Source: Phycisphaerae bacterium (GTDB lineage: Bacteria; Planctomycetota; Phycisphaerae; UBA1845; UTPLA1). From it: a DNA stretch of 64,000 nucleotides. The notes below the pieces were generated by a model. It did no database searches. It had not been told where the DNA came from and saw only the letters and a program-made list of their open reading frames with translations. Positions 1 through 64,000 of the stretch are shown piece after piece (within the stretch, counting starts at the first letter, position 1; every line of letters starts with the position of its first letter). The stretch spans positions 248,001 through 312,000 of the forward strand of contig JAHBXN010000005.1 in NCBI GenBank assembly GCA_019636475.1, given 5' to 3'. A program made the translations under genes and the position numbers.

Positions 1-34
1 ATCGGCCAAGGACATCCGCCCTCGGCGGGGTTCG

Positions 35-1393
35 CTATGTATACCTTACATTCCGGAACTGGTCTTCGAAAAATCGCGGCAAGAGCGGATCGACGACCAG
101 CAGGCCGGCCCGTGTGAGCGTGATGCAGTCGCCATCGATCCTGGCATAGCCATCGGCCACCAACGCGCCAAATGCCTCCAAGAACTGATCGGTGATCGAC
201 TCGCCGAATTTTTCGCGAAAGTAGGCGTCATCGAGTCGGCCCGTCTTTAACTGCAAAATCAGCTCGCGCGTCAATCTCTGCCTTGGGGTCATCGGAAATG
301 CGCGATTGATCGGCAACTCTCGGGCCGCACACTTCGCGACATACTCGTCCCATGTGTCCACGTTCTGGAAATGGACGCCGGCAAAATGCGAGAACGAAGC
401 CACGCCGGTTCCAATCATGTCGGCTCCGTGCCAGAGCGAGTCGCGATAAACAAAACTGCTGCGCTCACTGGGTTTCACCAGCGTGTATGCGCTGGAAATC
501 GCATAGCCGGCCGATTCAAACCTGCGAAACGCATGATCAACCCAGGCTCGCTTTGTGGGCCAGCCGGCAATCGGCACCGGATCACCGGAAGACTTGCTCT
601 CACGCGATAAGACCGTGTTGTGCGGCATCTCCATCTGATAGATGGTGAGGCTATCCGGCTGCATCGCCAGCGCCTTTTCAACGGCCGATTCCCACTTCGC
701 ATCCGTCTCACCCACCATTCCGGCGATGAGGTCGATATTAATCTGCGGGAAGCCGACTTCTCGCGCCCATTCGTATGCCTGAAAAATCTCGGCCGATTGA
801 TGCGCTCGGCCGTTCTGTTCCAGCAACTGGTCGTCGAAGTGCTCGACACCGAGCGAAAGGCGCGTGACGCCGATCTGTCTAATGGCTTCGAGCTTGTGTT
901 TTTTCAATGTGCCCGGTTCGCACTCGAAGGTGACCTCGCGTGCCGCGTCCCACCGCCAATGCCGGTTGATTCTCTCGACCAGTTTGAGCAGTTGCTTTTC
1001 GCTGAGAAATGAGGGCGTCCCGCCACCGAAATATACGAATTCAAACTGACGGCCGTCCAGCGCGGGCATCCGTGAGTACAACTCAATTTCGTGGGCGAGC
1101 GCGTCGCAATAGACATCCACCTCGCTCGCGTTCTTGTCGGTGTACACGCGGAAATAGCAGAACTTGCAGCGTTTGCGGCAGAATGGGATGTGCAGATACA
1201 GGCCGAGCGGCGCCGGCGCCCTATCGTGCGGCTCGCCGACCGGTCGGGTGGGAACCGCATTCAGCGCGCTCAACGCGGCCGGCAGGTGGTCGCGCGACCA
1301 GACGGAAAACGGCGGGTAATTGGCGACAAAGTAACTGCCAATATCGGTTTCAGGCTTTTCGCCGGGGGCCGTGATTTGAGGAAGTTCCAACAT
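35..1393 (-). CDS. Radical SAM protein of the coproporphyrinogen III oxidase (HemN/HemW/HutW-like) family
   Basis: The 452-residue product has the radical SAM cluster motif C-x3-C-x2-C at residues 72-79 (FCRKRCKFCYF), preceded by the YLHIPFC strand typical of HemN-like enzymes. A GGGTPS motif follows, as expected for S-adenosylmethionine binding. The C-terminal third matches the HemN C-terminal wing only loosely. The family includes oxygen-independent coproporphyrinogen oxidases, the haem chaperone HemW and haem-utilisation enzymes. The short HNxxYW-type signature used to recognise HemW is not evident, so the exact activity is open. The start is the ATG at 1391-1393. The gene ends near the window edge and may belong to an operon continuing to the left. 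Radical SAM membership is secure; the substrate is not. Confidence 0.85.
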   Translation of the reverse strand: MLELPQITAPGEKPETDIGSYFVANYPPFSVWSRDHLPAALSALNAVPTRPVGEPHDRAPAPLGLYLHIPFCRKRCKFCYFRVYTDKNASEVDVYCDALAHEIELYSRMPALDGRQFEFVYFGGGTPSFLSEKQLLKLVERINRHWRWDAAREVTFECEPGTLKKHKLEAIRQIGVTRLSLGVEHFDDQLLEQNGRAHQSAEIFQAYEWAREVGFPQINIDLIAGMVGETDAKWESAVEKALAMQPDSLTIYQMEMPHNTVLSRESKSSGDPVPIAGWPTKRAWVDHAFRRFESAGYAISSAYTLVKPSERSSFVYRDSLWHGADMIGTGVASFSHFAGVHFQNVDTWDEYVAKCAARELPINRAFPMTPRQRLTRELILQLKTGRLDDAYFREKFGESITDQFLEAFGALVADGYARIDGDCITLTRAGLLVVDPLLPRFFEDQFRNVRYT

Positions 1394-1501
1394 CGCTGAA
1401 AGACATCGTAGTCCGATCAGGCGATGGATTCAAATTCGGGGTGATCAATCCGGAGACATCGCGTGCCTTTGGCGGAAAAATCGTGGGTGATGGAGGCTCG
1501 C

Positions 1502-2269
1502 TTACTGGCTTAACAATTCCTCGACAAGGGCCGCCGCGTCCAGATCATCGATCATGCCGTCGTCGTTCATGTCGCCGGCGCAAAACTCCCGGGGCGTCGC
1601 ATTATCGGGATCAAGCCAGGTCGCCACGAACAACGCGAGGTCCTGGCCGTCGATCGCGGAGTCGCCGGTGAGGTCTGCCTTGTCGCAGGTCGCGGGCATG
1701 GTGCTGACACTGGTGAGATATACCCTGTCGAGGGAGTTGGCAAAGTTGTTGTTAATCGCGTTGCCGGCTGCAAAGAAATTGACCTGGCCCATATCGCTGT
1801 CCGGAGCGCGCCACTGAACGTGGTAAAATGCGGTATTGCCCAGACTGGCCCAGTTCGCCACAGCATTGCCGACGCCGGTGGCGGTGTGCGTGATAAAGTT
1901 TGTCCCACCCGTGCCTGACGAATGTCGCGTGTTTACAGCATCGGAAACAATGGGCGTGCCAAGAAACGCGCCGAGCGGACTTTCAGCACTGAACTCGAAA
2001 CCCGCCCCCGCCTGAACGGTATCCGTCACCATGATGGTGATGTCGTAGACCCGATTGAAGTTGTACATGACTGGCGCATCAAGAATCTGGACGCTGCCGG
2101 TCGAGTGACCGAGACTTCCGGCATGGCAGGCGGAGCAGTTATTGCCGTTGCTCGCGGTGCCTCCATTTCGGAACGGCAGCGCTCCGGCGCGGTTGGCGAA
2201 GGCGAAATCGGCGCCGCAAATCAGAACGAACCCTATCACAATCCCGGACAATTTCGAATCGGGTGTCAT
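1502..2269 (-). CDS. Secreted protein with CxxCH motif, Reeler-like anchor domain and dockerin-like C-terminus
   Basis: The 255-residue product begins with a signal peptide (hydrophobic residues 9-25, cleavage near FAFA). A CSACH motif at residues 45-49 could attach haem c or bind a metal. Residues about 60-190 resemble the Reeler-like 'choice-of-anchor V' domain that often follows such a motif. The tail carries two dockerin-like calcium loops at about 199-219 (DLTGDSAIDGQDLALF) and 233-253 (DMNDDGMIDDLDAAAL), a layout common in planctomycete extracellular proteins. The start is supported by an AGGGAG ribosome site about 7 bases upstream of ATG 2269. It stands alone. The function is unknown; surface attachment through the dockerin-like tail is inferred. 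Confidence 0.8.
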   Translation of the reverse strand: MTPDSKLSGIVIGFVLICGADFAFANRAGALPFRNGGTASNGNNCSACHAGSLGHSTGSVQILDAPVMYNFNRVYDITIMVTDTVQAGAGFEFSAESPLGAFLGTPIVSDAVNTRHSSGTGGTNFITHTATGVGNAVANWASLGNTAFYHVQWRAPDSDMGQVNFFAAGNAINNNFANSLDRVYLTSVSTMPATCDKADLTGDSAIDGQDLALFVATWLDPDNATPREFCAGDMNDDGMIDDLDAAALVEELLSQ

Positions 2270-2628
2270 TGTCTGCTCCCTCTCGTGTTTTGCCGCGCGC
2301 TCTCGAAGGCCTCGATCACCTCCAAGTGGACGACTCTGTGCGCGGCCATTTCCGTAGCAATGTCATCCGCTACTACCGGACATTGCACGAATCCCGAATT
2401 TTCTGTTGAGTTGGGAGTTCACCGCTCTCCGGTGGCCCGGCACCGGAGAGCGCGAACCCGCATGACGCAGACATTTCGTTCAAACTTGTCCAACTGGCGG
2501 CAACTGACGTGCAATGATTCGGCTATGGGCCGACATGAATTCGGGGGGAGATGATCTCGGTTTCTCACGATCGCGGGAGGCGGTCCCGCATAATTGACCG
2601 GAAGCCCAGCATCCTTTTTGCAGGTTGT
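2270..2628. other. Intergenic region with a 12-bp perfect hairpin
   Basis: No convincing gene lies in these 359 bases. The region is the upstream side of the dockerin-tailed gene and the downstream side of the alcohol dehydrogenase. A perfect 12-bp inverted repeat at 2423-2434 and 2441-2452 encloses a 6-base loop. A second, 6-bp repeat lies at 2573-2578 and 2584-2589 (loop GGCGG). Neither is followed by a T-run on either strand, so they are not classic intrinsic terminators, though the second could slow transcription leaving the dehydrogenase gene. Confidence 0.6.
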
Positions 2629-3822
2629 TCAGAGCGCCGCGAGATAGATCTCCCGCAGCGACTCAACCGTCAAATCTCTCGGATTGAATCGTGCGGTCCA
2701 CTGAAGAAGGGCCATGTCCGCCAGATCAGGAATCGCGTCGAGCGTCACGCCGATGTCACTTAAGCGGCGCGGCAGGCCAGCCGTTTGGAGCATCACCTCG
2801 ACCCGGCAGGCAAGCTCTTCGGCGTTTCTGACCCCGAGGGGTCCATCGCCGCACAGGTCTGAGTATGGGTCAGATGCGCCGACCGCATTAAAACGAATGA
2901 CATGTGGCAGCATCAGGCCGACGGCAATTCCGTGTGTGGCGCCATACATGGATGTCAGCGGATTGGCACAAGCATGCGCCGCGCCGAGCATGGATGCTTC
3001 GATCGCCGCGCCCGCACAATGCGCGCCGAGCAGCATGGCGGAGGAAACGGACAACTCCGATTCGACGTGTGCCGGGTTCCGGCCGTGCGATTCCGTAGCC
3101 GCCCCCGTGATCGCCGATTCGAATGCCGGATTCAGCAGCCGCCAGGCTGTGCGTGAAAGCTCGCGCGAGGCCGGGGTGCGTTTGTTGCAGGCAGCGGTTT
3201 CAATCGCGTGTGCCACGGCGTCGATGCCTGTTGCCGCGGCGACGGCGCGCGGCACCGTCGCAATCAGCTCGGGATCCAGAATGGCAACACGAGGCAGCGC
3301 TTTCCGATCGCCGCAGGCCATTTTCTGATGCGAATTGGGGTCAGTGATCAGCGCAAAGGACTGTGCCTCGCTTCCGGTCCCTGCCGTCGTCGGAACACAG
3401 ATCGATGGCAGCATCGGCTTCGATGCCTTCCCGATTCCCCAATAATCATGCATTACCCCGCCGTTGGTCAGAATGAAGTTGATGCCTTTGGCGCAGTCCA
3501 TGCTGCTGCCGCCGCCCAAGCCGACCAGAAAATCCACGCCCAGATCGCGAGCAATCCGGACACCCGATTCGACTTCATGGGTTGTTGGGTTTTCGCGGGC
3601 GCCGTCAAACGCAGTGACCTCGACACCCGCATCACGCAGCGACTGGGTCGCGCGCTCGGCATGACCGGCTCGAACAATTCCCGGATCGGTAACAAGCAGG
3701 ACGCGTGTTGCACCCTCCTCGACAGCCAACGACCCGAGTTTGCGCAAGCTTCCTTCGCCAAAGACGATGCGAACAGGAGAATGTCGAAGGGCGGAATAGG
3801 ATTCGATGAGGTCAAAGCGCAT
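2629..3822 (-). CDS. Iron-containing alcohol dehydrogenase (group III ADH family)
   Basis: The 397-residue protein has the family fold signatures: an N-terminal NAD-binding half with the GGGSSMDCAKG motif, TTAGTGSEA, then GIDAVAHAIE and YGATHGIAVGLMLPH in the metal-binding helical half, where Asp and His residues hold a divalent metal (Fe or Zn). It would oxidise an alcohol or reduce an aldehyde using NAD(P); the substrate cannot be named. The ATG at 3820-3822 is preferred because the reading frame upstream is extended only through a TTG at 3861 and the family usually starts close to RFDL. It is a single gene separated from its neighbours by more than 100 bases on each side. Confidence 0.9.
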   Translation of the reverse strand: MRFDLIESYSALRHSPVRIVFGEGSLRKLGSLAVEEGATRVLLVTDPGIVRAGHAERATQSLRDAGVEVTAFDGARENPTTHEVESGVRIARDLGVDFLVGLGGGSSMDCAKGINFILTNGGVMHDYWGIGKASKPMLPSICVPTTAGTGSEAQSFALITDPNSHQKMACGDRKALPRVAILDPELIATVPRAVAAATGIDAVAHAIETAACNKRTPASRELSRTAWRLLNPAFESAITGAATESHGRNPAHVESELSVSSAMLLGAHCAGAAIEASMLGAAHACANPLTSMYGATHGIAVGLMLPHVIRFNAVGASDPYSDLCGDGPLGVRNAEELACRVEVMLQTAGLPRRLSDIGVTLDAIPDLADMALLQWTARFNPRDLTVESLREIYLAAL

Positions 3823-3944
3823 GGAGGCGTCCGAAGGAAGCTGACTCACGATGGGCGGCAAAACTGATAACGTGCGGCATATAGGTATCTTTCTGTCCAG
3901 CAGGCGGGATTCTCCGGCGATCCGGATACGCTCCTGATTTCAAG

Positions 3945-4724
3945 CTAGGTGGACTCAAGCGTCATTCCATCATAAGCCAGTTCCATGCCAGCCGGCAGAC
4001 CGGCATTGGTTTCCGCATGCCCCAGTTCGTGGGCGATGTGTGTGAAAACTGTACGCCTCGCGCCGATCTGACGGGCATGCGAAACCGCCTGAGTCAAGTT
4101 GAAATGTGTCGGATGCTCGCGCTTTCGCAAGGCGTCGAGGATGAGAACGTCCAAACCTCGAAGCAACGGCCACGAATCCGGCGGGATGTAGTTCACATCT
4201 GTGCAATATGCAAAATTGCCGACGCGAAATCCCAAAACGGGCAGTTTGCCGTGCATGAGCGGAATCGGCGTGATGGTCCTGCCGCCGATTTCAAACGGGC
4301 CGCCAATCTCGTGCGTGCGGAGATTGGGAACGGCTGATGGGTAAGCATTCTCCGGATCGAACACGTAGGGGAACATCTGCCGAATGCGAACCAATGTGTC
4401 ATTCGCGGCATACACCGGCAGTGGGCCGCCCTGAAGCCAATTAAAGCGCCGAAGATCGTCCAGCCCCGTGACATGATCGACATGATAGTGGGTGTAGAGC
4501 ACGGCACTGACGCGGGAAATCGCGTGCGTGAGACATTGGATTCGCAATTCCGGCGTCGTATCGACGAGCAGGGAGGTCTCGCCATATCGGATGATCACGC
4601 TGGGGCGCGTTCGCTTGTCGCGCGGATCCGACGACGTGCAGACTGCACAGTCGCATGCAATCATCGGCACACCGTGCGATGTGCCGGAGCCGAGAACAAG
4701 GACGTGAACAGATGAATCGGGCAT
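3945..4724 (-). CDS. PhnP-like MBL-fold metallo-hydrolase
   Basis: The 259-residue protein begins VLVLGSGTSHGVP, typical of PhnP-like beta-lactamase-fold enzymes, followed by a CDCAVC motif at residues 24-29 that in PhnP forms a structural zinc site. The catalytic metal motif HYHVDH occupies residues 79-84, with further His/Asp ligands in LMHGK, YCTDVNY and FTHIAH. Members hydrolyse phosphodiesters, PhnP acting on a cyclic phosphoribose in phosphonate breakdown. No phosphonate genes are nearby, so a housekeeping role is equally likely. The frame stays open far upstream, but homology begins at the ATG at 4722-4724. It lies 77 bases downstream of the propeller-protein gene and may be co-transcribed with it. 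Confidence 0.87.
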   Translation of the reverse strand: MPDSSVHVLVLGSGTSHGVPMIACDCAVCTSSDPRDKRTRPSVIIRYGETSLLVDTTPELRIQCLTHAISRVSAVLYTHYHVDHVTGLDDLRRFNWLQGGPLPVYAANDTLVRIRQMFPYVFDPENAYPSAVPNLRTHEIGGPFEIGGRTITPIPLMHGKLPVLGFRVGNFAYCTDVNYIPPDSWPLLRGLDVLILDALRKREHPTHFNLTQAVSHARQIGARRTVFTHIAHELGHAETNAGLPAGMELAYDGMTLEST

Positions 4725-4801
4725 GATCCGGATTATACGGGACAGGCTCCGTGGGCCGTAATGAATGATTTGCGCCAACGCCGTGCCGCTTACCTCCTGA
4801 C

Positions 4802-5887
4802 CTACGGCGAAATACTGCAAGAGAAAGCCATTCCATCGACGCCGGACAAAGCTTGTCCGCTGAAGTAGATGATCTGGCTTTCGGTTTCGCCCCGCGGAAG
4901 CACGATCGATCCGAACTGAAAGTAAATCGGATGCCAGCGGTCCTTTGTCGCACTGAAGACGCGTGTCCAATTTTCGCCGTCTCGCGAGATCCAGAGGCCG
5001 GCTTCGCGGCTGAGATTGACGCTCGACACCTCGATCGACGTGGAGAGGGCATACACGCCGCCGAACCGCGCGCCGTAAATGCAACTGCCGTCGAGTTCCT
5101 GCAATCGCTCGACGCGCGCGGTGGCCTTTTCGAAACGGATCACGGCGTTTTTCTCTCGCTCGGTGTCGGTGCCGTAGACCAGGGTGTCGCCGAAATCGAA
5201 AACCTGCACCGCCCGAAAGCGCTGCTCGCCCTTTGCAATCCAGTCGAAGTCGCGCAGGTCCTCGGACAGACGACCAATGCCCGGCTCGTGATTGTGGTCG
5301 CCGGCGAGCACCCAGTAACACCTCAGCCGTTCATCGAACTGAAGATTGTGCAGGTGGAGAATCGATCCGCCCTCGAAGACCCGCGCGATTCGATAGGATC
5401 GGCCTTGATCATCGGAGACGAACAGGCGCACCGGCAGGCCGTGCGCGGTTCTGGAATTGTACTCGCCCCAGAGGACGCGATCGTTGGGGCCGACTGTTAT
5501 CGTCATCGGCGGCGCGAGTCTTTGACCGCCGTCTTCGATTCGCGCAGGGATCATGTCCGGATCACCCGACGCGGCGTAATAAACAAACTCGCGGTTCGAA
5601 GCGATGATCGTGTCGTCGGTTGTCACACCGATCGCCTTCACTTCGTGACGGAGCAGACGCGAAGCCAATCGCGAGCAGGAGGCAAGCCGGCGCAGCGCCG
5701 ATTGCGGCATCGCGCAGCGGAGCTGCCATGATCGACCGTTGTCAGTCGATCGATAAATTCTGTACCCGCGCGATACATAGACATCTCCGCCGCGCGAGAC
5801 GCTCAGGATGCGTCCGGGGCCGATCGGCGCGGTCTGAATCCGCTGTCCTGATGCACTCGATTCCTGACCGCAACTGAGATTCACCAT
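4802..5887 (-). CDS. Asp-box (BNR/sialidase-like) beta-propeller protein
   Basis: This 361-residue protein carries three Asp-box motifs of the form SxDxGxxW/Y: STDNGRSW (47-54), SDDQGRSY (158-165) and SRDGENW (301-307). They sit in a repetitive beta-rich sequence expected for a six- or seven-bladed propeller. No signal peptide is visible, so it is probably cytoplasmic. Its ATG overlaps the last 7 bases of the asparagine synthetase gene, which strongly suggests translational coupling. Asp-boxes occur in sialidases but also in many non-enzymatic propellers. The catalytic arginine triad of a sialidase could not be identified, so no sialidase activity is claimed. The gene lies about 3.4 kb from the nonulosonate synthesis gene, which makes a link to surface-glycan metabolism possible but unproven. 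Confidence 0.75.
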   Translation of the reverse strand: MVNLSCGQESSASGQRIQTAPIGPGRILSVSRGGDVYVSRGYRIYRSTDNGRSWQLRCAMPQSALRRLASCSRLASRLLRHEVKAIGVTTDDTIIASNREFVYYAASGDPDMIPARIEDGGQRLAPPMTITVGPNDRVLWGEYNSRTAHGLPVRLFVSDDQGRSYRIARVFEGGSILHLHNLQFDERLRCYWVLAGDHNHEPGIGRLSEDLRDFDWIAKGEQRFRAVQVFDFGDTLVYGTDTEREKNAVIRFEKATARVERLQELDGSCIYGARFGGVYALSTSIEVSSVNLSREAGLWISRDGENWTRVFSATKDRWHPIYFQFGSIVLPRGETESQIIYFSGQALSGVDGMAFSCSISP

Positions 5888-7815
5888 GTCACCTGCTCGC
5901 CGGGCCGATCGATAAATGACTGCATCCAGATTTCAAGCGTGATTAGCGCGTAGATCAGGTATGCGTGATCCGCGCGGGATGCGGCGTTCTCCGCGAGGAC
6001 ACGCTGCACCGATTCAGGCGAGAACAAACCGCGATCGCGGATTCGCCGCTCGCCGAGCAGGTCGTTCATCACGGTGCTCAGATCGTCAGTGATCCATTTG
6101 CGAAGCGGGGCGCCAAAGCCGGTCTTGCTCCGATAGAGGATATCGCGACCGACCAGTGGTTCCATCGCTTTCTTTAGCACCGACTTCGTCTCGACGCCGC
6201 GGAGCTTGTAGCGTTCAGGAATGCGAGCGACCAGCCGCATGAGTTCCACATCCATGAAAGGCACGCGGGCTTCGAGGGATGCCGCCATGCTGGTCTTGTC
6301 GGTATAGAGAAAGTTGTGTGCCCCGAGAAATCCCTGGATCAGCATGTGCGAATGGCGGTTCAGCACACCCGAGCCGACAAAATCGTCGTAGTAGCGCTGC
6401 ATGGCTGACGACAGGCGATCGGTTGTGGCGAGGCGCGCGGTGAATGCTGGCGAATAGAGCGATCGCCGGGTTTCCGGGCTGGACCAATCGGCAAAAGCCA
6501 GCGTGCGTGAGAGGCCGCTCTCCAGCAAGGCTCGCCGAAATTTTCGCAGTCGCCTGGGGATCGCCTTGCCGGCACCCAGCATGGCTGACGCAAGGGCCGC
6601 GGCGGAGGCCAACGCAGGACCGGATATCCAGCGCGGAATGCGGTCGAGCCGGGCATAGAGACGCTGACTGACGTGACTGCGATAACCGAAGAAGACTTCG
6701 TCACCGCCCGTGCCGGAGAGCAGCACCGTGGTGCCGTCGTCGCGAGCCAGTTTCGAGATCAGGTACGAAGGGAAGATGGCGGGATCGGCATCCGGCTCGT
6801 CAAGGTGATAGACCAACTTCGGCAGGAGTGCCACCATATCGGCACGCACATCGACGGACTTGAGTGTCACGCCGAGCCGGTCGGCGACTTTGACCGCAAA
6901 GGGATAATCATCCTCGAACTGGTCGAGCGCCATGTCCTTAACCGGGACCCGCGCGGTGTAGCATCGAATCTCCCTGTCCGGAAATGACTTCCGCATGCAG
7001 GCGACGATGCTGGACGAGTCCGCTCCGCCTGAAAGGAACGCACCAAGCGGCACATCGGACACCATTTGCCGGCGCGTGGTCCGAAGGAATGTCTCCCGGA
7101 CGTCCTCGACCCAGTCCGCCTCGCGGCGGGAGTCGTCCGGTTCATACGCCAGGAAAAACCACCTTTTGTTCTCCACGATCCGGCCGTCGCGCCAGATCAT
7201 GCGATGGCCCGGCTCGACTTTCTGTATGCCGCGGAGCAGCGTGCGTTCGCCGGGCACCCAGAGAAAGGTGAGATAGTCGTGCACGGCGTCCGCGTTGAGT
7301 TCGCGAGAGATGCCGGGTATCCGAAGCAGCGCCTTGATTTCGGAGGCGAAGAAGAGTCCTCGGCCAAGCTGCGTGTAATACAACGGTTTGATACCGACAT
7401 GATCCCGTGCAAGCACGAGTTGCCGCGCCTTTGAATCCCAGATTGCAAATGCGAAGATTCCGTTGAGCCTGTGGACCAACTCAGGCCCCTCTTCCTCGTA
7501 TAAGTGAACGAGCACCTCCGTATCACTGTGTCCGCGAAACACATGCCCCCGCGCGACCAGCCCTTCGCGAATCTCCTGAAAGTTGTAGATCTCGCCGTTG
7601 AAGGTGATCCATACCGAGGCGTCCTCGTTGGACATGGGCTGATGGCCCGCGGGAGACAGATCGATAATCGACAGTCTGCGTTGGCCGAGACCGACCATGG
7701 CCTGGGTATCGTGCCATGATCCGGAATCGTCCGGTCCACGATGCTCCATCGCGCGGCACATCGGCTCGATCAGCTCGGGACGATGTTCACCAACATAGCC
7801 GCAGATGCCGCACAT
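5881..7815 (-). CDS. asnB: Asparagine synthetase, glutamine-hydrolysing (AsnB-type)
   Basis: The 644-residue product starts MCGICGYVG, placing the nucleophilic Cys at position 2 of the class II glutamine amidotransferase domain. The start is therefore the ATG at 7813-7815, not the longer reading upstream. MEHRGPDDSG and the NGEIYNF loop complete the amidotransferase domain. The synthetase domain has the ATP-binding SGGADSS PP-loop. The enzyme makes asparagine, or amidates a related acid, from aspartate, ATP and glutamine. Paralogues of this length commonly accompany polysaccharide genes in bacteria, and the overlapping propeller gene and the nearby nonulosonate gene fit that context. Family assignment is firm; whether free asparagine or a modified sugar or lipid is the product is open. 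Confidence 0.93.
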   Translation of the reverse strand: MCGICGYVGEHRPELIEPMCRAMEHRGPDDSGSWHDTQAMVGLGQRRLSIIDLSPAGHQPMSNEDASVWITFNGEIYNFQEIREGLVARGHVFRGHSDTEVLVHLYEEEGPELVHRLNGIFAFAIWDSKARQLVLARDHVGIKPLYYTQLGRGLFFASEIKALLRIPGISRELNADAVHDYLTFLWVPGERTLLRGIQKVEPGHRMIWRDGRIVENKRWFFLAYEPDDSRREADWVEDVRETFLRTTRRQMVSDVPLGAFLSGGADSSSIVACMRKSFPDREIRCYTARVPVKDMALDQFEDDYPFAVKVADRLGVTLKSVDVRADMVALLPKLVYHLDEPDADPAIFPSYLISKLARDDGTTVLLSGTGGDEVFFGYRSHVSQRLYARLDRIPRWISGPALASAAALASAMLGAGKAIPRRLRKFRRALLESGLSRTLAFADWSSPETRRSLYSPAFTARLATTDRLSSAMQRYYDDFVGSGVLNRHSHMLIQGFLGAHNFLYTDKTSMAASLEARVPFMDVELMRLVARIPERYKLRGVETKSVLKKAMEPLVGRDILYRSKTGFGAPLRKWITDDLSTVMNDLLGERRIRDRGLFSPESVQRVLAENAASRADHAYLIYALITLEIWMQSFIDRPGEQVTW

Positions 7816-8071
7816 GTAAGATCCGCCACCCTCCCCGCCGGTACCGCCCGACAAAACCTCGGCGCTGCCGGGTTCACTACGACCAGAAACCTAATCTCGT
7901 TTCGGAAATTCTTCAAAGCGGTCGCATTCCGCGTCCGTTTCGGTATGTCGCGTTGAGGCCGGTCCACGAATCCGAGTTTGCGGACCTGGATTCAGGCCAG
8001 GTGTCCGCGACTGTGCACTTGGATCAACCCGATTCCGATTCGAACGATTATCCTGAGAAGTTTGTCGGCCG

Positions 8072-9187
8072 TTACCTCGCCAAAGTTCGTTTGAGCATGT
8101 CGACCACCTTGTCAATCTCCGAGTCAGTCGTCGGCCGGCCTACGCTGAATCGAATGGTTCCGACCGCCCTTTCTCGCGAATATCCCATGGCTGTCAGCAC
8201 GCGCGACGGCTTTGCATCGCCTGCGTGGCAGGCTGCTCCCGTCGATGCACACACACCGTCTAGCTGCGAGAGAATCTCGCCGCCGATCCAACCGGGAAAA
8301 CTGACGCTGACCGTACTGGGGATGCGTTCGACCGGATGGCCGTTCAGCACGACGCGTTCGCCAAAGCTCTCCGCGAGCCTGCTCCAGAAGTAGTCTCGAT
8401 GTCGATTGTGATCGCCCTTTTGTAAATACTCCGCGGAAAGCGAGCACGCCTTTCCCAGCCCGACCGCCATCATGAGATTCTCTGTTCCCGCGCGCCGTCC
8501 GGACTCCTGGCCGGCGCCATGAATCAACGGCTCAAGTTGCAGTCCGCCGCGAATGTAGAGCGCGCCGATTCCCTTGGGGCCGTAGAGCTTGTGTCCCGCA
8601 ATTGAAAGGAAGTCGGCGTTCATGGTTTGAACGTCGACCGGCACCTTGCCGAGCGACTGGGCCGCATCGACATGGAACAAGACACCACGCTCGCGGGTGA
8701 TCTGACCGATTTCGACGATGGGCTCCAGCGTACCGACCTCGTTCTGGGCGTGCATCACGCTGACGAGGATGGTGTCCGGCCGGATTGCCTTGCGAATCTC
8801 ATCGGGATCGACGCGACCGTATCCATCAGTCGGCACCTCCGTATGGGAAACGCCGAACGACGCGAGCCATTTCATGGGATTCAAGGTGGCCGGATGCTCG
8901 ACGGATGTGGTCACCATGTGCCTACCGGCCGACTGCCTCAACTGAGCCGCGCTCTTGATGGCCCAGTTGCTCGCTTCGGTGCCGCCACTGGTAAAGGCGA
9001 TCTCACTCGGGTCGGCGCTGATCAGGGCTGCGACCTGCGCCCGCGCGGTTTCAATGGCTTCTCGCGAACGGCGGCCGAAGGCATGACCGCTGTTCGGGTT
9101 TCCGAATTCGCCATGCAGGTAGGGCATCATGGCTTCGGCGACGGCCGGATCGACGGGCGTGGTGGCGTTGTAGTCGAAGTAAAGCAT
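8072..9187 (-). CDS. Cysteine desulfurase (NifS/IscS family)
   Basis: The 371-residue protein opens YFDYNATTPVDP and shows the class V aminotransferase layout. The HVDAAQS motif lies at about 172-178, the PLP-lysine is K200 in AGHKLYGPKG, and the catalytic Cys is probably C320 in STGAACHAG on the mobile loop. It removes sulfur from L-cysteine, leaving a persulfide for Fe-S cluster or tRNA thiolation pathways. The frame is open well upstream through the promoter of the divergent gene, but homology begins at ATG 9185-9187. No IscU, SufBCD or MnmA partner is adjacent, so its acceptor is unknown. The following 256 bases (7816-8071) before asnB show no gene. Confidence 0.92.
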   Translation of the reverse strand: MLYFDYNATTPVDPAVAEAMMPYLHGEFGNPNSGHAFGRRSREAIETARAQVAALISADPSEIAFTSGGTEASNWAIKSAAQLRQSAGRHMVTTSVEHPATLNPMKWLASFGVSHTEVPTDGYGRVDPDEIRKAIRPDTILVSVMHAQNEVGTLEPIVEIGQITRERGVLFHVDAAQSLGKVPVDVQTMNADFLSIAGHKLYGPKGIGALYIRGGLQLEPLIHGAGQESGRRAGTENLMMAVGLGKACSLSAEYLQKGDHNRHRDYFWSRLAESFGERVVLNGHPVERIPSTVSVSFPGWIGGEILSQLDGVCASTGAACHAGDAKPSRVLTAMGYSRERAVGTIRFSVGRPTTDSEIDKVVDMLKRTLAR

Positions 9188-9301
9188 GGTTCCAGATCGG
9201 GTGTTGTTTCGAATTACTGATACCCATCGCGCAGGCCGAATCGATTCACACGAATCTCGGAAGATTGCAATCCTATTGCGCGAAACGCCGATGAGCATTA
9301 T

Positions 9302-11197
9302 ATGGAGAATGCAGCAGATCTGACAGCCAAGCCGCGGGACGACGACCAAACGATCCGAAGACGAGATGACACGCACGTTCTTGCCGTCGTACTGGCGCGG
9401 GCAGGCAGCAAGGGGCTGCCGTCGAAAAACTCGCTTCCGATCAACGGCCGGCCGATGATCGCGTACACGATAGCTGAAGCGAAGGCCGCCACGTCGATTG
9501 ATGCGGTCTGCGTCACCACGGATTCCAGTCATTGCGAGGCCGTCGCCCGGGAGATGGGTGTTTATGTCGTCGAGCGCCCGGCGGAACTTGCGAACGATAC
9601 GGCAACGGTCGATTCAGCGGCACGCCATGCCGTTGAGACTTACGAGAAATTCCGCCGTCCGGTCACGCACGTCGTGCTGCTATACGGGAACGTGCCGGTT
9701 CGCGCCCCGGAGATTATCGATCGTGCGGTCTCGAAACTTCTGCAACACGGGTGCGATTCCGTTCGCAGCGTGACGCCGGTCGAAAAGCAGCATCCGGACT
9801 GGATTCACCGTCTTGAAGGCGATCGGCTTGTCCAGTATCGCCGAAACTCCATCTACCGCAGGCAGGACCTCGAGCCACTCTATTATCACGACGGCGCGGT
9901 CGTCGCGGTGTCGAGAGCGTCGCTCTTTAGAGTCCGAAATGACGACGCCCATGCGTTTTTCGGGATCGATCGGCGTGCCGTTATTTCGAGCGGCGGACCG
10001 ACCGTTGACGTAGACTCCGCCGATGACCTGAAGCTGGCATCAGCTATTCTGTCCCGGACTGATGAATCAGCGGCACCGCCGCGTGACTATGCTCCTGCGA
10101 CGCGCGTGGTTCAGATTGGAGACCGTCTGATCGGTCCGATGCAGCGGACATTCATCATTGCTGAAGCCGGCGTGAATCACGACGGTTCAATCGACAAAGC
10201 CAGACAACTGATTGACGCGGCGCGCGAAGCCGGCGCGGACGCCGTCAAATTTCAATGCTTCCGAGCCGACCGGCTCGTTGCGGCCGATGCGCCGACCTGC
10301 GACTATCAAACGATTCACGACGCCGGGGCAACCGATCAGCGCACAATGCTTCGGCGACTCGAACTCACGCCTGAAAACTTCAGGCAACTGGCGGAATACG
10401 CCCGCAGCGTCGGCTTGATTTTCCTGGCGACGCCGTTCGGCATCGAGGAACTGGAATTTATCGTCAACGAAATCGGTGTACCCGCGATCAAGATTGCATC
10501 GCCCGACATCATCAACGTCCCGCTGCTTGCCAATGCGGCGGACACAGGCAGGCCACTCATTCTCTCCACTGGCGCGAGCGACAACGCGGAGATCGAGTCT
10601 GCAATCTCACGGCTGAAGAATGTCGGTGCGGGCGATCGGTTGATACTGCTTCACTGCGTCTCTTCATACCCCACGCCGCCTCAATGCGCGCGACTCGCAA
10701 GAATCCGCCAAATGAGTTCCCGATTCGGCATGCCCGTCGGATTCAGCGATCACGTCGACGACGTCGCCATTGGCGCTGCCGCAGTTTATGCCGGGGCGTG
10801 CGTTCTCGAAAAACACATCACGCTCGATCGCACCGCGACCGGACCGGATCATTTCTTCTCTCTCGACCCAGATCAATTCAGAAACTACGTCGCGGCGGTG
10901 CGGACTGCCGAGGCGGCCCTCGGTGACGGCCGCACTGCATTGGATCCGCGCGAATTGCAGGTCCGGGAACGTGCCCGCGGTCGCGTAGTCGCGAGCCGGA
11001 CAATTCGCGCCGGCGATCTGTTTACGCCGGACAATCTCACGATTCAGAGGGCGTCGCGCGGACTCTGCGCCTCAGAATGGGAAACCATTATCGGTCGGCA
11101 GGCCTCGATGCCAATCGAGGCGGGCGGGCCGATCACGCGGGCGTCAGTTCGGAGCCTCGCCCAGGAAGAGACCGGCGTTGGATCTCTGCGGAAATAG
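9302..11197 (+). CDS. Bifunctional CMP-nonulosonate synthetase / nonulosonate synthase fusion (NeuA-NeuB-like)
   Basis: A single 631-residue chain joins two sialic-acid-type enzymes. Residues about 25-250 are an acylneuraminate cytidylyltransferase with the nucleotide-binding LARAGSKGLPSKN motif (31-43) and a PTVDVDSADDL end. Residues about 270-630 are a NeuB-family synthase: IAEAGVNHDG (286-295), VKFQ, KIASPDIIN (397-405), HCVSSYPTPP (451-460), GFSDH (480-484), and a C-terminal SAF domain with CASEWETIIGR. The synthase condenses phosphoenolpyruvate with a six-carbon amino sugar; the other half activates the product with CTP. The substrate could be the neuraminate, legionaminate or pseudaminate precursor. 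The two enzymes are normally separate and act in the opposite order. A 114-base spacer separates it from the divergent desulfurase gene. Confidence 0.9.
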   Translation: MENAADLTAKPRDDDQTIRRRDDTHVLAVVLARAGSKGLPSKNSLPINGRPMIAYTIAEAKAATSIDAVCVTTDSSHCEAVAREMGVYVVERPAELANDTATVDSAARHAVETYEKFRRPVTHVVLLYGNVPVRAPEIIDRAVSKLLQHGCDSVRSVTPVEKQHPDWIHRLEGDRLVQYRRNSIYRRQDLEPLYYHDGAVVAVSRASLFRVRNDDAHAFFGIDRRAVISSGGPTVDVDSADDLKLASAILSRTDESAAPPRDYAPATRVVQIGDRLIGPMQRTFIIAEAGVNHDGSIDKARQLIDAAREAGADAVKFQCFRADRLVAADAPTCDYQTIHDAGATDQRTMLRRLELTPENFRQLAEYARSVGLIFLATPFGIEELEFIVNEIGVPAIKIASPDIINVPLLANAADTGRPLILSTGASDNAEIESAISRLKNVGAGDRLILLHCVSSYPTPPQCARLARIRQMSSRFGMPVGFSDHVDDVAIGAAAVYAGACVLEKHITLDRTATGPDHFFSLDPDQFRNYVAAVRTAEAALGDGRTALDPRELQVRERARGRVVASRTIRAGDLFTPDNLTIQRASRGLCASEWETIIGRQASMPIEAGGPITRASVRSLAQEETGVGSLRK

Positions 11198-11295
11198 GCT
11201 GAATCGAGCGGCGTTTCGGACCGATGAGCCGTCAGAAGCGGCCCAGCCTGGTGGATTGGCCGTACGTCCATGCTTCGATAGATTGAGGTCGTTAC

Positions 11296-12171
11296 ATGTC
11301 ACAGGCAGATGCACTAACGGGGAAGGCACTGGTCGATGCCGCGATTTCGGATGTCGGCGAGATCGCGACGCTGCCGGAAGTAACGGTCAAGATCATACAA
11401 ATCGTCGAAAATCCAAAGTCTACGGCGCGCGACCTGCACGAAGTCATCAAGAATGATCCGGCGTTGTCCGCTCGCATATTGAAGGTAGTCAATTCGGCGT
11501 TTTACGGGCTTCCCGGACAAATTGCGAGCATCGATCGCGCGATCGTGCTGCTCGGTCTCTCGGCCGTGAAGAATATCGCCATCGCCGCCTCCATGACGCA
11601 TCTCTTTAACAGCGGCCCGGCAATCGAAGGCTTCAGCGGATCCGAAGTCTGGAAGCACTCGATCGGCACCGGCGTCGCCGCTCGCATGCTGTCGGCCGCA
11701 CAAGGCCGCCCGACTGTTGAGGAGAGCTTCCTCGGCGGCATCATCGCCGATCTCGGGCTGCTCGTGGAACGCCAGGTTTTCCCGAAGCAACTCGCCGAAG
11801 TCATCGCCCAACTCGATGCCGACGGCGGCGACTTCTGTGAGCTGGAGCAGCAGGTCATCGGCGCGGATCATCAGGCCTTTGGGGCGGCGCTCGCGGGCAA
11901 ATGGCGGTTTCCGCAGCCGCTTTGCACGACCATCGGTTATCACCACAAACCCCACGTCCTGGCGCCGGCAATGCGCGAACTCCCCACACTGGTCTGCATC
12001 GCCGACATCCTCGTCAGTCGGCTGGGCATGGGCTTCTGCACCTACGGCGAAGACATGGAGATTCCGATGGAATTTCTTGACGTCGTGAAACTGACGCCTG
12101 AGGCCGTACAGAATGTGATGGATCAATTGCCCGAGCAGGTGGCACTCGTCGAAAATATCTTCGCCTCCTAA
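11296..12171 (+). CDS. HDOD domain signalling protein
   Basis: The 291-residue protein is almost entirely an HDOD domain, a helical relative of HD phosphohydrolases that usually lacks catalytic metal ligands. Characteristic segments are IATLPEVTVKIIQIV, NDPALSARILKVVNSAFYG, IDRAIVLLGLSAVKNI and SFLGGIIADLGLLV. Such proteins act in stress, cell-cycle or motility signalling, often with two-component partners, but none is adjacent here. The ATG at 11296 follows a GAGG ribosome site 7 bases upstream. It stands 98 bases after the nonulosonate fusion gene and may be read from the same transcript. Confidence 0.88.
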   Translation: MSQADALTGKALVDAAISDVGEIATLPEVTVKIIQIVENPKSTARDLHEVIKNDPALSARILKVVNSAFYGLPGQIASIDRAIVLLGLSAVKNIAIAASMTHLFNSGPAIEGFSGSEVWKHSIGTGVAARMLSAAQGRPTVEESFLGGIIADLGLLVERQVFPKQLAEVIAQLDADGGDFCELEQQVIGADHQAFGAALAGKWRFPQPLCTTIGYHHKPHVLAPAMRELPTLVCIADILVSRLGMGFCTYGEDMEIPMEFLDVVKLTPEAVQNVMDQLPEQVALVENIFAS

Positions 12172-12246
12172 GCGTGGCTTGCGAGCGTCTGCGGAAAAAG
12201 ACGGACGCCGTGTCGTCGGGTTCGCACGACTGCTATACTCTCGTGC

Positions 12247-12951
12247 ATGTCCGAATCGCTCGCCATCACGGCCATATCGCTCGGCTTTCTGCACACAATC
12301 CTCGGCCCGGACCACTATCTTCCGTTTGTGGCCATGTCGCGCATCTGGCACTGGTCGCTGCCCAGGACCCTCGTCATCACAATGCTGTGCGGGATCGGAC
12401 ATGTGCTCAGCTCGGCCGTGCTGGGGATCGTCGGGATCGCACTGGGCTTGGGGCTTGAGAAGCTGGAGGCGGTTGAGAGCGTTCGCAGCGATCTGGCGGC
12501 ATGGGCTCTCATCGCGTTCGGGCTTGTTTATCTTGTATGGGGAATGCGCGCGGCCTATCGCAATCGTCCGCACACGCATCTCAGCATCGGGGGCGGCATG
12601 ATTGTAGAGGCGCATCACGGGCCGGAACACGCAGAGGTTCACGACTCCGCAAGCGAAATGCCGCGGCACGCTTCGATGACGCCGTGGATCCTGTTCACCA
12701 TTTTTGTCTTCGGGCCCTGCGAAGTTCTTATCCCTCTGCTGATTTTTCCCGCGGCGACCGGGCAGATCACAAGTGTTTGGTGGGTCACATTCCTGTTCGG
12801 CATCACGACAATTGCCACCATGATCGCCATTGTCGTGGCACTGCTGCTCGGCGTGAAATCCCTCCGACTGCGGGCGTTCGAACGATTCGGGCATGCGGCG
12901 GCTGGCGCTGTCCTGCTTTCCTGCGGGCTGGCCATCAAGTTCGGTCTCTGA
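12247..12951 (+). CDS. Membrane protein with HxxxxxDH motif, nickel/cobalt transporter (NicO/UreH)-like
   Basis: The 234-residue protein has about six predicted membrane helices. The first helix contains FLHTILGPDHYLPF, resembling the H-x(4-5)-DH signature of Ni/Co permeases and UreH-type proteins. A His-rich loop around residues 100-140 (HTHLS, EAHHGPEHAEVHD) suggests metal binding. Transport of nickel or another transition metal is inferred from these features; a general sulfite-exporter-like fold is an alternative. It lies 75 bases downstream of the HDOD gene on the same strand. No urease or hydrogenase genes are in the window. Confidence 0.65.
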   Translation: MSESLAITAISLGFLHTILGPDHYLPFVAMSRIWHWSLPRTLVITMLCGIGHVLSSAVLGIVGIALGLGLEKLEAVESVRSDLAAWALIAFGLVYLVWGMRAAYRNRPHTHLSIGGGMIVEAHHGPEHAEVHDSASEMPRHASMTPWILFTIFVFGPCEVLIPLLIFPAATGQITSVWWVTFLFGITTIATMIAIVVALLLGVKSLRLRAFERFGHAAAGAVLLSCGLAIKFGL

Positions 12952-12959
12952 TCCGCACC

Positions 12960-13397
12960 TCAGACAGATTTTGATTTCGAATTGATCCGCATCATCGGCC
13001 GCGGACCTGCTTCAAGCACAACCCACGAACGCTGGTCGGACTTCATCACATTCATGGGTTGAATGGCAAGGAATGTCTCAAGCTGAATGAGGCTCAAGTA
13101 GCGCGACCACGCTTCCGCGCCGAGGAAAAAATCGCTCTCCGCCTGAATAATGTCACGATAGGGTTTGATGATTTGACGAAGATCTGCCGGTTCTGATAGT
13201 TCGTGGTAATGGCACGCTCCAGCCACACCGATGCCACAAATCGGTCCTGACGGCAGCTTGAACCAGAGCAGGTCGCCCGGATCGACGGCCTGAAAGGGAA
13301 TGCGTCGAATCGACGACAACCGGCATTCAACGCGTTTGCGACCCGTAGCCATCCGCTGCAAATATCGCTTGTGCAGTACGACAAGATGGTGTCGCAT
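12960..13397 (-). CDS. ASCH-domain (PUA-like) protein
   Basis: From the ATG at 13395-13397 the product is 145 residues. Its first 60 residues match the ASCH fold: HHLVVLHKRYLQRM, then GRKRVECRL, the strongly conserved core of the family, and GDLLWFKL. ASCH proteins are small PUA-like domains thought to bind RNA or modified nucleic acid. The frame is open upstream to 13538 (192 codons), so a longer start is possible, but the domain begins right at the chosen Met and the upstream segment has no recognisable content. It converges on the metal-transporter-like gene with only 8 bases between the stops. Confidence 0.65.
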   Translation of the reverse strand: MRHHLVVLHKRYLQRMATGRKRVECRLSSIRRIPFQAVDPGDLLWFKLPSGPICGIGVAGACHYHELSEPADLRQIIKPYRDIIQAESDFFLGAEAWSRYLSLIQLETFLAIQPMNVMKSDQRSWVVLEAGPRPMMRINSKSKSV

Positions 13398-13579
13398 ATT
13401 GAATCCGTGTGGCGAAGCGCAGTTGAGACCGCGGGCAATCCCGCGAAGTTCCGGCAACCGAGTATCATGCGAGTCAATCGAGTATGCAATCTCCGCCAGT
13501 TTCATTACGGCGCGATGTGATTCATGGCAGTTGAACAACTCCGATCTGACTGGTCAGCCGAACTCCAACAGGACCAAAA

Positions 13580-13924
13580 ATGCGGACGATCGGGCGCGAG
13601 CCGGCACGCTTCGGCGATGGGCTCCACGACATGCTTTCGCGCACGCCGCTCGTAGCGAAACAGTTGAGAATTGCGGGCATACCGAAGGGCGACCCAATCG
13701 CCGCACGGTTTCTGCGGCTCCCGAGGCGCTCCTATCAAAAGGCCGTCACGGCGTTATCGCCGTATGACAGGACCCAGGAAACCTATCCCGATGGGCGTAC
13801 ATCGCTTCAGATGCTGATTGAACAGGCTATTGAGAAGAGGAAACCGCTCTTCGCATTCGTGAACAATCGACGGGGAGGCAGCGCAGCGGACGCGATTGAG
13901 GGGGTCCTGACGCAGTGGTTCTAG
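13580..13924 (+). pseudogene. C-terminal fragment of a DUF72-like protein
   Basis: The 114-codon frame ends with a segment (RLPRRSYQKA through PLFAFVNNRRGG) that resembles the C-terminus of DUF72 (YecE-like) proteins, where a conserved FVNN/FNNH motif near the end is followed by a Gly-rich turn. Full-length DUF72 proteins are about 230-280 residues, and no matching N-terminal half was found upstream: a stop occurs at 13547-13549 in this frame and the ASCH gene occupies the other strand. A truncated remnant is the favoured reading; a short functional descendant cannot be excluded. It lies 90 bases from the tRNA gene. Confidence 0.4.
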
Positions 13925-14013
13925 CGGCGGCCTAAAACCCCGAAGAACGCCGTGGACCACGGAGCCGTTGTTGGGCAATAGGGAGTCCACCTGAAATGTC
14001 GCGTTTGGGAAAA

Positions 14014-14087
14014 CGAGGCTGACGGGGCTCGAACCCGCAACCTCCGGCGTGACAGGCCGGCGCTCTGACCAATTGAGCTACAGCCCC
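14014..14087 (-). tRNA. tRNA-Asp (anticodon GTC)
   Basis: Read on the minus strand, the 74 bases fold into a complete cloverleaf. The 7-bp acceptor stem is GGGGCTG with CAGCCTC, the D-arm is GCTC/GAGC, and the anticodon stem CCGGC/GCCGG has loop CTGTCAC, giving GTC at positions 34-36. The T-arm has the TTCGAGC loop. The discriminator base is G, as expected for tRNA-Asp, and CCA is not encoded. No second tRNA is adjacent. Confidence 0.97.
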
Positions 14088-14369
14088 AAACGGCTATTTC
14101 ATCATCATGCGGCCGGCCTTCGCAGACCGCCACCGAATGCCCCACCGACGGCGGATGAAACACCATCGATCGGACACTCCTAAGAGATTGAAAATTAGTC
14201 GCCCACCCTCGTCCTGTCAAGATCACCGCAGCCCGTATTCTTCGTCCTCATGATGGGACCATCCGTCTCCCCGCCGACCATCGGAGCGAGTAGAATGATT
14301 GGGAGAGCGGCCATCGCCATCCGACCCGCTTGCCGGTACGCGCCGGGGATGCGCGGCCATGGGACCTAG

Positions 14370-14939
14370 ATGAGCACTTCGCCATCAGAAATGACTCGGC
14401 TTATCGCGGCCGTGGCACAGGGCGACCGGAACGCCTCGTCCGCCCTGTTGCCGGTCGTCTATCAAGAGCTGCGCGCATTGGCCGGCAAGTATCTGCGGGG
14501 CCAGCGCCGCGACCACACCCTGCAGCCGACCGCACTTGTTCACGAGGCCTATTTGAAGCTGATCGATCAGACTCAGGCCAAGTGGAACGATCGCGCCCAT
14601 TTCTTCGCCGTCGCCGCAACTGCGATGCGTCAGATCCTGGTCAACCATGCAGTGGCGCGAGCGGCGCTGAAGCGCGGCGGTGGACGTGCGAAAATTGCGC
14701 TCGACGAGAATGTTGCGGCCGGCGATCAGCCCGAATTCGACCCGATCGCCCTCGACGAGGCGCTAAAGAAGCTTGCAGAATTCGACGAACGGAAGAGTAA
14801 AGTCGTCGAATTGCGATTCTTCAGCGGCCTGACCGTTGACGAAGTCGCCGAGGTGTTGAACATCTCACGGAGCACTGTCGAAGGTGACTGGCGTATGGCA
14901 CGCGCATGGCTGTCTCGCGAGCTGGCTGAAGGGGTGTAA
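14370..14939 (+). CDS. ECF-type RNA polymerase sigma factor
   Basis: The 189-residue protein is a compact sigma-70 family member of the ECF class. Region 2 includes LLPVVYQELRALAGKYLR and the QPTALVHEAYLKLID motif typical of a planctomycete/acidobacterial ECF subfamily. Region 4 contains ELRFFSGLTVDEVAEVLNIS followed by the recognition helix. It is followed after three bases by a GTG-started Ser/Thr kinase gene, and the stop/start spacing implies translational coupling. In this subfamily sigma activity is thought to be controlled by the partner kinase rather than by a classical anti-sigma factor; that link is inferred from context. The 282 bases upstream (14088-14369) show no gene and should hold its promoter. 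Confidence 0.93.
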   Translation: MSTSPSEMTRLIAAVAQGDRNASSALLPVVYQELRALAGKYLRGQRRDHTLQPTALVHEAYLKLIDQTQAKWNDRAHFFAVAATAMRQILVNHAVARAALKRGGGRAKIALDENVAAGDQPEFDPIALDEALKKLAEFDERKSKVVELRFFSGLTVDEVAEVLNISRSTVEGDWRMARAWLSRELAEGV

Positions 14940-14942
14940 GCG

Positions 14943-17549
14943 GTGGACGCTGATCGATTCCGACGGATCGATGAGATATTCAATCACGCGCGCTCGCTGG
15001 AGCAGGACGATCGGACCGCTTTTCTTTCGGCTGCTTGTGGCGAAGACAGATCGCTGCGATCGGAAGTCGAGGCTCTGCTGAACCACGACGACCACCCCGA
15101 TGCCCTCTTTCGAACCCCTGCGATCAAGGCAGGACTTCAGTTCTCAAGCCTTGGCGGCAGCGTCTCAATCGCCCCGGCGGATAGCCCCATCCCCGAGTCG
15201 ATCGGCGGCTATCGCATTCAGCGCGTCCTGGGAGAGGGCGGATTCGGCGTTGTCTATCTCGCGATTCAGGACAATCCCAGCCGCACGGTCGCCCTGAAGG
15301 TCATCCGAGAGAGCATTGCGACACCGCAAATGCTCAAGCGATTTGACTACGAAGCACAGATACTTGGCCGGCTTACTCATCCGGGCATCGCGCAGGTCTA
15401 CGAAGCAGGCACCGAAGGCACCGGCCGCGGCACCCGCGCCTTCTTCGCGATGGAATACATTGAAGGCAAGCGGCTGGATCATTACGCCGACGATATGGCC
15501 TTGGCTGTGGAGAAGCGGCTCGATCTTCTGGCCCGTGTCTGTGATGCCGTGCAGTACGCGCACCAGAAGGGCGTCATTCACCGCGACCTCAAGCCGCAGA
15601 ATATTCTCGTTGACGAACTGGGAAACCCAAGGATTCTTGATTTTGGCGTATCCCGCACCACAGACTCCGACATCTACACCACCACGCTGCACACCACCGC
15701 CGGACAACTCATCGGCACCCTGCCTTATATGAGTCCGGAACAAGTTACCGGCGACCCGACCGAAGTCGATACGCGCAGCGATATCTATGCGCTGGGCGTC
15801 ATTCTCTATCTGCTGATGACCGGAAAACTGCCGCACGATTTGGGAAGCCGGTCGATTGCCGAGGCTGCGCGCGTCATCCGCGATGAGCAGCCCACGCGAC
15901 TCAGTTCATTCAGCCGTGCGTTCAGGGGCGATGTCGACACGATCGTCCTCAAAGCGATGGAGAAGGACAAAACCCGCCGCTATCAATCCGCCGCCGAACT
16001 CGCGACGGACATCCGTCGGCACCTGCGCGGCGAACCCATCGAGGCAAAGCGCAACAGTGGTTGGTATGTCCTGCAAAAGACCCTGCGGCGATACAAACTT
16101 CTCGCAACGGTCTCCGCTTCCTTCGTGGTTGTCCTGATTCTGGCAAGCATCGCACTGGCTCAACTCTACCGGCGTGCCGAATTGCAAGCCGGCATCGCCC
16201 GAACAGAAAGAGATACCGCGCAAGAAGCGACGCGGCAGGCCCAGCAGGAGACTGAGCGTGCCCGAATCGAGGAAAGTCGGGCGACGGCAATCAAGAACTT
16301 CATGCTCCGATTGCTTCAGTCCGCCGACACACGCAGCGCACGCGGGGAAGATCGCACGGTGCGAGAAATGCTCGATTCGGTTGACCCGTGGCTTGAAAAA
16401 TCACTGGCAGCCGAGCCACAGGTCGTGGTTGCGATTCGCGAAACTACCGGCCAGGTCTACCTGAGCATGGGGCTTTACGAACAAGCCGCAAATCAATTTG
16501 AGAAAGCGCTGGCGACGGCAGAGACTTTCCGCAGCGAAGAACCCGCCGTTTATAGCAAGCTCAAGCTCCATCGCGCCGTAGTTCATGAAAAAACGGGACG
16601 GCTTGAAGAAGCCGAGGCCGAAACCGAGGAGAGCCTGAACACGCTACGGCAGTTGTATCCCCCGGACCATCCCGACATTGGCTGGGCGCTCATGAACCTT
16701 GCCGGCATTCGCATGTCGCGTGGGCGCCTCGATGGCATCGAGCAGATGCTCACGACGGCCGTCGAAATCGCGCGGAACGCGCCTAAAACGGGCTGCCCCC
16801 AGGAGAATGAGGATTCGGATCTGGCGGCCACCATCGGAATCCTGGGAGCCTATTACTTCCGACAGCGCGACTTCGACAATTCCGAGCGGTGCCTGCGAGA
16901 AGCCATTGAAGTCGGGGTCGCCAAGCTCGGCGAAAACCACCCGACGCTCGCGCCGATTTACAACAATCTCGCCGCTCTTCTCGACACGAAGGGCCGACTC
17001 GATGAATCGCTGCCATACTTCCGGAAATCGCTTGAGGCCGCCCGGACGACAATGGGCCCCAATCATCCCGACGTCGCATACGCTTTGTGTGGACTGGGAC
17101 AGGCTCTAACCCGGCTTCAACAATTTGAAGAGGCACTCCAACTCTTCAATGAGGCGATCCAAATTCGGCGGGATGCCCTGCCGTCAAACCATCCACTGAT
17201 CGCAGTCGCGCTCACCGGGGCCGGTCGAGCCCTCAACGGCCTGGGAAAGCCTGACCAGGCCGAGGCGATCCTGCGAGAGGCGTACGAGATTCGACTCGCG
17301 ACAGCCCCACCCAACGACTATGGCCGGAACTTCACCGCCGCGATCCTCGGAGAATGTCTCGTTCAGCTCGGCAAACTGGACGAAGCCGAGCAGATCCTGA
17401 TCACGGCATACGAAGGCATCGTCGCGGCGCGCGGCCCCACTTTCGCCATAGCGCAGGGCGCGGCTGCCAATCTGGCAAAGCTCTACGACGCGCGCGGGGA
17501 TACCGCAAAAGCCGCCGAATGGTCCGAACGGTCGAACGCAAGTGAATGA
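14943..17549 (+). CDS. Transmembrane Ser/Thr protein kinase with TPR repeats
   Basis: The 868-residue protein contains an N-terminal cytoplasmic kinase domain (about residues 85-355) with the glycine loop GEGGFGVVYLA, invariant Lys in VALKVI, catalytic HRDLKPQN (about 212), DFG and MSPEQ. One membrane helix follows at about 386-408 (VVVLILASIALAQLY), then a coiled-coil-like Glu/Arg segment and a long run of tetratricopeptide repeats (about 500-860) with alternating EEALQLFNEAI-type units. All key catalytic residues are present, so it should be active. It phosphorylates unknown targets, plausibly the adjacent ECF sigma factor. The start is a GTG, with AGGGG inside the preceding gene acting as ribosome site. 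The gene converges on gap. Confidence 0.93.
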   Translation: MDADRFRRIDEIFNHARSLEQDDRTAFLSAACGEDRSLRSEVEALLNHDDHPDALFRTPAIKAGLQFSSLGGSVSIAPADSPIPESIGGYRIQRVLGEGGFGVVYLAIQDNPSRTVALKVIRESIATPQMLKRFDYEAQILGRLTHPGIAQVYEAGTEGTGRGTRAFFAMEYIEGKRLDHYADDMALAVEKRLDLLARVCDAVQYAHQKGVIHRDLKPQNILVDELGNPRILDFGVSRTTDSDIYTTTLHTTAGQLIGTLPYMSPEQVTGDPTEVDTRSDIYALGVILYLLMTGKLPHDLGSRSIAEAARVIRDEQPTRLSSFSRAFRGDVDTIVLKAMEKDKTRRYQSAAELATDIRRHLRGEPIEAKRNSGWYVLQKTLRRYKLLATVSASFVVVLILASIALAQLYRRAELQAGIARTERDTAQEATRQAQQETERARIEESRATAIKNFMLRLLQSADTRSARGEDRTVREMLDSVDPWLEKSLAAEPQVVVAIRETTGQVYLSMGLYEQAANQFEKALATAETFRSEEPAVYSKLKLHRAVVHEKTGRLEEAEAETEESLNTLRQLYPPDHPDIGWALMNLAGIRMSRGRLDGIEQMLTTAVEIARNAPKTGCPQENEDSDLAATIGILGAYYFRQRDFDNSERCLREAIEVGVAKLGENHPTLAPIYNNLAALLDTKGRLDESLPYFRKSLEAARTTMGPNHPDVAYALCGLGQALTRLQQFEEALQLFNEAIQIRRDALPSNHPLIAVALTGAGRALNGLGKPDQAEAILREAYEIRLATAPPNDYGRNFTAAILGECLVQLGKLDEAEQILITAYEGIVAARGPTFAIAQGAAANLAKLYDARGDTAKAAEWSERSNASE

Positions 17550-17598
17550 TCTTGATCGACGACAGATGCCGTCGATGGAGCGTGCATACCGGCTGGCT

Positions 17599-18642
17599 TT
17601 AGGCCATCGTCGATAAGCGGAGTGCCAGGTCGCAGACGCGGTTCGAGAAGCCCCACTCGTTGTCGTACCAACTGACGAGCTTCAGCATGTGGCCCTTGGC
17701 CATGGTTCGGGTCGAATCGAAAATCGAACTGTGCGGGTTGCGAATGATGTCGCTGCTGACGCGCGGCTCGTCGCAGTATTCCAGAATGCCCTTGAGGCGG
17801 GGACTCTCCGAGGCCTTCTTGAAGACGGCATTGACTGCCGCCACATCGACGGATTTATCCAGCGATACCGTGAGGTCCACGACACTGCCGTCGGCGACCG
17901 GCACGCGAAACGCGAAGCCGTCCAGTTTTACGTTCGGACTGGGCACCACCAACCCGATCGCCTTGGCGGCGCCGGTCGATGACGGAATGATGTTCGTTGC
18001 GGCCGCCCGCGCGCGGAGCAGATCGTCGCCATGCACCATGTCGAGAATGCGCTGATCGTTGGTGTACGCATGCACGGTCGTCATAAAGCCCTCGATTTTG
18101 TTCCCGAAGACTTCCGGGTGATCGACGAGCACCTTGATGACCGGGGCAAGACAGTTGGTCGTGCAGCTTCCGTTGCTGACAAAGGTGTGCTCCGGCTTAA
18201 GTGTCTCATCATTGACACCCATTACCACCGTCGCATCGATCTGATCCTTCGCGGGCGCCGACAGAATCACCTTCTTTGCGCCGGCCTTGATGTGGTCGTC
18301 GTAACCGGCCTTTCCGCCAGCCGCCCGCCCCGTAAACTTGCCCGTTGCCTCGATGACAATCGTGGCGCCGAGTTCCTTCCAGGGCAGATTGGCGGGGTTC
18401 GTCTCGGTCAGGACTCGAACGCGATCCCCGTTGACGACGATGCTGTTCTCATCGTGGGAAATTTCACCATTGAAGACGCCATGGACGCTGTCATACTTCA
18501 AGAGGTGCGCATGAACCTTGGGCGTTGAACCGACGTCGTTGATCGCGACGATGTCGAACTGCCCTTTCCGGGCAACCATTGCTCGCGCGACGAGCCGACC
18601 GATGCGCCCAAACCCGTTGATCGCCACTTTCACAGCCGCCAT
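17599..18642 (-). CDS. gap: Glyceraldehyde-3-phosphate dehydrogenase, type I
   Basis: The 347-residue enzyme opens VAINGFGRIGRLVAR, has the NAD-specific INDV segment, and the active-site motif SNGSCTTNC with the catalytic Cys. It oxidatively phosphorylates glyceraldehyde 3-phosphate in glycolysis or runs backwards in gluconeogenesis. Length and motifs are normal. A perfect AAGGAGG ribosome site at 18652-18658 lies 9 bases upstream of ATG 18640-18642, consistent with very high expression. No pgk or tpi gene is adjacent. The 222 bases between this start and the next upstream gene show no coding sequence. Confidence 0.97.
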   Translation of the reverse strand: MAAVKVAINGFGRIGRLVARAMVARKGQFDIVAINDVGSTPKVHAHLLKYDSVHGVFNGEISHDENSIVVNGDRVRVLTETNPANLPWKELGATIVIEATGKFTGRAAGGKAGYDDHIKAGAKKVILSAPAKDQIDATVVMGVNDETLKPEHTFVSNGSCTTNCLAPVIKVLVDHPEVFGNKIEGFMTTVHAYTNDQRILDMVHGDDLLRARAAATNIIPSSTGAAKAIGLVVPSPNVKLDGFAFRVPVADGSVVDLTVSLDKSVDVAAVNAVFKKASESPRLKGILEYCDEPRVSSDIIRNPHSSIFDSTRTMAKGHMLKLVSWYDNEWGFSNRVCDLALRLSTMA

Positions 18643-18864
18643 GTTACGTCACCTCCTTGACCAGGCGCCGGCCTACCGACGTCGGATCGCAAATAGCCGT
18701 TCGCGAGCGGACCGTGCGGCGCACGACCGTCGCGGGTGTTTTCGAGCATGAGGATAAAAACGGTCGATGGCAGCGTCAAGAAAGGCGGATGGGCGGCGGC
18801 GCACCGATCAATCCAGTCGAAAAGTGCTTTGAAACCCGATGCGCCCGGGCCCGACGGAGATCCA

Positions 18865-19818
18865 TTACGGCAATTGGGCAGGATGACGAGGCGCTTCGCC
18901 GATGAGGACTCGGATCACATCGTCCGCAACCGTGGATCGCTCCTCCAGGGAATCAATCGTCAGCCCGGCAACATGCGGAGTCAGCAGGCAATTCGGCGAA
19001 CGTCGAAGCGGATGCTGAAGAGGCAGCGGCTCGGTCTCAAATACGTCCAGCGCCGCCCCACTCAGGCGACCGCTCTGTAAGGCCGCAGCAAGAGCGATCA
19101 AATTAATCGCGGAGCCGCGCGTGATGTTGACCAGTGTCGCCTCCGGCTTCATCTTCGCCAGCGCGTCGGCATCAATCATCCGGCGCGGCGAAACCGACTG
19201 CCGAAGATGAATTGAAAGGACATCCGACGTGCCGAGCAGTTCGTCGAAGCTGACGGAACGGGCTTTGAAAGATCCAGGCTCCCCGCCGAGCGGATCGTGA
19301 TAGATCATGGTCGAGTCGAAGGCCTGCTCCAGCATTCTGCCCACGTGCTCCGCGACCGGATCGAGCCCCAGAAACCCAATGACCGCATACCGAAACTCGC
19401 GCACTTGAATCTGCCGCGCGATGTCGAAGCGCCCCTCGCGTACCTGGCTGTCCAGAACAGGAATGTGGCGATGCGAGGCGATCATCAGGCCCAGCGCAAA
19501 TTCAGCGGCGGATTTCACAGCGGCATTCGGCGAGTACACAACCGGAATATCGCGCCGCTTGGCGGCGCGCAGATCGATGTGATCGATGGTTTGGCTCGCG
19601 CGACCGATGACGCGAAGCTTTGGCGCCGAATCAATGATGCGGGCGGTGACATGTGCCTTGGCGCGAACGAGCAGGGCATCCGCCTCGGCCATCGCGCCGA
19701 TGATGGTCGCGGGAGCGGAGTCGGGAAGTATGGTCACCTCCCCTACTCCACGCAGCTTATTGACGACAGCCTCGGAAAACGGCTCCGCCAACACGATGCG
19801 AAACGGCCTTCGATTCAT
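18865..19818 (-). CDS. D-isomer-specific 2-hydroxyacid dehydrogenase (phosphoglycerate dehydrogenase-like)
   Basis: The 317-residue protein shows the two-domain 2-hydroxyacid dehydrogenase layout. The catalytic residues are visible: Arg in NITRGSAIN, Glu in DVFETEP and His in TPHVAG. The NAD-binding loop reads VIGFLGLDPVAEHVG, a somewhat divergent GxGxxG version. It would interconvert a 2-hydroxyacid and a 2-oxoacid with NAD(H). Resemblance to SerA is only at the family level, and no ACT domain is present, so serine biosynthesis is one possibility among several. It is divergent from the secreted phosphoesterase-like gene. Confidence 0.88.
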   Translation of the reverse strand: MNRRPFRIVLAEPFSEAVVNKLRGVGEVTILPDSAPATIIGAMAEADALLVRAKAHVTARIIDSAPKLRVIGRASQTIDHIDLRAAKRRDIPVVYSPNAAVKSAAEFALGLMIASHRHIPVLDSQVREGRFDIARQIQVREFRYAVIGFLGLDPVAEHVGRMLEQAFDSTMIYHDPLGGEPGSFKARSVSFDELLGTSDVLSIHLRQSVSPRRMIDADALAKMKPEATLVNITRGSAINLIALAAALQSGRLSGAALDVFETEPLPLQHPLRRSPNCLLTPHVAGLTIDSLEERSTVADDVIRVLIGEAPRHPAQLP

Positions 19819-19887
19819 CGAGCGCCGCCTCCATTTCTCCTCCCATATCGCCGGATCGGATCGATCCGCTTTCGTTCAACAAAGACT

Positions 19888-19915
19888 TTGCCTGTTCCAG
19901 CCCTTGTCCTATAAT
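19888..19915 (+). promoter_or_regulatory. Sigma-70-type promoter
   Basis: TTGCCT at 19888-19893 and a perfect TATAAT at 19910-19915 are separated by 16 bases, upstream of the phosphoesterase-like gene whose ATG is at 19982. A GGGAG ribosome site precedes that ATG. This is one of the clearest promoters in the window. Confidence 0.65.
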
Positions 19916-19922
19916 AACAACT

Positions 19923-19946
19923 TGTTGCACTGAAGCAACACTTTTT
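19923..19946 (+). promoter_or_regulatory. 5'-leader hairpin followed by a T-tract
   Basis: TGTTGC (19923-19928) and GCAACA (19935-19940) form a 6-bp stem with a 6-base loop, followed directly by CTTTTT. It starts about 8 bases after the -10 box, so it would sit at the very 5' end of the transcript. It could be a small attenuator or an RNA-stabilising stem, but the stem is short. Confidence 0.4.
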
Positions 19947-19981
19947 GTTACGGACGACAGAATTTGTCGAGGGAGTGACAC

Positions 19982-21880
19982 ATGCTTTCGCACCCGCTTC
20001 GGGGCCGACGTTCACCAACGCAATTCCTGCCGACTTTGACCTGCACTCTGATTCTCGCCTTCGGGGTCGCCGCCCGTGCAGATGATGCGCGTCCGGCCGG
20101 TCCGGAATCGCCCAGGCAGGGAAATCCCCCCGAAAGTGACACAAATACGACACCACCTTCGGTAACCCGTCCGGTCGACGGCGCGATCATCCGCGAACCT
20201 TCGCAGGGCCGTCCCATTTTCGTCACTCCGGGAGACACGTTCTATTTCGTCATGAGCCTGCCGCCCAACTTCAAGGGTGACGTCGGCTTTTCACTTCGCC
20301 ATGCGCTGGAGCCGTCAATCAGTTCACTGCTGCGACCGAAGACGCCGCCCTCTTATTTCAACCAGGAGTACTGCCATATTGTCCTGCAAGTCGCCGAGAA
20401 GATCGAGCCGGGTCTGTACGATCTTGAAGTGAAAACACCGGATGAAACGTATTTCTCCCGCCGGAGCGTTCGCATCATTGATCGATTCAAGGACCGGTTC
20501 AGATTCGTTCATCTGTCAAACATGAACATCGGCGATCCGACGGCGCCCGATTTCGACGACATGCTGCCCAAGGAGATCAATCTGCTCGGGCCTGAGTTCA
20601 TCGTTGCGACTGGCGATTACACCGAGTGGTCCCGTGTCGCGGACGACCCGAAGAGTTGGGCGCGCGTCCTGAAGTATTTCGAGCAGTTCAACGCCCCCGT
20701 TTACATGCTCTGCGGATCGCACGACCACGAGGCAAGCTTCACGAAGTTCGTCGCGACCGGCCCCATGGGCACGATCGACTACGGCGACTATCACGGCATC
20801 CTGCTGCTGGACCACCCGGCGAATCCCCTGGACCAGGATTACTCGCAGATTCAGTGGATTGAGGCGGATCTCAAACGGAACAAAACCAAGCGCATGAATT
20901 TCCTCTGCGCCAACAGCGACGAAATGGGGATACTCGACATCTGGCGAGAGCGCGGCGGTATCGAAGACTACGTCAGGGACCACCACATCAAGCTCTACGT
21001 CGCAGGGGGATCAACCGACTGGGACTTCAAGGAATTCGCCCACAAGCTCGACGGTCTCGACGACTTCCACTTCGCACGCACGCATCAGTCAAGCACCTGC
21101 ATGCGGGACCGGGCCACCGGATTCAGTCACTATCGCGTGATCGAGATCGATGGCGACAACCTGGCGTATACCTATGCCAACGATACGGCACCGGAGCCGC
21201 TGCAGCACTCCGTTCCATCCGGCCGCCTTCGTGTCTATTTCGATGCGCCCAATGACGGCACCTCGAGCAAGGTCGGCGCGACCGTGCAAAACGCACTGAA
21301 CCAGTCATTTGATAACGCTCGCCTCTGGATTCGCGTTGCCAAACGAGGTAATGAGAAGCCCGTGATCGCCCCCGGTCGCATCGTCCGCATGGTCGATGCC
21401 GGCGATCATTGGGGTTGCGAAGTATCCTACGATCTGCCGGACAAAGGCGCTGTACGCATCATGGCATCGACCAATCCGAAGGACATCCCGCCCAAACCTC
21501 CGATCGTCGTCGCGCTGGAAGGTCCGCGCCAGTGGCGCTTCCGACCGAAGTCGACTGACTTCGGCCTCACCTATTTCGAAAGCAAGGCCGATGTCGCCGT
21601 CAAACTGACGAACGAATCGAAGATTGAAATCGCCGCGTGGCCGGTGATTCGCGTCAATGGCGCCCAGTTGCATCCCGATCCGGAGATTGTGTCGCGACTG
21701 CCGCTGACGATGAAGCCCGGCGAGAATATCTCAATCCCCCTTGCCGTGAACCTGCGGCGGGTCAGTCCGGGGCCGCACAAGGTGCAGATCAGTTTCCTGG
21801 AAGACCCGCTGGGTCGCATTGAGACGTTCGACGTGGCGTTGCAGATGGATGATGCCCTGTCCGAGGCGGACGAAGAGTGA
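19982..21880 (+). CDS. Exported calcineurin-like phosphoesterase with degenerate metal motifs
   Basis: The 632-residue protein has a signal peptide (hydrophobic segment around residues 15-33, AARA cleavage). A calcineurin-like region follows: FVHLSNMNIGD near residue 175, GDYTEW near 210 and CGSHDHE near 245, then a beta-rich C-terminal half. In active enzymes the first motif is DxH and the last GHxH; here they read HLSN and AGGSTDW, so metal binding looks incomplete. It may be a catalytically weak or repurposed member. It is exported and probably acts in the periplasm or outside the cell. A promoter and leader hairpin precede it. Confidence 0.75.
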   Translation: MLSHPLRGRRSPTQFLPTLTCTLILAFGVAARADDARPAGPESPRQGNPPESDTNTTPPSVTRPVDGAIIREPSQGRPIFVTPGDTFYFVMSLPPNFKGDVGFSLRHALEPSISSLLRPKTPPSYFNQEYCHIVLQVAEKIEPGLYDLEVKTPDETYFSRRSVRIIDRFKDRFRFVHLSNMNIGDPTAPDFDDMLPKEINLLGPEFIVATGDYTEWSRVADDPKSWARVLKYFEQFNAPVYMLCGSHDHEASFTKFVATGPMGTIDYGDYHGILLLDHPANPLDQDYSQIQWIEADLKRNKTKRMNFLCANSDEMGILDIWRERGGIEDYVRDHHIKLYVAGGSTDWDFKEFAHKLDGLDDFHFARTHQSSTCMRDRATGFSHYRVIEIDGDNLAYTYANDTAPEPLQHSVPSGRLRVYFDAPNDGTSSKVGATVQNALNQSFDNARLWIRVAKRGNEKPVIAPGRIVRMVDAGDHWGCEVSYDLPDKGAVRIMASTNPKDIPPKPPIVVALEGPRQWRFRPKSTDFGLTYFESKADVAVKLTNESKIEIAAWPVIRVNGAQLHPDPEIVSRLPLTMKPGENISIPLAVNLRRVSPGPHKVQISFLEDPLGRIETFDVALQMDDALSEADEE

Positions 21881-22021
21881 TCTAGGGCGCCCCGGCGCCA
21901 TTATTGCGGCGAGCCATGAACTGAGTCGCATGGAAAATCGTGCGCTGTCATTCCCCCGGCTCACTGAGCGGTCGGATCACTTTGACAAGGAGGAACCGAG
22001 CCGTCATCGGAGGCCCGCGAT

Positions 22022-23170
22022 ATGCCCGCACCCGCCAAACCGATGCGATTGATCCACCTGCTCGTCCTGCGGGCGGCGGCCATTGTCTACCATCCGCGAT
22101 CAGTCACGTACACTTTCCTTGCGGCACTCCTGTTCGGCCTTGCCGTTTCAAGCTACTTCGTCTTTCGCGGCGAACATTCCGATAGTGATTCCGGCATAAC
22201 GAGCAACTCCGCACCGGCCCGCGCGGTCGGCTCCAACCTCCCTCACTCTGCTGAGAGTCGCCAGCACGGCTTGTCGCGACCCGCCGCACAACTCGGAAGC
22301 CAGGCCACGAATTTCGCTGCGGGTGTTGAGCACCGCCGCGGCGATCCGCCTGCAGCTCCACCGGCAGACCGGCCAAAACCATCCATCGAGTTCGGCCCGT
22401 CGCTGGCCCAACTCATCCACGATCGCGGTCACATCACGGTCACCGTCCACATCGCGCTGTATGACGACGGCCGCAAGCGCCATCGTGCATTCGGCGACGG
22501 CGTCACCCCGGTGTCAAACATGTACTGGGGAGCGCGATTCGGCGTGGAAACACACATGGTCAAGGATGCCGGTTGGCAGCGTGTCTACGCCGACGAAGGC
22601 ACCGGCGGAACGATACTATCTCGAATCGTTCTGCGCAAGCGCATCGAGCCGACAGCGGCATGGCGCGCGCGTTCGGTCGAAGCCCCTTTCGACCTGTATC
22701 TGCTCGCCCTGGCCTGGCCGCAGTCGAATATTGTCGAAGCGATGAACCGGCCCCTTCAGGAAGCGCTCTGCGGCGAAACGACCTTCATCCGCGTGGACGG
22801 ACAGGACATTGCCTTCGGGGCTGAGAGTGTTCTGGTCGGCTATCTCGGTCAGAATCGGATGCTGACCCAATACTGGGACCCCTTCACACCGCTCGCGGAC
22901 TGCCCGCCCCCGGCGCGTCAGATCGGCGTTTTCTACATCGCTCCGCGGAGTGCGGTGCTGCTGCATCGGCCCGCCGAGGATTACGGGCTTTACTCCGCCT
23001 TGTTCGCACGCGAATCGATTACGCCGGAGGCCTACGTCCTGAGCGGAATGCTCGCCGCCTTGGAATCCGGCGAAATCGACGACGCCTTCCTGCGTGAGTC
23101 GGCGAAGTCCTACGCCAAATATCAGAAATCCGTCACGCCACAGCAGGCAGGCATCCTATTGATCAGGTGA
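22022..23170 (+). CDS. Membrane-anchored protein of unknown function
   Basis: The 382-residue product has one N-terminal membrane helix (about residues 27-48, TFLAALLFGLAVSSYFVF), then a Pro/Ser/Ala-rich linker to about residue 115, then a mixed alpha/beta domain beginning FGPSLAQLIHDRG. That domain includes ALYDDGRKRHR and NMYWGARFGVE, resembling nothing that can be named from sequence alone. Base composition is like its neighbours. The ATG at 22022 or an in-frame ATG at 22043 could start it. It is 141 bases downstream of the phosphoesterase-like gene on the same strand. Confidence 0.7.
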   Translation: MPAPAKPMRLIHLLVLRAAAIVYHPRSVTYTFLAALLFGLAVSSYFVFRGEHSDSDSGITSNSAPARAVGSNLPHSAESRQHGLSRPAAQLGSQATNFAAGVEHRRGDPPAAPPADRPKPSIEFGPSLAQLIHDRGHITVTVHIALYDDGRKRHRAFGDGVTPVSNMYWGARFGVETHMVKDAGWQRVYADEGTGGTILSRIVLRKRIEPTAAWRARSVEAPFDLYLLALAWPQSNIVEAMNRPLQEALCGETTFIRVDGQDIAFGAESVLVGYLGQNRMLTQYWDPFTPLADCPPPARQIGVFYIAPRSAVLLHRPAEDYGLYSALFARESITPEAYVLSGMLAALESGEIDDAFLRESAKSYAKYQKSVTPQQAGILLIR

Positions 23171-23224
23171 CCTGAACGAGTCACCGGTCGATACGGCGAT
23201 TGCCCCCTCACACACCTCGCGCGC

Positions 23225-23935
23225 TCAAAGACCCGCGCGGGATCTCGCGGCCCTCCGACGCAGATGAAGAATCAGTTCCACTTCGCCGATCGCCCGATCG
23301 ACGCGCTTGGCGATTTCCACCGGCGCCCATCCGGCGTCCGACAATTCCTGAATACTCCGGTGCAGCGCGTCGGTCTCGTCCATCGCGATCGAATCGGTCC
23401 CATCGGATTTCGAGAGCGTGCCGGCCGGCTCAACGGATGCGTGCTCGTCGGCCGATGTGACTTCGGAAATTTCGCTTCGGATCTGTGTCGTCGCATCGTC
23501 CGAGACCAGCCACTCCATTTTCGCTGCTTCGGCATTCTCTCGCGCGACCTGTTCGCCCGCCGCATCGCCCGAGTCCGTCGAGCCCGAGCCTTCCTGCTTC
23601 CGAAGCGACTCGGCCCGCGCCAGAAGCGACTTCAACTCGTTGATGCGCCGATCGGCATCAGCAATGCTTATCTCCAGCTTTGCGAAGCGAGTATCGATCT
23701 GCCCGTTGACCGTGCGTGAAAGGTCGTTTAACTCCACAAGCACCGATTGAAGATCCTGGCGGATCGCCGTGCTCTCGCGCGTGGCACTGTCAATCTCTCG
23801 CCGGTACTGCCGCGGAGATCCGTCCCGAAGCCGCCGTCGGCGCAGCGAAATCATGAACATCATCAGCGCGAAGATTGCCACGCCGAAAACGAACAGCGAT
23901 TGCTCGGTTGTCATGTCGCTAAATTGTGCCAACAT
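23225..23935 (-). CDS. Membrane-anchored coiled-coil protein with C-terminal helix-turn-helix-like segment
   Basis: The product (236 residues from ATG 23935) starts with a membrane helix (LFVFGVAIFALMMFMI), then a basic patch (LRRRRLRDG). A long helical, coiled-coil-like stretch follows (about residues 45-120), then an acidic low-complexity linker. A C-terminal segment, LSDAGWAPVEIAKRVDRAIG, looks like a small helix-turn-helix. This architecture resembles DUF6115/DUF2802-type proteins found near motility or division genes elsewhere, but the match is only architectural. The start is uncertain: GTG 23968, ATG 23935 and ATG 23914 are all in frame. It converges on the unknown membrane protein with a 54-base gap. 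Confidence 0.6.
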   Translation of the reverse strand: MLAQFSDMTTEQSLFVFGVAIFALMMFMISLRRRRLRDGSPRQYRREIDSATRESTAIRQDLQSVLVELNDLSRTVNGQIDTRFAKLEISIADADRRINELKSLLARAESLRKQEGSGSTDSGDAAGEQVARENAEAAKMEWLVSDDATTQIRSEISEVTSADEHASVEPAGTLSKSDGTDSIAMDETDALHRSIQELSDAGWAPVEIAKRVDRAIGEVELILHLRRRAARSRAGL

Positions 23936-24252
23936 CCGGAGAATCCGTTCTCCATTGCGCGGACGCACGCGCCCGTGCCGGGTGTCATGCCTCTATACGA
24001 CATATGCCCTCGACACACCGCATGATAACCTGCGATGCCCGGCGTCACATCTCAAATCCGCGAACCGTTTGGAACCGGTCCACTACAGAATTTATCGACG
24101 AATTCCACCATAATTTCCGACCGTGGACGAGGGACCGCACTTCTTTGTCACCATCCTGCCACTTATTCGCTGTTGACCTCTCGTCCTGATTGGTTGTTCA
24201 ATCTCCGAACAGCCGTCTGCGTAGCCCTGGGTTTTGATGAGGAGTGCCCCCG
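23936..24252. other. Divergent intergenic region
   Basis: About 317 bases separate the coiled-coil protein gene (minus) from the endonuclease I gene (plus). Both genes' promoters should lie here. Composition is slightly AT-richer around 24080-24110, but no promoter pair good enough to report and no RNA gene was recognised. Confidence 0.5.
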
Positions 24253-25200
24253 ATGATTTGCGGATTCCGCATACAAACATGGATTCTCAGCGGCGTCATG
24301 CTTGCAGGGTTCTTCGTTGGCTGTGCCCGCCAGTCAGTCGAACTCGCAGCGACCGATCGCGCAACAGCAGAGTCGATTCCAACCGCGCCGCCGCCCGCAC
24401 CAAGCCCGCACGCGAACTACTACAAGTCCATCGATCGAGCCACGCAGGAGGGCATGCGCCGAACGCTGCACGAGCGAATCCGCGGGCATCGGCGTCAGAC
24501 CTATGCCCAGGTCTGGATCGTCCTCGAACGCGCCGACGAGAACCCCGGCGATCCGACCCGAATTCTCGATCTCTATCGCAACGAATCCATCACGAAATTC
24601 GGCGGCGGGAACGGGCCGTATAATCGTGAGCACACCTGGCCCAAGTCATACGGTTTCCCGAACGAATCAAGCCTGCCCTACACCGACTGCCACCATCTGT
24701 TCCTTTGCAACGTCAGTTACAACTCCAGTCGCGGTAACAAACCCTATGACGATTGTCCGGGGGGAATTGAAAAACCGACAGTGGCAAGTAACGGAACGGG
24801 CGGCAACGGAACGCCCGCGGGTGAATATCCGGGACAGTCAAACTGGACCATCGGCTCGGCGCAGTCCGGCAAATGGGAAACGTGGATCGGGCGTCGCGGC
24901 GATGTCGCGCGGGCGCTGCTGTACCTCGATGTTCGGTACGAAGGCGGAATCGATCCAGTGAGCAATCGTCCGGAACCCGACCTCGTGCTGACCGATGAAA
25001 TGAACCGCATCCGAACCGGCTCGGGCAACGTGGCATACATGGGGCGCCTCTCAACACTGATTCGGTGGCACCATGAAGATCCGGTTGACGACAAGGAGCG
25101 GCGGCGCAACGACATCATCGAGGAATATCAGGGCAATCGGAATCCATTTATCGATCATCCGGAGTGGGTCGACTGCGTCTTCGAGGGACGATGCGATTAG
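24253..25200 (+). CDS. Endonuclease I family nuclease, probable lipoprotein
   Basis: The 315-residue product has a hydrophobic N-terminus ending in FFVGC near residue 23, a plausible lipobox. The body matches endonuclease I/NucM: YNREHTWPKSYG with the catalytic His of the beta-beta-alpha metal site, then TDCHHLFLCNVSYNSSRGNKP. These enzymes degrade double-stranded DNA non-specifically in the periplasm or outside the cell, for nutrient use or defence against incoming DNA. The ATG at 24253 is chosen because AGGAG at 24240-24244 sits 8 bases upstream; an overlapping GTG at 24244 is less likely. Confidence 0.9.
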   Translation: MICGFRIQTWILSGVMLAGFFVGCARQSVELAATDRATAESIPTAPPPAPSPHANYYKSIDRATQEGMRRTLHERIRGHRRQTYAQVWIVLERADENPGDPTRILDLYRNESITKFGGGNGPYNREHTWPKSYGFPNESSLPYTDCHHLFLCNVSYNSSRGNKPYDDCPGGIEKPTVASNGTGGNGTPAGEYPGQSNWTIGSAQSGKWETWIGRRGDVARALLYLDVRYEGGIDPVSNRPEPDLVLTDEMNRIRTGSGNVAYMGRLSTLIRWHHEDPVDDKERRRNDIIEEYQGNRNPFIDHPEWVDCVFEGRCD

Positions 25201-25418
25201 CAATCCCGACACCGCTCGGCTACGCCGGCGCCGGCACGCAACACCGCCGCAAAAGTTGACTAATCGCTACAGACCGAACCCATATCTGCTGAGTGGAGTA
25301 GATCAGCCGCCGAGATCGCTATTATCGCACTCCTCGACGTATTCACCGCGTCGCGCAAAAGTCGCATGCCTCTTGCAACCAGTCACCTGTCCATCGATCT
25401 GTTTCCCGGAGGCCTGCA

Positions 25419-25973
25419 ATGAGCGACATCAGCATCTCATCGTCCACTAACGTCAATCTGTCTACCTCGGGCATCGACGCCAGGACAACCGCGACGACCA
25501 AGGGTGAGACGGCCATCAATTCCGTCACTGCAAATCAACTGAACGTCGGACAAGGCGCGTCGCCGCGTCCTCCTTCTGGCGATTCGGTTTCAGGCGCAAC
25601 CGGGCTTGAAACCGCCAACCAATACGGCCGGACGGTTGGAGCGACCTCGCAATCCTACTCAATGACGCTCGAACAGGTTGACTTCAACAAAATGTCGATT
25701 TTTGTTCTTGCCCTGCTGAGTTCCCTATTCGGCGGCAAGGAGAAAAAAGATGACGAAAAGAATAACCTGCTCGCCTTGCTGATGCTTGCCGGCGGGCAGC
25801 AGCCGACGACGTCGAAGATGACCTACTACGAATCCTACACGACCGAAACGACGCAGCTCTCAACAGCTACCAGCTCCAGCGCGGTGCAGGCAACACCCTA
25901 TGGCACCGATACCGGGGTCGCGCCCGGCGCGGGAGGTTCGTCGGTCGGTGGCCGGGTTGACGTCTCCGCGTGA
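25419..25973 (+). CDS. Ser/Thr-rich protein of unknown function
   Basis: The 184-residue protein is rich in Ser, Thr, Gly and Ala at both ends. It contains one hydrophobic core at about residues 92-106 (MSIFVLALLSSLFGG) followed by a charged KEKKDDEKNN patch and a second short hydrophobic run (LLALLMLAGG). No signal peptide or known domain is visible. GAGG 6 bases before ATG 25419 supports translation. The central hydrophobic-charged-hydrophobic pattern flanked by disordered tails could indicate membrane association or an exported substrate. The preceding 218 bases show no gene. Confidence 0.6.
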   Translation: MSDISISSSTNVNLSTSGIDARTTATTKGETAINSVTANQLNVGQGASPRPPSGDSVSGATGLETANQYGRTVGATSQSYSMTLEQVDFNKMSIFVLALLSSLFGGKEKKDDEKNNLLALLMLAGGQQPTTSKMTYYESYTTETTQLSTATSSSAVQATPYGTDTGVAPGAGGSSVGGRVDVSA

Positions 25974-26094
25974 GTCGTTCAATCGAGGCAACCCATACGG
26001 TGTGCGGCACCTCGCAGCCGCACAGCGGTTTCGCGCCCATCCAATCAATTTTTTCAAAAGCCGGATCGACCCAGCCGTGCTAACCTGTCCCTGT

Positions 26095-26526
26095 ATGGCC
26101 CGTCCACGGATCATCTGGGACAATGAGTGCGACCTGTGCAACAGGCTGCTCAACCGGATCATCCCATTCCTGAAATCTGACCGGTTCGACTTCATGCCGA
26201 TTCGTGACTGGCTCGAATCACTCCCGCCGGACGAGCGAAGGACCGCGCAACTCCGCGATGAAATGAGGGTGATTACCGGGTCCGGAGCGGTTCTGGGTGG
26301 CGCCGATGCCGCACTTTACATCATGCGGCGTGCCGCTTGGGTGTGGCCGATCGGCGTGTTTGGCGCAATTCCGGGGATCATTCAGTGCTCGCGGTGGATG
26401 TATCGACGTCTGGCAGTCTGGCGCCGGACGAGTGCAACCGCCTGTCGCCCTCGTCGGCGAGAATTGAATGAGCCGTCATCCCCCGGGGTTGGCGGCAATC
26501 ACACCCCTGGAAAGAAACGCCTTTAA
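26095..26526 (+). CDS. DCC-family (DUF393) thiol-disulfide oxidoreductase-like protein
   Basis: The 143-residue protein begins with the family signature WDNECDLCN, containing the DxxCxxC core that names the DCC family. FMPIRDW, GADAALYIMRR and a hydrophobic VWPIGVFGAIPGI segment complete the usual length. Members are thioredoxin-fold-like proteins of poorly defined function, sometimes membrane-linked. The frame is open upstream to 25900, but the ATG at 26095 sits immediately before the domain. It follows the Ser/Thr-rich gene after 121 bases and is followed by an AT-rich hairpin region. Confidence 0.85.
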   Translation: MARPRIIWDNECDLCNRLLNRIIPFLKSDRFDFMPIRDWLESLPPDERRTAQLRDEMRVITGSGAVLGGADAALYIMRRAAWVWPIGVFGAIPGIIQCSRWMYRRLAVWRRTSATACRPRRRELNEPSSPGVGGNHTPGKKRL

Positions 26527-26688
26527 GTGAGGTCGGGAAGCCGGTTGCTGCAATAATTGGCTGTGATTTTCGAGAAAACAGGATTTTTCCACTTTACAAG
26601 CGATGAAGAGTGGGTACTTTTTAATTGGTTCCCGATTAGAGACTTCCTTTCCTTTCTCTACTCTCCGGCCCGAGAGTCGGGAACTAGG

Positions 26689-26720
26689 AGCCCGCACTTG
26701 CTGCGGGCTTCCTTATTTTC
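26689..26720 (+). terminator. Intrinsic terminator-like hairpin
   Basis: AGCCCGCA (26689-26696) and TGCGGGCT (26702-26709) pair perfectly over 8 bp with a 5-base loop and are followed by TCCTTATTTTC. It would end transcription from the DCC gene side. Confidence 0.6.
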
Positions 26721-26841
26721 TTCCCAGCCAAACAGCATTTTTGCTAGACAAACAGCGCTTCCATGCGCTGTCGCTCTCTCCGGGGAGTCTTTTCAATGAA
26801 GTGGAGAATACGATGATCTTGGTCCAAAACGACGCCCAATG

Positions 26842-26864
26842 AAATAGGGCGTTCTCCCTATTTT
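26842..26864 (+). terminator. Second terminator-like hairpin, overlapping an alternative stem
   Basis: AAATAGGG (26842-26849) and CCCTATTT (26856-26863) form a perfect 8-bp stem with a 6-base loop. The same strand can instead pair ACGCCC (26832-26837) with GGGCGT (26847-26852), so the two stems are mutually exclusive. Confidence 0.45.
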
Positions 26865-26899
26865 GTGATTCAGCCCGTTCCTCACTCGAGCGCGACAAC

Positions 26900-28861
26900 T
26901 CAAAGCGCGTTTCCGACTTGAACCCGAGCGAAGGCGCGCGGTCGGGATGGATCGCGCTGGTAAAAGATTCCCCGAACCGACGGTCCTTCGCCAATCATTG
27001 GTCGTGGATAGGACGGTCGCACATACTGCGGAATCGGCGTTTCATGCGTCTTTTCGAAGAGATGGTATCCTGCAAGCCGTTGGCCATGTGGATCATCGCC
27101 AGCTGATTTCAACTCGCGATACGCGCCGCTCGACAACACTTCGTCCAACCGCAGCCCGTGATAGTCGCTCTCGCTGTACTTCGCGTCCCAGATAAGGATC
27201 GTCCCAGTCGGCATCGACGCGAGCAGGACGGCGTTCTTCATCGCCCTTGGATTCTCCACGAGCCCGAGACCGTATGCGAACCAGCCGCTCGCCGCAAAAA
27301 TCGGGCGGTCGGACAACTGCCGCCGGTCAAGCTCATGGACCACCGACGCCGCAGCAATTTGCGCTGCACGCAACGTCAGTGGCCGAACCTGCACCGCAAA
27401 CTGGCACAAGGCCGGAATGAGCATTGCGAGGACCCACGCACTGCGCACCCCTCGCTTCCAACGACCGCCGACTACGAATCCGGCAGCGGCAGTCAGCAGC
27501 ACCACGCCCGCCAGGATCACGCGCACCGCCCACCAACTCGGCACATTTGTCGGCACAAGCCGACCGACCGCCCTTTCCCATTCGAGCGCGACGAACAGCA
27601 CAAGCCAGACGAAGGCGGCCAACTTCCAGTGACGTCGCGCCACCGGCGTCGATCCGATGTCGCGGTGTGCCGCTCCATTGACATCACCGACAAGCGTGTC
27701 TAAACCTCGGACCGCCAGGATCGCAACGAACGGGGAAACCGCCACCATGAATCGACCATAGCCGCCGCTGGCATAGATTCCCGTCGCCTTGATGACGGCA
27801 TGCACGAGAAAAAACGCAGCCGGAAGAATGACAACCAGCGCGTCGGATGCGGCTGCGAAACGGTCCGATGGCGTGCCGCGTGCGCGACACCGAAGCGAAG
27901 AAAGACTCGATGCCGCACCGACCACCGCCAGCACGGCGATCAGCGGCGTGACGGCATAGAGCGCGTCCGGCACAAACGCGCTCCACCCCGTCGGCGGATA
28001 CTCGGTCGAACCGCGCGGCTGAAAGAAAATCGAGACCGGCCAGGCGCCAAGGAATACGCGAAACAGGACATTGTGTGCGATCGGCGCCCAGAGGCTCAAC
28101 ACGGCCGAAAGAACGACACGGCGTCGCAGAGGGCGCGGATTCGATTCCGTGGGAAACCCGGTTCGCCCCGCACCACCCCATCCCACCCACGCCAGGGCAG
28201 ACCACCAGATCGGCACGAAGATCACAGCCTCGTGCCGGGTCAGCAGCGCAGGCGAGAACAGCAGGGCCGCCCAGACAATTCGCCCTCGCGACAAGAGCAG
28301 CACCGCAATCACAAGGTAGAACGCCGTGAAATTCTCGGTCAGCGTCGTAAACCCGAGCACACAGAACAACGGTTGCAGATAGCAAAACGCGACGGCTCGC
28401 CATGGATGCGGAGCGCCGCTCCGGTAGGCAAGCAAGGCTGCCATGTATGCGACACCTGCCGATACCGTTGCGGAAAGGAATCTCGAGGCGTGCCAAGCCA
28501 CGTCGATATCCGCCGGCCATGCCGCCGCTGCCATCGGAATCGTGAAACCCGGTCGGCCCCAGACATGCAGCAGATACTTCGGATACCACCAGGCCCATCG
28601 CGCCATGAGAAAATGAACGAGATCATCGTCGTGATGAACACCATTTGAAAAGAAGCCCAGCACGATCGTGGCGAGCCAGCCGATCAGGACGCAGGCCGCG
28701 ACGGTCCATCCGCCACATAGTGATTCGCCGCGAATGGATGTGAAATCCGAGTGGCCGGCCGCGGCGGAATGATCGGATTGGAGCGGTATCTCTTTGAACT
28801 GACGAGGCCTCTGCGCGGACAGGGAGCGAGAATCACGACCGGCCCGCGACTCAGGTGACAT
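26900..28861 (-). CDS. Polytopic membrane protein, GT-C glycosyltransferase-like
   Basis: The product (653 residues from ATG 28861) has roughly 10-12 predicted membrane helices. The first large extracytoplasmic loop has NGVHHDDDLVHF, matching the acidic DD/DE loop of GT-C glycosyltransferases such as protein mannosyltransferases, which use lipid-linked sugars. TENFTAFY and SPALLTRHEAVIF in later helices are also typical of this fold. It likely transfers a sugar on the outer face of the cytoplasmic membrane; donor and acceptor are unknown. The start overlaps the end of the NAD kinase gene by 11 bases (a GTG at 28867 is an alternative), indicating co-transcription with it. Confidence 0.72.
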   Translation of the reverse strand: MSPESRAGRDSRSLSAQRPRQFKEIPLQSDHSAAAGHSDFTSIRGESLCGGWTVAACVLIGWLATIVLGFFSNGVHHDDDLVHFLMARWAWWYPKYLLHVWGRPGFTIPMAAAAWPADIDVAWHASRFLSATVSAGVAYMAALLAYRSGAPHPWRAVAFCYLQPLFCVLGFTTLTENFTAFYLVIAVLLLSRGRIVWAALLFSPALLTRHEAVIFVPIWWSALAWVGWGGAGRTGFPTESNPRPLRRRVVLSAVLSLWAPIAHNVLFRVFLGAWPVSIFFQPRGSTEYPPTGWSAFVPDALYAVTPLIAVLAVVGAASSLSSLRCRARGTPSDRFAAASDALVVILPAAFFLVHAVIKATGIYASGGYGRFMVAVSPFVAILAVRGLDTLVGDVNGAAHRDIGSTPVARRHWKLAAFVWLVLFVALEWERAVGRLVPTNVPSWWAVRVILAGVVLLTAAAGFVVGGRWKRGVRSAWVLAMLIPALCQFAVQVRPLTLRAAQIAAASVVHELDRRQLSDRPIFAASGWFAYGLGLVENPRAMKNAVLLASMPTGTILIWDAKYSESDYHGLRLDEVLSSGAYRELKSAGDDPHGQRLAGYHLFEKTHETPIPQYVRPSYPRPMIGEGPSVRGIFYQRDPSRPRAFARVQVGNAL

Positions 28862-29702
28862 CGACACCCCATTTGAGCTTGCTGATCAACGTGTCGAGCG
28901 GGCGGCGCTTCGGGTTGCGAACCAGCAGCACCGCGTGCGGCGACTTTGACACGAAAATACGGGTGTTCGGAATCAGATTGCGCACGCGCTGACCATCCAG
29001 GACGGTCACAGCGCCGACGCTCTGCGGCAGCACCCGGATACACACGCGCGAACTCGCCGAAACCACGACAGGACGGTGCGTGAACGAATGCGGACAACGC
29101 GGCGTCATGATGATTGCCTCGACGGCCGGTTCCACGATCGGACCGCCGCATGACATGTTGTGCGCCGTCGATCCAGTGGGTGTCGCAAGAATGACACCAT
29201 CCCCCGCCAATACGCACAGCGGCTGATCGTCGATCGTGACTTCGAGATTGATCGTGCGATACGGATCGCCGACGCGGACTACGCAATCGTTAAGAGCCAT
29301 GCCGGTCCACACGTCCCCGCCGGGATCGATCACGCGTACATCCAGCACCAATCGGTGACTGATCAACTGCTCCTGTCCGATCAACTTCTCCAGCGAATCG
29401 TAAATTTCGTTCTCATCGAAGTCGGCCAGGTAACCCAACTTACCCATGTTGACGCCGATGATCGGCACCTGGCGTTGCTGCATCGCTTGAGCAGCGTGCA
29501 GGATCGTGCCATCTCCGCCCAACGCGATCAAATAGTCGGGGACGGACTCGTTCACGCGCTCAGGGTGCCCGTCCATGTCCGAGCCCGCCAGCATGCCTCG
29601 GTCTTTCAGCCACGCTTCCAGGCGGGCAAACGCCTCAGACACGAACGGTTTGCTCGCATTGCCGAGCAGGAACACGCCGCATTTTGGTTTTTCTTGTGAC
29701 AT
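28851..29702 (-). CDS. nadK: NAD kinase
   Basis: The 283-residue protein has the catalytic GGDGT motif at residues 62-66, NMGKLGYLADF, LNDCVV and the ATPTGSTAHN loop that define NAD kinases. It phosphorylates NAD to NADP, the only route to NADP in most bacteria. The frame extends upstream to 29936, but the ATG at 29700-29702 is preferred because the family usually begins within about 10 residues of this point and a GGA-rich ribosome site precedes it. It overlaps the downstream GT-C-like gene. Confidence 0.95.
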   Translation of the reverse strand: MSQEKPKCGVFLLGNASKPFVSEAFARLEAWLKDRGMLAGSDMDGHPERVNESVPDYLIALGGDGTILHAAQAMQQRQVPIIGVNMGKLGYLADFDENEIYDSLEKLIGQEQLISHRLVLDVRVIDPGGDVWTGMALNDCVVRVGDPYRTINLEVTIDDQPLCVLAGDGVILATPTGSTAHNMSCGGPIVEPAVEAIIMTPRCPHSFTHRPVVVSASSRVCIRVLPQSVGAVTVLDGQRVRNLIPNTRIFVSKSPHAVLLVRNPKRRPLDTLISKLKWGVDVT

Positions 29703-30434
29703 TTCATTCCTGCCGAGTGGGAGCGAACGGGATCGTTGGGCCGGACGCTGAGTCTCCGCCAGTGGCGCCGCCGCGCGTTTCTCCGCCGTTTTTGCCGCGC
29801 AAAGCCCTGCCGTAGCACCGGTTGCGAAATTATAACGGAGAACCGGCGATCGGTTTATCGAAAAGCGGCACGGGAAGGTCGCGCGGGGATCGGGCGAGGC
29901 TTGGCAACGGCACGACCCCAAACAAGGACAATCCAACTCTTTTTTAGAACTGTCCGCCCGCGCGCTTTTCGCAGAATCCGGGATGGTCCGCGGCGAGCCC
30001 GCGCGCAGCGCGGCCTTCTGACTGAGTCCGAAAATAAGTGCAATCCAGGCACCGCCGATGGCCTGGCGTTCATAGAATGAGCATGGATGAGAGCCGATAC
30101 GGTGGCTTCTCGCAACATACTACTCAATAAGTACTTATATCACGAATACTGAACAATACTCAGAGAACAACCTCCGGCATGACTCGCGTCGAGCTGAATA
30201 AACTTCGGTCGCTGCCGGCTCGTCGGACACATAGGCACCACGAATAATCACCGTGAGTTGCGAACGACGGCGGCCCGCCTTGGCTGCTTTACGACGTCGT
30301 CGACCGCGACGAGTGCAGCCAGGTACGGGATCGGGGACAATCCGCCTTCGTACACTCCCGCCGAGGGAAATCGGAGATGTTTCGGGCGTTCGCGTAACGC
30401 CCATTTTGTCCGCATCGATGCGGAGGCTCTCATC
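29703..30434. other. Long intergenic region upstream of the pseudopilin operon
   Basis: These 732 bases separate the divergent NAD kinase and GspF-type genes. No convincing gene was found in six frames. A GC-rich, self-complementary stretch lies near 29960-30020. An AT-rich patch at about 30105-30165 contains a perfect 12-bp palindrome ATAAGTACTTAT (30127-30138) and two nearby AATACT repeats, candidates for operator or promoter sites. GGAGG at 30422-30426 is the ribosome site for the next gene. Confidence 0.5.
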
Positions 30435-31724
30435 ATGGCGAAATTTCAATACGAAGCGATGGATGCCGCCGGGCAGGAGCACAAGGACGAGATTGATGCG
30501 CCGACGTCTGAGGAGGCGATCGCAAAAATCCGTGCCCTTGGATACTTCCCGACCAAGGTCAAGCAAAAAGGCGGCCCGAAGAAAGCAGCCGGCCCCGGCG
30601 GCCCCGGCGCAAAGCGCAAAGGCGGCGGCGGAATTGGCGGCGTTTCGACCAAGCAACTGACGCAGTTCACACGCCAGCTTTCGACGCTGATGGATGCAGG
30701 TCTGCCCATTCTTCGTTCGCTTCGTATCCTCGAACAGCAGCAGAAACCCGGCGTGCTCCGCGTGACGCTTCGAGCGGTGGCGGAAGATGTCGAGGGCGGA
30801 GCCACGCTGTCGGAGGCGATGTTTCGCCACGCGCGCGTTTTCGACCGACTGTACTGCAACATGATTGCGGCCGGCGAGGCGGGCGGCGTTCTGGACGTCA
30901 TCCTCCAGCGCTTGGCCGACTTCATGGAGAAGGCTCAGAAGCTCAAGCGCAAGGTCATTGGCGCGATGATCTACCCGTCGGCGGTGATCACATTCGCGTT
31001 CCTGATCGTCGCGGGCATCATGTACTTCGTCGTTCCGAAGTTTAAGACGATCTTTGCCGACTTCGATGCGGAATTGCCCGGACTGACGGTGCTGCTGCTT
31101 GATATGTCGGACTTCATGGTCGGCGTGACGCGCGGGCCGAACGGCGAGGAAATTCCGATGACCATCCCCGGGTGGGTCATCATTATCGCGACCCCGGTAC
31201 TGATATTTGCGATCTGGAAACTCACTCGCCAGTTCAAGGGGGGACGCTATGCGCTGGATGTGCTCAAATTAAAGATTCCGATCATGGGTAACATCCTGCA
31301 GAAATCCGCCGTGTCAAGATTTACGCGCACGCTCGGAACGCTGATCGCGGCCGGTGTCCCCATTCTCGAGGCCATCAACATCACAAAGGATACTTCAGGC
31401 AATGAGGTCTACGTCCGTGCGCTTCAACGCGTGCATGACTCGATTCGCGAGGGCGAGTCATTTGCCGCTCCGCTCAAGGCGACGCGCGTTTGTGACGCCA
31501 TCGTCGTGAACATGGTGGACGTCGGCGAAGAAACGGGCGATCTCGACAAGATGCTGATCAAGGTCGCCGACAATTACGATGACGAGATCGAGACCCTCGT
31601 CCAAGGCCTGGTCGCAATGCTTGAGCCGGTCATGGTCATCGTCCTCGGAATGATTGTCGGTTTCATTGTTATCGCCTTGTTCCTTCCCATGGTGAGCCTG
31701 GTGAACAATCTCACCGGCGGATGA
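30435..31724 (+). CDS. Type II secretion / type IV pilus inner-membrane platform protein (GspF/PilC family)
   Basis: The 429-residue protein opens MAKFQYEAMDAAGQEHKDEI, a typical N-terminus of the family. It carries two repeated T2SSF domains (about 110-235 and 305-425), each with the TRQLSTLMDAGLPI / TRTLGTLIAAGVPI signature, and three membrane helices. A Gly/Lys/Pro-rich insert at about 55-80 precedes the first domain. The protein recruits the assembly ATPase and drives pseudopilus growth. It is first in a run of pilin-like genes, and the spacing suggests an operon through 40558. The frame is open to 30258, but the ATG at 30435 has GGAGG 8 bases upstream. Confidence 0.95.
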   Translation: MAKFQYEAMDAAGQEHKDEIDAPTSEEAIAKIRALGYFPTKVKQKGGPKKAAGPGGPGAKRKGGGGIGGVSTKQLTQFTRQLSTLMDAGLPILRSLRILEQQQKPGVLRVTLRAVAEDVEGGATLSEAMFRHARVFDRLYCNMIAAGEAGGVLDVILQRLADFMEKAQKLKRKVIGAMIYPSAVITFAFLIVAGIMYFVVPKFKTIFADFDAELPGLTVLLLDMSDFMVGVTRGPNGEEIPMTIPGWVIIIATPVLIFAIWKLTRQFKGGRYALDVLKLKIPIMGNILQKSAVSRFTRTLGTLIAAGVPILEAINITKDTSGNEVYVRALQRVHDSIREGESFAAPLKATRVCDAIVVNMVDVGEETGDLDKMLIKVADNYDDEIETLVQGLVAMLEPVMVIVLGMIVGFIVIALFLPMVSLVNNLTGG

Positions 31725-31790
31725 TGTGTCAGCGAGAGTTAGATTGCCACGGGACACCGGTCCTGATGGCTTGAACAGGATCAGACAGTC

Positions 31791-32678
31791 GTGACTTCAG
31801 GGATCGCAACATTTCGGCGGGTTTCGGGTGGCCGACCGCGGACGCACGAACGGCGATTGCCAAGCCTTCTGTTTGGCTACACGCTGCTTGAGATGCTTGC
31901 CGGTCTTGGCATCCTTGCGATCCTCCTGACGATCGTCATCGTCGCAAGCCGTTCAATGATCGGTTCGCAAGCCCGGACCTTGGCACAGCAGCAGTTGCAG
32001 CTCATCGCCGCGGGAATCGAGCGGTACGCCGGGTACTGGCCTCGTCCTGAGATCGGCGGACGGGTGATTGCGGACCGCGCCTGGCCGGATCCGTTCCCGA
32101 TCCGGGTCTTCAACAATGCGAACTATCAGACGATCAGCCCATTCAATGACCACGCCGCTTTCCGTCTCACCGGTCTCGGAAGCGGCGTCATTGAGGATCT
32201 CATCAATTACACGCTTCCAGACCGCGTGGTCAGTTCGGACGGTACCGGCGGCGATGTGATGGCGGCGAACGTCTGCCTGACTTATGCGTTGCTGGCCCGC
32301 TCAGGCAGCGGACCATACCTTGAGGACACGGACGCCGGAGCGATCATCAAACGGGTTTCGGAAGTCGATGGCGGCAGTTTCCTGATTCAGCTTCCTCCCG
32401 CGACGGCGGGCAATGCCAATGTCCCGGCACGGGTTGTGGTTGATCCGTGGGGAACGCCTTACCGCTACTTCTGGGTTTACCGCGACTCGAACGCATACCG
32501 CGGCTATCTACCTGTACCGACCGCGAATCCGGCGTCACCCGCATTTCGCAAAGCCGTCGGGTTCGTGCTGGAGTCGGCTGGTCCGAATCGAAAATTCGGG
32601 GACGTCTGGCGCATCGGTGTGCCGCCGACGGTCGATCTGGACGAAGCCGCCGACAATATCGTGATCAGTGTTCCGTAG
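31791..32678 (+). CDS. Pseudopilin-type protein 1
   Basis: The 295-residue product has a 28-residue basic leader ending FG, then YTLLEMLAGLGILAILLTIV, a type III (prepilin) signal with Tyr instead of Phe at +1 and the conserved Glu at +5. A soluble domain follows, containing AQQQLQLIAAGIERYAGYWP, typical of GspG/GspH-like heads. It starts at GTG 31791, preceded by AGGA. It lies 66 bases after the platform gene. The prepilin signal is secure; the exact Gsp letter cannot be given. Confidence 0.8.
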   Translation: MTSGIATFRRVSGGRPRTHERRLPSLLFGYTLLEMLAGLGILAILLTIVIVASRSMIGSQARTLAQQQLQLIAAGIERYAGYWPRPEIGGRVIADRAWPDPFPIRVFNNANYQTISPFNDHAAFRLTGLGSGVIEDLINYTLPDRVVSSDGTGGDVMAANVCLTYALLARSGSGPYLEDTDAGAIIKRVSEVDGGSFLIQLPPATAGNANVPARVVVDPWGTPYRYFWVYRDSNAYRGYLPVPTANPASPAFRKAVGFVLESAGPNRKFGDVWRIGVPPTVDLDEAADNIVISVP

Positions 32679-32687
32679 GAGTGTGAG

Positions 32688-33596
32688 ATGCATCCGCGCG
32701 TGATGGAACAATCTCAAGCGAGGCGACCTGCCGGTCATCGGACCGGCGTGGCCTGCACTTCGCGCGGATTCACGCTGATCGAATGGCTTGTGGTGATTGC
32801 GATTATTTCAATCCTCATGACCGTTTCGACATTCGCATTCCGAAATGTGCGGGAAAAAGGCGCGATGGCGCAAGCCAGGAACATGATCCTTGCCTCGGCC
32901 GCGATTGCTCGGAATTACGCCATCGAGAACCACATCGAAGCGATGATGGTCATTAATCCTTATAGCGGTCGATTTGAACTGTGGCACTTGAATCCGCCGA
33001 CCCGGGGCGGCGCATGGGACCCGTTTTCGGGCGGGATTGCACCGCCGTTCACGGATGGGTATGCCTTCGCTCCGGTCTACAACCGCCTTGCGACGCTGCC
33101 CGTCGGATCGAACGGCAAGCCGATGGTCGCTGTCTTTCCGGTCGACTACGACGATCCGACCTATCGCCCCACCGCTGACAATGAGCAGAACATGGACAAC
33201 CTCACATGGACTGCCCTCTGCTTCGATGAAAATGGCAGACTGGTCACGCGCACGCGCCGCATCGCAACCCGCTCCTACCGATTTCGAGATGGCTCGATTC
33301 GCGCCGCCGGCCAGCGCAATCGTCTGGAATCTGAATTGCCGAATCTCGCATTGCGGGAGCAGCTGCCAATTCAACCGCTGGTGACTTCCGCCGATACGGC
33401 GATCACCTCGACGCGTGGCTTCGTGATTTGCGACTGGACCAGGGCTCAGGGCATCGTCGGTGACGCTCCTTCGCCAATCGAGCTGATCACCGGACTCCTC
33501 CGTGAAACCCGGCCGGGACGCCGTTACTCCAACCTTGGCGAGGTGGTTCTTCTGGATCGTTTTTCGGGACAACCGATGACGGGAGACAAGAAATAG
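32688..33596 (+). CDS. Pseudopilin-type protein 2 (GspH-like)
   Basis: The 302-residue product has a leader to about residue 26 and the prepilin signal RG/FTLIEWLVVIAIISILMTV. An N-terminal helix follows (VREKGAMAQARNMILASAA) and then a large soluble domain. The helix-plus-beta arrangement resembles GspH/FimT-type minor pseudopilins. GGAG before ATG 32688 supports the start. Its stop codon TAG shares its last base with the GTG start of the next gene. Confidence 0.8.
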   Translation: MHPRVMEQSQARRPAGHRTGVACTSRGFTLIEWLVVIAIISILMTVSTFAFRNVREKGAMAQARNMILASAAIARNYAIENHIEAMMVINPYSGRFELWHLNPPTRGGAWDPFSGGIAPPFTDGYAFAPVYNRLATLPVGSNGKPMVAVFPVDYDDPTYRPTADNEQNMDNLTWTALCFDENGRLVTRTRRIATRSYRFRDGSIRAAGQRNRLESELPNLALREQLPIQPLVTSADTAITSTRGFVICDWTRAQGIVGDAPSPIELITGLLRETRPGRRYSNLGEVVLLDRFSGQPMTGDKK

Positions 33597-34585
33597 TGCC
33601 GCACGTGCTTCACAATTCGGCCCGTCGCGCGTTCTCGCTGCTCGAGACAACGATCGGCATGGCTATTCTGGGCATCGGCCTCATCATGGTGGCGGCCTTG
33701 TTTCCCGTTGCGCTAACGCAACACCGCGACAGCGTCGATCGTGCCCGGTCGCTGGAACTTGTTCCGCAAGCCGTCGCGATGGTTCACAAGCGGATGAATC
33801 CCGACCTGCTTTGGTATAACGCGCCACTGCTTTCGCAGGGTTTCGATTCGCCCTGGAATGTCATGCCCCTATCAAATATTGATGCGGCCGGCCGGTGGTC
33901 ATTCGACCCGGCCAATCCGAACAACAGCTCGTTCTCCGCTGGCTATGACTACATGCTGAATTACACAGACGCGATCAATGGCGCGCCGTTGTTCAGTGTT
34001 CACCAGGTTTATGCCAACGACATTCTCAGCGATCGAGAATTTCCGCTCAGTGACCGGCAGGCCAATGAGTCAGCTAACCGCCTCGTCTGGTACGGTTTCC
34101 ACCGCAAGCTGGCGACCGGCGCGAATCTCTATGCCGCCGCCATCTGCAAGCAGCGGCGCGACCAGATTTTCGCAATGCAGGACCTCTCGGGCGCATCCGC
34201 ATTGGTCGATCCGGTGCCGATCGCGGATCGTCCGCAGCGCTTCCCCGTGCCTTGGCGGGTGACTGTTTCGCGTGTGGCAGGCACCAACGCGCTCTACATC
34301 AACAACCCCTCGCCTGCGGCCAATTCGCTTACACTGGCTGATCTGGCGCCCGTTGCCGCCAAGATCATGGTGCGCGGCGTGCCTGATTCGCTCCCGCCAA
34401 CCGTGCCTGTACCGGCCGGCCAGGTGCTTACCGTCTCGGAAACGCTGACGAACGGGACAGTTCTTGTCCGCGAAAACATCGACAAGATCGTTTCGGATGT
34501 TGACGTGTGGGTGTTCCCGCCGTCCATGAGCGGCCCGGGCCTGAGCAAGGAAGCTCCCGTACTGGAATGGAAGGTCGGTCTATGA
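33596..34585 (+). CDS. Pseudopilin-type protein 3 (GspI-like)
   Basis: The 329-residue product starts at a GTG that overlaps the preceding stop by one base. The signal reads RRA/FSLLETTIGMAILGIGLIMVAALFP, with Ala in place of Gly before the cleavage site and the conserved Glu at +5. Minor pseudopilins of the GspI/PilV type share the short leader and the SLLE core. The soluble part is much longer than in classical GspI. Its final TGA overlaps the next ATG (ATGA). Confidence 0.78.
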   Translation: MPHVLHNSARRAFSLLETTIGMAILGIGLIMVAALFPVALTQHRDSVDRARSLELVPQAVAMVHKRMNPDLLWYNAPLLSQGFDSPWNVMPLSNIDAAGRWSFDPANPNNSSFSAGYDYMLNYTDAINGAPLFSVHQVYANDILSDREFPLSDRQANESANRLVWYGFHRKLATGANLYAAAICKQRRDQIFAMQDLSGASALVDPVPIADRPQRFPVPWRVTVSRVAGTNALYINNPSPAANSLTLADLAPVAAKIMVRGVPDSLPPTVPVPAGQVLTVSETLTNGTVLVRENIDKIVSDVDVWVFPPSMSGPGLSKEAPVLEWKVGL

Positions 34586-36105
34586 AGCGCTCGGCGCGAC
34601 AATCGACTCCGCTCTCCTGCACGACCGCGGCCGCGCCGTCGAATCAGTGCCGCATTCATGGCATACGACGGCCGTTCGCGCCGCGTGGATTCACGCTGAT
34701 CGAGATTCTCGTGACAGCCGCGCTGCTCATTATCACGATGGCGGCCATGATTCAGATCTTCAACGTCACGTCGGACACGACGATGCGAACGACGGCCAAC
34801 TCCGCCGTGATGTCGCGTTCCGCGGCAGTTCGCGAAGCGCTATCCGATCAGGTGGCAAAAATGAGCCCCGGCCTGCTCATCATCGAAAGCCCCACGCCGA
34901 CGAGCGTCCGCGCCGAAACCGAAGACGGGTTTCGCATGTGGCGGCTCCGGCACGACCGGCTTGTCTTTCTGACGACGGGCGATGTCGACGAGTACCAGTC
35001 ATTCACTGATCCGACCCGCGCGGATCCGAACGGCGCGGTAGCAATGAATCAGAAACCGCGAACGGCAACAAGCAGCGAAGCGCTGGTTTACTTCGGTCCC
35101 GGCACCCCGCTGACCATCTCTACGGGGCCTGTCAGACCGGCCCGCATTGATGACGATTCCGATCCGGCCGGCGCGGTCCTCACCGCCTCGGAATGGGTCT
35201 TTCTCCACCGCGCCATCCTGCTGAACCTTGACATCGATCCCAATGCGGATCCGGCATGGAATCCGACGACCATGTCGCAGGTGACCGCCGCGGGCGGCAT
35301 GCTCTTCGGCGGCCCGCTTCGCCCCGAATTCCAGAACGGCACAATGGACGTGATCATCAGCGATCCGGTCGGCGGTTACCCCGCAACGGCCCGCACATTT
35401 GCTTCGTTGATTCTGTCGAAGACTGCCGGTCCGGCCGATCTGCTCGGCGAGACGCCGTCCATTGCGTCGCTGTGGCAGCCAAGCTATGCCCCGCGCAATG
35501 CGAACATGCAGAACGTGAACCTGCTCAACTACTACACGCGCAGCGGCTCCAACTTCGTGCCCGGGCTTGCCGATTTCCGAATCGAGTGGACCGACGGCGG
35601 CGCCAACGACCCGCTCGGGCCCGACGGCATCCCCTTTACCGGCGACGAGGATTTGCGCACGCGGTGGTTCGGCCTTCGACCGGATCCGACATTCAGTATC
35701 GACGACACGACATTGAACGGCATTATCTCGGGCACGGGTCCGGAATTGCCGTATGTCGCCGTGCGTCGTCAGGACTTCACAACCGACACGCGAAGTGACG
35801 CAGCCGTGGCATTCGGGATCGCGCCGGGAACGCAGAACCGCATTGAGTGGTCGCGCAACGGCAATGGATCGGACACGGATTCGGCCTACCGTGCAATCTG
35901 GCGGTTGGATACATGGCAGCATCGGCCAAAAGCTCTGCGATTCACCTATCGAATCTTCGATGAAGGGAATCGTCTCAAGCAGACGACGGAAATCGACTTG
36001 AACGAAAACGGAGACTTCGATCCGGATGACGGTCCGAACGATCAGCAGCGGCGATTGATCATGCGATGGGGACGCTCGTTCTCCGTCGTCGTGCCGGTGC
36101 CGTGA
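34582..36105 (+). CDS. Pseudopilin-type protein 4 (GspJ-like)
   Basis: The 507-residue product starts at the ATG in the ATGA overlap (34582). After a long 35-residue basic leader comes the signal RG/FTLIEILVTAALLIITMAAM and a typical helix (SAVMSRSAAVREALSDQVAKM). The head domain is about 420 residues, against about 180 in classical GspJ. Position between GspI- and GspK-like genes also supports a GspJ-type role. The heads of GspI, J and K normally form the tip of the pseudopilus. Confidence 0.78.
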   Translation: MKRSARQSTPLSCTTAAAPSNQCRIHGIRRPFAPRGFTLIEILVTAALLIITMAAMIQIFNVTSDTTMRTTANSAVMSRSAAVREALSDQVAKMSPGLLIIESPTPTSVRAETEDGFRMWRLRHDRLVFLTTGDVDEYQSFTDPTRADPNGAVAMNQKPRTATSSEALVYFGPGTPLTISTGPVRPARIDDDSDPAGAVLTASEWVFLHRAILLNLDIDPNADPAWNPTTMSQVTAAGGMLFGGPLRPEFQNGTMDVIISDPVGGYPATARTFASLILSKTAGPADLLGETPSIASLWQPSYAPRNANMQNVNLLNYYTRSGSNFVPGLADFRIEWTDGGANDPLGPDGIPFTGDEDLRTRWFGLRPDPTFSIDDTTLNGIISGTGPELPYVAVRRQDFTTDTRSDAAVAFGIAPGTQNRIEWSRNGNGSDTDSAYRAIWRLDTWQHRPKALRFTYRIFDEGNRLKQTTEIDLNENGDFDPDDGPNDQQRRLIMRWGRSFSVVVPVP

Positions 36106-36184
36106 CCTCGAACCGCCGGAACGCGCTGGACGATTGGCGTCCGCATACCATAAGACCGGGGATGTGACCCGGGAGTAATTTGGA

Positions 36185-39100
36185 ATGACCAAAGTTGGGA
36201 AACATTGTCTGATCCAGTCGCAGGCGTCCCCGCGATCGCGGCGCAGGGTGATTCGCCGCGCCTCGGCGATGGTCTTCATTCTCGGAGTGCTCTCCCTGAT
36301 TACGCTGGTCGGCCTGGCTTTGATCGTCAAAACGCATGGCGAAGCCGAGCGCATCACGATTCAGGAGACCGCCTCATCTGAAAAGGTCGCACTCGAGGGT
36401 ACGATCGCCACCATTCAGGAGATTCTCCGTCGCGACATCTGGGGAGATCCGTTGCCGCTGGCCGAAGCCGCCTTTGAACGGCCGCTTTCGAATGACGCGC
36501 CCATCGGATCCGATCCCAATCCGATCCTCGGCACACTTGGCAATCGCCTGGGTCTCCGCGAGAACAATGAACCCTACGACGCACCAGGGGAAGCCGATCG
36601 GTGGCTGGCGTCGAACATGCCCTATCTGGCCGATCCGGCAAACCTGCCGCCAACCACTGAGACCAACGTGCTTGCATGGGACCATGTGTCCTACATTGGG
36701 TCGGACATTCTCCAGCCACGGATGGTGACGCGCATCGTGGGCGGCGCCCCCGTTACCCAACATGTCAATCCCTTTGTCTGGGCGATCAATTCGCGCAATC
36801 CCGCTGATCCGGAGCTGGTGCGATATGACGCATCGTCGCTCGACGGCGTTCCGATCATTCAATCTCCGGTTGATCCCGGGGATCTTCTTCCCGGCTCGAC
36901 GACCAATGTGTCAATCCGAAACGCCCGCATCGTCTGGGAAAACTCGCAGGCAGGCGGCCACCTTGAAGCCCTCGCGGCCAAGCTGGCGCTCCCGGCGAAC
37001 GCGGGCTTCGCGGCGGATGTTGTGCCGCAGTTTCCCTACTTCGACACCAATCGCGACGGCATCGTCGATCTGTGGGATGCCGACGGCGACGGCGTCCCTG
37101 ATTCGCCACTGAGCCTCGTGATCGAAACTGATCGCGATGACGCCAATCAGCCACGGCGACTCTATGCGGCGGTCCGCATTGTCGACCATGGCGGCATGCT
37201 GAATGTGAATACCGCGTCGTCGCTCAGGTTGCCTAATGGCGTCCTGACTTTTGATGAGACGCGCGACGGCCTCCAGCGCCGTGGGAATCGTGCCGTGGAT
37301 TTCAGCTTGAACGGCGTTGTCCATCGTGACGATTGGCTGAACAGCTCGCGAGTTTCGTCGCTGATGGACTATCGTTCCAATGGCGTCGATCCGGATGTGT
37401 TCGATCGTGACTTCATTCGCCGGACACTGGTCGGCGGCCTGCCGGATCCATCGACGTTTTTCCTTCCGTTCGACCTGCGGGATGAGTCATCGCTGCGGCA
37501 TCGCAATCTGCTGGTTCGGTATGATCGCATTCGCGACCAGTTGGCCAATGCAAACGACTATCGAAACATCGACCGCGCCTTGCGAAACACGCTGCTGTGG
37601 TCCAGAGAGATTTCCTCAGTCACCGACGGCACCTACGCCGGCTCACCCCGATGGGCACGCCTGAATTCGAATTATGAACCGCCTGCCGCGACCACGGAGT
37701 ATGAAGGCTACACCAACGCGGGCGGCGCGGGTTGGCGTCAATTGCTCGATGAAGAACAGCTCTTTGCCGTCAGAAAGCCCATGCTGACGACGGTCAGTTC
37801 GGAAGTGATGATGCCGCCAGACATCGGTCTGCGAACACTCCCGGCAACTGGAGATTCGCCGATCGATCGCCGATTGCGGCAGCTGTGGTCACTCGGAATG
37901 GATTGGCCGGTGCTCATGCAGGCCGGCTCCGCGATTGAGCAGGATCCGGCGCGACCCGATGCGGCCGCTTCGCTCTCGCTCATCGGCTCTTACATTCTGC
38001 CTGCGACCAAGCCGCTTCCGGCCGACTGGGCACGCGTCCAGTCGATCGATTTGAACATGGCATCGTCGACAAGCCCGATCTCCGCCAAGGCTGATTTCAT
38101 TCGGTATGTCGCCGCGGCAACATATCTTGCCCTTGAAGCCGGCGCGAATACGGCCAGTTTCAACTACCAGGGCATTCCCCTGCTTGATACGCAAGCAGTT
38201 GGCGCTTCGCTGAATCGCCAGTGGCTCGCGTGGCAGCTTGCCGTCAATCTGGCCGATTACCGTGATGCGGATTCCGCTCCAACTTACTGGCCGTGGCGGC
38301 CCGCGCCCGGCGAACCGGTCCAATACGTCATCGGCGTTGATCGACAACCGTTCTTCACTGAAGCATTTGCCTTCCTGACTGCGGGCAACACCGAAGGCTC
38401 CGGTCCAATTGGCACCAACCCGCCGCCCGGTTCGCCCGGTACGCCGGGAGGGCCGCCAATTGTTCGCGACCGCTGGTACTATGCATTCGAACTTTTTGTT
38501 CCGCCAGGCTGGAATGTGAGCACGGCAAATCTCTATTTCCGCGCACCGGAACTCGGCCCGGACCTTATCCCCCTGTCGGCGTTTCGCCAGCAGACGGCGA
38601 CGGGCCTGGGCGCAGTGCTGCCCGCGGTGCTTTCCGGCGGACCGGCCGATATCGACGCCGTCACCGACCGCGATCATGGAAACTACTATGTCTTCTGCAA
38701 CTCGCTGGACGACGCACCGGCGGACATCCGTGCCAGGCTGACGGCATTTCCTCGTACCTATGTGTACAACGGCCTGGCCATTGATACTTCCGGATTCGGC
38801 AGAATGGAACTTGTCTATTCACCGACTGGCCAGGCAGCGCCGTCGGCAGGCTCATTCCCGAATCACGTGCTCGACGTCATCGGGCCTCAGTACTCAGGCG
38901 GCGAACTTGCGGATCAATCTTTCCCCGGCACCGGCGCAAACCTGCCCGGTACAACCGACGACTTCAGTTGGGCTCGTCGGCCGTCGCTTACGGTCATGCC
39001 GGAGGGCGGCATCCGCGCCTTCTCGCTTCGCCGCAGTACGAAGGGCTGGCGATTCACGACGGCGTGGCACATCTACAGCGTTGCGCCGACCGGTATAAGC

Positions 39101-40558
39101 CTTCCGAGGCTGGCCAATTTCGATGAATCACTGGGCGAGCCGAACCGGGAAACGAATCAGTCCGGCGCCGACATTGATTCGCGCATTCCCGAATCGGTCT
39201 GGCCGGCGATGACCTCGATGTCAGGCGCTGTGGCGGAGGACGACTTCGTCTCGGGTCTGCCGTTCGCGGCGTTCGACTCGGTCGCCGATTTGTCGCGCAT
39301 GCTCATGGTCGGCCCCGTGAACCTGACAAACACGCCGGCACGACCCGTTCTGTTTGATTACACCGCCATCACGCCGACCATACGCACAGGCGTCGAGCTT
39401 CCAGCCACAGTGCTCATCGCCCAGACGCTGACAGCTCCGCCATCGGGCAATGCCCCCTTCGGTGATAGCTCGACGCGCGTGGCGGCCGGCCGGGTGGACT
39501 TTGTTGACGCCTACCGCGTGGGAAATCCGTCTCAACCGTGGACGTGGAAGCTCTTCGACTATCTGACTGTCAACAGTCCGCTTCATGACGGCATCGACAA
39601 CGACGGGGACGGACTCATCGACTTTGAAGCCGATCCGACCGAGGCGGTCGATATCGGTTTCCGCATTGCAGGGCGCGTCAATCTGAACACCGCCCCCGCG
39701 ACGGTGCTCCGCGCCGGGCCCTTCATGTCTCTGCTACCGACGTCACCGCAGATCGCCCTTTACAACTCCGCGCCGATCAATGATCCGATCGCCGCGTTCT
39801 TCGCTGGAACCGGTTTCTACTATGACCTGCCGTCCGCAATTATCGCAAAACGAGAGAACCGCCGGACGTGGCTGCGTCTGCCGGACGGAACCACGGGCGT
39901 ACCGCAGGTTGTCGCCGTCGCGCAAAACGCTGCGCCCGGCGGTGGCGCGGGCCCTGGTGGAGGCTCCGGCGTGGGCAGCGCCACGACGCGAAAACCGTTC
40001 CAAACGATCGCTTCGCTCGCCCATTTGACTTCCGTGACGGACGCATCCGGTCGTGACGACCTGTTCCGAATCGATCGATATCACACATCCGCGGCGAGCG
40101 GCGCGTTGCTTTTCAACCACATTATTCCCGAGCGTGATCCAACAGTCGGCGGTTCCACCAACACGCACCCGCGGCTGGGGCTCGATGGCTCACCTTATTC
40201 GCCAGACTTCCGTTTCCGCCCCGGTCGAAGTGTCGCGGATTATGTGCCGATTGAGACGCCCGCACTCTTTGTCGGAGACCCCACCCAGGTTCGCAGCGAT
40301 CCGATTGACGGTGCAGGAATACGAGGCCGCGACATCCTTTTGTCGCGCCTCACGAACACGTACACAACGCGGTCCGACGTCTTCACGGCATATATCGCCC
40401 TGATCGACGAGGACGGCAATTATGTGCACCGCAGCGAGGTGACCTTGGACCGCAGTCCATGTTTCAATGAGGTCTCGTCGCAGGGTGCCCCGAGGCGGCC
40501 GATCATGCCGCAGATATTGACCCGAACGGACGGGAGTTATTCGGACGACACGAAGTGA
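36185..40558 (+). CDS. Giant GspK-like minor pseudopilin
   Basis: The 1,457-residue protein begins with a basic leader and a hydrophobic helix (about residues 28-48, SAMVFILGVLSLITLVGLAL) like those of GspK/PilX. No ordinary G/F cleavage site is obvious. Two segments match the GspK helix-hairpin-helix region: GGMLNVNTASS near residue 335 and GRVNLNTAPATVLR near 1160. Calcium-type loops occur near 288 (DTNRDGIVDLWDADGDGVPD) and 1135 (DNDGDGLID). A Gly/Pro-rich linker (GGGAGPGGGSGVG) lies near residue 1255. Classical GspK is about 320 residues, so this is some four times longer. A GGGAG ribosome site precedes ATG 36185. Confidence 0.8.
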   Translation: MTKVGKHCLIQSQASPRSRRRVIRRASAMVFILGVLSLITLVGLALIVKTHGEAERITIQETASSEKVALEGTIATIQEILRRDIWGDPLPLAEAAFERPLSNDAPIGSDPNPILGTLGNRLGLRENNEPYDAPGEADRWLASNMPYLADPANLPPTTETNVLAWDHVSYIGSDILQPRMVTRIVGGAPVTQHVNPFVWAINSRNPADPELVRYDASSLDGVPIIQSPVDPGDLLPGSTTNVSIRNARIVWENSQAGGHLEALAAKLALPANAGFAADVVPQFPYFDTNRDGIVDLWDADGDGVPDSPLSLVIETDRDDANQPRRLYAAVRIVDHGGMLNVNTASSLRLPNGVLTFDETRDGLQRRGNRAVDFSLNGVVHRDDWLNSSRVSSLMDYRSNGVDPDVFDRDFIRRTLVGGLPDPSTFFLPFDLRDESSLRHRNLLVRYDRIRDQLANANDYRNIDRALRNTLLWSREISSVTDGTYAGSPRWARLNSNYEPPAATTEYEGYTNAGGAGWRQLLDEEQLFAVRKPMLTTVSSEVMMPPDIGLRTLPATGDSPIDRRLRQLWSLGMDWPVLMQAGSAIEQDPARPDAAASLSLIGSYILPATKPLPADWARVQSIDLNMASSTSPISAKADFIRYVAAATYLALEAGANTASFNYQGIPLLDTQAVGASLNRQWLAWQLAVNLADYRDADSAPTYWPWRPAPGEPVQYVIGVDRQPFFTEAFAFLTAGNTEGSGPIGTNPPPGSPGTPGGPPIVRDRWYYAFELFVPPGWNVSTANLYFRAPELGPDLIPLSAFRQQTATGLGAVLPAVLSGGPADIDAVTDRDHGNYYVFCNSLDDAPADIRARLTAFPRTYVYNGLAIDTSGFGRMELVYSPTGQAAPSAGSFPNHVLDVIGPQYSGGELADQSFPGTGANLPGTTDDFSWARRPSLTVMPEGGIRAFSLRRSTKGWRFTTAWHIYSVAPTGISLPRLANFDESLGEPNRETNQSGADIDSRIPESVWPAMTSMSGAVAEDDFVSGLPFAAFDSVADLSRMLMVGPVNLTNTPARPVLFDYTAITPTIRTGVELPATVLIAQTLTAPPSGNAPFGDSSTRVAAGRVDFVDAYRVGNPSQPWTWKLFDYLTVNSPLHDGIDNDGDGLIDFEADPTEAVDIGFRIAGRVNLNTAPATVLRAGPFMSLLPTSPQIALYNSAPINDPIAAFFAGTGFYYDLPSAIIAKRENRRTWLRLPDGTTGVPQVVAVAQNAAPGGGAGPGGGSGVGSATTRKPFQTIASLAHLTSVTDASGRDDLFRIDRYHTSAASGALLFNHIIPERDPTVGGSTNTHPRLGLDGSPYSPDFRFRPGRSVADYVPIETPALFVGDPTQVRSDPIDGAGIRGRDILLSRLTNTYTTRSDVFTAYIALIDEDGNYVHRSEVTLDRSPCFNEVSSQGAPRRPIMPQILTRTDGSYSDDTK

Positions 40559-40871
40559 TCGGCGTCCTTGTTTGAATGCTCCCTCCCGGTCACCCAACAG
40601 CCCCAATTGGACCAATCATGGGTCCGAGAGGGGCCTGCGACGTGGCCTGGACACACCCGGAGATGGGTCCGGAAGACGAAAAAAACCACTCCGCAAACGG
40701 CCGCGCGTCGCGGTCGCGGCAAGCCTTGCGGCGAGCCGAAAGTATATTGCGGAAAAGACTTTACTGACCGCTTTGAACGAGGCTACAATGTACCGAACAG
40801 GTCCTGCCTCGGGGGAAGGCGGAACGGATTCATACCTTCAGTGTTTACCTGACTAGCGGAGGAACGCAGCC
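40559..40871. other. Intergenic region carrying the promoter of the GspG-like gene
   Basis: The 313 bases between the GspK-like and GspG-like genes show no gene. The first half is GC-rich. The second half contains a promoter (listed separately) and a GGAGGA ribosome site at 40858-40863, 8 bases before ATG 40872. No terminator with a T-run was seen after the GspK-like gene. Confidence 0.6.
40760..40789 (+). promoter_or_regulatory. Sigma-70-type promoter of the GspG-like gene
   Basis: TTTACT at 40760-40765 and TACAAT at 40784-40789 are spaced 18 bases apart. With a good ribosome site and a strong terminator around the next gene, they suggest that this pseudopilin is expressed as its own unit at a higher level than the minor pseudopilins. 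Confidence 0.6.
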
Positions 40872-41852
40872 ATGCTCGCACGACGTACTCGAACCGCATT
40901 CACCCTCATCGAATTGCTGACGGTGATGGCGATTATCGTGATTCTGATCGGTATTTTGACGCCGTCGCTCACCGGCGCCCGGAATCGTTCGATCCAGACA
41001 GCCATCAAGGCGCAGATTAACGCCATGTCGGTTGGTCTCGAGTCGTTCCACGGCGATGAAGGCAAATACCCTGCCTCCAACCCGGTGCTCTGGGCGACAG
41101 ACGTCAACAACACGCTTGGCATCCGCGCCGCTCAGATGGCTGCGTGGGAGGTTGACGACGGCAGCAGCGACCTTCAGGGTGCCCACATCCTCGTCGATGC
41201 GCTGGTTGGCCGCGATAATCTTGGTTATGACCCGCGCGCGCCGCAGGTCGGCCCTGGCGGCAGCAGCGACCCGTACAACCGATGGTCGCCGCAGAACGAT
41301 CGCCGTGCCCCGTATATTCCGGTCGATGGCGTCAGCCTGACCACCGGCAATGAGCCGCCTGAGGACGTGCTCGGACAGTACACCAACCTGAACCAGGTAC
41401 AGCCGACGATCGACGGCCTGAAGTGCCAGGTCTTCCGTGACAAGTTCGGCTGGCCGATCCTCTACTATCGTGCTAATCCTTCGGCCAATCAGAACACGCC
41501 GATCGTTCAACGAACCACCGGCGCGGCCTACGGCGACGGCGTCTATGACGGCGCGGATAACCGCTACTTCACGAGCTATGCCGGCTCGCCGCATCGCATC
41601 GCCGACGCGAACATCGGCCTCCCGACGCCCTATCCGAATTCAGCCTCGCTGGTGACGGCGACCTCCGGCAACTTTGCCGAGTTCATCCGCTCGATCCGGG
41701 CGACAACCTATGATGTCACGAACACGACCAACATTGTCTGGCCGCGGCCGGTCAAGGGCGATCGTTTCATCATTCTCAGCGCCGGTAAGGATGGCAAGTA
41801 CGGCACGATCGATGACGTGGCGAACTTCGAGGTCTTCTCGACCGAACGCTGA
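40872..41852 (+). CDS. Major pseudopilin, GspG-like
   Basis: The 326-residue protein has a very short leader (MLARRTRTA) and the signal FTLIELLTVMAIIVILIGIL, the canonical form with Phe at +1 and Glu at +5. The C-terminus, RFIILSAGKDGKYGTIDDV, matches the calcium-binding end of GspG proteins (the xSAGPDGxxGTxDD pattern). The head, with an AAWEVDDGSSDL region, is twice the usual GspG length. It is transcribed from its own promoter and followed by a strong terminator, consistent with a major structural subunit. Confidence 0.88.
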   Translation: MLARRTRTAFTLIELLTVMAIIVILIGILTPSLTGARNRSIQTAIKAQINAMSVGLESFHGDEGKYPASNPVLWATDVNNTLGIRAAQMAAWEVDDGSSDLQGAHILVDALVGRDNLGYDPRAPQVGPGGSSDPYNRWSPQNDRRAPYIPVDGVSLTTGNEPPEDVLGQYTNLNQVQPTIDGLKCQVFRDKFGWPILYYRANPSANQNTPIVQRTTGAAYGDGVYDGADNRYFTSYAGSPHRIADANIGLPTPYPNSASLVTATSGNFAEFIRSIRATTYDVTNTTNIVWPRPVKGDRFIILSAGKDGKYGTIDDVANFEVFSTER

Positions 41853-41929
41853 TCGATTTTGCATCGTGTGGCGGTCCGGCGATCGGCTAAAGAGGATTGC
41901 CGGACATTCGAAAACAAGTTGATTACTTC

Positions 41930-41967
41930 GCGGGGTCGCTCTTTGACGGGCGACCCCGCTTTGTTTT
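41930..41967 (+). terminator. Strong intrinsic terminator
   Basis: A perfect 10-bp stem, GCGGGGTCGC (41930-41939) with GCGACCCCGC (41950-41959), has a 10-base loop and is followed by TTTGTTTT. It ends the GspG-like transcript and sits just beyond the stop of the converging DUF420 gene. Confidence 0.88.
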
Positions 41968-41984
41968 GCGCGATGGACCGCACA

Positions 41985-42398
41985 TCACATTCTGTAAAGC
42001 ATCCAATAGACGATCACACCCGTGACGGAGACGTACAGCCAAATTGGCAATGTCCATCTCGCGATCCGCCGATGATGATCGATCTGGTTCCGAAAGGCAC
42101 GATACAGCGTGATCCCCACCAATACCGGAACGACAGCAGCCAGAACGACGTGAGAGATAAGAATGAAGAAATAGACGGCTCGGATCGTGCCGACGCCCTC
42201 ATACTTCACCGAACCCACGTTGAAGTGATAGACAAGATAGCTGGCGAGAAATGCAGAAGAGACCGCCACCGCGCCAAGCATGCACGCCCGGTGCGCGATG
42301 ATTCGCTTCGACCGCACCATCGCAAAGCCGGCGAGAATCATGAGGGTGGCCACCGCGTTCAGCGTCGCGTTCAGATGCGGCAGATCCTGGACTGTCAC
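41985..42398 (-). CDS. DUF420 membrane protein (CtaM-like, oxidase assembly)
   Basis: The 137-residue protein starts at a GTG that overlaps the SCO1 stop as GTGA, with GAGGT 6 bases upstream. DLPHLNATLNAVATLMILAGF and AVSSAFLASYLVYHFNVG are typical of DUF420, a four-helix family found beside terminal-oxidase genes; CtaM in Firmicutes is needed for active aa3 oxidase. A longer start at GTG 42422 is possible but less supported. It is last in the respiratory locus. Confidence 0.88.
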   Translation of the reverse strand: MTVQDLPHLNATLNAVATLMILAGFAMVRSKRIIAHRACMLGAVAVSSAFLASYLVYHFNVGSVKYEGVGTIRAVYFFILISHVVLAAVVPVLVGITLYRAFRNQIDHHRRIARWTLPIWLYVSVTGVIVYWMLYRM

Positions 42399-43201
42399 CG
42401 ATTGACCTCGCGAAGAAGCCACATGATGTCAGCGAGAAGGCGGTCACGGGTCGCCTGAGGCATCGGCCGGCCAAAGACTTCGCTCCGCGGCCATGCCATT
42501 TCTTCGTCCGTGATGATCTCGTAGTAACCTCGAATTTGTCCGCGATGATCGATCAGCACAAAGCGCGGGGAATGCTCGACCTGATGTTCGCCTTCGTCCA
42601 TCCTTGTCGCTGGCAGTTTAAAGCCGCTGCGTGATAGATCGTATATGGACAACGTATCTCCGGTAAGGAAGATCCAATCCATCGCGTCGGCATTGAACTG
42701 GCGAGCATACTGCAGCAAGACCGGGGGCGTATCCGTCTCAGGATCGACCGTGAAAGAAACGGTCACGACATTCTTCGCGCCGCGCGTGAAAAGCGCTTGA
42801 TGCAATTCTCGCATTCTCTGCGTCATGATGGGACATGGACCGCCGCATGTGGTGAAGATGAAATCCGCGACCCAGACCTTGCCTATTAGATCCGCCCGCG
42901 TGACCGTTCGACCGGTCTGATCGATCAGTTTGAAATCGGGTACTTCGCCAATAATCGGCAGCCGCTGCTGTGCGGCAATTGACCGCCCCTTGCCGAATCG
43001 GGCTTCATCGACTCGGCGAAACTGCAAGTATGCCAGACTTCCGACGAAGACCAGTGAGACGACCATCAGAACCCAGAATCGCCGGGTAATGACGGGATCC
43101 GGGCGTGAACCGGCTGGGGGTGGCGGCAACGGCGGATCGACCGAGCTTGCAGACGAGACATCCGAATTGAGTCGGGCTTCTTCACGTGATGAGTGGATCA
43201 T
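42395..43201 (-). CDS. SCO1/SenC copper chaperone
   Basis: The 268-residue protein has one N-terminal membrane helix (about residues 42-60) and a thioredoxin-like SCO domain. The copper-binding CxxxC appears in FTTCGGPCPIM, and the distal His in VEHSPRF. The family delivers copper to, or reduces, the CuA site of oxidase subunit II, acting on the outer face of the membrane. The ATG at 43199-43201 precedes a Pro-rich stretch before the membrane helix; the open frame upstream has no homology. Four bases overlap the DUF420 gene. Confidence 0.92.
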   Translation of the reverse strand: MIHSSREEARLNSDVSSASSVDPPLPPPPAGSRPDPVITRRFWVLMVVSLVFVGSLAYLQFRRVDEARFGKGRSIAAQQRLPIIGEVPDFKLIDQTGRTVTRADLIGKVWVADFIFTTCGGPCPIMTQRMRELHQALFTRGAKNVVTVSFTVDPETDTPPVLLQYARQFNADAMDWIFLTGDTLSIYDLSRSGFKLPATRMDEGEHQVEHSPRFVLIDHRGQIRGYYEIITDEEMAWPRSEVFGRPMPQATRDRLLADIMWLLREVNR

Positions 43202-43311
43202 GCCATCTAATTCTAATTTCACAGTGCAATTGCGACAAATCGTCGCGAAGCCGCTGGACGCGGCGATGAAACCATGCTGGCCGAATCGACGCCGCCAATC
43301 GGACCGGAGGT

Positions 43312-44175
43312 CTATTGGGCCGCCCTGGCGGAATCTCGGATTGCGACGAAAATCGATATTCCGATCATGAGTAGGGCAAACGCCACTGTGACGCCGAGCG
43401 CTGCCCACAAATCGATGACATGTCCGACAGCCTCCGAACCACCGGGAAATACGGCATGTCGCAGCAGCGCGACCGAGTAAGTCATCGGATTGACCAGCGT
43501 AATCCACCGAAGCACGGCGGCCGATCCCGAAGGCGGAAAGAAAGCGCCTGACAGAACCAGCATCGGCATCAATAACAGGTTCATTATGCCGTGAAAGCCC
43601 TGTGTCGAGTCCATGATCCACGCCAGCCAGAATCCGAGCGCCGTCACTGCAATCGCGACTGGTATCATCGCTGCGGCCGTAAGGAGAAAACTCTCAATGC
43701 TCAACGGTACGCCGGCCGTCGGCGCAAGCAGCAGAAAGACAGCAGCTTGGCCGATCGCCAAGATCGAAGCGCCCATCACCTTACCCAGAACAATCGCCAG
43801 GCGCGGTACCGGCGCAACGAGCACGCCCTGCATGAAACCTTCGCGCCGGTCGTCGATGATTGAGATCATCGCGAATATTGATGTGAACAGGAGAATTGCC
43901 GCGAGCGCGCCGGGGAATGTGTACTGCATGTAAGTCATCGACGCGGCGCCCTCAGTGACTCCGCCGGACGCCCCCAATGAAAACGACCTCCCAAGCCCGC
44001 CGCCGACCATCAACCAGAAAATCAATGGCGTTCCCAGGGCACCAATGATGCGACTGCGCTGCCGCAGAAATCGGACGATCTCCCTCTGGATGAGCGTCCG
44101 GCACGGTAGCCACAAACCGACGACTGCATCGGACGGCGACACGGATTTCATGCTGGCAGCAGACTCAGGAGTCAT
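43312..44175 (-). CDS. ABC-2 type transporter permease
   Basis: The 287-residue protein has six predicted membrane helices and the ABC-2 layout, including VNPMTYSVALLRHAVFPG near the C-terminus. Its ATG overlaps the ATP-binding protein gene by 4 bases (44172-44175), so the two form one exporter. It probably pumps an unknown substrate. Its position between haem A/O synthesis and SCO1 genes suggests a role in oxidase assembly, for example haem or copper handling, but this is inferred from context only. Confidence 0.88.
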   Translation of the reverse strand: MTPESAASMKSVSPSDAVVGLWLPCRTLIQREIVRFLRQRSRIIGALGTPLIFWLMVGGGLGRSFSLGASGGVTEGAASMTYMQYTFPGALAAILLFTSIFAMISIIDDRREGFMQGVLVAPVPRLAIVLGKVMGASILAIGQAAVFLLLAPTAGVPLSIESFLLTAAAMIPVAIAVTALGFWLAWIMDSTQGFHGIMNLLLMPMLVLSGAFFPPSGSAAVLRWITLVNPMTYSVALLRHAVFPGGSEAVGHVIDLWAALGVTVAFALLMIGISIFVAIRDSARAAQ

Positions 44176-45116
44176 TTCGCCACTCCGTTGCGCTCGGTGG
44201 CGTCTTCAAAGCGATGCCCCGTTTCATGGATGAACACATCCTCCAAAGTCGGCTTACCCAGTGTGATGGACCGGATTCGTGTACCAAATTGACCAAGCAG
44301 CCGCGCCATCAACTGGGCGCCATCCGGAGCCTCCACACGGACCACGCCGTTTACACAGCCCGCTTTCACGCGGAGTTGCTCGGTGATGTCTCGTGCCAGC
44401 AAATCGGCATCGTCCGAATCGATCGTCACGCACTCGCCACCGATTCGCCGCTTCAATTCATCAGGCTCGCCAATAACGACGACCCGTCCGCGATCGAAGA
44501 CCGCCAGTCGGTCGCATCGGTCGGCCTCGTCCATGTCGTGCGTCGTGAGCAGCAGCGTTGTTCCACGGGATTGCCTGGCCGCAAGCAGATGCTGCCAGAG
44601 TTCCTTGCGGGCCCGCGGATCCAGTCCGTTGCACGGTTCGTCGAGGATCAGCAGCGACGGCTCGTGCAGCAGGCACTTCGCCAGTTCGACCCGGCGTTTC
44701 AGCCCCCCCGAGAGTGTCTTCACAAGCGAGCCGGAGCGTTCGGTCACACCCAGAGTGGCCATCACTTCATCAACCCGGCTACGCAACGAGGATCCCATTA
44801 GTCCGTAAAGACGTCCGCCATGCATCAGATTTTCGCGAACGGTCAGTTGCGCATCGAGGCTGGGTGATTGAAACACAACCCCGATCCGACCGCGAACGAG
44901 CTCACGCTGATTGACGACGTCGTAGCCGGCGATGGTCGCCCGGCCCATCGTGGGAGGAAGCAGCGTTGTCAGGATTTTGAAAAGCGTGGATTTGCCGCTG
45001 CCGTTCGGGCCCAGAAGTCCGAAGCACTCGCCCGACGATACATTGAAGGAGACACCGTCGAGCGCGAGTTGCGAACCATATCGATGGTGGATGTTCTCGA
45101 CAGTGACGATGGACAC
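44172..45116 (-). CDS. ABC transporter ATP-binding protein
   Basis: The 314-residue protein has a Walker A motif GPNGSGKST, signature LSGGLKRRVELAKC and Walker B SLLILDEPCNGLDP, all intact. A roughly 90-residue C-terminal extension is typical of ABC-2 exporter ATPases (NatA/CcmA-like). It starts at GTG 45114-45116. It pairs with the overlapping permease gene. The 142 bases upstream (45117-45258) show no gene. Confidence 0.93.
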   Translation of the reverse strand: MSIVTVENIHHRYGSQLALDGVSFNVSSGECFGLLGPNGSGKSTLFKILTTLLPPTMGRATIAGYDVVNQRELVRGRIGVVFQSPSLDAQLTVRENLMHGGRLYGLMGSSLRSRVDEVMATLGVTERSGSLVKTLSGGLKRRVELAKCLLHEPSLLILDEPCNGLDPRARKELWQHLLAARQSRGTTLLLTTHDMDEADRCDRLAVFDRGRVVVIGEPDELKRRIGGECVTIDSDDADLLARDITEQLRVKAGCVNGVVRVEAPDGAQLMARLLGQFGTRIRSITLGKPTLEDVFIHETGHRFEDATERNGVAK

Positions 45117-45258
45117 GACTCTGGCACCCTACCTCGCAGCAACGCGCGGTCGTTGCATGTCACACCGCGATGCCCCCCAAATGCCATTCGGAACAAACGC
45201 GGGCATGCGCGAAACGAAGGCTCCGATCCGCAGACGTCCACGCGAGACAAAGTCGACC

Positions 45259-46188
45259 TCAAACCAGCCATCGGCCGGCCATGAACAGCCCCGCGAGCAG
45301 CGGCAGGTATGCAATCGAAGCCAGCAGCATCGATCGAGCCGATCGACGATCGCGCGAACAGGCAAATCGGATCGCACAGATGAGCAGGCCGTAACCAAGA
45401 GTCCCCGCTCCGAATAGATAGGCCATGCCGGCCCGACCGACAAATGCCGGCGTCAGCGACACAAGCAACAGAGCGATCGTGAAAAGAATCGTCTGCCGGC
45501 TGATCGACCGGCCGCTGGGATCGACGACACTCAGCATGCGATATCCGCCCCTGGCATAATCCTCTCGATAGAGCCATGCGATCGAGAAAAAATGCGGAAT
45601 CTGCCAGACAAACAAAATGGCAAAAAGCAGCCAGGCATCCACGGTCAGTGCCCCCGCGGCAGCCGCCACGCCAATCATCGGCGGGATTGCACCCGGTACC
45701 GCACCAACCAGCGTGTTCAGACTTGTAACCCGTTTCAACGGCGTGTAAACAACCAGATACAGAACCAGCGTCGACAGCGCAAGTAAAGCTGCCAGCGAAT
45801 TGACAACCAGCAGCAGGTATGCAAATCCGCCCGCGCCGGTCAACACGCTGAAAACGACGCCGCCAAGCGGTGTCACCCGACCGGCTGGAATCGGCCGACC
45901 CGAGGTCCGCACCATGCGGGCATCGTGGCGTCGTTCCATCACCTGATTGCCCGCATTTGCCGCAAATGCGACCAAGGCCGTCCCGAAAATGACATGAAAA
46001 AGACCCGCGGCCGTCGCCGACGATCCAGCGGCCAGACCGTATCCAACCGCGGTCATTGCAAGGACGAGCAAACTCAGCCGGAACTTTGAGAGTTGCAGGA
46101 AGTCCGCGACGCGGTTGCGAATCGGGGATGCGGCCGCTCGGCTCGCGGACAACGGCGCTGTGATTGACATATCGAGCGGTGGAGTCAA
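45259..46188 (-). CDS. ctaB: Haem O synthase (protohaem IX farnesyltransferase)
   Basis: The 309-residue protein has about eight membrane helices and the UbiA-family motif as NQVMERRHDARMVRTSGRP, where the usual first Asp is Glu. It farnesylates haem B to haem O, the first step to haem A for the oxidase encoded upstream. The start is taken as TTG 46188, because GGAGG lies 9 bases upstream and the previous gene ends two to three bases away. An ATG at 46170 is the alternative. The gene overlaps the haem A synthase stop by 4 bases. Confidence 0.92.
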   Translation of the reverse strand: MTPPLDMSITAPLSASRAAASPIRNRVADFLQLSKFRLSLLVLAMTAVGYGLAAGSSATAAGLFHVIFGTALVAFAANAGNQVMERRHDARMVRTSGRPIPAGRVTPLGGVVFSVLTGAGGFAYLLLVVNSLAALLALSTLVLYLVVYTPLKRVTSLNTLVGAVPGAIPPMIGVAAAAGALTVDAWLLFAILFVWQIPHFFSIAWLYREDYARGGYRMLSVVDPSGRSISRQTILFTIALLLVSLTPAFVGRAGMAYLFGAGTLGYGLLICAIRFACSRDRRSARSMLLASIAYLPLLAGLFMAGRWLV

Positions 46189-47324
46189 CCTACTGCGCCT
46201 CCAGCCAAATCAGCGGTCTTGATTGTCGCGGAGCCGCACAGACGCTCTGCAGACTGAGTTCCTGTTCGAGGCAGCCGAGCCGTCCTGGTGAATCCGATCA
46301 CGCGCAGCACGGCCGTCCACGAAACACCGAGGAGAATCGCACCCGTCGCGACATGCGCCGTCGCGATCCAGGGCGCCTTGCCAGAAAGCACAGTCCATGC
46401 GCCAAGTCCGACCTGTGCCGCAACCAGCAGCGCCGCCAGCATCACTGGCCGTGCAATGGGCCCCGGAGCCGGCCGCCGAATGACCACACAGAGCGCGACA
46501 ATGACGGCGACGATCACGATCAGCGCTCCGGCGCGATGCAGCAGGTGGACGCCGATTTGAAATCCGGAGACCTCGGGCAAGAAGAATGTGAAGGCTCGTT
46601 CGTGGTTATACGCCGCAACATCCGCCTCGCTCAAGCCCGGGAGGAGCCGCCCATACGCCAGTGGGAAATCCGGCACCGCCAATCCAGCATGCGAATGCCG
46701 CATCAGGGCGCCGAGAAAGAGCTGACCGAAGACCAGCGAAGTCAGTGCCACGGTTGCGACACGCATCGCCCCTTTTTCCACGCGACTTCGCTCCGGCGGA
46801 CGATTCCGCCAGAGCGGCCCAGTGCAGACGGCGATCGCAACGATGATGCAGAAAAACGTCTGCGCCAGACACGCATGAAAGACGGAAATCCATGTTGGAA
46901 GATGAAAGATCACCGTCATCCCGCCAAGCAGCCCCTGCGCGATCACCACGCCGAGCGCCGACCACCCGAGACGACGCATCCATTTCCGATGATCGACGCG
47001 CTGCACTGCGACGGCCAGTCCGATCGTCAATAGTCCGACAGTCGATGCGATCAGGCGATGGACATGCTCGTACAAGATGCCGCCGACCCACTTGCTCGGC
47101 GGAAAAAGAAACATGTTATCGCCGTAAGAATTGGGCCAATCGGGCACGGAAAGCCCGCTGCCGGTGCTCGTTACCATTCCGCCTGCCGTTATCAGGACAA
47201 GCGTGCAACACGCCACGACGCACGCATACGCATGGAGCCGGCGCTCCGCGCGGCCGTGCCGATCATTCGGTGATGCGCTCGCGGAGATGTATGATTGCGG
47301 TATTTCCGATCGGAAGCCAGACAT
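46185..47324 (-). CDS. ctaA: Haem A synthase (COX15/CtaA family)
   Basis: The 379-residue protein has eight predicted membrane helices in two repeated halves. Conserved His ligands are visible in YEHVHRLIAS, VFHACLAQ, RHSHAGLAVPDFP and LLHRAGALI, and the N-terminal signature is TGSGLSVPDWP. It oxidises haem O to haem A. The ATG at 47322-47324 forms a TAATG overlap with the stop of the small membrane protein gene, a clear coupling signal; the frame is open a further 13 codons upstream without support. Together with ctaB it shows that the local oxidase uses haem A. Confidence 0.95.
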   Translation of the reverse strand: MSGFRSEIPQSYISASASPNDRHGRAERRLHAYACVVACCTLVLITAGGMVTSTGSGLSVPDWPNSYGDNMFLFPPSKWVGGILYEHVHRLIASTVGLLTIGLAVAVQRVDHRKWMRRLGWSALGVVIAQGLLGGMTVIFHLPTWISVFHACLAQTFFCIIVAIAVCTGPLWRNRPPERSRVEKGAMRVATVALTSLVFGQLFLGALMRHSHAGLAVPDFPLAYGRLLPGLSEADVAAYNHERAFTFFLPEVSGFQIGVHLLHRAGALIVIVAVIVALCVVIRRPAPGPIARPVMLAALLVAAQVGLGAWTVLSGKAPWIATAHVATGAILLGVSWTAVLRVIGFTRTARLPRTGTQSAERLCGSATIKTADLAGGAVG

Positions 47325-47593
47325 TACAATGACGTTCCCATTCGCCTCGCGCGAACGATCCACGACACAATCAACGCCCCCCCACCCAGCAGCAGTACAT
47401 AGGTAACCGCCACCATCAGTATCACGCCAGCCTTGGCCCCGCGCGTCAAATCGGAGTCGGCATCACCCTGACAAACAGCGCAGGCCCACGCATCCGAAGC
47501 GCTGGCAAGCACGAACAACAGTGTGGCGAGCATCAGCCAGACAGCCGATCGCTTTCGGTTGACTCGCAAGATGCCAAGTTTTCCATCATACAT
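47324..47593 (-). CDS. Small Cys-containing membrane protein
   Basis: The 89-residue protein has an N-terminal hydrophobic segment (VWLMLATLLFVLASASDAWA, signal peptide or first helix), then CAVCQGD, then a second membrane helix (ILMVAVTYVLLLGGGALIV). The CxxC just after the first segment may bind a metal or serve redox chemistry on the outer face. Similar short CAVC proteins occur next to cytochrome oxidase genes in other bacteria. It overlaps the previous gene by 8 bases and the next by one codon. Confidence 0.75.
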   Translation of the reverse strand: MYDGKLGILRVNRKRSAVWLMLATLLFVLASASDAWACAVCQGDADSDLTRGAKAGVILMVAVTYVLLLGGGALIVSWIVRARRMGTSL

Positions 47594-47792
47594 AGCTGTG
47601 AGCCTTTAACTTTCGGAGAAACCAGCGTCCATAGACCATCAGCACGGCCGCCGATGCAAAGGAACTGCCAGACATCACCAGCATCGTCCTGTCGCCCGCG
47701 GACGAATACTCCCTCGCCGCCCAGACGCCGAAACCGACTGCCAGGATCACACTACCCGCGATGAAAACGATATGAAAAGCCTTCAACGACAC
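47586..47792 (-). CDS. Small two-helix membrane protein
   Basis: The 68-residue product starts at GTG 47790-47792 and has two hydrophobic segments (HIVFIAGSVILAVGFGVWA and MLVMSGSSFASAAVLMVYG) with a basic end. No known domain is recognised. It lies directly between oxidase subunit IV and the Cys-containing small protein, with an 8-base overlap with the latter, so it is probably an assembly factor or accessory subunit of the oxidase. Confidence 0.7.
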   Translation of the reverse strand: MSLKAFHIVFIAGSVILAVGFGVWAAREYSSAGDRTMLVMSGSSFASAAVLMVYGRWFLRKLKAHSYV

Positions 47793-47810
47793 GGCACGCC
47801 TCCCGCACCT

Positions 47811-48137
47811 TTACTTTCCGGAGATCGGATCGACAAATCCGGCCATCGGGTTGTCATGCGTGGTAATGACCGGCAAGAGCAAAAGGACGACGAAGAACAG
47901 GCCACACAGCGCGAGAATCCAGTAGAGCATCCCGCGCTCGGTAAGAAGGTGCATGAAATAGCATGCGACCAAAGTACCTTTGATCGACGCTACAAAAAGC
48001 GCGATCACAATGCCCGCCAGGATGCCGACATCCAGATAGGCCACACCGACGGTCACGCCCGTCAGGACGAGCAGCGCGCCGAATACCATCATGTAGAGCT
48101 GAACGTGTTTCTTGATTTCCGCAGCGGTAGAGCCCAT
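47811..48137 (-). CDS. Cytochrome c oxidase subunit IV family protein
   Basis: The 108-residue protein has three membrane helices and the family pattern of bacterial subunit IV/CoxD-type proteins, including IALFVASIKGTLVACYFMHL, whose K-x5-YFMHL segment is characteristic. It is a small structural subunit with no redox centre. It sits directly after subunit III with an 18-base gap. Confidence 0.9.
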   Translation of the reverse strand: MGSTAAEIKKHVQLYMMVFGALLVLTGVTVGVAYLDVGILAGIVIALFVASIKGTLVACYFMHLLTERGMLYWILALCGLFFVVLLLLPVITTHDNPMAGFVDPISGK

Positions 48138-48155
48138 CGCCGAATTCTCCTTCGA

Positions 48156-49055
48156 TTAGAGGAGGTACAACACGGGGAACAGAAAAATCCAGACGAGGTC
48201 GACAAAGTGCCAATACAGGCCGGTACACTCGACCCGATTCACCAGCTTATCCGGAGAGCGCTTCCACCAGCCGGACGCTGTGAGATAAAGATAGAGGATG
48301 ACAACCATGCCGCCAAGAATGTGGAGGCCGTGCAGCGCCGTCAGCGTAAAGTAGATTCCGAGGAAGGTGCTTGCCTGCGGACCCCAGACCGAGATTCGCT
48401 TGATCAACGAACGATCGATCAGAATCGGATCGTGTGAGCCTGCGGCGTGCGCGTCCGCGGCATGTGATTCAGATTTCGCGCCGTGAGGGGCCTTTACCGG
48501 ATCCGGCACGATCTTGACGTAATCCTGCTCCTCGTTGTTCTCGGTGACGTGTCCGTTCACATACCAGAGATCGCGCTCGCCGGCGTTCGTCTGAACGGTC
48601 AGGTGACCGACGGCCTTTTTCAGTGAGTCATCGCTCGGCGCTTCACGCAGAACAATGTGATGGTGCGTGAGCTTCGACTTGTATTCGAAGTACTTCACCA
48701 CCATGAAAGTGCCGGCAAGCAGGAATGTCACGAGCAGATACATGCGGCCCTTGCCCAGCTCGCCGACCTTCAATGCGGCCCACGCCAGCACCATCGTCAC
48801 GGACGATGTGATGAGCACAACCGTGTTCAGCGTGGCCAGCGGTACGTTCAGTACTTCGTGCCCGTGCACGGACGGTGCGCCGTAGATCGGCCACGTTCCG
48901 GGCGCAGCCCCGACGCGAAGCAGCACGTACGTGCTGAATAGCGCGCCGAAGAGCATGATTTCCGAAGCAAGGAACAGCCAGATGCCGAACTTGCCGTTGT
49001 ACATCCGTGTGAGCGGATGAGGTTCAATATCGTGTGGAATCGGAATATCGGACAA
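48156..49055 (-). CDS. ctaE: Cytochrome c oxidase subunit III with a long His-rich loop
   Basis: The 299-residue protein has the subunit III pattern: KFGIWLFLASEIMLFG, KYFEYKSKL, ALHGLHILGGM and YWHFVDLVWIFLF. Between the KYFEYKSKL segment and the next helix is a loop of about 90 residues (about 130-220), including the His-rich SESHAADAHAAGSHD. This is longer than in standard subunits, where these parts lie close together. The start is TTG 49055, favoured by GGAGG 8 bases upstream inside the end of the subunit I gene. No close ATG exists before the first helix. Confidence 0.92.
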   Translation of the reverse strand: MSDIPIPHDIEPHPLTRMYNGKFGIWLFLASEIMLFGALFSTYVLLRVGAAPGTWPIYGAPSVHGHEVLNVPLATLNTVVLITSSVTMVLAWAALKVGELGKGRMYLLVTFLLAGTFMVVKYFEYKSKLTHHHIVLREAPSDDSLKKAVGHLTVQTNAGERDLWYVNGHVTENNEEQDYVKIVPDPVKAPHGAKSESHAADAHAAGSHDPILIDRSLIKRISVWGPQASTFLGIYFTLTALHGLHILGGMVVILYLYLTASGWWKRSPDKLVNRVECTGLYWHFVDLVWIFLFPVLYLL

Positions 49056-49058
49056 CGG

Positions 49059-50849
49059 CTATGCCTCCATCTTTCCGGCTTGCATGCAGAAATCGCGCGT
49101 TTCGCCGGGAACACTGTACTCATACGGCCCGCAGCACACGACGGGCGTGCCGATGAAATTGCCGTGAGGCGGGGGCGACGGAGCCGACCATTCAAGCGTC
49201 GTCGCCTCCCAGGGATTCGCGCCGACTTTTTTGCCGGCGAAGATGCTCCAGAAGAAATTGATGATGAAAGGAATCTGAGCCGCCCCCAGAAGCCAGGCGG
49301 ACCATGATGACATGACAGTGAGCCCGTGAACGGCCGCTCCATGCAGCTGTTCTGTCTGATCGAATTGCCGACGCAGGACGCCCGCCATTCCCATGAAGAA
49401 CATCGGCATAAAGATGCCGTTCATCGCGACAAACGACGGCCAGAAGTGGAGTTGCCCCAGCGTCTCGCTCATTCGGCGACCCGTAACCTTCGGAAACCAG
49501 AAATAGACGCCGGCCAGCAATGCGAAGACGGTGCCGGGCGCGACGACATAATGGAAATGCCCGATGACATAGTACGTGTCGTGCAGATGGATATCAGAGG
49601 CCGTCAACCCAAGGGGCAGTCCGGTCAGTCCGCCGATCGCAAACATGGGCAGGAAGGCGAGCGCGAAAAGCATGGGTGTATTGAACCGCATCGCGGCACC
49701 CCAGAGGCTGATGATCAGGCACGTCAGGATGATGACGGACGGTACTGAAATGATCATCGTTGTGGCCTGGAAGAAAGTGCTGAGCGTTGTTCCCATCCCG
49801 GTCATGAACATGTGGTGCGCCCACACGATGAACGACATGAATCCGAGAAAGATCGCTGAATAGACAAGCGACTTGTAGCCCCACAGCGGCTTTCGGGTGT
49901 TGTTGGCCACGACCTCCGAGACGATTCCCATCGCAGGAAGAATCAGCACATACACTTCGGGATGAGCCAGGAACCAGAACAGGTGCTGCCAAAGCAGCGG
50001 ACTGCCGCCGCCCGCGAGTTGATCCTGTACGACGGACGAGACCACCAACCCCGAGGGCATGAAAAAGCTCGTCCCCGCGAGGCGATCCATCAATTGCAGA
50101 ACACCGGCGGCCTCGAGCGGCGGAAATGCAAGCAGAAGCAGGAAAGATGTAATCAACTGAGCCCACACGAAGAACGGCAGGCGGAAGAATGAAAGACCCT
50201 TCACGCGGAGTTGCACGACCGTGACAATGAAATTAATCGAACCCAGCAGCGACGATGTGATGATCAGCACCATCGCAAGGAGCCACCATGTTTCACCGTT
50301 CTTGGCCGTCACAGATAGCGGCGGATAAGACGTCCAGCCGGATGCCGCTGCGCCGCCGGGCATGAAGAAGCTGGCGAGCATCAGCAGCGCGCCCGGGAGG
50401 AAGATCCAGTAGCTCAACATATTGAGTCGAGGAAATGCCATGTCCGGCGCGCCCACCTGTAACGGCAGGACGAAATTGCCGAAACCGCCGACGGCAAGCG
50501 GCACGACGCCAAGAAAGATCATGATCGTGCCGTGCATCGCTCCCAGGGCGTTGTATCCGTCTCCGGTCAGAATGAAGCCGCCGCCGAGTTCCGCCGGCAA
50601 GGCACCCACGAGGGTCCCGCCCAGGAACTGACCGATGAATGGGATCGGCTGGTTCGGGTAGGCGAGCTGCCACCGCATGATCATCATCAGGCAGAAACCG
50701 AAGAACAGACACGCCAGCGCCGTGACCGTGTATTGAACCCCGATGACCTTGTGGTCTACCGAGAATATGTACTTTCGCCAGAACGGCAGATCATGACCGT
50801 GGTCATGGGCATGATCGTGGCCTGGCGCGTGTGCATGAGCATTTGCCAT
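49059..50849 (-). CDS. ctaD: Cytochrome c oxidase subunit I (haem-copper oxidase, A-family-like, K-channel lysine absent)
   Basis: The 596-residue protein holds haem a, haem a3 and CuB. His ligands are H106, H431 and H433 for the haems and H296, H345, H346 for CuB, with the crosslink tyrosine Y300 in HPEVY. D-channel residues corresponding to bovine D91, N80, N98 and E242 are present (D136, N125, N143, E298). At the position of bovine K319, the essential K-channel lysine, there is Ile (I374 in PSVIILTC), and T316 is Ser. The N-terminal 20 residues are His-rich (HAHAPGHDHAHDHGHD). Start ATG 50847-50849; upstream frame not supported. O2 reduction is the likely activity. Confidence 0.95.
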   Translation of the reverse strand: MANAHAHAPGHDHAHDHGHDLPFWRKYIFSVDHKVIGVQYTVTALACLFFGFCLMMIMRWQLAYPNQPIPFIGQFLGGTLVGALPAELGGGFILTGDGYNALGAMHGTIMIFLGVVPLAVGGFGNFVLPLQVGAPDMAFPRLNMLSYWIFLPGALLMLASFFMPGGAAASGWTSYPPLSVTAKNGETWWLLAMVLIITSSLLGSINFIVTVVQLRVKGLSFFRLPFFVWAQLITSFLLLLAFPPLEAAGVLQLMDRLAGTSFFMPSGLVVSSVVQDQLAGGGSPLLWQHLFWFLAHPEVYVLILPAMGIVSEVVANNTRKPLWGYKSLVYSAIFLGFMSFIVWAHHMFMTGMGTTLSTFFQATTMIISVPSVIILTCLIISLWGAAMRFNTPMLFALAFLPMFAIGGLTGLPLGLTASDIHLHDTYYVIGHFHYVVAPGTVFALLAGVYFWFPKVTGRRMSETLGQLHFWPSFVAMNGIFMPMFFMGMAGVLRRQFDQTEQLHGAAVHGLTVMSSWSAWLLGAAQIPFIINFFWSIFAGKKVGANPWEATTLEWSAPSPPPHGNFIGTPVVCCGPYEYSVPGETRDFCMQAGKMEA

Positions 50850-50880
50850 TTTGAATTTCCCTGGACAACCAGAAACGTGA

Positions 50881-51888
50881 TCAGAAATCGCCGCCGAAAT
50901 CAATCTCGACCGGTGTGGACCGCTCTTTCACCCATGCATCGAAGCCGGCGGCATCGTGCGTGATAATCTGAGCCTTCATCTTGAAATGACTGTTGCCGCA
51001 AAGTTGGGCGCAGATCACTTCGAGCGGGTTGCGCGGCTGCAGCTTGATTCGCTCCACACCCGCCGCACGCAGGTCGTCGATCAGCTTGGTGCCGTCAGTA
51101 TGCGTCGAGCCAAGGTCCGAACCCTTCGCCAGAATGATCTGCCCGGACTTGTCACGATAATCCTCGCAGGAAACATGGTGCCGCAGCTTGTACCATGTGG
51201 CCGACGCCGTGTCGTACTCCTGCGTCATTTCCTCCTTGAGCTTTTCGGTCGTCGCGCCTTCCTTCACCTTGAACCAGACAGGCACTTCCATGCCGGGTAT
51301 GGCATCCTGCTTAACACGCATGGTCGGAATGGCAAACGAATGAATCACGTCCTTCGAAGTGATCCGAACATTGATATCGCGGCCCGTCGGAATGTGAAAC
51401 TCATTGATGGTCTGGATGTCATCGGCGGCATTCGGGTCTGCTTCGTCAAGACCAATCGGATTTGTGCCGGTAATGAACTTCGAATCAGTCCGGCCGAATT
51501 TACCGTCCGGGCCAGGGTAATGGAAATCCCATTGGAACTGTTCGCCGATTACGCGAACCTCGAGCATATTCGTCGGATCCGGCGGCGGATTCTTGTATTC
51601 AGCCCAGACAGGCATCGAGAGACCGACGAGCAGGAACACTTCGAACGCACCGACGGCAACCTCCGCATACTTTGATGCCTTGCCGCTAACCGGTTCGTAG
51701 ATGGCGCGATGGCCTTCCCGCTTCCGGAAGCGGATCAATGTATACAGGAAAAAAATGCCCCAACCGACAAACAAGGCAAACATGAAGTAATGCACAACAT
51801 CGATGAGATGGTCGATTCGATGGCCGTGCTCCGAGAGTTGGGGCGGCAACCAGCGTCCGTAGGTGCCGAAGTTGAACGAGGCGAGCAT
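50881..51888 (-). CDS. ctaC: Cytochrome c oxidase subunit II with CuA site and insertion
   Basis: The 335-residue protein has two N-terminal helices and a CuA cupredoxin domain. CuA ligands are H183 (DVIHSF), C293, C297, H301 and M304 (in CAQLCGNSHFKM); the backbone-ligand Glu is replaced by Gln. About 75 extra residues (about 210-286) separate the first His from the Cys pair, compared with about 35 residues in classical subunits. This insert contains KLRHHVSCEDYRD. It accepts electrons from a cytochrome or cupredoxin. Start ATG 51886-51888 with GGAGA upstream. No membrane lipid anchor is evident. The 280 bases upstream show no gene. Confidence 0.94.
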   Translation of the reverse strand: MLASFNFGTYGRWLPPQLSEHGHRIDHLIDVVHYFMFALFVGWGIFFLYTLIRFRKREGHRAIYEPVSGKASKYAEVAVGAFEVFLLVGLSMPVWAEYKNPPPDPTNMLEVRVIGEQFQWDFHYPGPDGKFGRTDSKFITGTNPIGLDEADPNAADDIQTINEFHIPTGRDINVRITSKDVIHSFAIPTMRVKQDAIPGMEVPVWFKVKEGATTEKLKEEMTQEYDTASATWYKLRHHVSCEDYRDKSGQIILAKGSDLGSTHTDGTKLIDDLRAAGVERIKLQPRNPLEVICAQLCGNSHFKMKAQIITHDAAGFDAWVKERSTPVEIDFGGDF

Positions 51889-52168
51889 TTTGCAGAACTC
51901 TCCAGGATTGACGGTTTTCCGCCCGCTCGCGGAATCCGACGTCAATCCGCCGGTATTTTCACAAACTCTAAGGATGACATTCGATCCTCCGACCGCGCCG
52001 ATTGGAGGATCATCGGCCTGCATAACGAGCCATCGCGCCGGATTCCGGCGACACACGCCCGACCAGCCTGCCGACCGATCTCGAGAAGATTTCGATCGGG
52101 ATCGCGGATCCGCGACGGGCTCGAACCGCATTCCTGCTATTCAAGCCGCGCCGCAGTACATGCGCGAT

Positions 52169-53080
52169 TTACTTGGCAACGTCAACCGCCGGCTTCGAAT
52201 CGTGGCAATTCACGGTTTCCGATTTGTCCCGGCAGCAATCTGACGTAGACGCACCATTGGTATTCGAAGCCGTAATCTCGACTTCACGGAAAGTCGGCGC
52301 GAGCGCCTTCTTGCCGCCGATCTTGACTTCAATTTCCTTGGTTTCGCCGTCCTTGACTTCAACTTCCTGCTTCACGACGCCGAACGTCTCATGCCAAAAT
52401 TCGAGCTCGAACTTGCCCGCGGGAAGATCCTTGATTTCGAAGGTTCCACGCTTGGCCTTGTCGCCGCCGTCACTCTCGTGGGATACGGTGACCGCAAAGA
52501 AAGGGTGTGCGACCACGCCGACGTAAGCCGCCATCCAACCGTGAACGTCGCACTTGATCTTGACGATTTCCGGCTTCGAGAAGGTCTCCTTGCCGCGAAG
52601 CTCCTTCTTCATGTCCTTATTCGGCTGCGCAAAATTGAACTGCGGATTCTTCTTCGCCAGCGAGTGAATGTTGTGATTGACAGGATCGCTATTGACGATG
52701 TCAATTCCCTGGCCGGCCACCATTCCCATTACATGCGGGTGGTACACGCAGCCCTGCTGGTCGAGGACAACCGGCGTCTCCGGGGCGTCATACTTGTCGT
52801 CGATACCCTTGGTGATCTGGATGAAGACGTATGGAACCGCGTTGCCTTCGCTCGCGTACACGATCAGCGATTGATCCGGAACCGCCTTTGGATTCTCTTT
52901 CTCGCACGTCGCATCTGCCTTCATCGCGAGTGGCTTGACCTTCGGCGCTGTCACCGAAGGATCGAGGACCACTTTGCCCTTGATCACGGCCGTGCCCTTT
53001 TTCCCATCCGCGAACGCTGGCGCGACAGCCAGAGCCGCAACTGAACAGGCCATCACCCACGTCAACATTTTTTTTGTCAT
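52169..53080 (-). CDS. Periplasmic cupredoxin with C-terminal beta-sandwich
   Basis: The 303-residue protein has a clear signal peptide ending AFADG. Blue-copper ligands are likely H136 or H139 (NSDPVNHNIH), C177, H180 and M183 (KCDVHGWM), the classical C-x2-H-x2-M loop. Residues about 210-260 (GTFEIKDLPAGKFELEFWHE) look like a carboxypeptidase-regulatory or CnaB beta-sandwich. The C-terminal 30 residues are Cys-rich (DCCRDKSETVNCHD). It sits between the eight-haem cytochrome and oxidase subunit II genes, so it plausibly carries electrons between them. GGAG 9 bases before ATG 53080 supports the start. Gaps of 187 and 280 bases on either side allow separate promoters. Confidence 0.85.
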   Translation of the reverse strand: MTKKMLTWVMACSVAALAVAPAFADGKKGTAVIKGKVVLDPSVTAPKVKPLAMKADATCEKENPKAVPDQSLIVYASEGNAVPYVFIQITKGIDDKYDAPETPVVLDQQGCVYHPHVMGMVAGQGIDIVNSDPVNHNIHSLAKKNPQFNFAQPNKDMKKELRGKETFSKPEIVKIKCDVHGWMAAYVGVVAHPFFAVTVSHESDGGDKAKRGTFEIKDLPAGKFELEFWHETFGVVKQEVEVKDGETKEIEVKIGGKKALAPTFREVEITASNTNGASTSDCCRDKSETVNCHDSKPAVDVAK

Positions 53081-53267
53081 GTTCTTTTACTCCTTATGCT
53101 ACCCAGTTCACGGACACCAGAACGCCCCCCGGTACCCGCCGTTGTACCGGAAACGCCTTTATTTTCAAGTTGCGGCAGGCATATTTGCACCCAGCCGCAC
53201 TCAACCAACGCACTTAACTACAGACACGCTCCACGCCGACAAGGCGAGGAGCAAATTCAGCAGATCA

Positions 53268-56200
53268 TTAACGATCGAAGTCGAATTCGACATCCTGATC
53301 TTTTTTCTCGGAACCCCCTGAATCGAAATCAAACTCCATGTCCGACTGGTCGGTCGATTCCGTGCCTTTTTCCGCAGCGCCCGGCTGAATCGCCGTGTAT
53401 TTCCGTTCACCCAGCGCGAAAAGGAAATCCACGAGCAGATGTGCCTGATCCTCGATCGACTTGCCGAAGAGCTTTTCCTTCTCTGTGCGTATTTCCTCAG
53501 GGAGCGAAGCGTACGCATTGCCGCCCTGGAAGATCTGCGGCATGTTGGCTCCGGGCTGAATGGATTGCGGATCCTGCAGCCACTTCACAATCCAATCATA
53601 GCGCAATCGCCTGTAGGACAGCGCGAAGTTCGGCGCCTTGATCTCGGTGGTCGTGCCCGGGACAGTCGGGTCTCCACCCACGTGACAGGCCAGACATTTC
53701 TGGTCGTAAAAGAACTGCTCACCGAGCTTGAATCGCTCGTCGCTGATCGTGTGCGACCGGAGATCATTGTATGGGTACTGAACTCCGAACAGCTCGGCAA
53801 GGAAATCGGCGCGTCCGATTGCCTTCTTGAAAGCATCGTCGAGCGTCTGCGCCACCTGATCTGCGTCGTCGTCCGGCGATGTGACGAACTCAAACGGATT
53901 GGACTGCTTGTGCCGAACCGCGTAGCTCTTGAGAAATCGAGCAGACTCCGCAAACTTGTCCTCTTCAAACCAGTGCGGATTCATCGTCGATGCCGCCCCG
54001 CCTGAGTGGACATCCCGGAGATAACGTGCAATCGGCTTGATCCTGCCTCGAAGCAGATCGGCCTCGGATTCGCTCAGACCGGCAAAATACTCGACCAGCG
54101 TCGTCGCTTCCTCCGTCGTAAGGTGGAAGCTTGGCATGCGGGCAATCAACCACGGACGAAGCATCTCGACATTGTTAAGAAACCGGAACAGCCAGTCGTA
54201 TTGAACCTTCGCACCCTCGCCCCAGAGCAGCGGCGGCCGGAAGCGGACGCTGTACCTGATGCTGTCGCTGAGGCCCGGATCCTCGGAGTAGTACTGATGA
54301 ATCGTGGCTTCCTGATCGGCTTCGATCGTGTGGCAGCCGATGCAGTTCAATTCGTGCGCCAGTTCCCGGCCGCGAGCAATTCGACCGACCGGCGTGCCAT
54401 CATACGCAATCTTCACGGCAGGACGAACGTCCGGATCGCGCCGACTCAGCACATAAGTCGTGAGCGCCCGAGCCTCGGCCTCAGTGAAGAAGTAGTTCGG
54501 CATCTTAAGTTTTTCATAGGGCTTCTTGATCTTTTCACGATCCCAGATGCGAGGATTGCGAAGCTTGTGATAGGCGAACGCGGCATGGTTGTGAACAATC
54601 TGCTGAGGGATATTTCCGCTCGTCGGAATCGCGCCGGCAGATCCACTGAGCAGATCGTCCGCCGTCTCGCCGATGTCGCGAATCAGGTGCGAGAATTCGA
54701 CCTTGTCCTGTGATGTGGTGCTCAAGTAGAGATTGCCAAACACCTCGGGCTTCAGTTCGTGATCGTGTTCGAACACAGGGGAGAAGAACGCAAAGTCGAG
54801 CTGACTGATGAACTTCTGCGCCCAGGTCGACAATTCAGTGCCGGGGCGTGTGGCATCTTCGAAGCCGGCGATGGTGTGGCATGCGTAGCAGCCGTAGTGG
54901 CTGATCATTTTCATGCCGAAATAGAGCTGCTGTCGCTCCCGGAGCGAACCCGCCTGCGAGTCGATAAGGTGCGCCACGCGACGCCGTCCTTCCTCGCCGA
55001 CCCCAAACGACGAGGCCGTCTGAGCGACGATCGCGCGCGTGAGCGGCCCAAACTCGTCGGACGGGTCCGCCTTCTCGTCGGACAGAATTCGATTCGATAC
55101 GGCTTCGGTGTTCTGACCCGAGAGTAGCATCAGGATGAGGCGATTCATTTCCGCCTCATGTTCAGGCGTCATCGCAAACGGCTCGGTCTTGAAGTCGTCG
55201 TTGCGCAATGACAGCAGATAGGCAACGACATCCATGATGTCCTGATCGTTGCGTTTCTTCTGCTCCGCGGGCGGTAGATCCTGGTAGTAATTGTCCCGGA
55301 ACATCCGGGGCATCACGGTGTAGGACGAATAATGCCGCGGGTCTGACAGCCAGTTGTAGAGCCAGGTCTTGCCCCGTTCCACCTGCGCAGCATCGTTCGG
55401 ATCGTTGACCAGCTTTGTGCCCAAGCCGGAAAGTTCAGGACCATGACGGGTGAATTCCGGCGGAACATACGTCTTGAAAGGATCAGGATCGCGCGATTCA
55501 TTGTCCGCCAGGAACAGTTCCGTCTTTGCCGCCAGTCGGGCCTTGTCGCGGCGGTGCCGGTCAAATCGACGGGAGGCATACCGCGCGCGGTCATTCTTGG
55601 ACATCCGTTCGAACGCGGCCTTCGCTTCTGCCATGGCCGCATCGATGAAGCCCTGCTTCTCTTCGACGCTGGGCTCACGCCCCTGCGATATCATGCCGGC
55701 CGCTTGTTTCTCGGCTTCCGCCATGGCGATGTCCGTGACGATCCAATTCTCGCCGATGGTTCGGCCTTCGGAATCGGCGGAATCCTTCGCTTCCAGATCG
55801 ACGTGACAAGCGAGACAGCCGATCGACGTGAGCAACTCCTCACCACGGGCGGGATCCCCTTCGACCCCATCCGGCAAAGGCAAGGCGTCGAACGGCTTCG
55901 AGAACACTTTCAGGTAGTGGGCCATCGCCTTGATTTCGGTCTCGGTTCGCAACTCCGGATGCGGGTCGAAATCGGCGTTGGCGCTCGACTGGGTATTATT
56001 CTCCTGATGGAAGAAATGCGGCATTCGCGTCGACGGGCGGAAATTATTCGGATAATCGACCCATCGCTCGATGAATCCCGTCGAAAGTTTGCTGCCGACA
56101 TGCGTCAAGTCCGTCCCGACGCGCCGAGACTCAGACAAGCCCTCGACGTTGTGACAGTTAATGCAGCCGACCCGCGTGAACAGGTCGCGACCCTTGACGA

Positions 56201-57839
56201 CATTGGATGCATCTTGCAGCGGTTCGGTCTCGTGCCGTTCAAGGTCATACACCTGATCATGGCACTTTACACAACTGGCGGAGGTATACTTCGACAGCAA
56301 CATCGGCCGTTCCCAGAATTCCTCCACGATGTGGAATGTCGAAAGCGGAAGGCCCAGTTCCTTGACATAATACTTCTTCGCCCATTCCTTCTTCTGAGCG
56401 GAATTCGCGGGCATATGCGCCGCGAGGATGAAATCCGTATCGCGACCGGAGCCCTCGTGGCAGACTGTGCAGCCCATTTTCTTCATCGGGTGCGGCGAAT
56501 TGGGCGACACGAACAGGTCCAATCGTGGATGCGCCGCCAATACCGGCTGGAACTCAGCGGGTGGACGCCGGCCGTCCACGGCCTTGGAGAGGTAAAGATT
56601 CATCGCGGCCGTCAGACTCTTGAAGTAATCATCCTGCTGCCGGGGCGTCATTTCGCCATAGCTCAGAGTCCGCGAACTGTTGCCGGACTTCAATTCAGGC
56701 CGCGCCGCCGCGAGAATCCGGCGAAATGCCTTTTCGATCTCGGACTGAACCCTGCCCCGATCGGGCGCTTCAGTTGTGAAAGCGGCTTGAATTTCCGCGG
56801 CTGGAATTAACGGACGATTCGTTTCTTCAAGAAAAATATTTGCGGCATTGACAAATGCGTTGACAAACTTGTTCGCATCCACTTCCGGGGGTGGAGGTTT
56901 GACATCCGCCAGTCGAACGGCCAACGTCGCCACCATCGCTTCATTCTTGTCGCGAAGATTCTCCGCGACGATCGAAGACTTGAGCGCGTCTTCCGCCTGT
57001 TTGATGTAGTTTTCCTTGCTGAAAGTCGGATCGTCGATCGCGAAGTGACAGGTTATGCAGCGATCGGTCGCGTGCGAATCGGTGAAGTTGTAATTGACGC
57101 GAATGTCGGGCATGAAGACCTGTTTAATCTCTTCACGACCCGGCGTGTCCTTCGTTGGGAAGGCATCCAGAATCGGCAGATTGAGCAGCGTACGAATGAC
57201 GCCCGGGCCGAACATCTTGTCGCGATATTTCGCGTCCGCTTCACCCTTCTGGTCGGAACCGAGCGCGCGTTTCGCGGCCGTGAGCTTCGCGTGAATGGAC
57301 TTCAGTTCAGTGTGCTTTTCGCGAAGCGCATCTTCCAGCTTGTCCTTCTCGGCTTTCAGCGACTGAATGGCGTTGATTTCCCGCTCATATTGGTCAGCGA
57401 CCTTCCGGGTTTCCGGATGGGACTGCCCGTACACCATTTTCTTTTCTTCAAGCAGAAACGCAGTCACGCCGAGTTCGGCGTTGCGATTTCCATAGGTCAG
57501 CGAAACGCCCTGGAGTCGGCCCTCCAGCTCGCGTGCACTGCCTTCGAGTTCGCTGATTCGCGCCTTGAGTTCGGGTGCCGCCAGTTCGGCCTCCGCATCG
57601 GCGACGGCCTTTTCGAGTTGCTGGCGTCGCGCCCGGGCTTCGTCGGTCTGGTAGGAAAGCGCCGTAAAATGGGCCAGCGCGGAGCGGACGTTGCTGTACT
57701 CAACTTGGATGTCGCGCCACGGACGCTTGTAGTCGTGCCACATCATCCATGCGAACGAGATCAGCGCGATCAGAGATGCGACACCGAACCATACATTGAG
57801 TCGCCTGATATTCCAGAGCGTGTCAGTCGTAACGGGCAT
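53268..57839 (-). CDS. Giant multihaem (eight CxxCH) membrane-anchored cytochrome c
   Basis: The 1,523-residue protein has one N-terminal membrane helix (about 15-33), then a coiled-coil region (about 45-195). Eight haem-binding motifs follow: residues 261-265 (CITCH), 457-461, 523-527, 559-563, 675-679, 984-988, 1166-1170 and 1382-1386. Methionine-rich segments such as TRMPHFFHQ, VMPRMFRDN, ARMPSFHL and NMPQIFQ downstream of several motifs look like distal ligands, so it reads as a chain of class I-like cytochrome domains. The tail repeats EFDFD twice at the extreme C-terminus. It lies between cytochrome b genes and the cupredoxin/oxidase genes and is the likely electron carrier between the two complexes. 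Confidence 0.93.
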   Translation of the reverse strand: MPVTTDTLWNIRRLNVWFGVASLIALISFAWMMWHDYKRPWRDIQVEYSNVRSALAHFTALSYQTDEARARRQQLEKAVADAEAELAAPELKARISELEGSARELEGRLQGVSLTYGNRNAELGVTAFLLEEKKMVYGQSHPETRKVADQYEREINAIQSLKAEKDKLEDALREKHTELKSIHAKLTAAKRALGSDQKGEADAKYRDKMFGPGVIRTLLNLPILDAFPTKDTPGREEIKQVFMPDIRVNYNFTDSHATDRCITCHFAIDDPTFSKENYIKQAEDALKSSIVAENLRDKNEAMVATLAVRLADVKPPPPEVDANKFVNAFVNAANIFLEETNRPLIPAAEIQAAFTTEAPDRGRVQSEIEKAFRRILAAARPELKSGNSSRTLSYGEMTPRQQDDYFKSLTAAMNLYLSKAVDGRRPPAEFQPVLAAHPRLDLFVSPNSPHPMKKMGCTVCHEGSGRDTDFILAAHMPANSAQKKEWAKKYYVKELGLPLSTFHIVEEFWERPMLLSKYTSASCVKCHDQVYDLERHETEPLQDASNVVKGRDLFTRVGCINCHNVEGLSESRRVGTDLTHVGSKLSTGFIERWVDYPNNFRPSTRMPHFFHQENNTQSSANADFDPHPELRTETEIKAMAHYLKVFSKPFDALPLPDGVEGDPARGEELLTSIGCLACHVDLEAKDSADSEGRTIGENWIVTDIAMAEAEKQAAGMISQGREPSVEEKQGFIDAAMAEAKAAFERMSKNDRARYASRRFDRHRRDKARLAAKTELFLADNESRDPDPFKTYVPPEFTRHGPELSGLGTKLVNDPNDAAQVERGKTWLYNWLSDPRHYSSYTVMPRMFRDNYYQDLPPAEQKKRNDQDIMDVVAYLLSLRNDDFKTEPFAMTPEHEAEMNRLILMLLSGQNTEAVSNRILSDEKADPSDEFGPLTRAIVAQTASSFGVGEEGRRRVAHLIDSQAGSLRERQQLYFGMKMISHYGCYACHTIAGFEDATRPGTELSTWAQKFISQLDFAFFSPVFEHDHELKPEVFGNLYLSTTSQDKVEFSHLIRDIGETADDLLSGSAGAIPTSGNIPQQIVHNHAAFAYHKLRNPRIWDREKIKKPYEKLKMPNYFFTEAEARALTTYVLSRRDPDVRPAVKIAYDGTPVGRIARGRELAHELNCIGCHTIEADQEATIHQYYSEDPGLSDSIRYSVRFRPPLLWGEGAKVQYDWLFRFLNNVEMLRPWLIARMPSFHLTTEEATTLVEYFAGLSESEADLLRGRIKPIARYLRDVHSGGAASTMNPHWFEEDKFAESARFLKSYAVRHKQSNPFEFVTSPDDDADQVAQTLDDAFKKAIGRADFLAELFGVQYPYNDLRSHTISDERFKLGEQFFYDQKCLACHVGGDPTVPGTTTEIKAPNFALSYRRLRYDWIVKWLQDPQSIQPGANMPQIFQGGNAYASLPEEIRTEKEKLFGKSIEDQAHLLVDFLFALGERKYTAIQPGAAEKGTESTDQSDMEFDFDSGGSEKKDQDVEFDFDR

Positions 57840-57872
57840 GTGCGCGATTTCCGTATGCGAGCCGCCGAGTCC

Positions 57873-59117
57873 TCAAACGTTGAAGAACCACTCCGTCTGA
57901 GCGAGGAAGTACTTCAAATTGAAGCCCCAGCGCAAAACCATTTTTATCGGGACGATGAACATCCAACTCATCAGAATCCAGAACACGCTGAATCGGATGA
58001 ATCCGATGTCGCGATAGATCTTCTTGAAGAATGTGGCAGCCAGAAGTCCGGGGAGCACGAAGAAATAGGTCCCGAGAAGCACCCATCCCGGCGCCTCGCG
58101 CACCAGGTAACCGGGTATGCCGAGGAAAGACTCCGTCGGCAGGCCCGGCTTCCACCAGCTCACGTCAAGCCACGACGGCAGAACCACCCAGAACAAGTCC
58201 GAGACATTCACGTTCAGCAGCGCGGCCGGTCGATGCGGATCCCATGTTTCATAAGGACCGAAGATGTTCCAGTTCGGCCCCCGGAGAAACGTGCCGAGCA
58301 CAATGAGAACGATCCACATGATCGCCCAGCCGAACATGAACATCGAGATGACAAACTTGCGTTCCTTGAACGTGTAGTAGCCGTTGCCTCGCGGGTTCTT
58401 GTCGATATAAGGTAGCGCGACCAACCCGAAGATAATCAGGAGCGGCAGAAGAACGCCGGCGATCCACGGATCGAAATAGACCAGCAGTTCCTGCAGGCCG
58501 AGAAAGTACCACGGCGCCTTGGAAGGGTTCGGAATATTGGTCGGATTCGCGGCCGGTTCGAGCGGCGCTTTCAGAATGATCGCCCATACGACCAGCAGCA
58601 CACTGCACAGGATCATGCAGATCAATTCGGTATAGACGAGGTCCGGCCAGACCAGAACCTTGTCATCCGCGCCGCTTTCGATGAGCGGTTCACCCCGCTC
58701 CATCCGCTCATCGTTGATTGCCGCCTGGCGGAAGCCGACCCACGTCACGAGCGCCGTCGCGACCAGCATGATCGTGATGGGCACGTTGTCCGGCTTCGTA
58801 ATGATCTTGGCGAAATTCTCGTCGAAAGCGCTCCAGACATAGAACGCCACACAAAAAAGGCCGATCATCGCGGCGACCCGTGGCCGGGTCCATCGCCGAT
58901 AGGCGACCAGCGAGATGATGAGCAGGACGATGGTGGCGGTAACGAAGTACTTCGGATCGCTCCACTCGTTAAGCTTTCGCTTGATGAGCTCGCCGAGTCC
59001 GCCCTCGTTCGTCGCCGCCAGCAGGTTATGGAGATTCATTCTCATCACAGGTTGACTCGTTCCGAAAGCCTGGGAAACTCGCTCCGCGTCACGTCGCGCG
59101 AAGGTCGCCTGTGCCAT
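57873..59117 (-). CDS. Cytochrome b C-terminal-domain (subunit IV-like) protein with N-terminal extension
   Basis: The 414-residue protein has about 7-8 membrane helices. Residues about 155-260 correspond to the C-terminal part of cytochrome b/subunit IV, with WPDLVYTEL and NPSKAPWYFLGLQELL, the last an APWY version of the PEWY motif at the quinol-oxidation site. The N-terminal 130 residues add two or three extra helices not present in chloroplast subunit IV. The C-terminal 130 residues add further helices and end NLKYFLAQTEWFF. It follows the cytochrome b6-like gene after 3 bases. Start ATG 59117 is used; internal Met at residues 26 or 28 is possible. Confidence 0.88.
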   Translation of the reverse strand: MAQATFARRDAERVSQAFGTSQPVMRMNLHNLLAATNEGGLGELIKRKLNEWSDPKYFVTATIVLLIISLVAYRRWTRPRVAAMIGLFCVAFYVWSAFDENFAKIITKPDNVPITIMLVATALVTWVGFRQAAINDERMERGEPLIESGADDKVLVWPDLVYTELICMILCSVLLVVWAIILKAPLEPAANPTNIPNPSKAPWYFLGLQELLVYFDPWIAGVLLPLLIIFGLVALPYIDKNPRGNGYYTFKERKFVISMFMFGWAIMWIVLIVLGTFLRGPNWNIFGPYETWDPHRPAALLNVNVSDLFWVVLPSWLDVSWWKPGLPTESFLGIPGYLVREAPGWVLLGTYFFVLPGLLAATFFKKIYRDIGFIRFSVFWILMSWMFIVPIKMVLRWGFNLKYFLAQTEWFFNV

Positions 59118-59120
59118 GCA

Positions 59121-59906
59121 CTACAGCGGTCCGGAGATGCCTCCATCCTTCCGGATTCGCCAGAAGTGCACAGCAATCAGCACGGCAACGACCAGCGGAA
59201 TAAAGATGCAATGCAGAACATAGAATCGGAGCAGCGCGCCGGGGCCCACCGACGTGCCGCCGAGCAGCAGAAATCTTGCGTCGGAGCCCGCATGAATCAG
59301 GGGAATATCCCCGATCATCAGGAGCGATGACCCCGGACCTTCATGACCAAGAAACGGATGCGCGCGAGCCATGTTGGAACCAACCGTAATGGCCCAGATC
59401 GCCAACTGATCCCACGGAAGCAGATAGCCCGTGAATGAGAGCAGGAGCGTAAGGACCAGCAACACCACCCCGACACCCCAGTTGAATTCACGGGGCGGTT
59501 TGTAGCTACCGGTCAGAAAGACGCGCAGCATGTGCAGCCAGATTGCGATGACCATCGCATGCGCGCCCCAGCGATGAATCTCGCGAAGCAATCCGAGCGT
59601 CACCGTGGCTCGCAGCTCGAGAATATCCGAATAGGCGTACTCAACCACCGGGCGGTAGTAGAACATCAATAGAACGCCCGTGATCGTCTCCGCCAGAAAC
59701 AGGAAGAACGTCAGTCCGCCCATACACCAGGTGAAGGACAGACGAATACCGCTCTTGCGAACCGCCACCGGATGCAGGTGCAGAAATACGTTGCTGAGAA
59801 TGGCCATCGCGCGGGTGCGACGATCGCGCGGAATGCCGTGGCGGAAAATGGAGCCCCAGATCTGGCTCCCCCGTATGTATTCACCGACTGAGTTAAACAG
59901 ACTCAT
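59121..59906 (-). CDS. Cytochrome b6-like protein (di-haem cytochrome b, N-terminal domain)
   Basis: The 261-residue protein has four membrane helices and two pairs of haem-binding His: H111 and H125 ([15 protein letters not shown]) and H232 and H247. The 14 and 15-residue spacings match cytochrome b6 rather than mitochondrial cytochrome b (14 and 14). [17 protein letters not shown] is also typical. It carries electrons across the membrane between quinone sites. The ATG at 59904-59906 is chosen because [11 protein letters not shown] is the usual start for this type; the open frame 30 codons upstream has no homology. Confidence 0.94.
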
Positions 59907-60023
59907 CAATCGCTTCCAGTAACAATGGCCGGAACTCGTCAACGCCGTGACCGAGGCCGGGTGTTGTGCCTGCGCCGCGGCCAAGTTGACTCCCAACCGG
60001 CCGCCCCGTGCTGAATCCTGTCG

Positions 60024-61082
60024 CTATGCGGGAATGTACGCCTCCGGATCATTCCATACCGCGAGGTCATTGGGGCCCATCGCGAGGAATTTCTTCGATC
60101 GATCGACGATCACTTCGTCGCCGTCGACATAGATCTTGAATCGCTCCAGCGGTCGCGGAGCAGGGCCCTCGAAGTTGACGCCGTTCGCCTTGAAGCCGCT
60201 GCCATGACACGGGCACTTGAACTTTCGATCGTTCGGCAGCCATGAAGGAATGCAACCGAGGTGCGTGCAGATGATCGACATGGCAACGATTCGATCCTCT
60301 TCCCGAACAATCCAGAAGCCGCTGGGTTTCTCCGGCTTGAAATCCTCGTTAACATCTCCGGGAGCCATCGCCAAGTACTTCGAGAGTGCGCCGCAGCGCA
60401 CCTTCGGATCCGGCACTTCCAGAACGTTCGGTGCCATGAAACGGGCAAACTCGAGCGTGCTGCCGCCACCCACCACAAGCATCGACGCCCAACCTGCGGC
60501 GACCATGATATCGCGTCGGGTCGGCTCGCCTTCCGGCTTTTGCGGCTTCGACTTCTCGAGCATCCGCTGTTGCCGCGCATCCGGGGGCAACTGGTCGATC
60601 GGCAGTTTGGCGAGTTGCTTCACGCCATCGGGCGCATCCTTCGTTCCCGAATGAATCACGGCATGTCCGCCGCGAACCGTCGTCGCCGCAAGCAGAGCCT
60701 GAATGGCCGGATCGACCACCTTTGGCTTGGGCGGTGCCGCAACCTTCGCAGCAGGCTTGGCCGCGGCCGCAGGCGCATGTCCGGCTTCAGCCGGCTGCGC
60801 GGGCTTGCCGGCCGTTGGCGCCGGTGCCCCCGGCGCATCATCCGCCACTTCGACCGCAACGGTCTCGAATTTGATCACATCGACCGGGCACTCTTCCGCA
60901 GCCTGTACGATCAGCTCGCTGCGCGGCTTGGTGAATTCAACTTCCAGCGCCGCCGGGCGAATGATGCAGGTGTTGTTTTCGTGCTGGACTTCAAAGACGT
61001 CTGGCGCGGTGGTCTCGCACGCATCGCATACAATGCAGCCCGGGGCAATCCACACCTTCGTGACGAGTTGCTTCGTGGCCAT
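60024..61082 (-). CDS. Ferredoxin-Rieske iron-sulfur fusion protein
   Basis: The 352-residue chain has three parts. Residues 1-75 form a [4Fe-4S] ferredoxin-type domain with C16, C19, C22 and C65 (CIVCDAC and CPVDVI). Residues 76-185 are an Ala/Pro/Lys-rich linker. Residues 186-352 are a Rieske subunit with a twin-arginine signal-anchor (TRRDIMVAAGW, about 189-215) and the [2Fe-2S] ligands C272, H274, C290 and H293 (CTHLGC, CPCHGSGF). The ferredoxin would lie in the cytoplasm and the Rieske domain outside. The ATG at 61080-61082 overlaps the upstream gene as TGATG. It is the Rieske subunit of the adjacent cytochrome b complex. Confidence 0.93.
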   Translation of the reverse strand: MATKQLVTKVWIAPGCIVCDACETTAPDVFEVQHENNTCIIRPAALEVEFTKPRSELIVQAAEECPVDVIKFETVAVEVADDAPGAPAPTAGKPAQPAEAGHAPAAAAKPAAKVAAPPKPKVVDPAIQALLAATTVRGGHAVIHSGTKDAPDGVKQLAKLPIDQLPPDARQQRMLEKSKPQKPEGEPTRRDIMVAAGWASMLVVGGGSTLEFARFMAPNVLEVPDPKVRCGALSKYLAMAPGDVNEDFKPEKPSGFWIVREEDRIVAMSIICTHLGCIPSWLPNDRKFKCPCHGSGFKANGVNFEGPAPRPLERFKIYVDGDEVIVDRSKKFLAMGPNDLAVWNDPEAYIPA

Positions 61083-62200
61083 CAACACCCCTCGCCGATG
61101 CGGGCGACGCGCGTCACCGCCGACCGCCGACTTTCGCCATTGGCATTCTTCTCAAGCACCATTCGAGCCGCCTCCCGAACCTGAATCGCGGAATCCTGAT
61201 CGCGTAACTTCTGAATCAGCGACTGCACGTCCGAATCGCCAAGATACGAGGCGGACAAGATTGCTCCGCACAATCGGTCATTCACTTCGCTTGCTGAAAG
61301 CCGTCGCAACACCCGGCCGCCGCCCTCCACGTAATCCAGGTCGAGCCGTTCCCAGAAACCGCGATCCAGCATATTCATCAGGATCAGCTTGCCGCGCGGA
61401 CTGCCAAGCTTGGCCAGTGCGGCCGCCGCGTTCCACTGTTCCTCGCGGTCTCCTTCCAGCAGCGTTGCCACCTCTCGAATCGGCCGGTCTGCGCCGCGGT
61501 CCGCAAGAGAGGCTACGGTCAGACACGACACAATCCGCACCGCGACATCCGGATCCCGCAGCAGCGGATACACCTGATCGATCGACGCCCGAGCCGCCGG
61601 CAGTTTGTCCATCATCGAGAGCGCTTGCAGCGCCACCCGGCGAGTCGTGGCGTTCGAATGCCGCAGAAGTTCCACAATCGCCGGCACGGCCTTCGGCGTC
61701 TGAAGCCGGGCCAGGGCGAGAATAAGGAAATGATCCCGCTTCTCGCCTTTTCGCTCTTTCTCAGTCACAGCCGTCGCCGGGGCAGCGATTGAAAAAGACT
61801 TCAAAGCCGCAATCACTCGATCGGCCGCGGCTTCCGCCTCAGCCTCGTCCTTGAAATCGCGCCGTTCAAACCGATTCGCGAGTTCCTGTGCCGCCTGCCA
61901 GGACTCCTTCGCAGCCGGCAGGAGCATCAGGCCTTCGCGATCGCCGCTGTCGGCCTCGATCACGCGCATCAGTTCGCTCACCGTCGCCGGCTGATCAATG
62001 CTCGACGTGCCGAACATCACGACCAGAACCGCTGCTCCGAGCATGAGACACACCACGATCGCCGGCACGACAAAGAGCTTGCCGGCAAGCGTCGCCACGG
62101 ACGGCGGCGCGCTCGACGAAACCGGACGAACGCCCTCCATCGAGGATCCGTAGCTCTCCGAATCAGCAGAGTTTACATGTGATTCCGAATGTTGCGACAT
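61082..62200 (-). CDS. Membrane-anchored HEAT-repeat protein
   Basis: The 372-residue protein has a Ser-rich N-terminus, one membrane helix at about 41-64 (LFVVPAIVVCLMLGAAVLVVM), and an alpha-solenoid of HEAT/PBS-like repeats from about 130 to 350. Typical units are AVPAIVELLRHSNATTRRVALQALS and SVIREVATLLEG-like spacing with DPDVAVRI. No catalytic motif is visible. It is the first gene of the respiratory locus, stop-overlapping the ferredoxin-Rieske start. A scaffold or assembly role for the complex is inferred. Confidence 0.82.
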   Translation of the reverse strand: MSQHSESHVNSADSESYGSSMEGVRPVSSSAPPSVATLAGKLFVVPAIVVCLMLGAAVLVVMFGTSSIDQPATVSELMRVIEADSGDREGLMLLPAAKESWQAAQELANRFERRDFKDEAEAEAAADRVIAALKSFSIAAPATAVTEKERKGEKRDHFLILALARLQTPKAVPAIVELLRHSNATTRRVALQALSMMDKLPAARASIDQVYPLLRDPDVAVRIVSCLTVASLADRGADRPIREVATLLEGDREEQWNAAAALAKLGSPRGKLILMNMLDRGFWERLDLDYVEGGGRVLRRLSASEVNDRLCGAILSASYLGDSDVQSLIQKLRDQDSAIQVREAARMVLEKNANGESRRSAVTRVARIGEGC

Positions 62201-62672
62201 CGAAAACAGGCTGACCGCAATGTAAATCCAGCCACGCGAAGTTCGTGATTTCTTTCACGATCTCGGACAAATAAATACGGCGAACCTCGCCGCCGTTCCA
62301 AACCTTGCAGTCTAGCGAGCACCGCCAGGACCGACAAGCCGGAGCCCTGCTCCCATAACCATCAGGATTATTCGATCCGGCGCTGGGGGTGTCAAGCGAA
62401 AAACGTCAGCGATGAATCTTCGGATGACCGCATCCCGGAAGGCCGACCGAACATCACGACTCGATCCTCCGCGCACTGAATACCCGCACGATTCGTACCT
62501 TGATTATCAAAACAAGCTGCCCGATTGCTCAGAGGCGGGCCGCTCCGGCGAAGCATGTCGGAATTCCGGTCGCCTGTTGTCATCATTCGTTTCGATTACA
62601 ATGAAACCTGTTGATCGCTGCGAAAGTTCGAACGGGGACACCGGCGAACAACTCCCTGAATTGAGGTCGTTC
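62201..62672. other. Divergent intergenic region upstream of the respiratory locus
   Basis: About 472 bases separate the HEAT-protein gene (minus) and the aminotransferase gene (plus). No gene is evident. A 6-bp inverted repeat TCGTGA-N6-TCACGA lies near 62244 and a short AT-rich run (ACAAATAAATA) near 62268, on the side of the respiratory locus; these are candidates for its promoter region. The aminotransferase frame remains open to 62412 but without homology before 62673. Confidence 0.45.
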
Positions 62673-63785
62673 ATGCAGCCCATCGATTTGTCCTCCCCCG
62701 ACATCACTGACGCGGAAATTCAAGCGGTCGCCGCGGTCCTTCGCAGCGGCCGCCTGTCCTTGGGGCCGAAGGTGACGGAATTCGAGAGTGCCGTCGCGGC
62801 ATATGTAGGCACCAAACATGCCGTGGCGGTCACTAACGGCACATGCGGCCTTCACCTGCTCATGCGAGCGGTCGGCGTCCAGCCGGGCGACGAAGTAATC
62901 AGCACGCCGTTCTCCTTTGTTGCCTCGACAAACTGCGCAATGTTCGAGCGGGCCAAGCCGGTTTTGGTCGATATCGATCCGGAAACATGGAACATCGACG
63001 CGGCGCGAATCGAGGCGGCCGTCACCTCCAAAACCCGCGCGATTATCCCGGTGGATGTATTCGGCGTCGCGCCCGATCTCGACGAAATCCTCAAAATCGC
63101 TGCGCGGCACCGACTCCGGGTAGTCGAAGACTCCTGTGAAGCGCTGGGAGCCAGATACAAAGGCAAAATGCTCGGCAGCTTCGGCGATGCCGGCGTATTT
63201 GGTTTCTACCCGAACAAGCAGATTACCACCGGTGAAGGCGGGATGATTGTCACAAACGACGATGAAATCGCCCGGCTTTGCCAATCAATGCGAAATCAGG
63301 GCCGCGACGCCGGCATGGGCTGGCTCGCGCATGAAAGACTTGGGCACAACTACCGGCTCAGCGACATCGCTTGTGCGATCGGCGCCGCTCAGATGAGACG
63401 GATTGACGAAATCCTCGCGAAGCGGGCCCGCGTCGCCGCATGGTATCGCGAGCGGCTGGCCGACGAATCCCGCATCTCCATGCAGCGCGTGCCGGACGAT
63501 TGCGAGATCAGCTGGTTTGTATTCGTTGTGAAACTCGCCGACGATTACACCGAAGAACGACGCAATTCCATCATTCATGCATTGAGGGACCGCGGCATCG
63601 GCTGCTCAAACTACTTTGCTCCAATCCACCTCCAACGGTTCTACCGCGACGATTTTGGCTACAAGCAAGGCGACTTCCCCGAGTGTGAACGAGTCGCTGC
63701 AAGAACGATCGCCCTGCCATTCCACGGGCATCTCACCGCATCCGACGTCGATCGAGTCTGCGAGACCATGCGAACCCTGCTGTAG
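62673..63785 (+). CDS. DegT/DnrJ/EryC1/StrS-family sugar aminotransferase
   Basis: The 370-residue protein matches PLP-dependent sugar aminotransferases: SGRLSLGPKVTEFE, NGTCGLHLLMRAVG, EDSCEALGARYKGKMLGSFG and FGFYPNKQITTGEGG, where the Lys after Asn forms the PLP aldimine. It transfers an amino group to a keto-sugar nucleotide for surface-glycan or amino-sugar synthesis, for example in lipopolysaccharide or nonulosonate pathways. The sugar is not deducible. The ATG at 62673 is supported by GAGG about 6 bases upstream. Other ATGs upstream in frame (62412, 62601) lack ribosome sites. Confidence 0.93.
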   Translation: MQPIDLSSPDITDAEIQAVAAVLRSGRLSLGPKVTEFESAVAAYVGTKHAVAVTNGTCGLHLLMRAVGVQPGDEVISTPFSFVASTNCAMFERAKPVLVDIDPETWNIDAARIEAAVTSKTRAIIPVDVFGVAPDLDEILKIAARHRLRVVEDSCEALGARYKGKMLGSFGDAGVFGFYPNKQITTGEGGMIVTNDDEIARLCQSMRNQGRDAGMGWLAHERLGHNYRLSDIACAIGAAQMRRIDEILAKRARVAAWYRERLADESRISMQRVPDDCEISWFVFVVKLADDYTEERRNSIIHALRDRGIGCSNYFAPIHLQRFYRDDFGYKQGDFPECERVAARTIALPFHGHLTASDVDRVCETMRTLL

Positions 63786-63804
63786 CTGATCGGCTCGAAG
63801 CGAT

Positions 63805-63951
63805 TCAGCGACTGGCGACCATCGCAATTTGAGCGACATCACCGACGAGGGAGGAGACATTTTCCTCGTGGCTGGCCGTTGCAAACCAGAAGATACAGGC
63901 CGTCACGCAACCAACAATGACTGCCGAAAACTGCCCCAGGATTCGCCGCAT
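63805..63951 (-). CDS. Small single-helix membrane protein (48 residues)
   Basis: An open frame of 48 codons runs from ATG 63949-63951 to TGA 63805-63807. AGGAGG at 63962-63967 lies 10 bases upstream of the ATG. The product is MRRILGQFSAVIVGC, then a hydrophobic helix to about residue 26 (VTACIFWFATAS) and a polar tail ending IAMVASR. The two Arg after the initiator and the helix suit a small membrane or exported protein. No family is recognised. It converges on the aminotransferase gene with a 19-base gap. Confidence 0.5.
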   Translation of the reverse strand: MRRILGQFSAVIVGCVTACIFWFATASHEENVSSLVGDVAQIAMVASR

Positions 63952-64000
63952 GATTCCGCATCCTCCTATCCGCGTACATCAATTCGCGACACGACAGCCG

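Follow-up and report, generated by a model that had tools for sequence, protein, structure and literature searches.

The neuAB fusion gene

The window, the whole 64-kb stretch of DNA that was analysed, carries a gene, here named neuAB, whose product joins an N-terminal NeuA-like half to a C-terminal half made up of a NeuB barrel and a SAF domain (Table 1). Pfam places CTP_transf_3 at residues 28-193 (5e-20), NeuB at residues 303-544 (1.1e-79), and SAF at residues 562-616 (4.9e-10). The score on PF02348 (72.7 bits against a cut-off of 22.6) assigns the first half to the CMP-nonulosonate (CMP-NulO) synthetase family, and PF03102 and PF08666 are likewise over their cut-offs. In a PDB sequence search, CMP-Neu5Ac synthetase aligns to residues 27-252 (2e-19) and Neisseria meningitidis SiaC/NeuB to residues 271-615 (8.4e-49). 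These matches bear out the initial annotation, which read the gene as a NeuA-NeuB fusion with the activating enzyme in front, and the stop or frameshift between positions 10,000 and 10,150 that it named as fatal to this reading is absent from the frame.

Table 1. Features of the neuAB region, with positions counted from the first letter of the window.
Feature	Position	Strand	Evidence
ORF with Asp-box-like repeats	4802-5887	-	repeats seen by eye; no Pfam family at 1e-4
neuAB fusion gene	9302-11197	+	ATG-to-TAG open frame, 631 aa; both domain families; single copy
NeuA-like CMP-NulO synthetase domain	9377-10051	+	residues ~26-250; PF02348, PDB 1eyr and 6ifd, conservation
Inter-domain linker	10052-10108	+	19 residues (251-269), computed from BLASTP coordinates
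NeuB synthase barrel	10109-10933	+	residues ~270-544; PF03102, PDB alignment, alignment columns
SAF domain	10985-11149	+	residues 562-616; PF08666; R583 at the Neisseria R314 column
HDOD protein gene	11296-12171	+	PF08668 (1.7e-56); 98 bp downstream of neuAB

The gene is the sole match to either half in the 4.41-Mb source genome (E 0.001), and the match in the genome assembly is the same unbroken frame. Independent genomes show the domain order and the linker again, which makes a sequencing error very unlikely, and the independent fused relatives rule out a frameshift or artefact. A viral or mobile origin was also rejected: an exact-peptide scan of viral_contigs returned no relative, and the 105 matches in plasmid records all have less than 60% identity, the 15 listed being two-piece matches of 31-36%. 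An AlphaFold model (11 rows) was confident for the NeuB half and poor for the NeuA half, with a mean pLDDT of 67.4 overall, and no claim made here rests on it.

Distribution and origin of the fusion

Matches to neuAB occur in 60 of the 61 genomes of the order, and an unbroken NeuA-NeuB frame was verified in 16 of the 61, the source included. Loci were fetched from 40 of the 60 other genomes, chosen partly for fused or strong matches; together with the source locus they comprise 16 fused genes, 18 adjacent same-strand gene pairs, and 7 stretches with NeuB and no NeuA. For the 20 unfetched genomes, the genome search gave matches that were separate, single, or broken in frame, or no match at all. 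Another 20 loci, taken from the class and phylum and picked for strong or fused matches so that their counts are not frequencies beyond the order, yielded 10 fused genes, 8 adjacent pairs, and 2 NeuB-only stretches. In broader samples, 85 of 150 genomes of the class have a match at 1e-30 and 24 of 294 genomes of the phylum at 1e-75. Other NeuA-NeuB fusions, which the initial annotation had proposed to look for, thus occur in the order and elsewhere in the class and phylum. Linkers are 5-38 aa long among fused relatives with a full NeuA alignment, leaving aside the fused G023 and G043, in which NeuA aligns only partly.

In every one of the 26 unfused pairs inspected in the phylum whose genes share a strand, neuA directly precedes neuB; the genes overlap by 4 bp in six pairs, and in five they are in frame with nothing but a short, stop-containing stretch between them. 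In pairs so arranged, the loss of one stop or of one or two bases is enough to fuse the genes, with NeuA in front. Judging from these pairs, the NeuA-first order of the fusion is a copy of the neuA-neuB gene order, and the reversal of pathway order, to which the initial annotation had drawn attention, carries no meaning in itself. Comparison with relatives shows a genuine fusion with an unremarkable origin: neuA and neuB are neighbours and often overlap, and stop loss or a small indel between them has joined them repeatedly. Between the fused and unfused states, the NeuB tree calls for a minimum of 12 changes and the NeuA tree for a minimum of 10, both being quick trees with many weak forks. 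As placed on the NeuA tree, at least two unrelated NeuA/NeuB types are fused separately, since the fusions of one group (families f35/f72) carry a different NeuA that falls outside the 39-row clade (SH-aLRT 99) holding the source.

Fusions of consecutive pathway enzymes suggest that the two steps act together, and in this case a fixed 1:1 ratio of expression, together with local hand-over, is probably the main benefit. That two unrelated pairs of the same enzymes have been fused separately in one phylum offers ready-made single-chain catalysts for donors of the CMP-sialic-acid type. Leptospira NeuB is likewise a NulO synthase joined to a further enzyme of its pathway, the partner there being a C-terminal phosphatase-like domain rather than an N-terminal CMP synthetase (PMC3438082). 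A search of mostly non-subscription papers, including the accessible parts of PMC6137143, PMC1924603, and PMC6200933, found no description of a NeuA-NeuB fusion.

The NeuB half and its sugar substrate

We aligned the NeuB half with N. meningitidis NeuB and 68 other NeuB rows, using residue numbers (including Gly133, Glu134, Asn184, and R314) and residue roles that we take to be those of the Neisseria enzyme. The columns of E288, K316, Q318, T377, K397, S400, S482, H484, H505, D516, and the SAF residue R583 are retained in neuAB. With barrel and SAF over their cut-offs, and ten barrel columns and the SAF Arg kept, the half belongs to the NeuB/NulO synthase family. As in NeuB/SiaC (PDB 1xuu), barrel and SAF are complete and the columns of the metal His pair, Lys, Gln, Thr, and SAF Arg are preserved; unlike NeuB/SiaC, the protein is fused behind NeuA, Pro401-Asp402 replace Gly133-Glu134, and Ser454 stands for Asn184. 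The change from Gly-Glu to Pro-Asp lies near sugar C2 and may bear on which sugar is made. A non-Gly residue together with Asp occupies these columns in 51 of 53 NeuB sequences of the class (41 of the order and 12 of other families), the other two (G023 and G043) having Ala-Glu. Of eight NeuB sequences from other parts of the phylum, four have Gly-Glu, two Gly-Asp, and two Ala-Glu, and Asp or a non-Gly residue is also found at this pair in other phyla. The literature search returned nothing useful on Glu134.

NeuC gives ManNAc in known pathways. The source genome encodes a NeuC (369 bits against a cut-off of 235.9; PF02350; G000:C13:75495) that is unlinked to neuAB and 33.5% identical to a neuC of other families, and NeuA, NeuB, and NeuC, the gene set of the Neu5Ac pathway, are thus all present. 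Outside the source's family, neuC follows neuB in 25 of 26 fetched loci of the order, the exception (G034) stopping at a contig edge; in the source's own family, the NeuC genes sit elsewhere than neuAB. The NeuB/SAF half would condense phosphoenolpyruvate with a ManNAc-like hexose, probably derived from UDP-GlcNAc via the unlinked NeuC, to form a nonulosonic acid, which the NeuA half would then join to CTP, producing CMP-NulO.

It is conceivable, if doubtful, that Pro-Asp marks an unusual substrate, such as mannose (which would lead to Kdn) or a sugar with another C2 substituent. The prevalence of the altered pair within the class is consistent with this, as is a NeuB active-site study that names the Gly/Phe position as setting C2 specificity (PMC7371886); the order-wide linkage of NeuC and the occurrence of Asp or a non-Gly residue in other phyla argue against it. 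Use of the NulO as a substitute for Kdo on lipid A was considered and rejected because the genome contains both KdsA (358 bits) and a true KdsB (223 bits; G000:C4:34555), each apart from neuAB. The NeuA half itself scores 20.4 bits on KdsB, below the cut-off of 155.2, and WaaA is present order-wide.

Flagellin as the likely acceptor

A Maf-like gene shares the locus in 7 of the 12 same-class loci from other families, and several of the other five are short contig ends. The commonest layout in these sister families is maf - radical SAM - neuA - neuB - neuC - HDOD, and one Maf-like protein of the class that was scanned matches both MptE-like (138 bits) and Maf_flag10_N (30.3 bits). Within the order, neuA or neuB lies within about 6 kb of an MptE-like gene in four genomes (G017, G018, G022, and G028). 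An MptE-like protein is found in 59 of the 61 order genomes, the source included, and is missing from G048 and the fragmentary G054 (77%); the flagellin N-domain is also found in 59, missing from G048 and the fragmentary G057 (55%). G048, a single contig, lacks NeuB, an over-cut-off NeuC, the MptE-like protein, and flagellin, and retains KdsA, KdsB, and WaaA; this joint absence is a single event in a genome scored 72% complete. Among the seven loci of the f35/f72 fusion group, whose ORFs were scanned in part, at least three have flagellin genes and at least two an MptE-like gene.

The genes of a Maf system are present in the source genome, as an MptE-like protein (138 bits; G000:C6:331343) and flagellins. 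This Maf-like protein leaves the Maf N-terminal model unmatched at 1e-4, is 42% identical over 633 aa to a relative with a Maf N-terminal match, and has a short PDB match to 5mu5 (5.6e-6, 51 residues). One flagellin gene is grouped with FliD and FliS and a second lies near other flagellar genes; the neuAB, neuC, maf-like, and flagellin genes are all mutually apart, with the maf-like gene far from the flagellar genes. Maf enzymes use CMP-activated NulO to glycosylate flagellin, and Neu5Ac is accepted by one of them (PMC11339370). In keeping with such systems, the source genome has a Maf/MptE-like protein as the likely consumer of CMP-NulO; unlike them, its maf-like gene is unlinked, and the acceptor is predicted.

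We consider it probable that neuAB encodes a bifunctional, NeuC-fed CMP-NulO maker. The linkage in sister families, the near-universal co-occurrence of Maf/MptE-like proteins and flagellin, and the joint absence from G048 point to flagellin O-glycosylation, in which a glycosyltransferase of the Maf/MptE-like kind would most likely take this CMP-NulO as its donor. The link proposes near-universal glycosylation of flagellin with nonulosonate in the order.

Surface glycans and neighbouring genes

The initial annotation had pointed to a surface glycan, which is possible, although flagellin is better supported. Here, CMP-NulO would go to a surface polysaccharide, S-layer, or exopolymer glycan, and the Maf-like protein would have another donor or role. 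In several sister genera of the same family, neuA is missing from this place and a different NeuA lies inside a glycosyltransferase cluster, among methyltransferase-like and deacetylase-like genes (these latter names given by eye), which would give the sugar a route into another glycan as well; the source genome, too, has DegT and CapD-like sugar genes. However, the order loci compared share no conserved glycosyltransferase next to neuAB, the transferase linked in same-class families is Maf-like, and NeuB, the Maf-like protein, and flagellin are missing together in G048, all of which makes delivery to a surface glycan unlikely.

Beside the second type of NeuA, five sister genomes encode a protein of about 535 aa (L134:9310-10917 on the plus strand; L137, L139, L140, and L141) without a Pfam match at 1e-4, which is a candidate transferase. 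The HDOD family (F1) follows neuAB or neuABC in 27 of the 40 fetched order loci, and does so in other families of the class as well. The asnB-like family appears in 3 of 48 clustered stretches around neuAB, the source included. The asnB gene, the Asp-box protein, and a distant DegT had at first been taken as hints of a nonulosonate pathway; none is generally conserved around neuAB, the Asp-box protein has no Pfam family, and the DegT falls below both the PseC and the LegC cut-offs, and all three were rejected as pathway members.

Alternative sugars and the NeuA half

An improbable alternative holds that the product is legionaminic or pseudaminic acid rather than a ManNAc-derived acid. The nearest NCBIfam model for the NeuA half is PseF, but at 100.2 bits the match is far below the cut-off of 205.7; similarly, the DegT of the window scores best on PseC (332 bits) but does not reach the PseC cut-off. 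The three DegT proteins of the source genome (282, 193, and 216 bits) stay under the LegC cut-off of 420 and under the PseC cut-off as well, so that none counts as a LegC-type aminotransferase, and PseB finds its closest match in a CapD-like protein of 675 aa (177 bits against 407.75). This comparison of pseudaminate genes covered PseB, PseC, PseF, and PseI. For the NeuB half, NnaB (TIGR03569) is the nearest model, at 349.7 bits (cut-off 399.65), ahead of PseI at 257 bits (cut-off 340.25). In the order loci compared, neuABC has no conserved Pse or Leg neighbour. In the f35/f72 fusion group, a LegC-like gene (397 bits against 420) at one locus and a WbuX-type amidotransferase at another suggest a sugar of the legionaminate type.

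Like NeuA (1eyr) and PseF, the NeuA half has the fold family, an N-terminal ARxxSKGxxxKN stretch, and a DxD near the C terminus; unlike them, it is fused before NeuB and reads LLYGN, as does its subfamily, in place of the LLQPTS of 1eyr, to which it is distant (74 bits). R33, K42, D74, D238, and D242 are invariant in all 54 aligned NeuA domains. The proposal that both motif sets are intact therefore holds for the catalytic residues, which are largely kept, and fails at Pro401-Asp402, Ser454, and LLYGN. LLYGN could be taken to mean that one half is inactive, so that the chain is a synthase whose NeuA remnant serves regulation or structure, or the converse. This is very improbable, as neuAB supplies the only NeuA and NeuB of the genome, and across the 39 subfamily sequences conservation reaches at least 95% at 36 NeuA positions.

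Further genes near maf and flagellin

Of 15 order loci examined, 13 have a radical-SAM/SPASM protein of about 540 aa next to the Maf-like gene (maf-like loci L164-L177, for example L175); such a protein is also encoded at L132:8353-9930 on the minus strand, and it is not beside the maf-like gene in the source genome. It may modify flagellin or the sugar. A bolder and rather improbable proposal is that, in this class, a divergent NulO synthase with Pro-, Thr-, or Ser-Asp in its active site, repeatedly fused to its CMP synthetase, makes an undescribed NulO for Maf-like flagellin decoration, perhaps with the radical-SAM protein as partner, and that the fusion channels the acid to CTP. In the source genome, a cytidylyltransferase-like/PfkB protein and a family 2 glycosyltransferase are encoded upstream of the flagellin-FliD-FliS group (L191:5012-7949), and because of these genes the flagellin may carry more than a NulO.

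Follow-up and report, generated by a model that had tools for sequence, protein, structure and literature searches.

We found that a 1,523-residue octahaem c-type cytochrome, encoded in a 64,000-nucleotide stretch of DNA from a Phycisphaerae bacterium (hereafter the window), is quite probably the c-subunit of a planctomycete b6f-like complex. Comparison of sequences and gene order suggests that this protein replaces cytochrome c1 or f and is wired through a cupredoxin to an adjacent aa3-type oxidase. The complex III of non-anammox planctomycetes has been little studied; here, a b6f-like complex with an octahaem c-subunit appears across the phylum, often beside an aa3-type oxidase. Planctomycete Rieske/cytochrome b complexes have reportedly been reviewed by Baymann et al. 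(2012), ten Brink et al. (2013) and Dibrova et al. (2013).

The octahaem gene lies within a ten-gene Rieske/cytochrome b and oxidase cluster

The octahaem gene is the fifth of ten genes that share one strand, and this gene order recurs within the window's own family and among named Phycisphaerae MAGs. The genes are, in order:

61082..62200, minus strand: membrane-anchored HEAT-repeat protein, first cluster gene (HEAT_2 2e-11; one hydrophobic segment)
60024..61088, minus strand: Rieske protein with N-terminal single-cluster ferredoxin domain at 60870-61037 (PF00355 1.9e-9, PF13370 1.1e-7)
59121..59996, minus strand: cytochrome b6-like subunit (PF00033 8e-39; true start probably M31, at 59906)
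57873..59117, minus strand: subunit-IV-like cytochrome b C-terminal protein (PF00032 1.5e-5, ExtQ-like 6e-17)
53268..57839, minus strand: octahaem c-type cytochrome, very likely the c-subunit of the Rieske/cytochrome b complex (1,523 aa ORF)
52169..53080, minus strand: cupredoxin-like protein with a C-x2-H-x2-M motif and a carboxypeptidase-regulatory-like beta-sandwich
50881..52131, minus strand: oxidase subunit II, CuA motif CAQLCGNSHFKM (PF00116 2e-11; N-terminus probably over-extended)
49059..50903, minus strand: oxidase subunit I (PF00115 5e-131)
48156..49055, minus strand: oxidase subunit III (PF00510 2e-18)
47811..48137, minus strand: oxidase subunit IV (PF03626 2e-12)

The Rieske protein carries the [2Fe-2S] motif CTHLGC...CPCHGS. 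In the cytochrome b, the two haem-ligating pairs H141, H155, H262 and H277 are invariant in all complete sequences, and the FTWCMGG motif includes Cys91, present in 39/42 homologues, which we take to be the b6 cysteine for haem cn/ci. The subunit-IV-like protein has eight hydrophobic segments, and thus extra membrane helices, as well as the Qo-region motif KAPWYFLGLQE. Oxidase subunit II has CuA and no cytochrome c domain. Given this composition, the octahaem protein would take the place of cytochrome c1 or f within a b6f-like complex, and it probably delivers electrons to the oxidase. That it is a subunit of such a complex we consider very likely. The gene for the HEAT-repeat membrane protein opens the Rieske/b block, a position that is conserved.

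A 2024 survey found the bc1 complex in no Phycisphaerales genome, with alternative complex III encoded instead (PMC11266412). A b6f-like complex with a split cytochrome b and without c1 could be missed by searches for bc1. The source genome also encodes an NrfD-type protein, possibly of an alternative complex III. On another of its contigs (C17, locus L095, 7015-10926) is a second Rieske/cytochrome b cluster, whose cytochrome b has 493 aa and which also encodes a separate cytochrome of 542 aa carrying eight CxxCH motifs.

Architecture of the octahaem cytochrome

The octahaem ORF begins with ATG and is the same intact gene in the whole source genome. The first-pass annotation had described a chain far larger than cytochrome c1 or f, with a membrane helix, about 150 residues of coiled coil and eight CxxCH motifs, and this description held. 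All eight motifs were found in the 1,523-residue ORF, on the minus strand, at residues 261, 457, 523, 559, 675, 984, 1166 and 1382. They account for 16/16 cysteines of what is a multi-domain electron-transfer c-type cytochrome; by chance, 0.005 motifs are expected, and never more than one appeared in 20,000 shuffles. Two features precede the haem sites:

57729..57809, minus strand: N-terminal membrane helix (residues ~11-37, predicted as a helix by AF2 with low local confidence)
57210..57722, minus strand: coiled-coil stalk (helices 40-137 and 142-210; AF2 local pLDDT ~59-92, mostly >70)

Residues 16-34, near the N-terminus, form the sole hydrophobic segment of the protein (hydropathy maximum 1.85). 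The predicted coiled coil is slightly longer than first described, at ~170 residues, and SMC-type coiled-coil profiles match residues 54-193.

Beyond the stalk, Pfam cytochrome c7/c3/MtrC-type matches overlap residues 450-567, the MtrC/MtrF-like one being weak. A PDB sequence search with the cytochrome returned weak class-I matches only (best E 0.018). Foldseek with the N-terminal AF2 model gave no match at E <0.001, and the matches listed were mostly generic coiled coils (SMC, JetABC), which carry no hint as to function. In AF2 models of both protein halves the haem regions were of low confidence, with many blocks at pLDDT 24-50, because only seven sequences were usable. The protein ends in an acidic C-terminal tail with EFDFD repeats (53271-53350, minus strand), and the tail is acidic in most close relatives (D/E runs in L039-L041) and missing from more distant ones.

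Eight haems, each with a candidate distal ligand

The alignment took in 44 full-length homologues, 945-1,991 aa long: the window protein, 24 others of its class and 19 planctomycete sequences from outside that class. Inclusion required full length with eight motifs, which left out the truncated L056 (six motifs) and L132 (seven). Exactly eight CxxCH motifs were present in 44/44. The only other histidines and methionines invariant across all 44 were H437, H450, H475, M606, M843, M1113, M1235 and M1433, from which we propose that haems 1-3 are bis-His and haems 4-8 class-I-like His/Met:

57045..57059, minus strand: haem 1 CITCH (261), proposed bis-His, invariant 44/44
56457..56471, minus strand: haem 2 CTVCH (457), proposed bis-His, invariant 44/44
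56415..56531, minus strand: segment with candidate distal histidines H437, H450 and H475, each 44/44
56259..56273, minus strand: haem 3 CVKCH (523), proposed bis-His, invariant 44/44
56151..56165, minus strand: haem 4 CINCH (559), candidate distal Met606 (56022-56024), invariant 44/44
55803..55817, minus strand: haem 5 CLACH (675), candidate distal Met843 (55311-55313), invariant 44/44
54876..54890, minus strand: haem 6 CYACH (984), candidate distal Met1113 (54501-54503), invariant 44/44
54330..54344, minus strand: haem 7 CIGCH (1166), candidate distal Met1235 (54135-54137), invariant 44/44
53682..53696, minus strand: haem 8 CLACH (1382), candidate distal Met1433 (53541-53543), invariant 44/44

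M513 was also considered as a ligand of haem 3 and rejected, being conserved in 38/44 only. A helical insert of ~100 residues separates the haem 5 motif from Met843 in the AF2 model. Across the homologues, length varies twofold while the haem count stays constant at eight, which suggests that the protein has been enlarged by inserts between haem modules.

The same alignment amends two claims of the first-pass annotation. It had each CxxCH followed by a Met-containing segment, which stands for haems 4-8, with their invariant methionines, and not for haems 1-3, where invariant histidines are the candidates instead. It had also pictured a string of monohaem domains; five class-I-like His/Met domains fit that picture, whereas haems 1-3 have the look of a clustered bis-His module. 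Together with the c7/c3/MtrC-type matches, this suggests that monohaem domains in a string are only part of the protein.

With eight candidate distal ligands, every one of the eight haems would have a sixth ligand, which argues for an electron carrier and not an enzyme. Most probably, then, the octahaem protein is a carrier, with no haem apparently catalytic. Eight haems could also suggest a multihaem enzyme, such as a nitrite or hydroxylamine reductase/oxidase like octahaem HAO/Onr, given that octahaem proteins resembling HAO have been reported from Phycisphaerae (PMC11266412) and that the anammox R/b-3 complex contains one (PMC12954380). However, no HAO-type Pfam or NCBIfam entry matched the protein, five haems are class-I-like His/Met, and one invariant candidate distal ligand per haem leaves no open catalytic site. 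We rejected the HAO/Onr reading, on the lack of an HAO-type match and the ligand for every haem, as very improbable.

Spread of the octahaem protein across Planctomycetota and its co-occurrence with a cytochrome b

In a profile search carried out within the Planctomycetota, octahaem homologues (E <= 1e-30) were found in 138/392 sampled genomes. To relate them to the cytochrome b we used a sample of 150 genomes of the source class. A strong octahaem match was present in 21/150, and 20 of these 21 also had the matching cytochrome b (64-100% identity); in the remaining one, the contig ends inside the cluster. None of the sample's genomes without a strong octahaem match had the matching cytochrome b. 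Among more distant planctomycetes, the Rieske, b, subunit IV and octahaem genes were clustered at 16/20 fetched loci, and at several of those 20 the cupredoxin and coxB/coxA genes also adjoin. At L043, L044 and L047 the cluster is split, with the Rieske/b genes in one block and the octahaem, cupredoxin and cox genes in another.

These patterns bear on whether the protein might be a free-standing long-range conductor for extracellular electron transfer, unrelated to a quinol-oxidising complex. Its size, its haem number and the weak MtrC/MtrF-like match at 450-567 could be read in that way. Against this are the N-terminal membrane anchor, the operon shared with Rieske/b genes and the presence of that cytochrome b in 20/21 genomes with a strong octahaem match; moreover, no porin or lipoprotein partner was seen in the cluster. 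An extracellular wire is thus hardly credible, and we rejected it on the anchor, the operon and the co-occurrence.

Two side observations concern related loci. At L118 (13156-14646), L119 (5146-6588), L120 (3405-4802) and L127 (13673-15400), a 465-575 aa protein with two CxxCH motifs is encoded between cupredoxin and coxB. L050 (5235-10310) holds another bc-type cluster, with a short Rieske protein, a 542-aa fused cytochrome b and a 978-aa cytochrome; the latter has 10 CxxCH motifs and scored 39 bits, and we excluded it from the octahaem family.

A cupredoxin provides a proposed route to the oxidase

The C-x2-H-x2-M motif of the cupredoxin has a spacing that presumably resembles that of amicyanin. 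In three class members, a long linker joins a fused cupredoxin domain to the octahaem C-terminus (E 1e-68 to 1e-84), with the motif kept (residues 1770-1989 in L043, 1650-1861 in L047 and 1745-1964 in L048). L043 and L047 retain a separate cupredoxin gene besides the fused domain. This fusion and the gene order support a path from the octahaem protein through the cupredoxin to CuA, and delivery of electrons to the adjacent oxidase is accordingly likely, as judged from sequence. Such delivery is not universal, since the coupling proposed for the anammox members is to other acceptors. We set aside the absence of a soluble cytochrome c as evidence; the PF13442 search of the source genome missed even the octahaem protein's own domain.

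No oxidase gene was found nearby at octahaem loci L037, L040, L046 and L048. That the two are unlinked in some relatives (L037, L040, L046) would suit a Rieske/b subunit acting as a general periplasmic electron hub, which reduces a number of soluble carriers or reductases and is not tied to the oxidase by a fixed physical link. The source genome does have other haem-copper oxidase-family genes, and other acceptors are proposed for anammox relatives of the complex (PMC12954380). Yet linkage to the oxidase and cupredoxin recurs across distant planctomycete families, and the cupredoxin fusion argues for a dedicated path, so that a hub is the unlikely alternative to a subunit wired to the oxidase.

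For the oxidase-linked subunit we infer the following path. Quinol would be oxidised at the cytochrome b/subunit IV pair, and the Rieske cluster would pass electrons to that part of the octahaem protein which lies near the membrane. From there they would hop across haems of both kinds, bis-His and His/Met, as far as the cupredoxin, and this in turn would reduce CuA in the adjacent aa3-type oxidase. As for the coiled-coil stalk, it would clasp the complex and not conduct, as do the long helices of the anammox protein Kustd1485 in a published AlphaFold3 model.

Relationship to the anammox R/b-2 complex

The R/b-2 complex of Kuenenia stuttgartiensis (Kustd1480-1485) is b6f-like and includes a cytochrome of six or eight haems; the larger of these, Kustd1485, has long helices wrapping halfway round the complex (PMC12954380). 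Two loci in our set, L121 and L122, come from anammox bacteria, with HZS_alpha in both genomes. The L122 genes run Rieske, cytochrome b, NAD(P) oxidoreductase-like, subunit IV and a 954-aa octahaem cytochrome. The latter matched the window family at 506 bits by profile and 1.6e-30 by BLASTP, with identical ligand columns, and the L122 Rieske protein aligned with PDB 9rk3 (Kustd1480) without gaps over all 117 residues, most of them identical. The likeness of this Rieske protein to Kustd1480, with an octahaem gene in the same cluster, would place Kustd1485 and the window protein in one family. On this Rieske neighbour and HZS_alpha, from which the identity of L122 is taken, Kustd1485 almost certainly belongs there.

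The window protein is thus a large, oxidase-linked relative of Kustd1485. Both are octahaem c-subunits with a transmembrane helix and long helices, and both would belong to b6f-like complexes with an enlarged subunit IV and a cytochrome b of four helices, a number presumed for the window. The L121 and L122 homologues share the same eight haem motifs and eight candidate ligands with the window protein; they are ~950 aa in length, whereas the window protein, at 1,523 aa, has helical inserts at an equal haem count. At L122 an NAD(P) oxidoreductase-like gene is present and no oxidase adjoins the complex, while the window cluster has the ferredoxin-Rieske fusion, the cupredoxin and the aa3-type oxidase, and the NAD(P) oxidoreductase is absent from it. 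The NAD(P) oxidoreductase belongs to the anammox complex and does not characterise the octahaem protein.

As to whether the architecture had already been described as a subunit of a characterised complex, which the first-pass annotation had left to be checked, this is so in part: Kustd1485 is a published octahaem relative, in a complex that was modelled, its structure not solved and its function unproven (PMC12954380).

The ferredoxin-Rieske fusion was present in 24/24 sequences examined from the class and in 0/18 from planctomycetes outside it, among them the anammox group. The cytoplasmic side of the anammox complex is thought to carry an NAD(P) oxidoreductase, and the AlphaFold3 model of Kustd1481 assigns His62, Arg266 and Lys267 to an extra inter-dimer haem (PMC12954380). 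These residues match the L122 numbering exactly, and their window equivalents are H73 (42/42), R282 (41/41) and K283 (40/41). Such conservation motivates, and does not establish, a ferredoxin-linked role in electron bifurcation. Here, the complex would be an electron-bifurcating III-IV machine, in which the high-potential electron of each quinol reaches the aa3 oxidase through the octahaem arm and the cupredoxin, and the low-potential electron travels via the b haems and inter-dimer haem to the Rieske-fused ferredoxin domain on the cytoplasmic side. This domain would make reduced ferredoxin, or accept electrons from it, and so take the place of the anammox NAD(P) oxidoreductase. We regard this as a quite unlikely, speculative extension; the class-specific fusion makes bifurcation outside anammox directly testable.

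Comparison with other known systems

The only described relative of the octahaem protein is that of the anammox Rieske/b complex (PMC12954380). As far as the searchable literature shows, what is new here is the phylum-wide spread in oxidase-linked clusters, the ligand scheme, the haem-neutral inserts, the cupredoxin fusion and the class-specific ferredoxin-Rieske fusion. The analysis supplies a testable ligand map for eight haems, a proposed route that leads from the octahaem protein by way of the cupredoxin to CuA, and, for the puzzling R/b-2 complex of anammox bacteria, a counterpart linked to an oxidase.

For the neighbouring genes, not for the octahaem protein, the closest named families are the NCBIfam b-type cytochromes ExtP and ExtQ of selenite/tellurite reduction operons, both of them sub-threshold: the cytochrome b scored 261 bits against ExtP (cut-off 290) and subunit IV 62 bits against ExtQ (cut-off 150). 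Cytochromes f and c1 would be the positional and functional equivalents of the octahaem protein, although they are monohaem and a fraction of its size, and no c1 or f family appeared among its Pfam and NCBIfam matches. QcrC, the dihaem cytochrome cc of the actinobacterial III2IV2 supercomplex, is likewise a Rieske/b c-subunit, and passes electrons directly to an aa3-type oxidase (PMC8361435). Its profile (NF050122) matched octahaem residues 539-693, which span two class-I-like domains, at 35.7 bits (6e-9), a score that does not reach the cut-off of 200 bits. Unlike the window protein, QcrC has two haems and is without a coiled coil, bis-His module or cupredoxin. By analogy with QcrC, the planctomycete Rieske/b complex and its oxidase may form a III-IV supercomplex.
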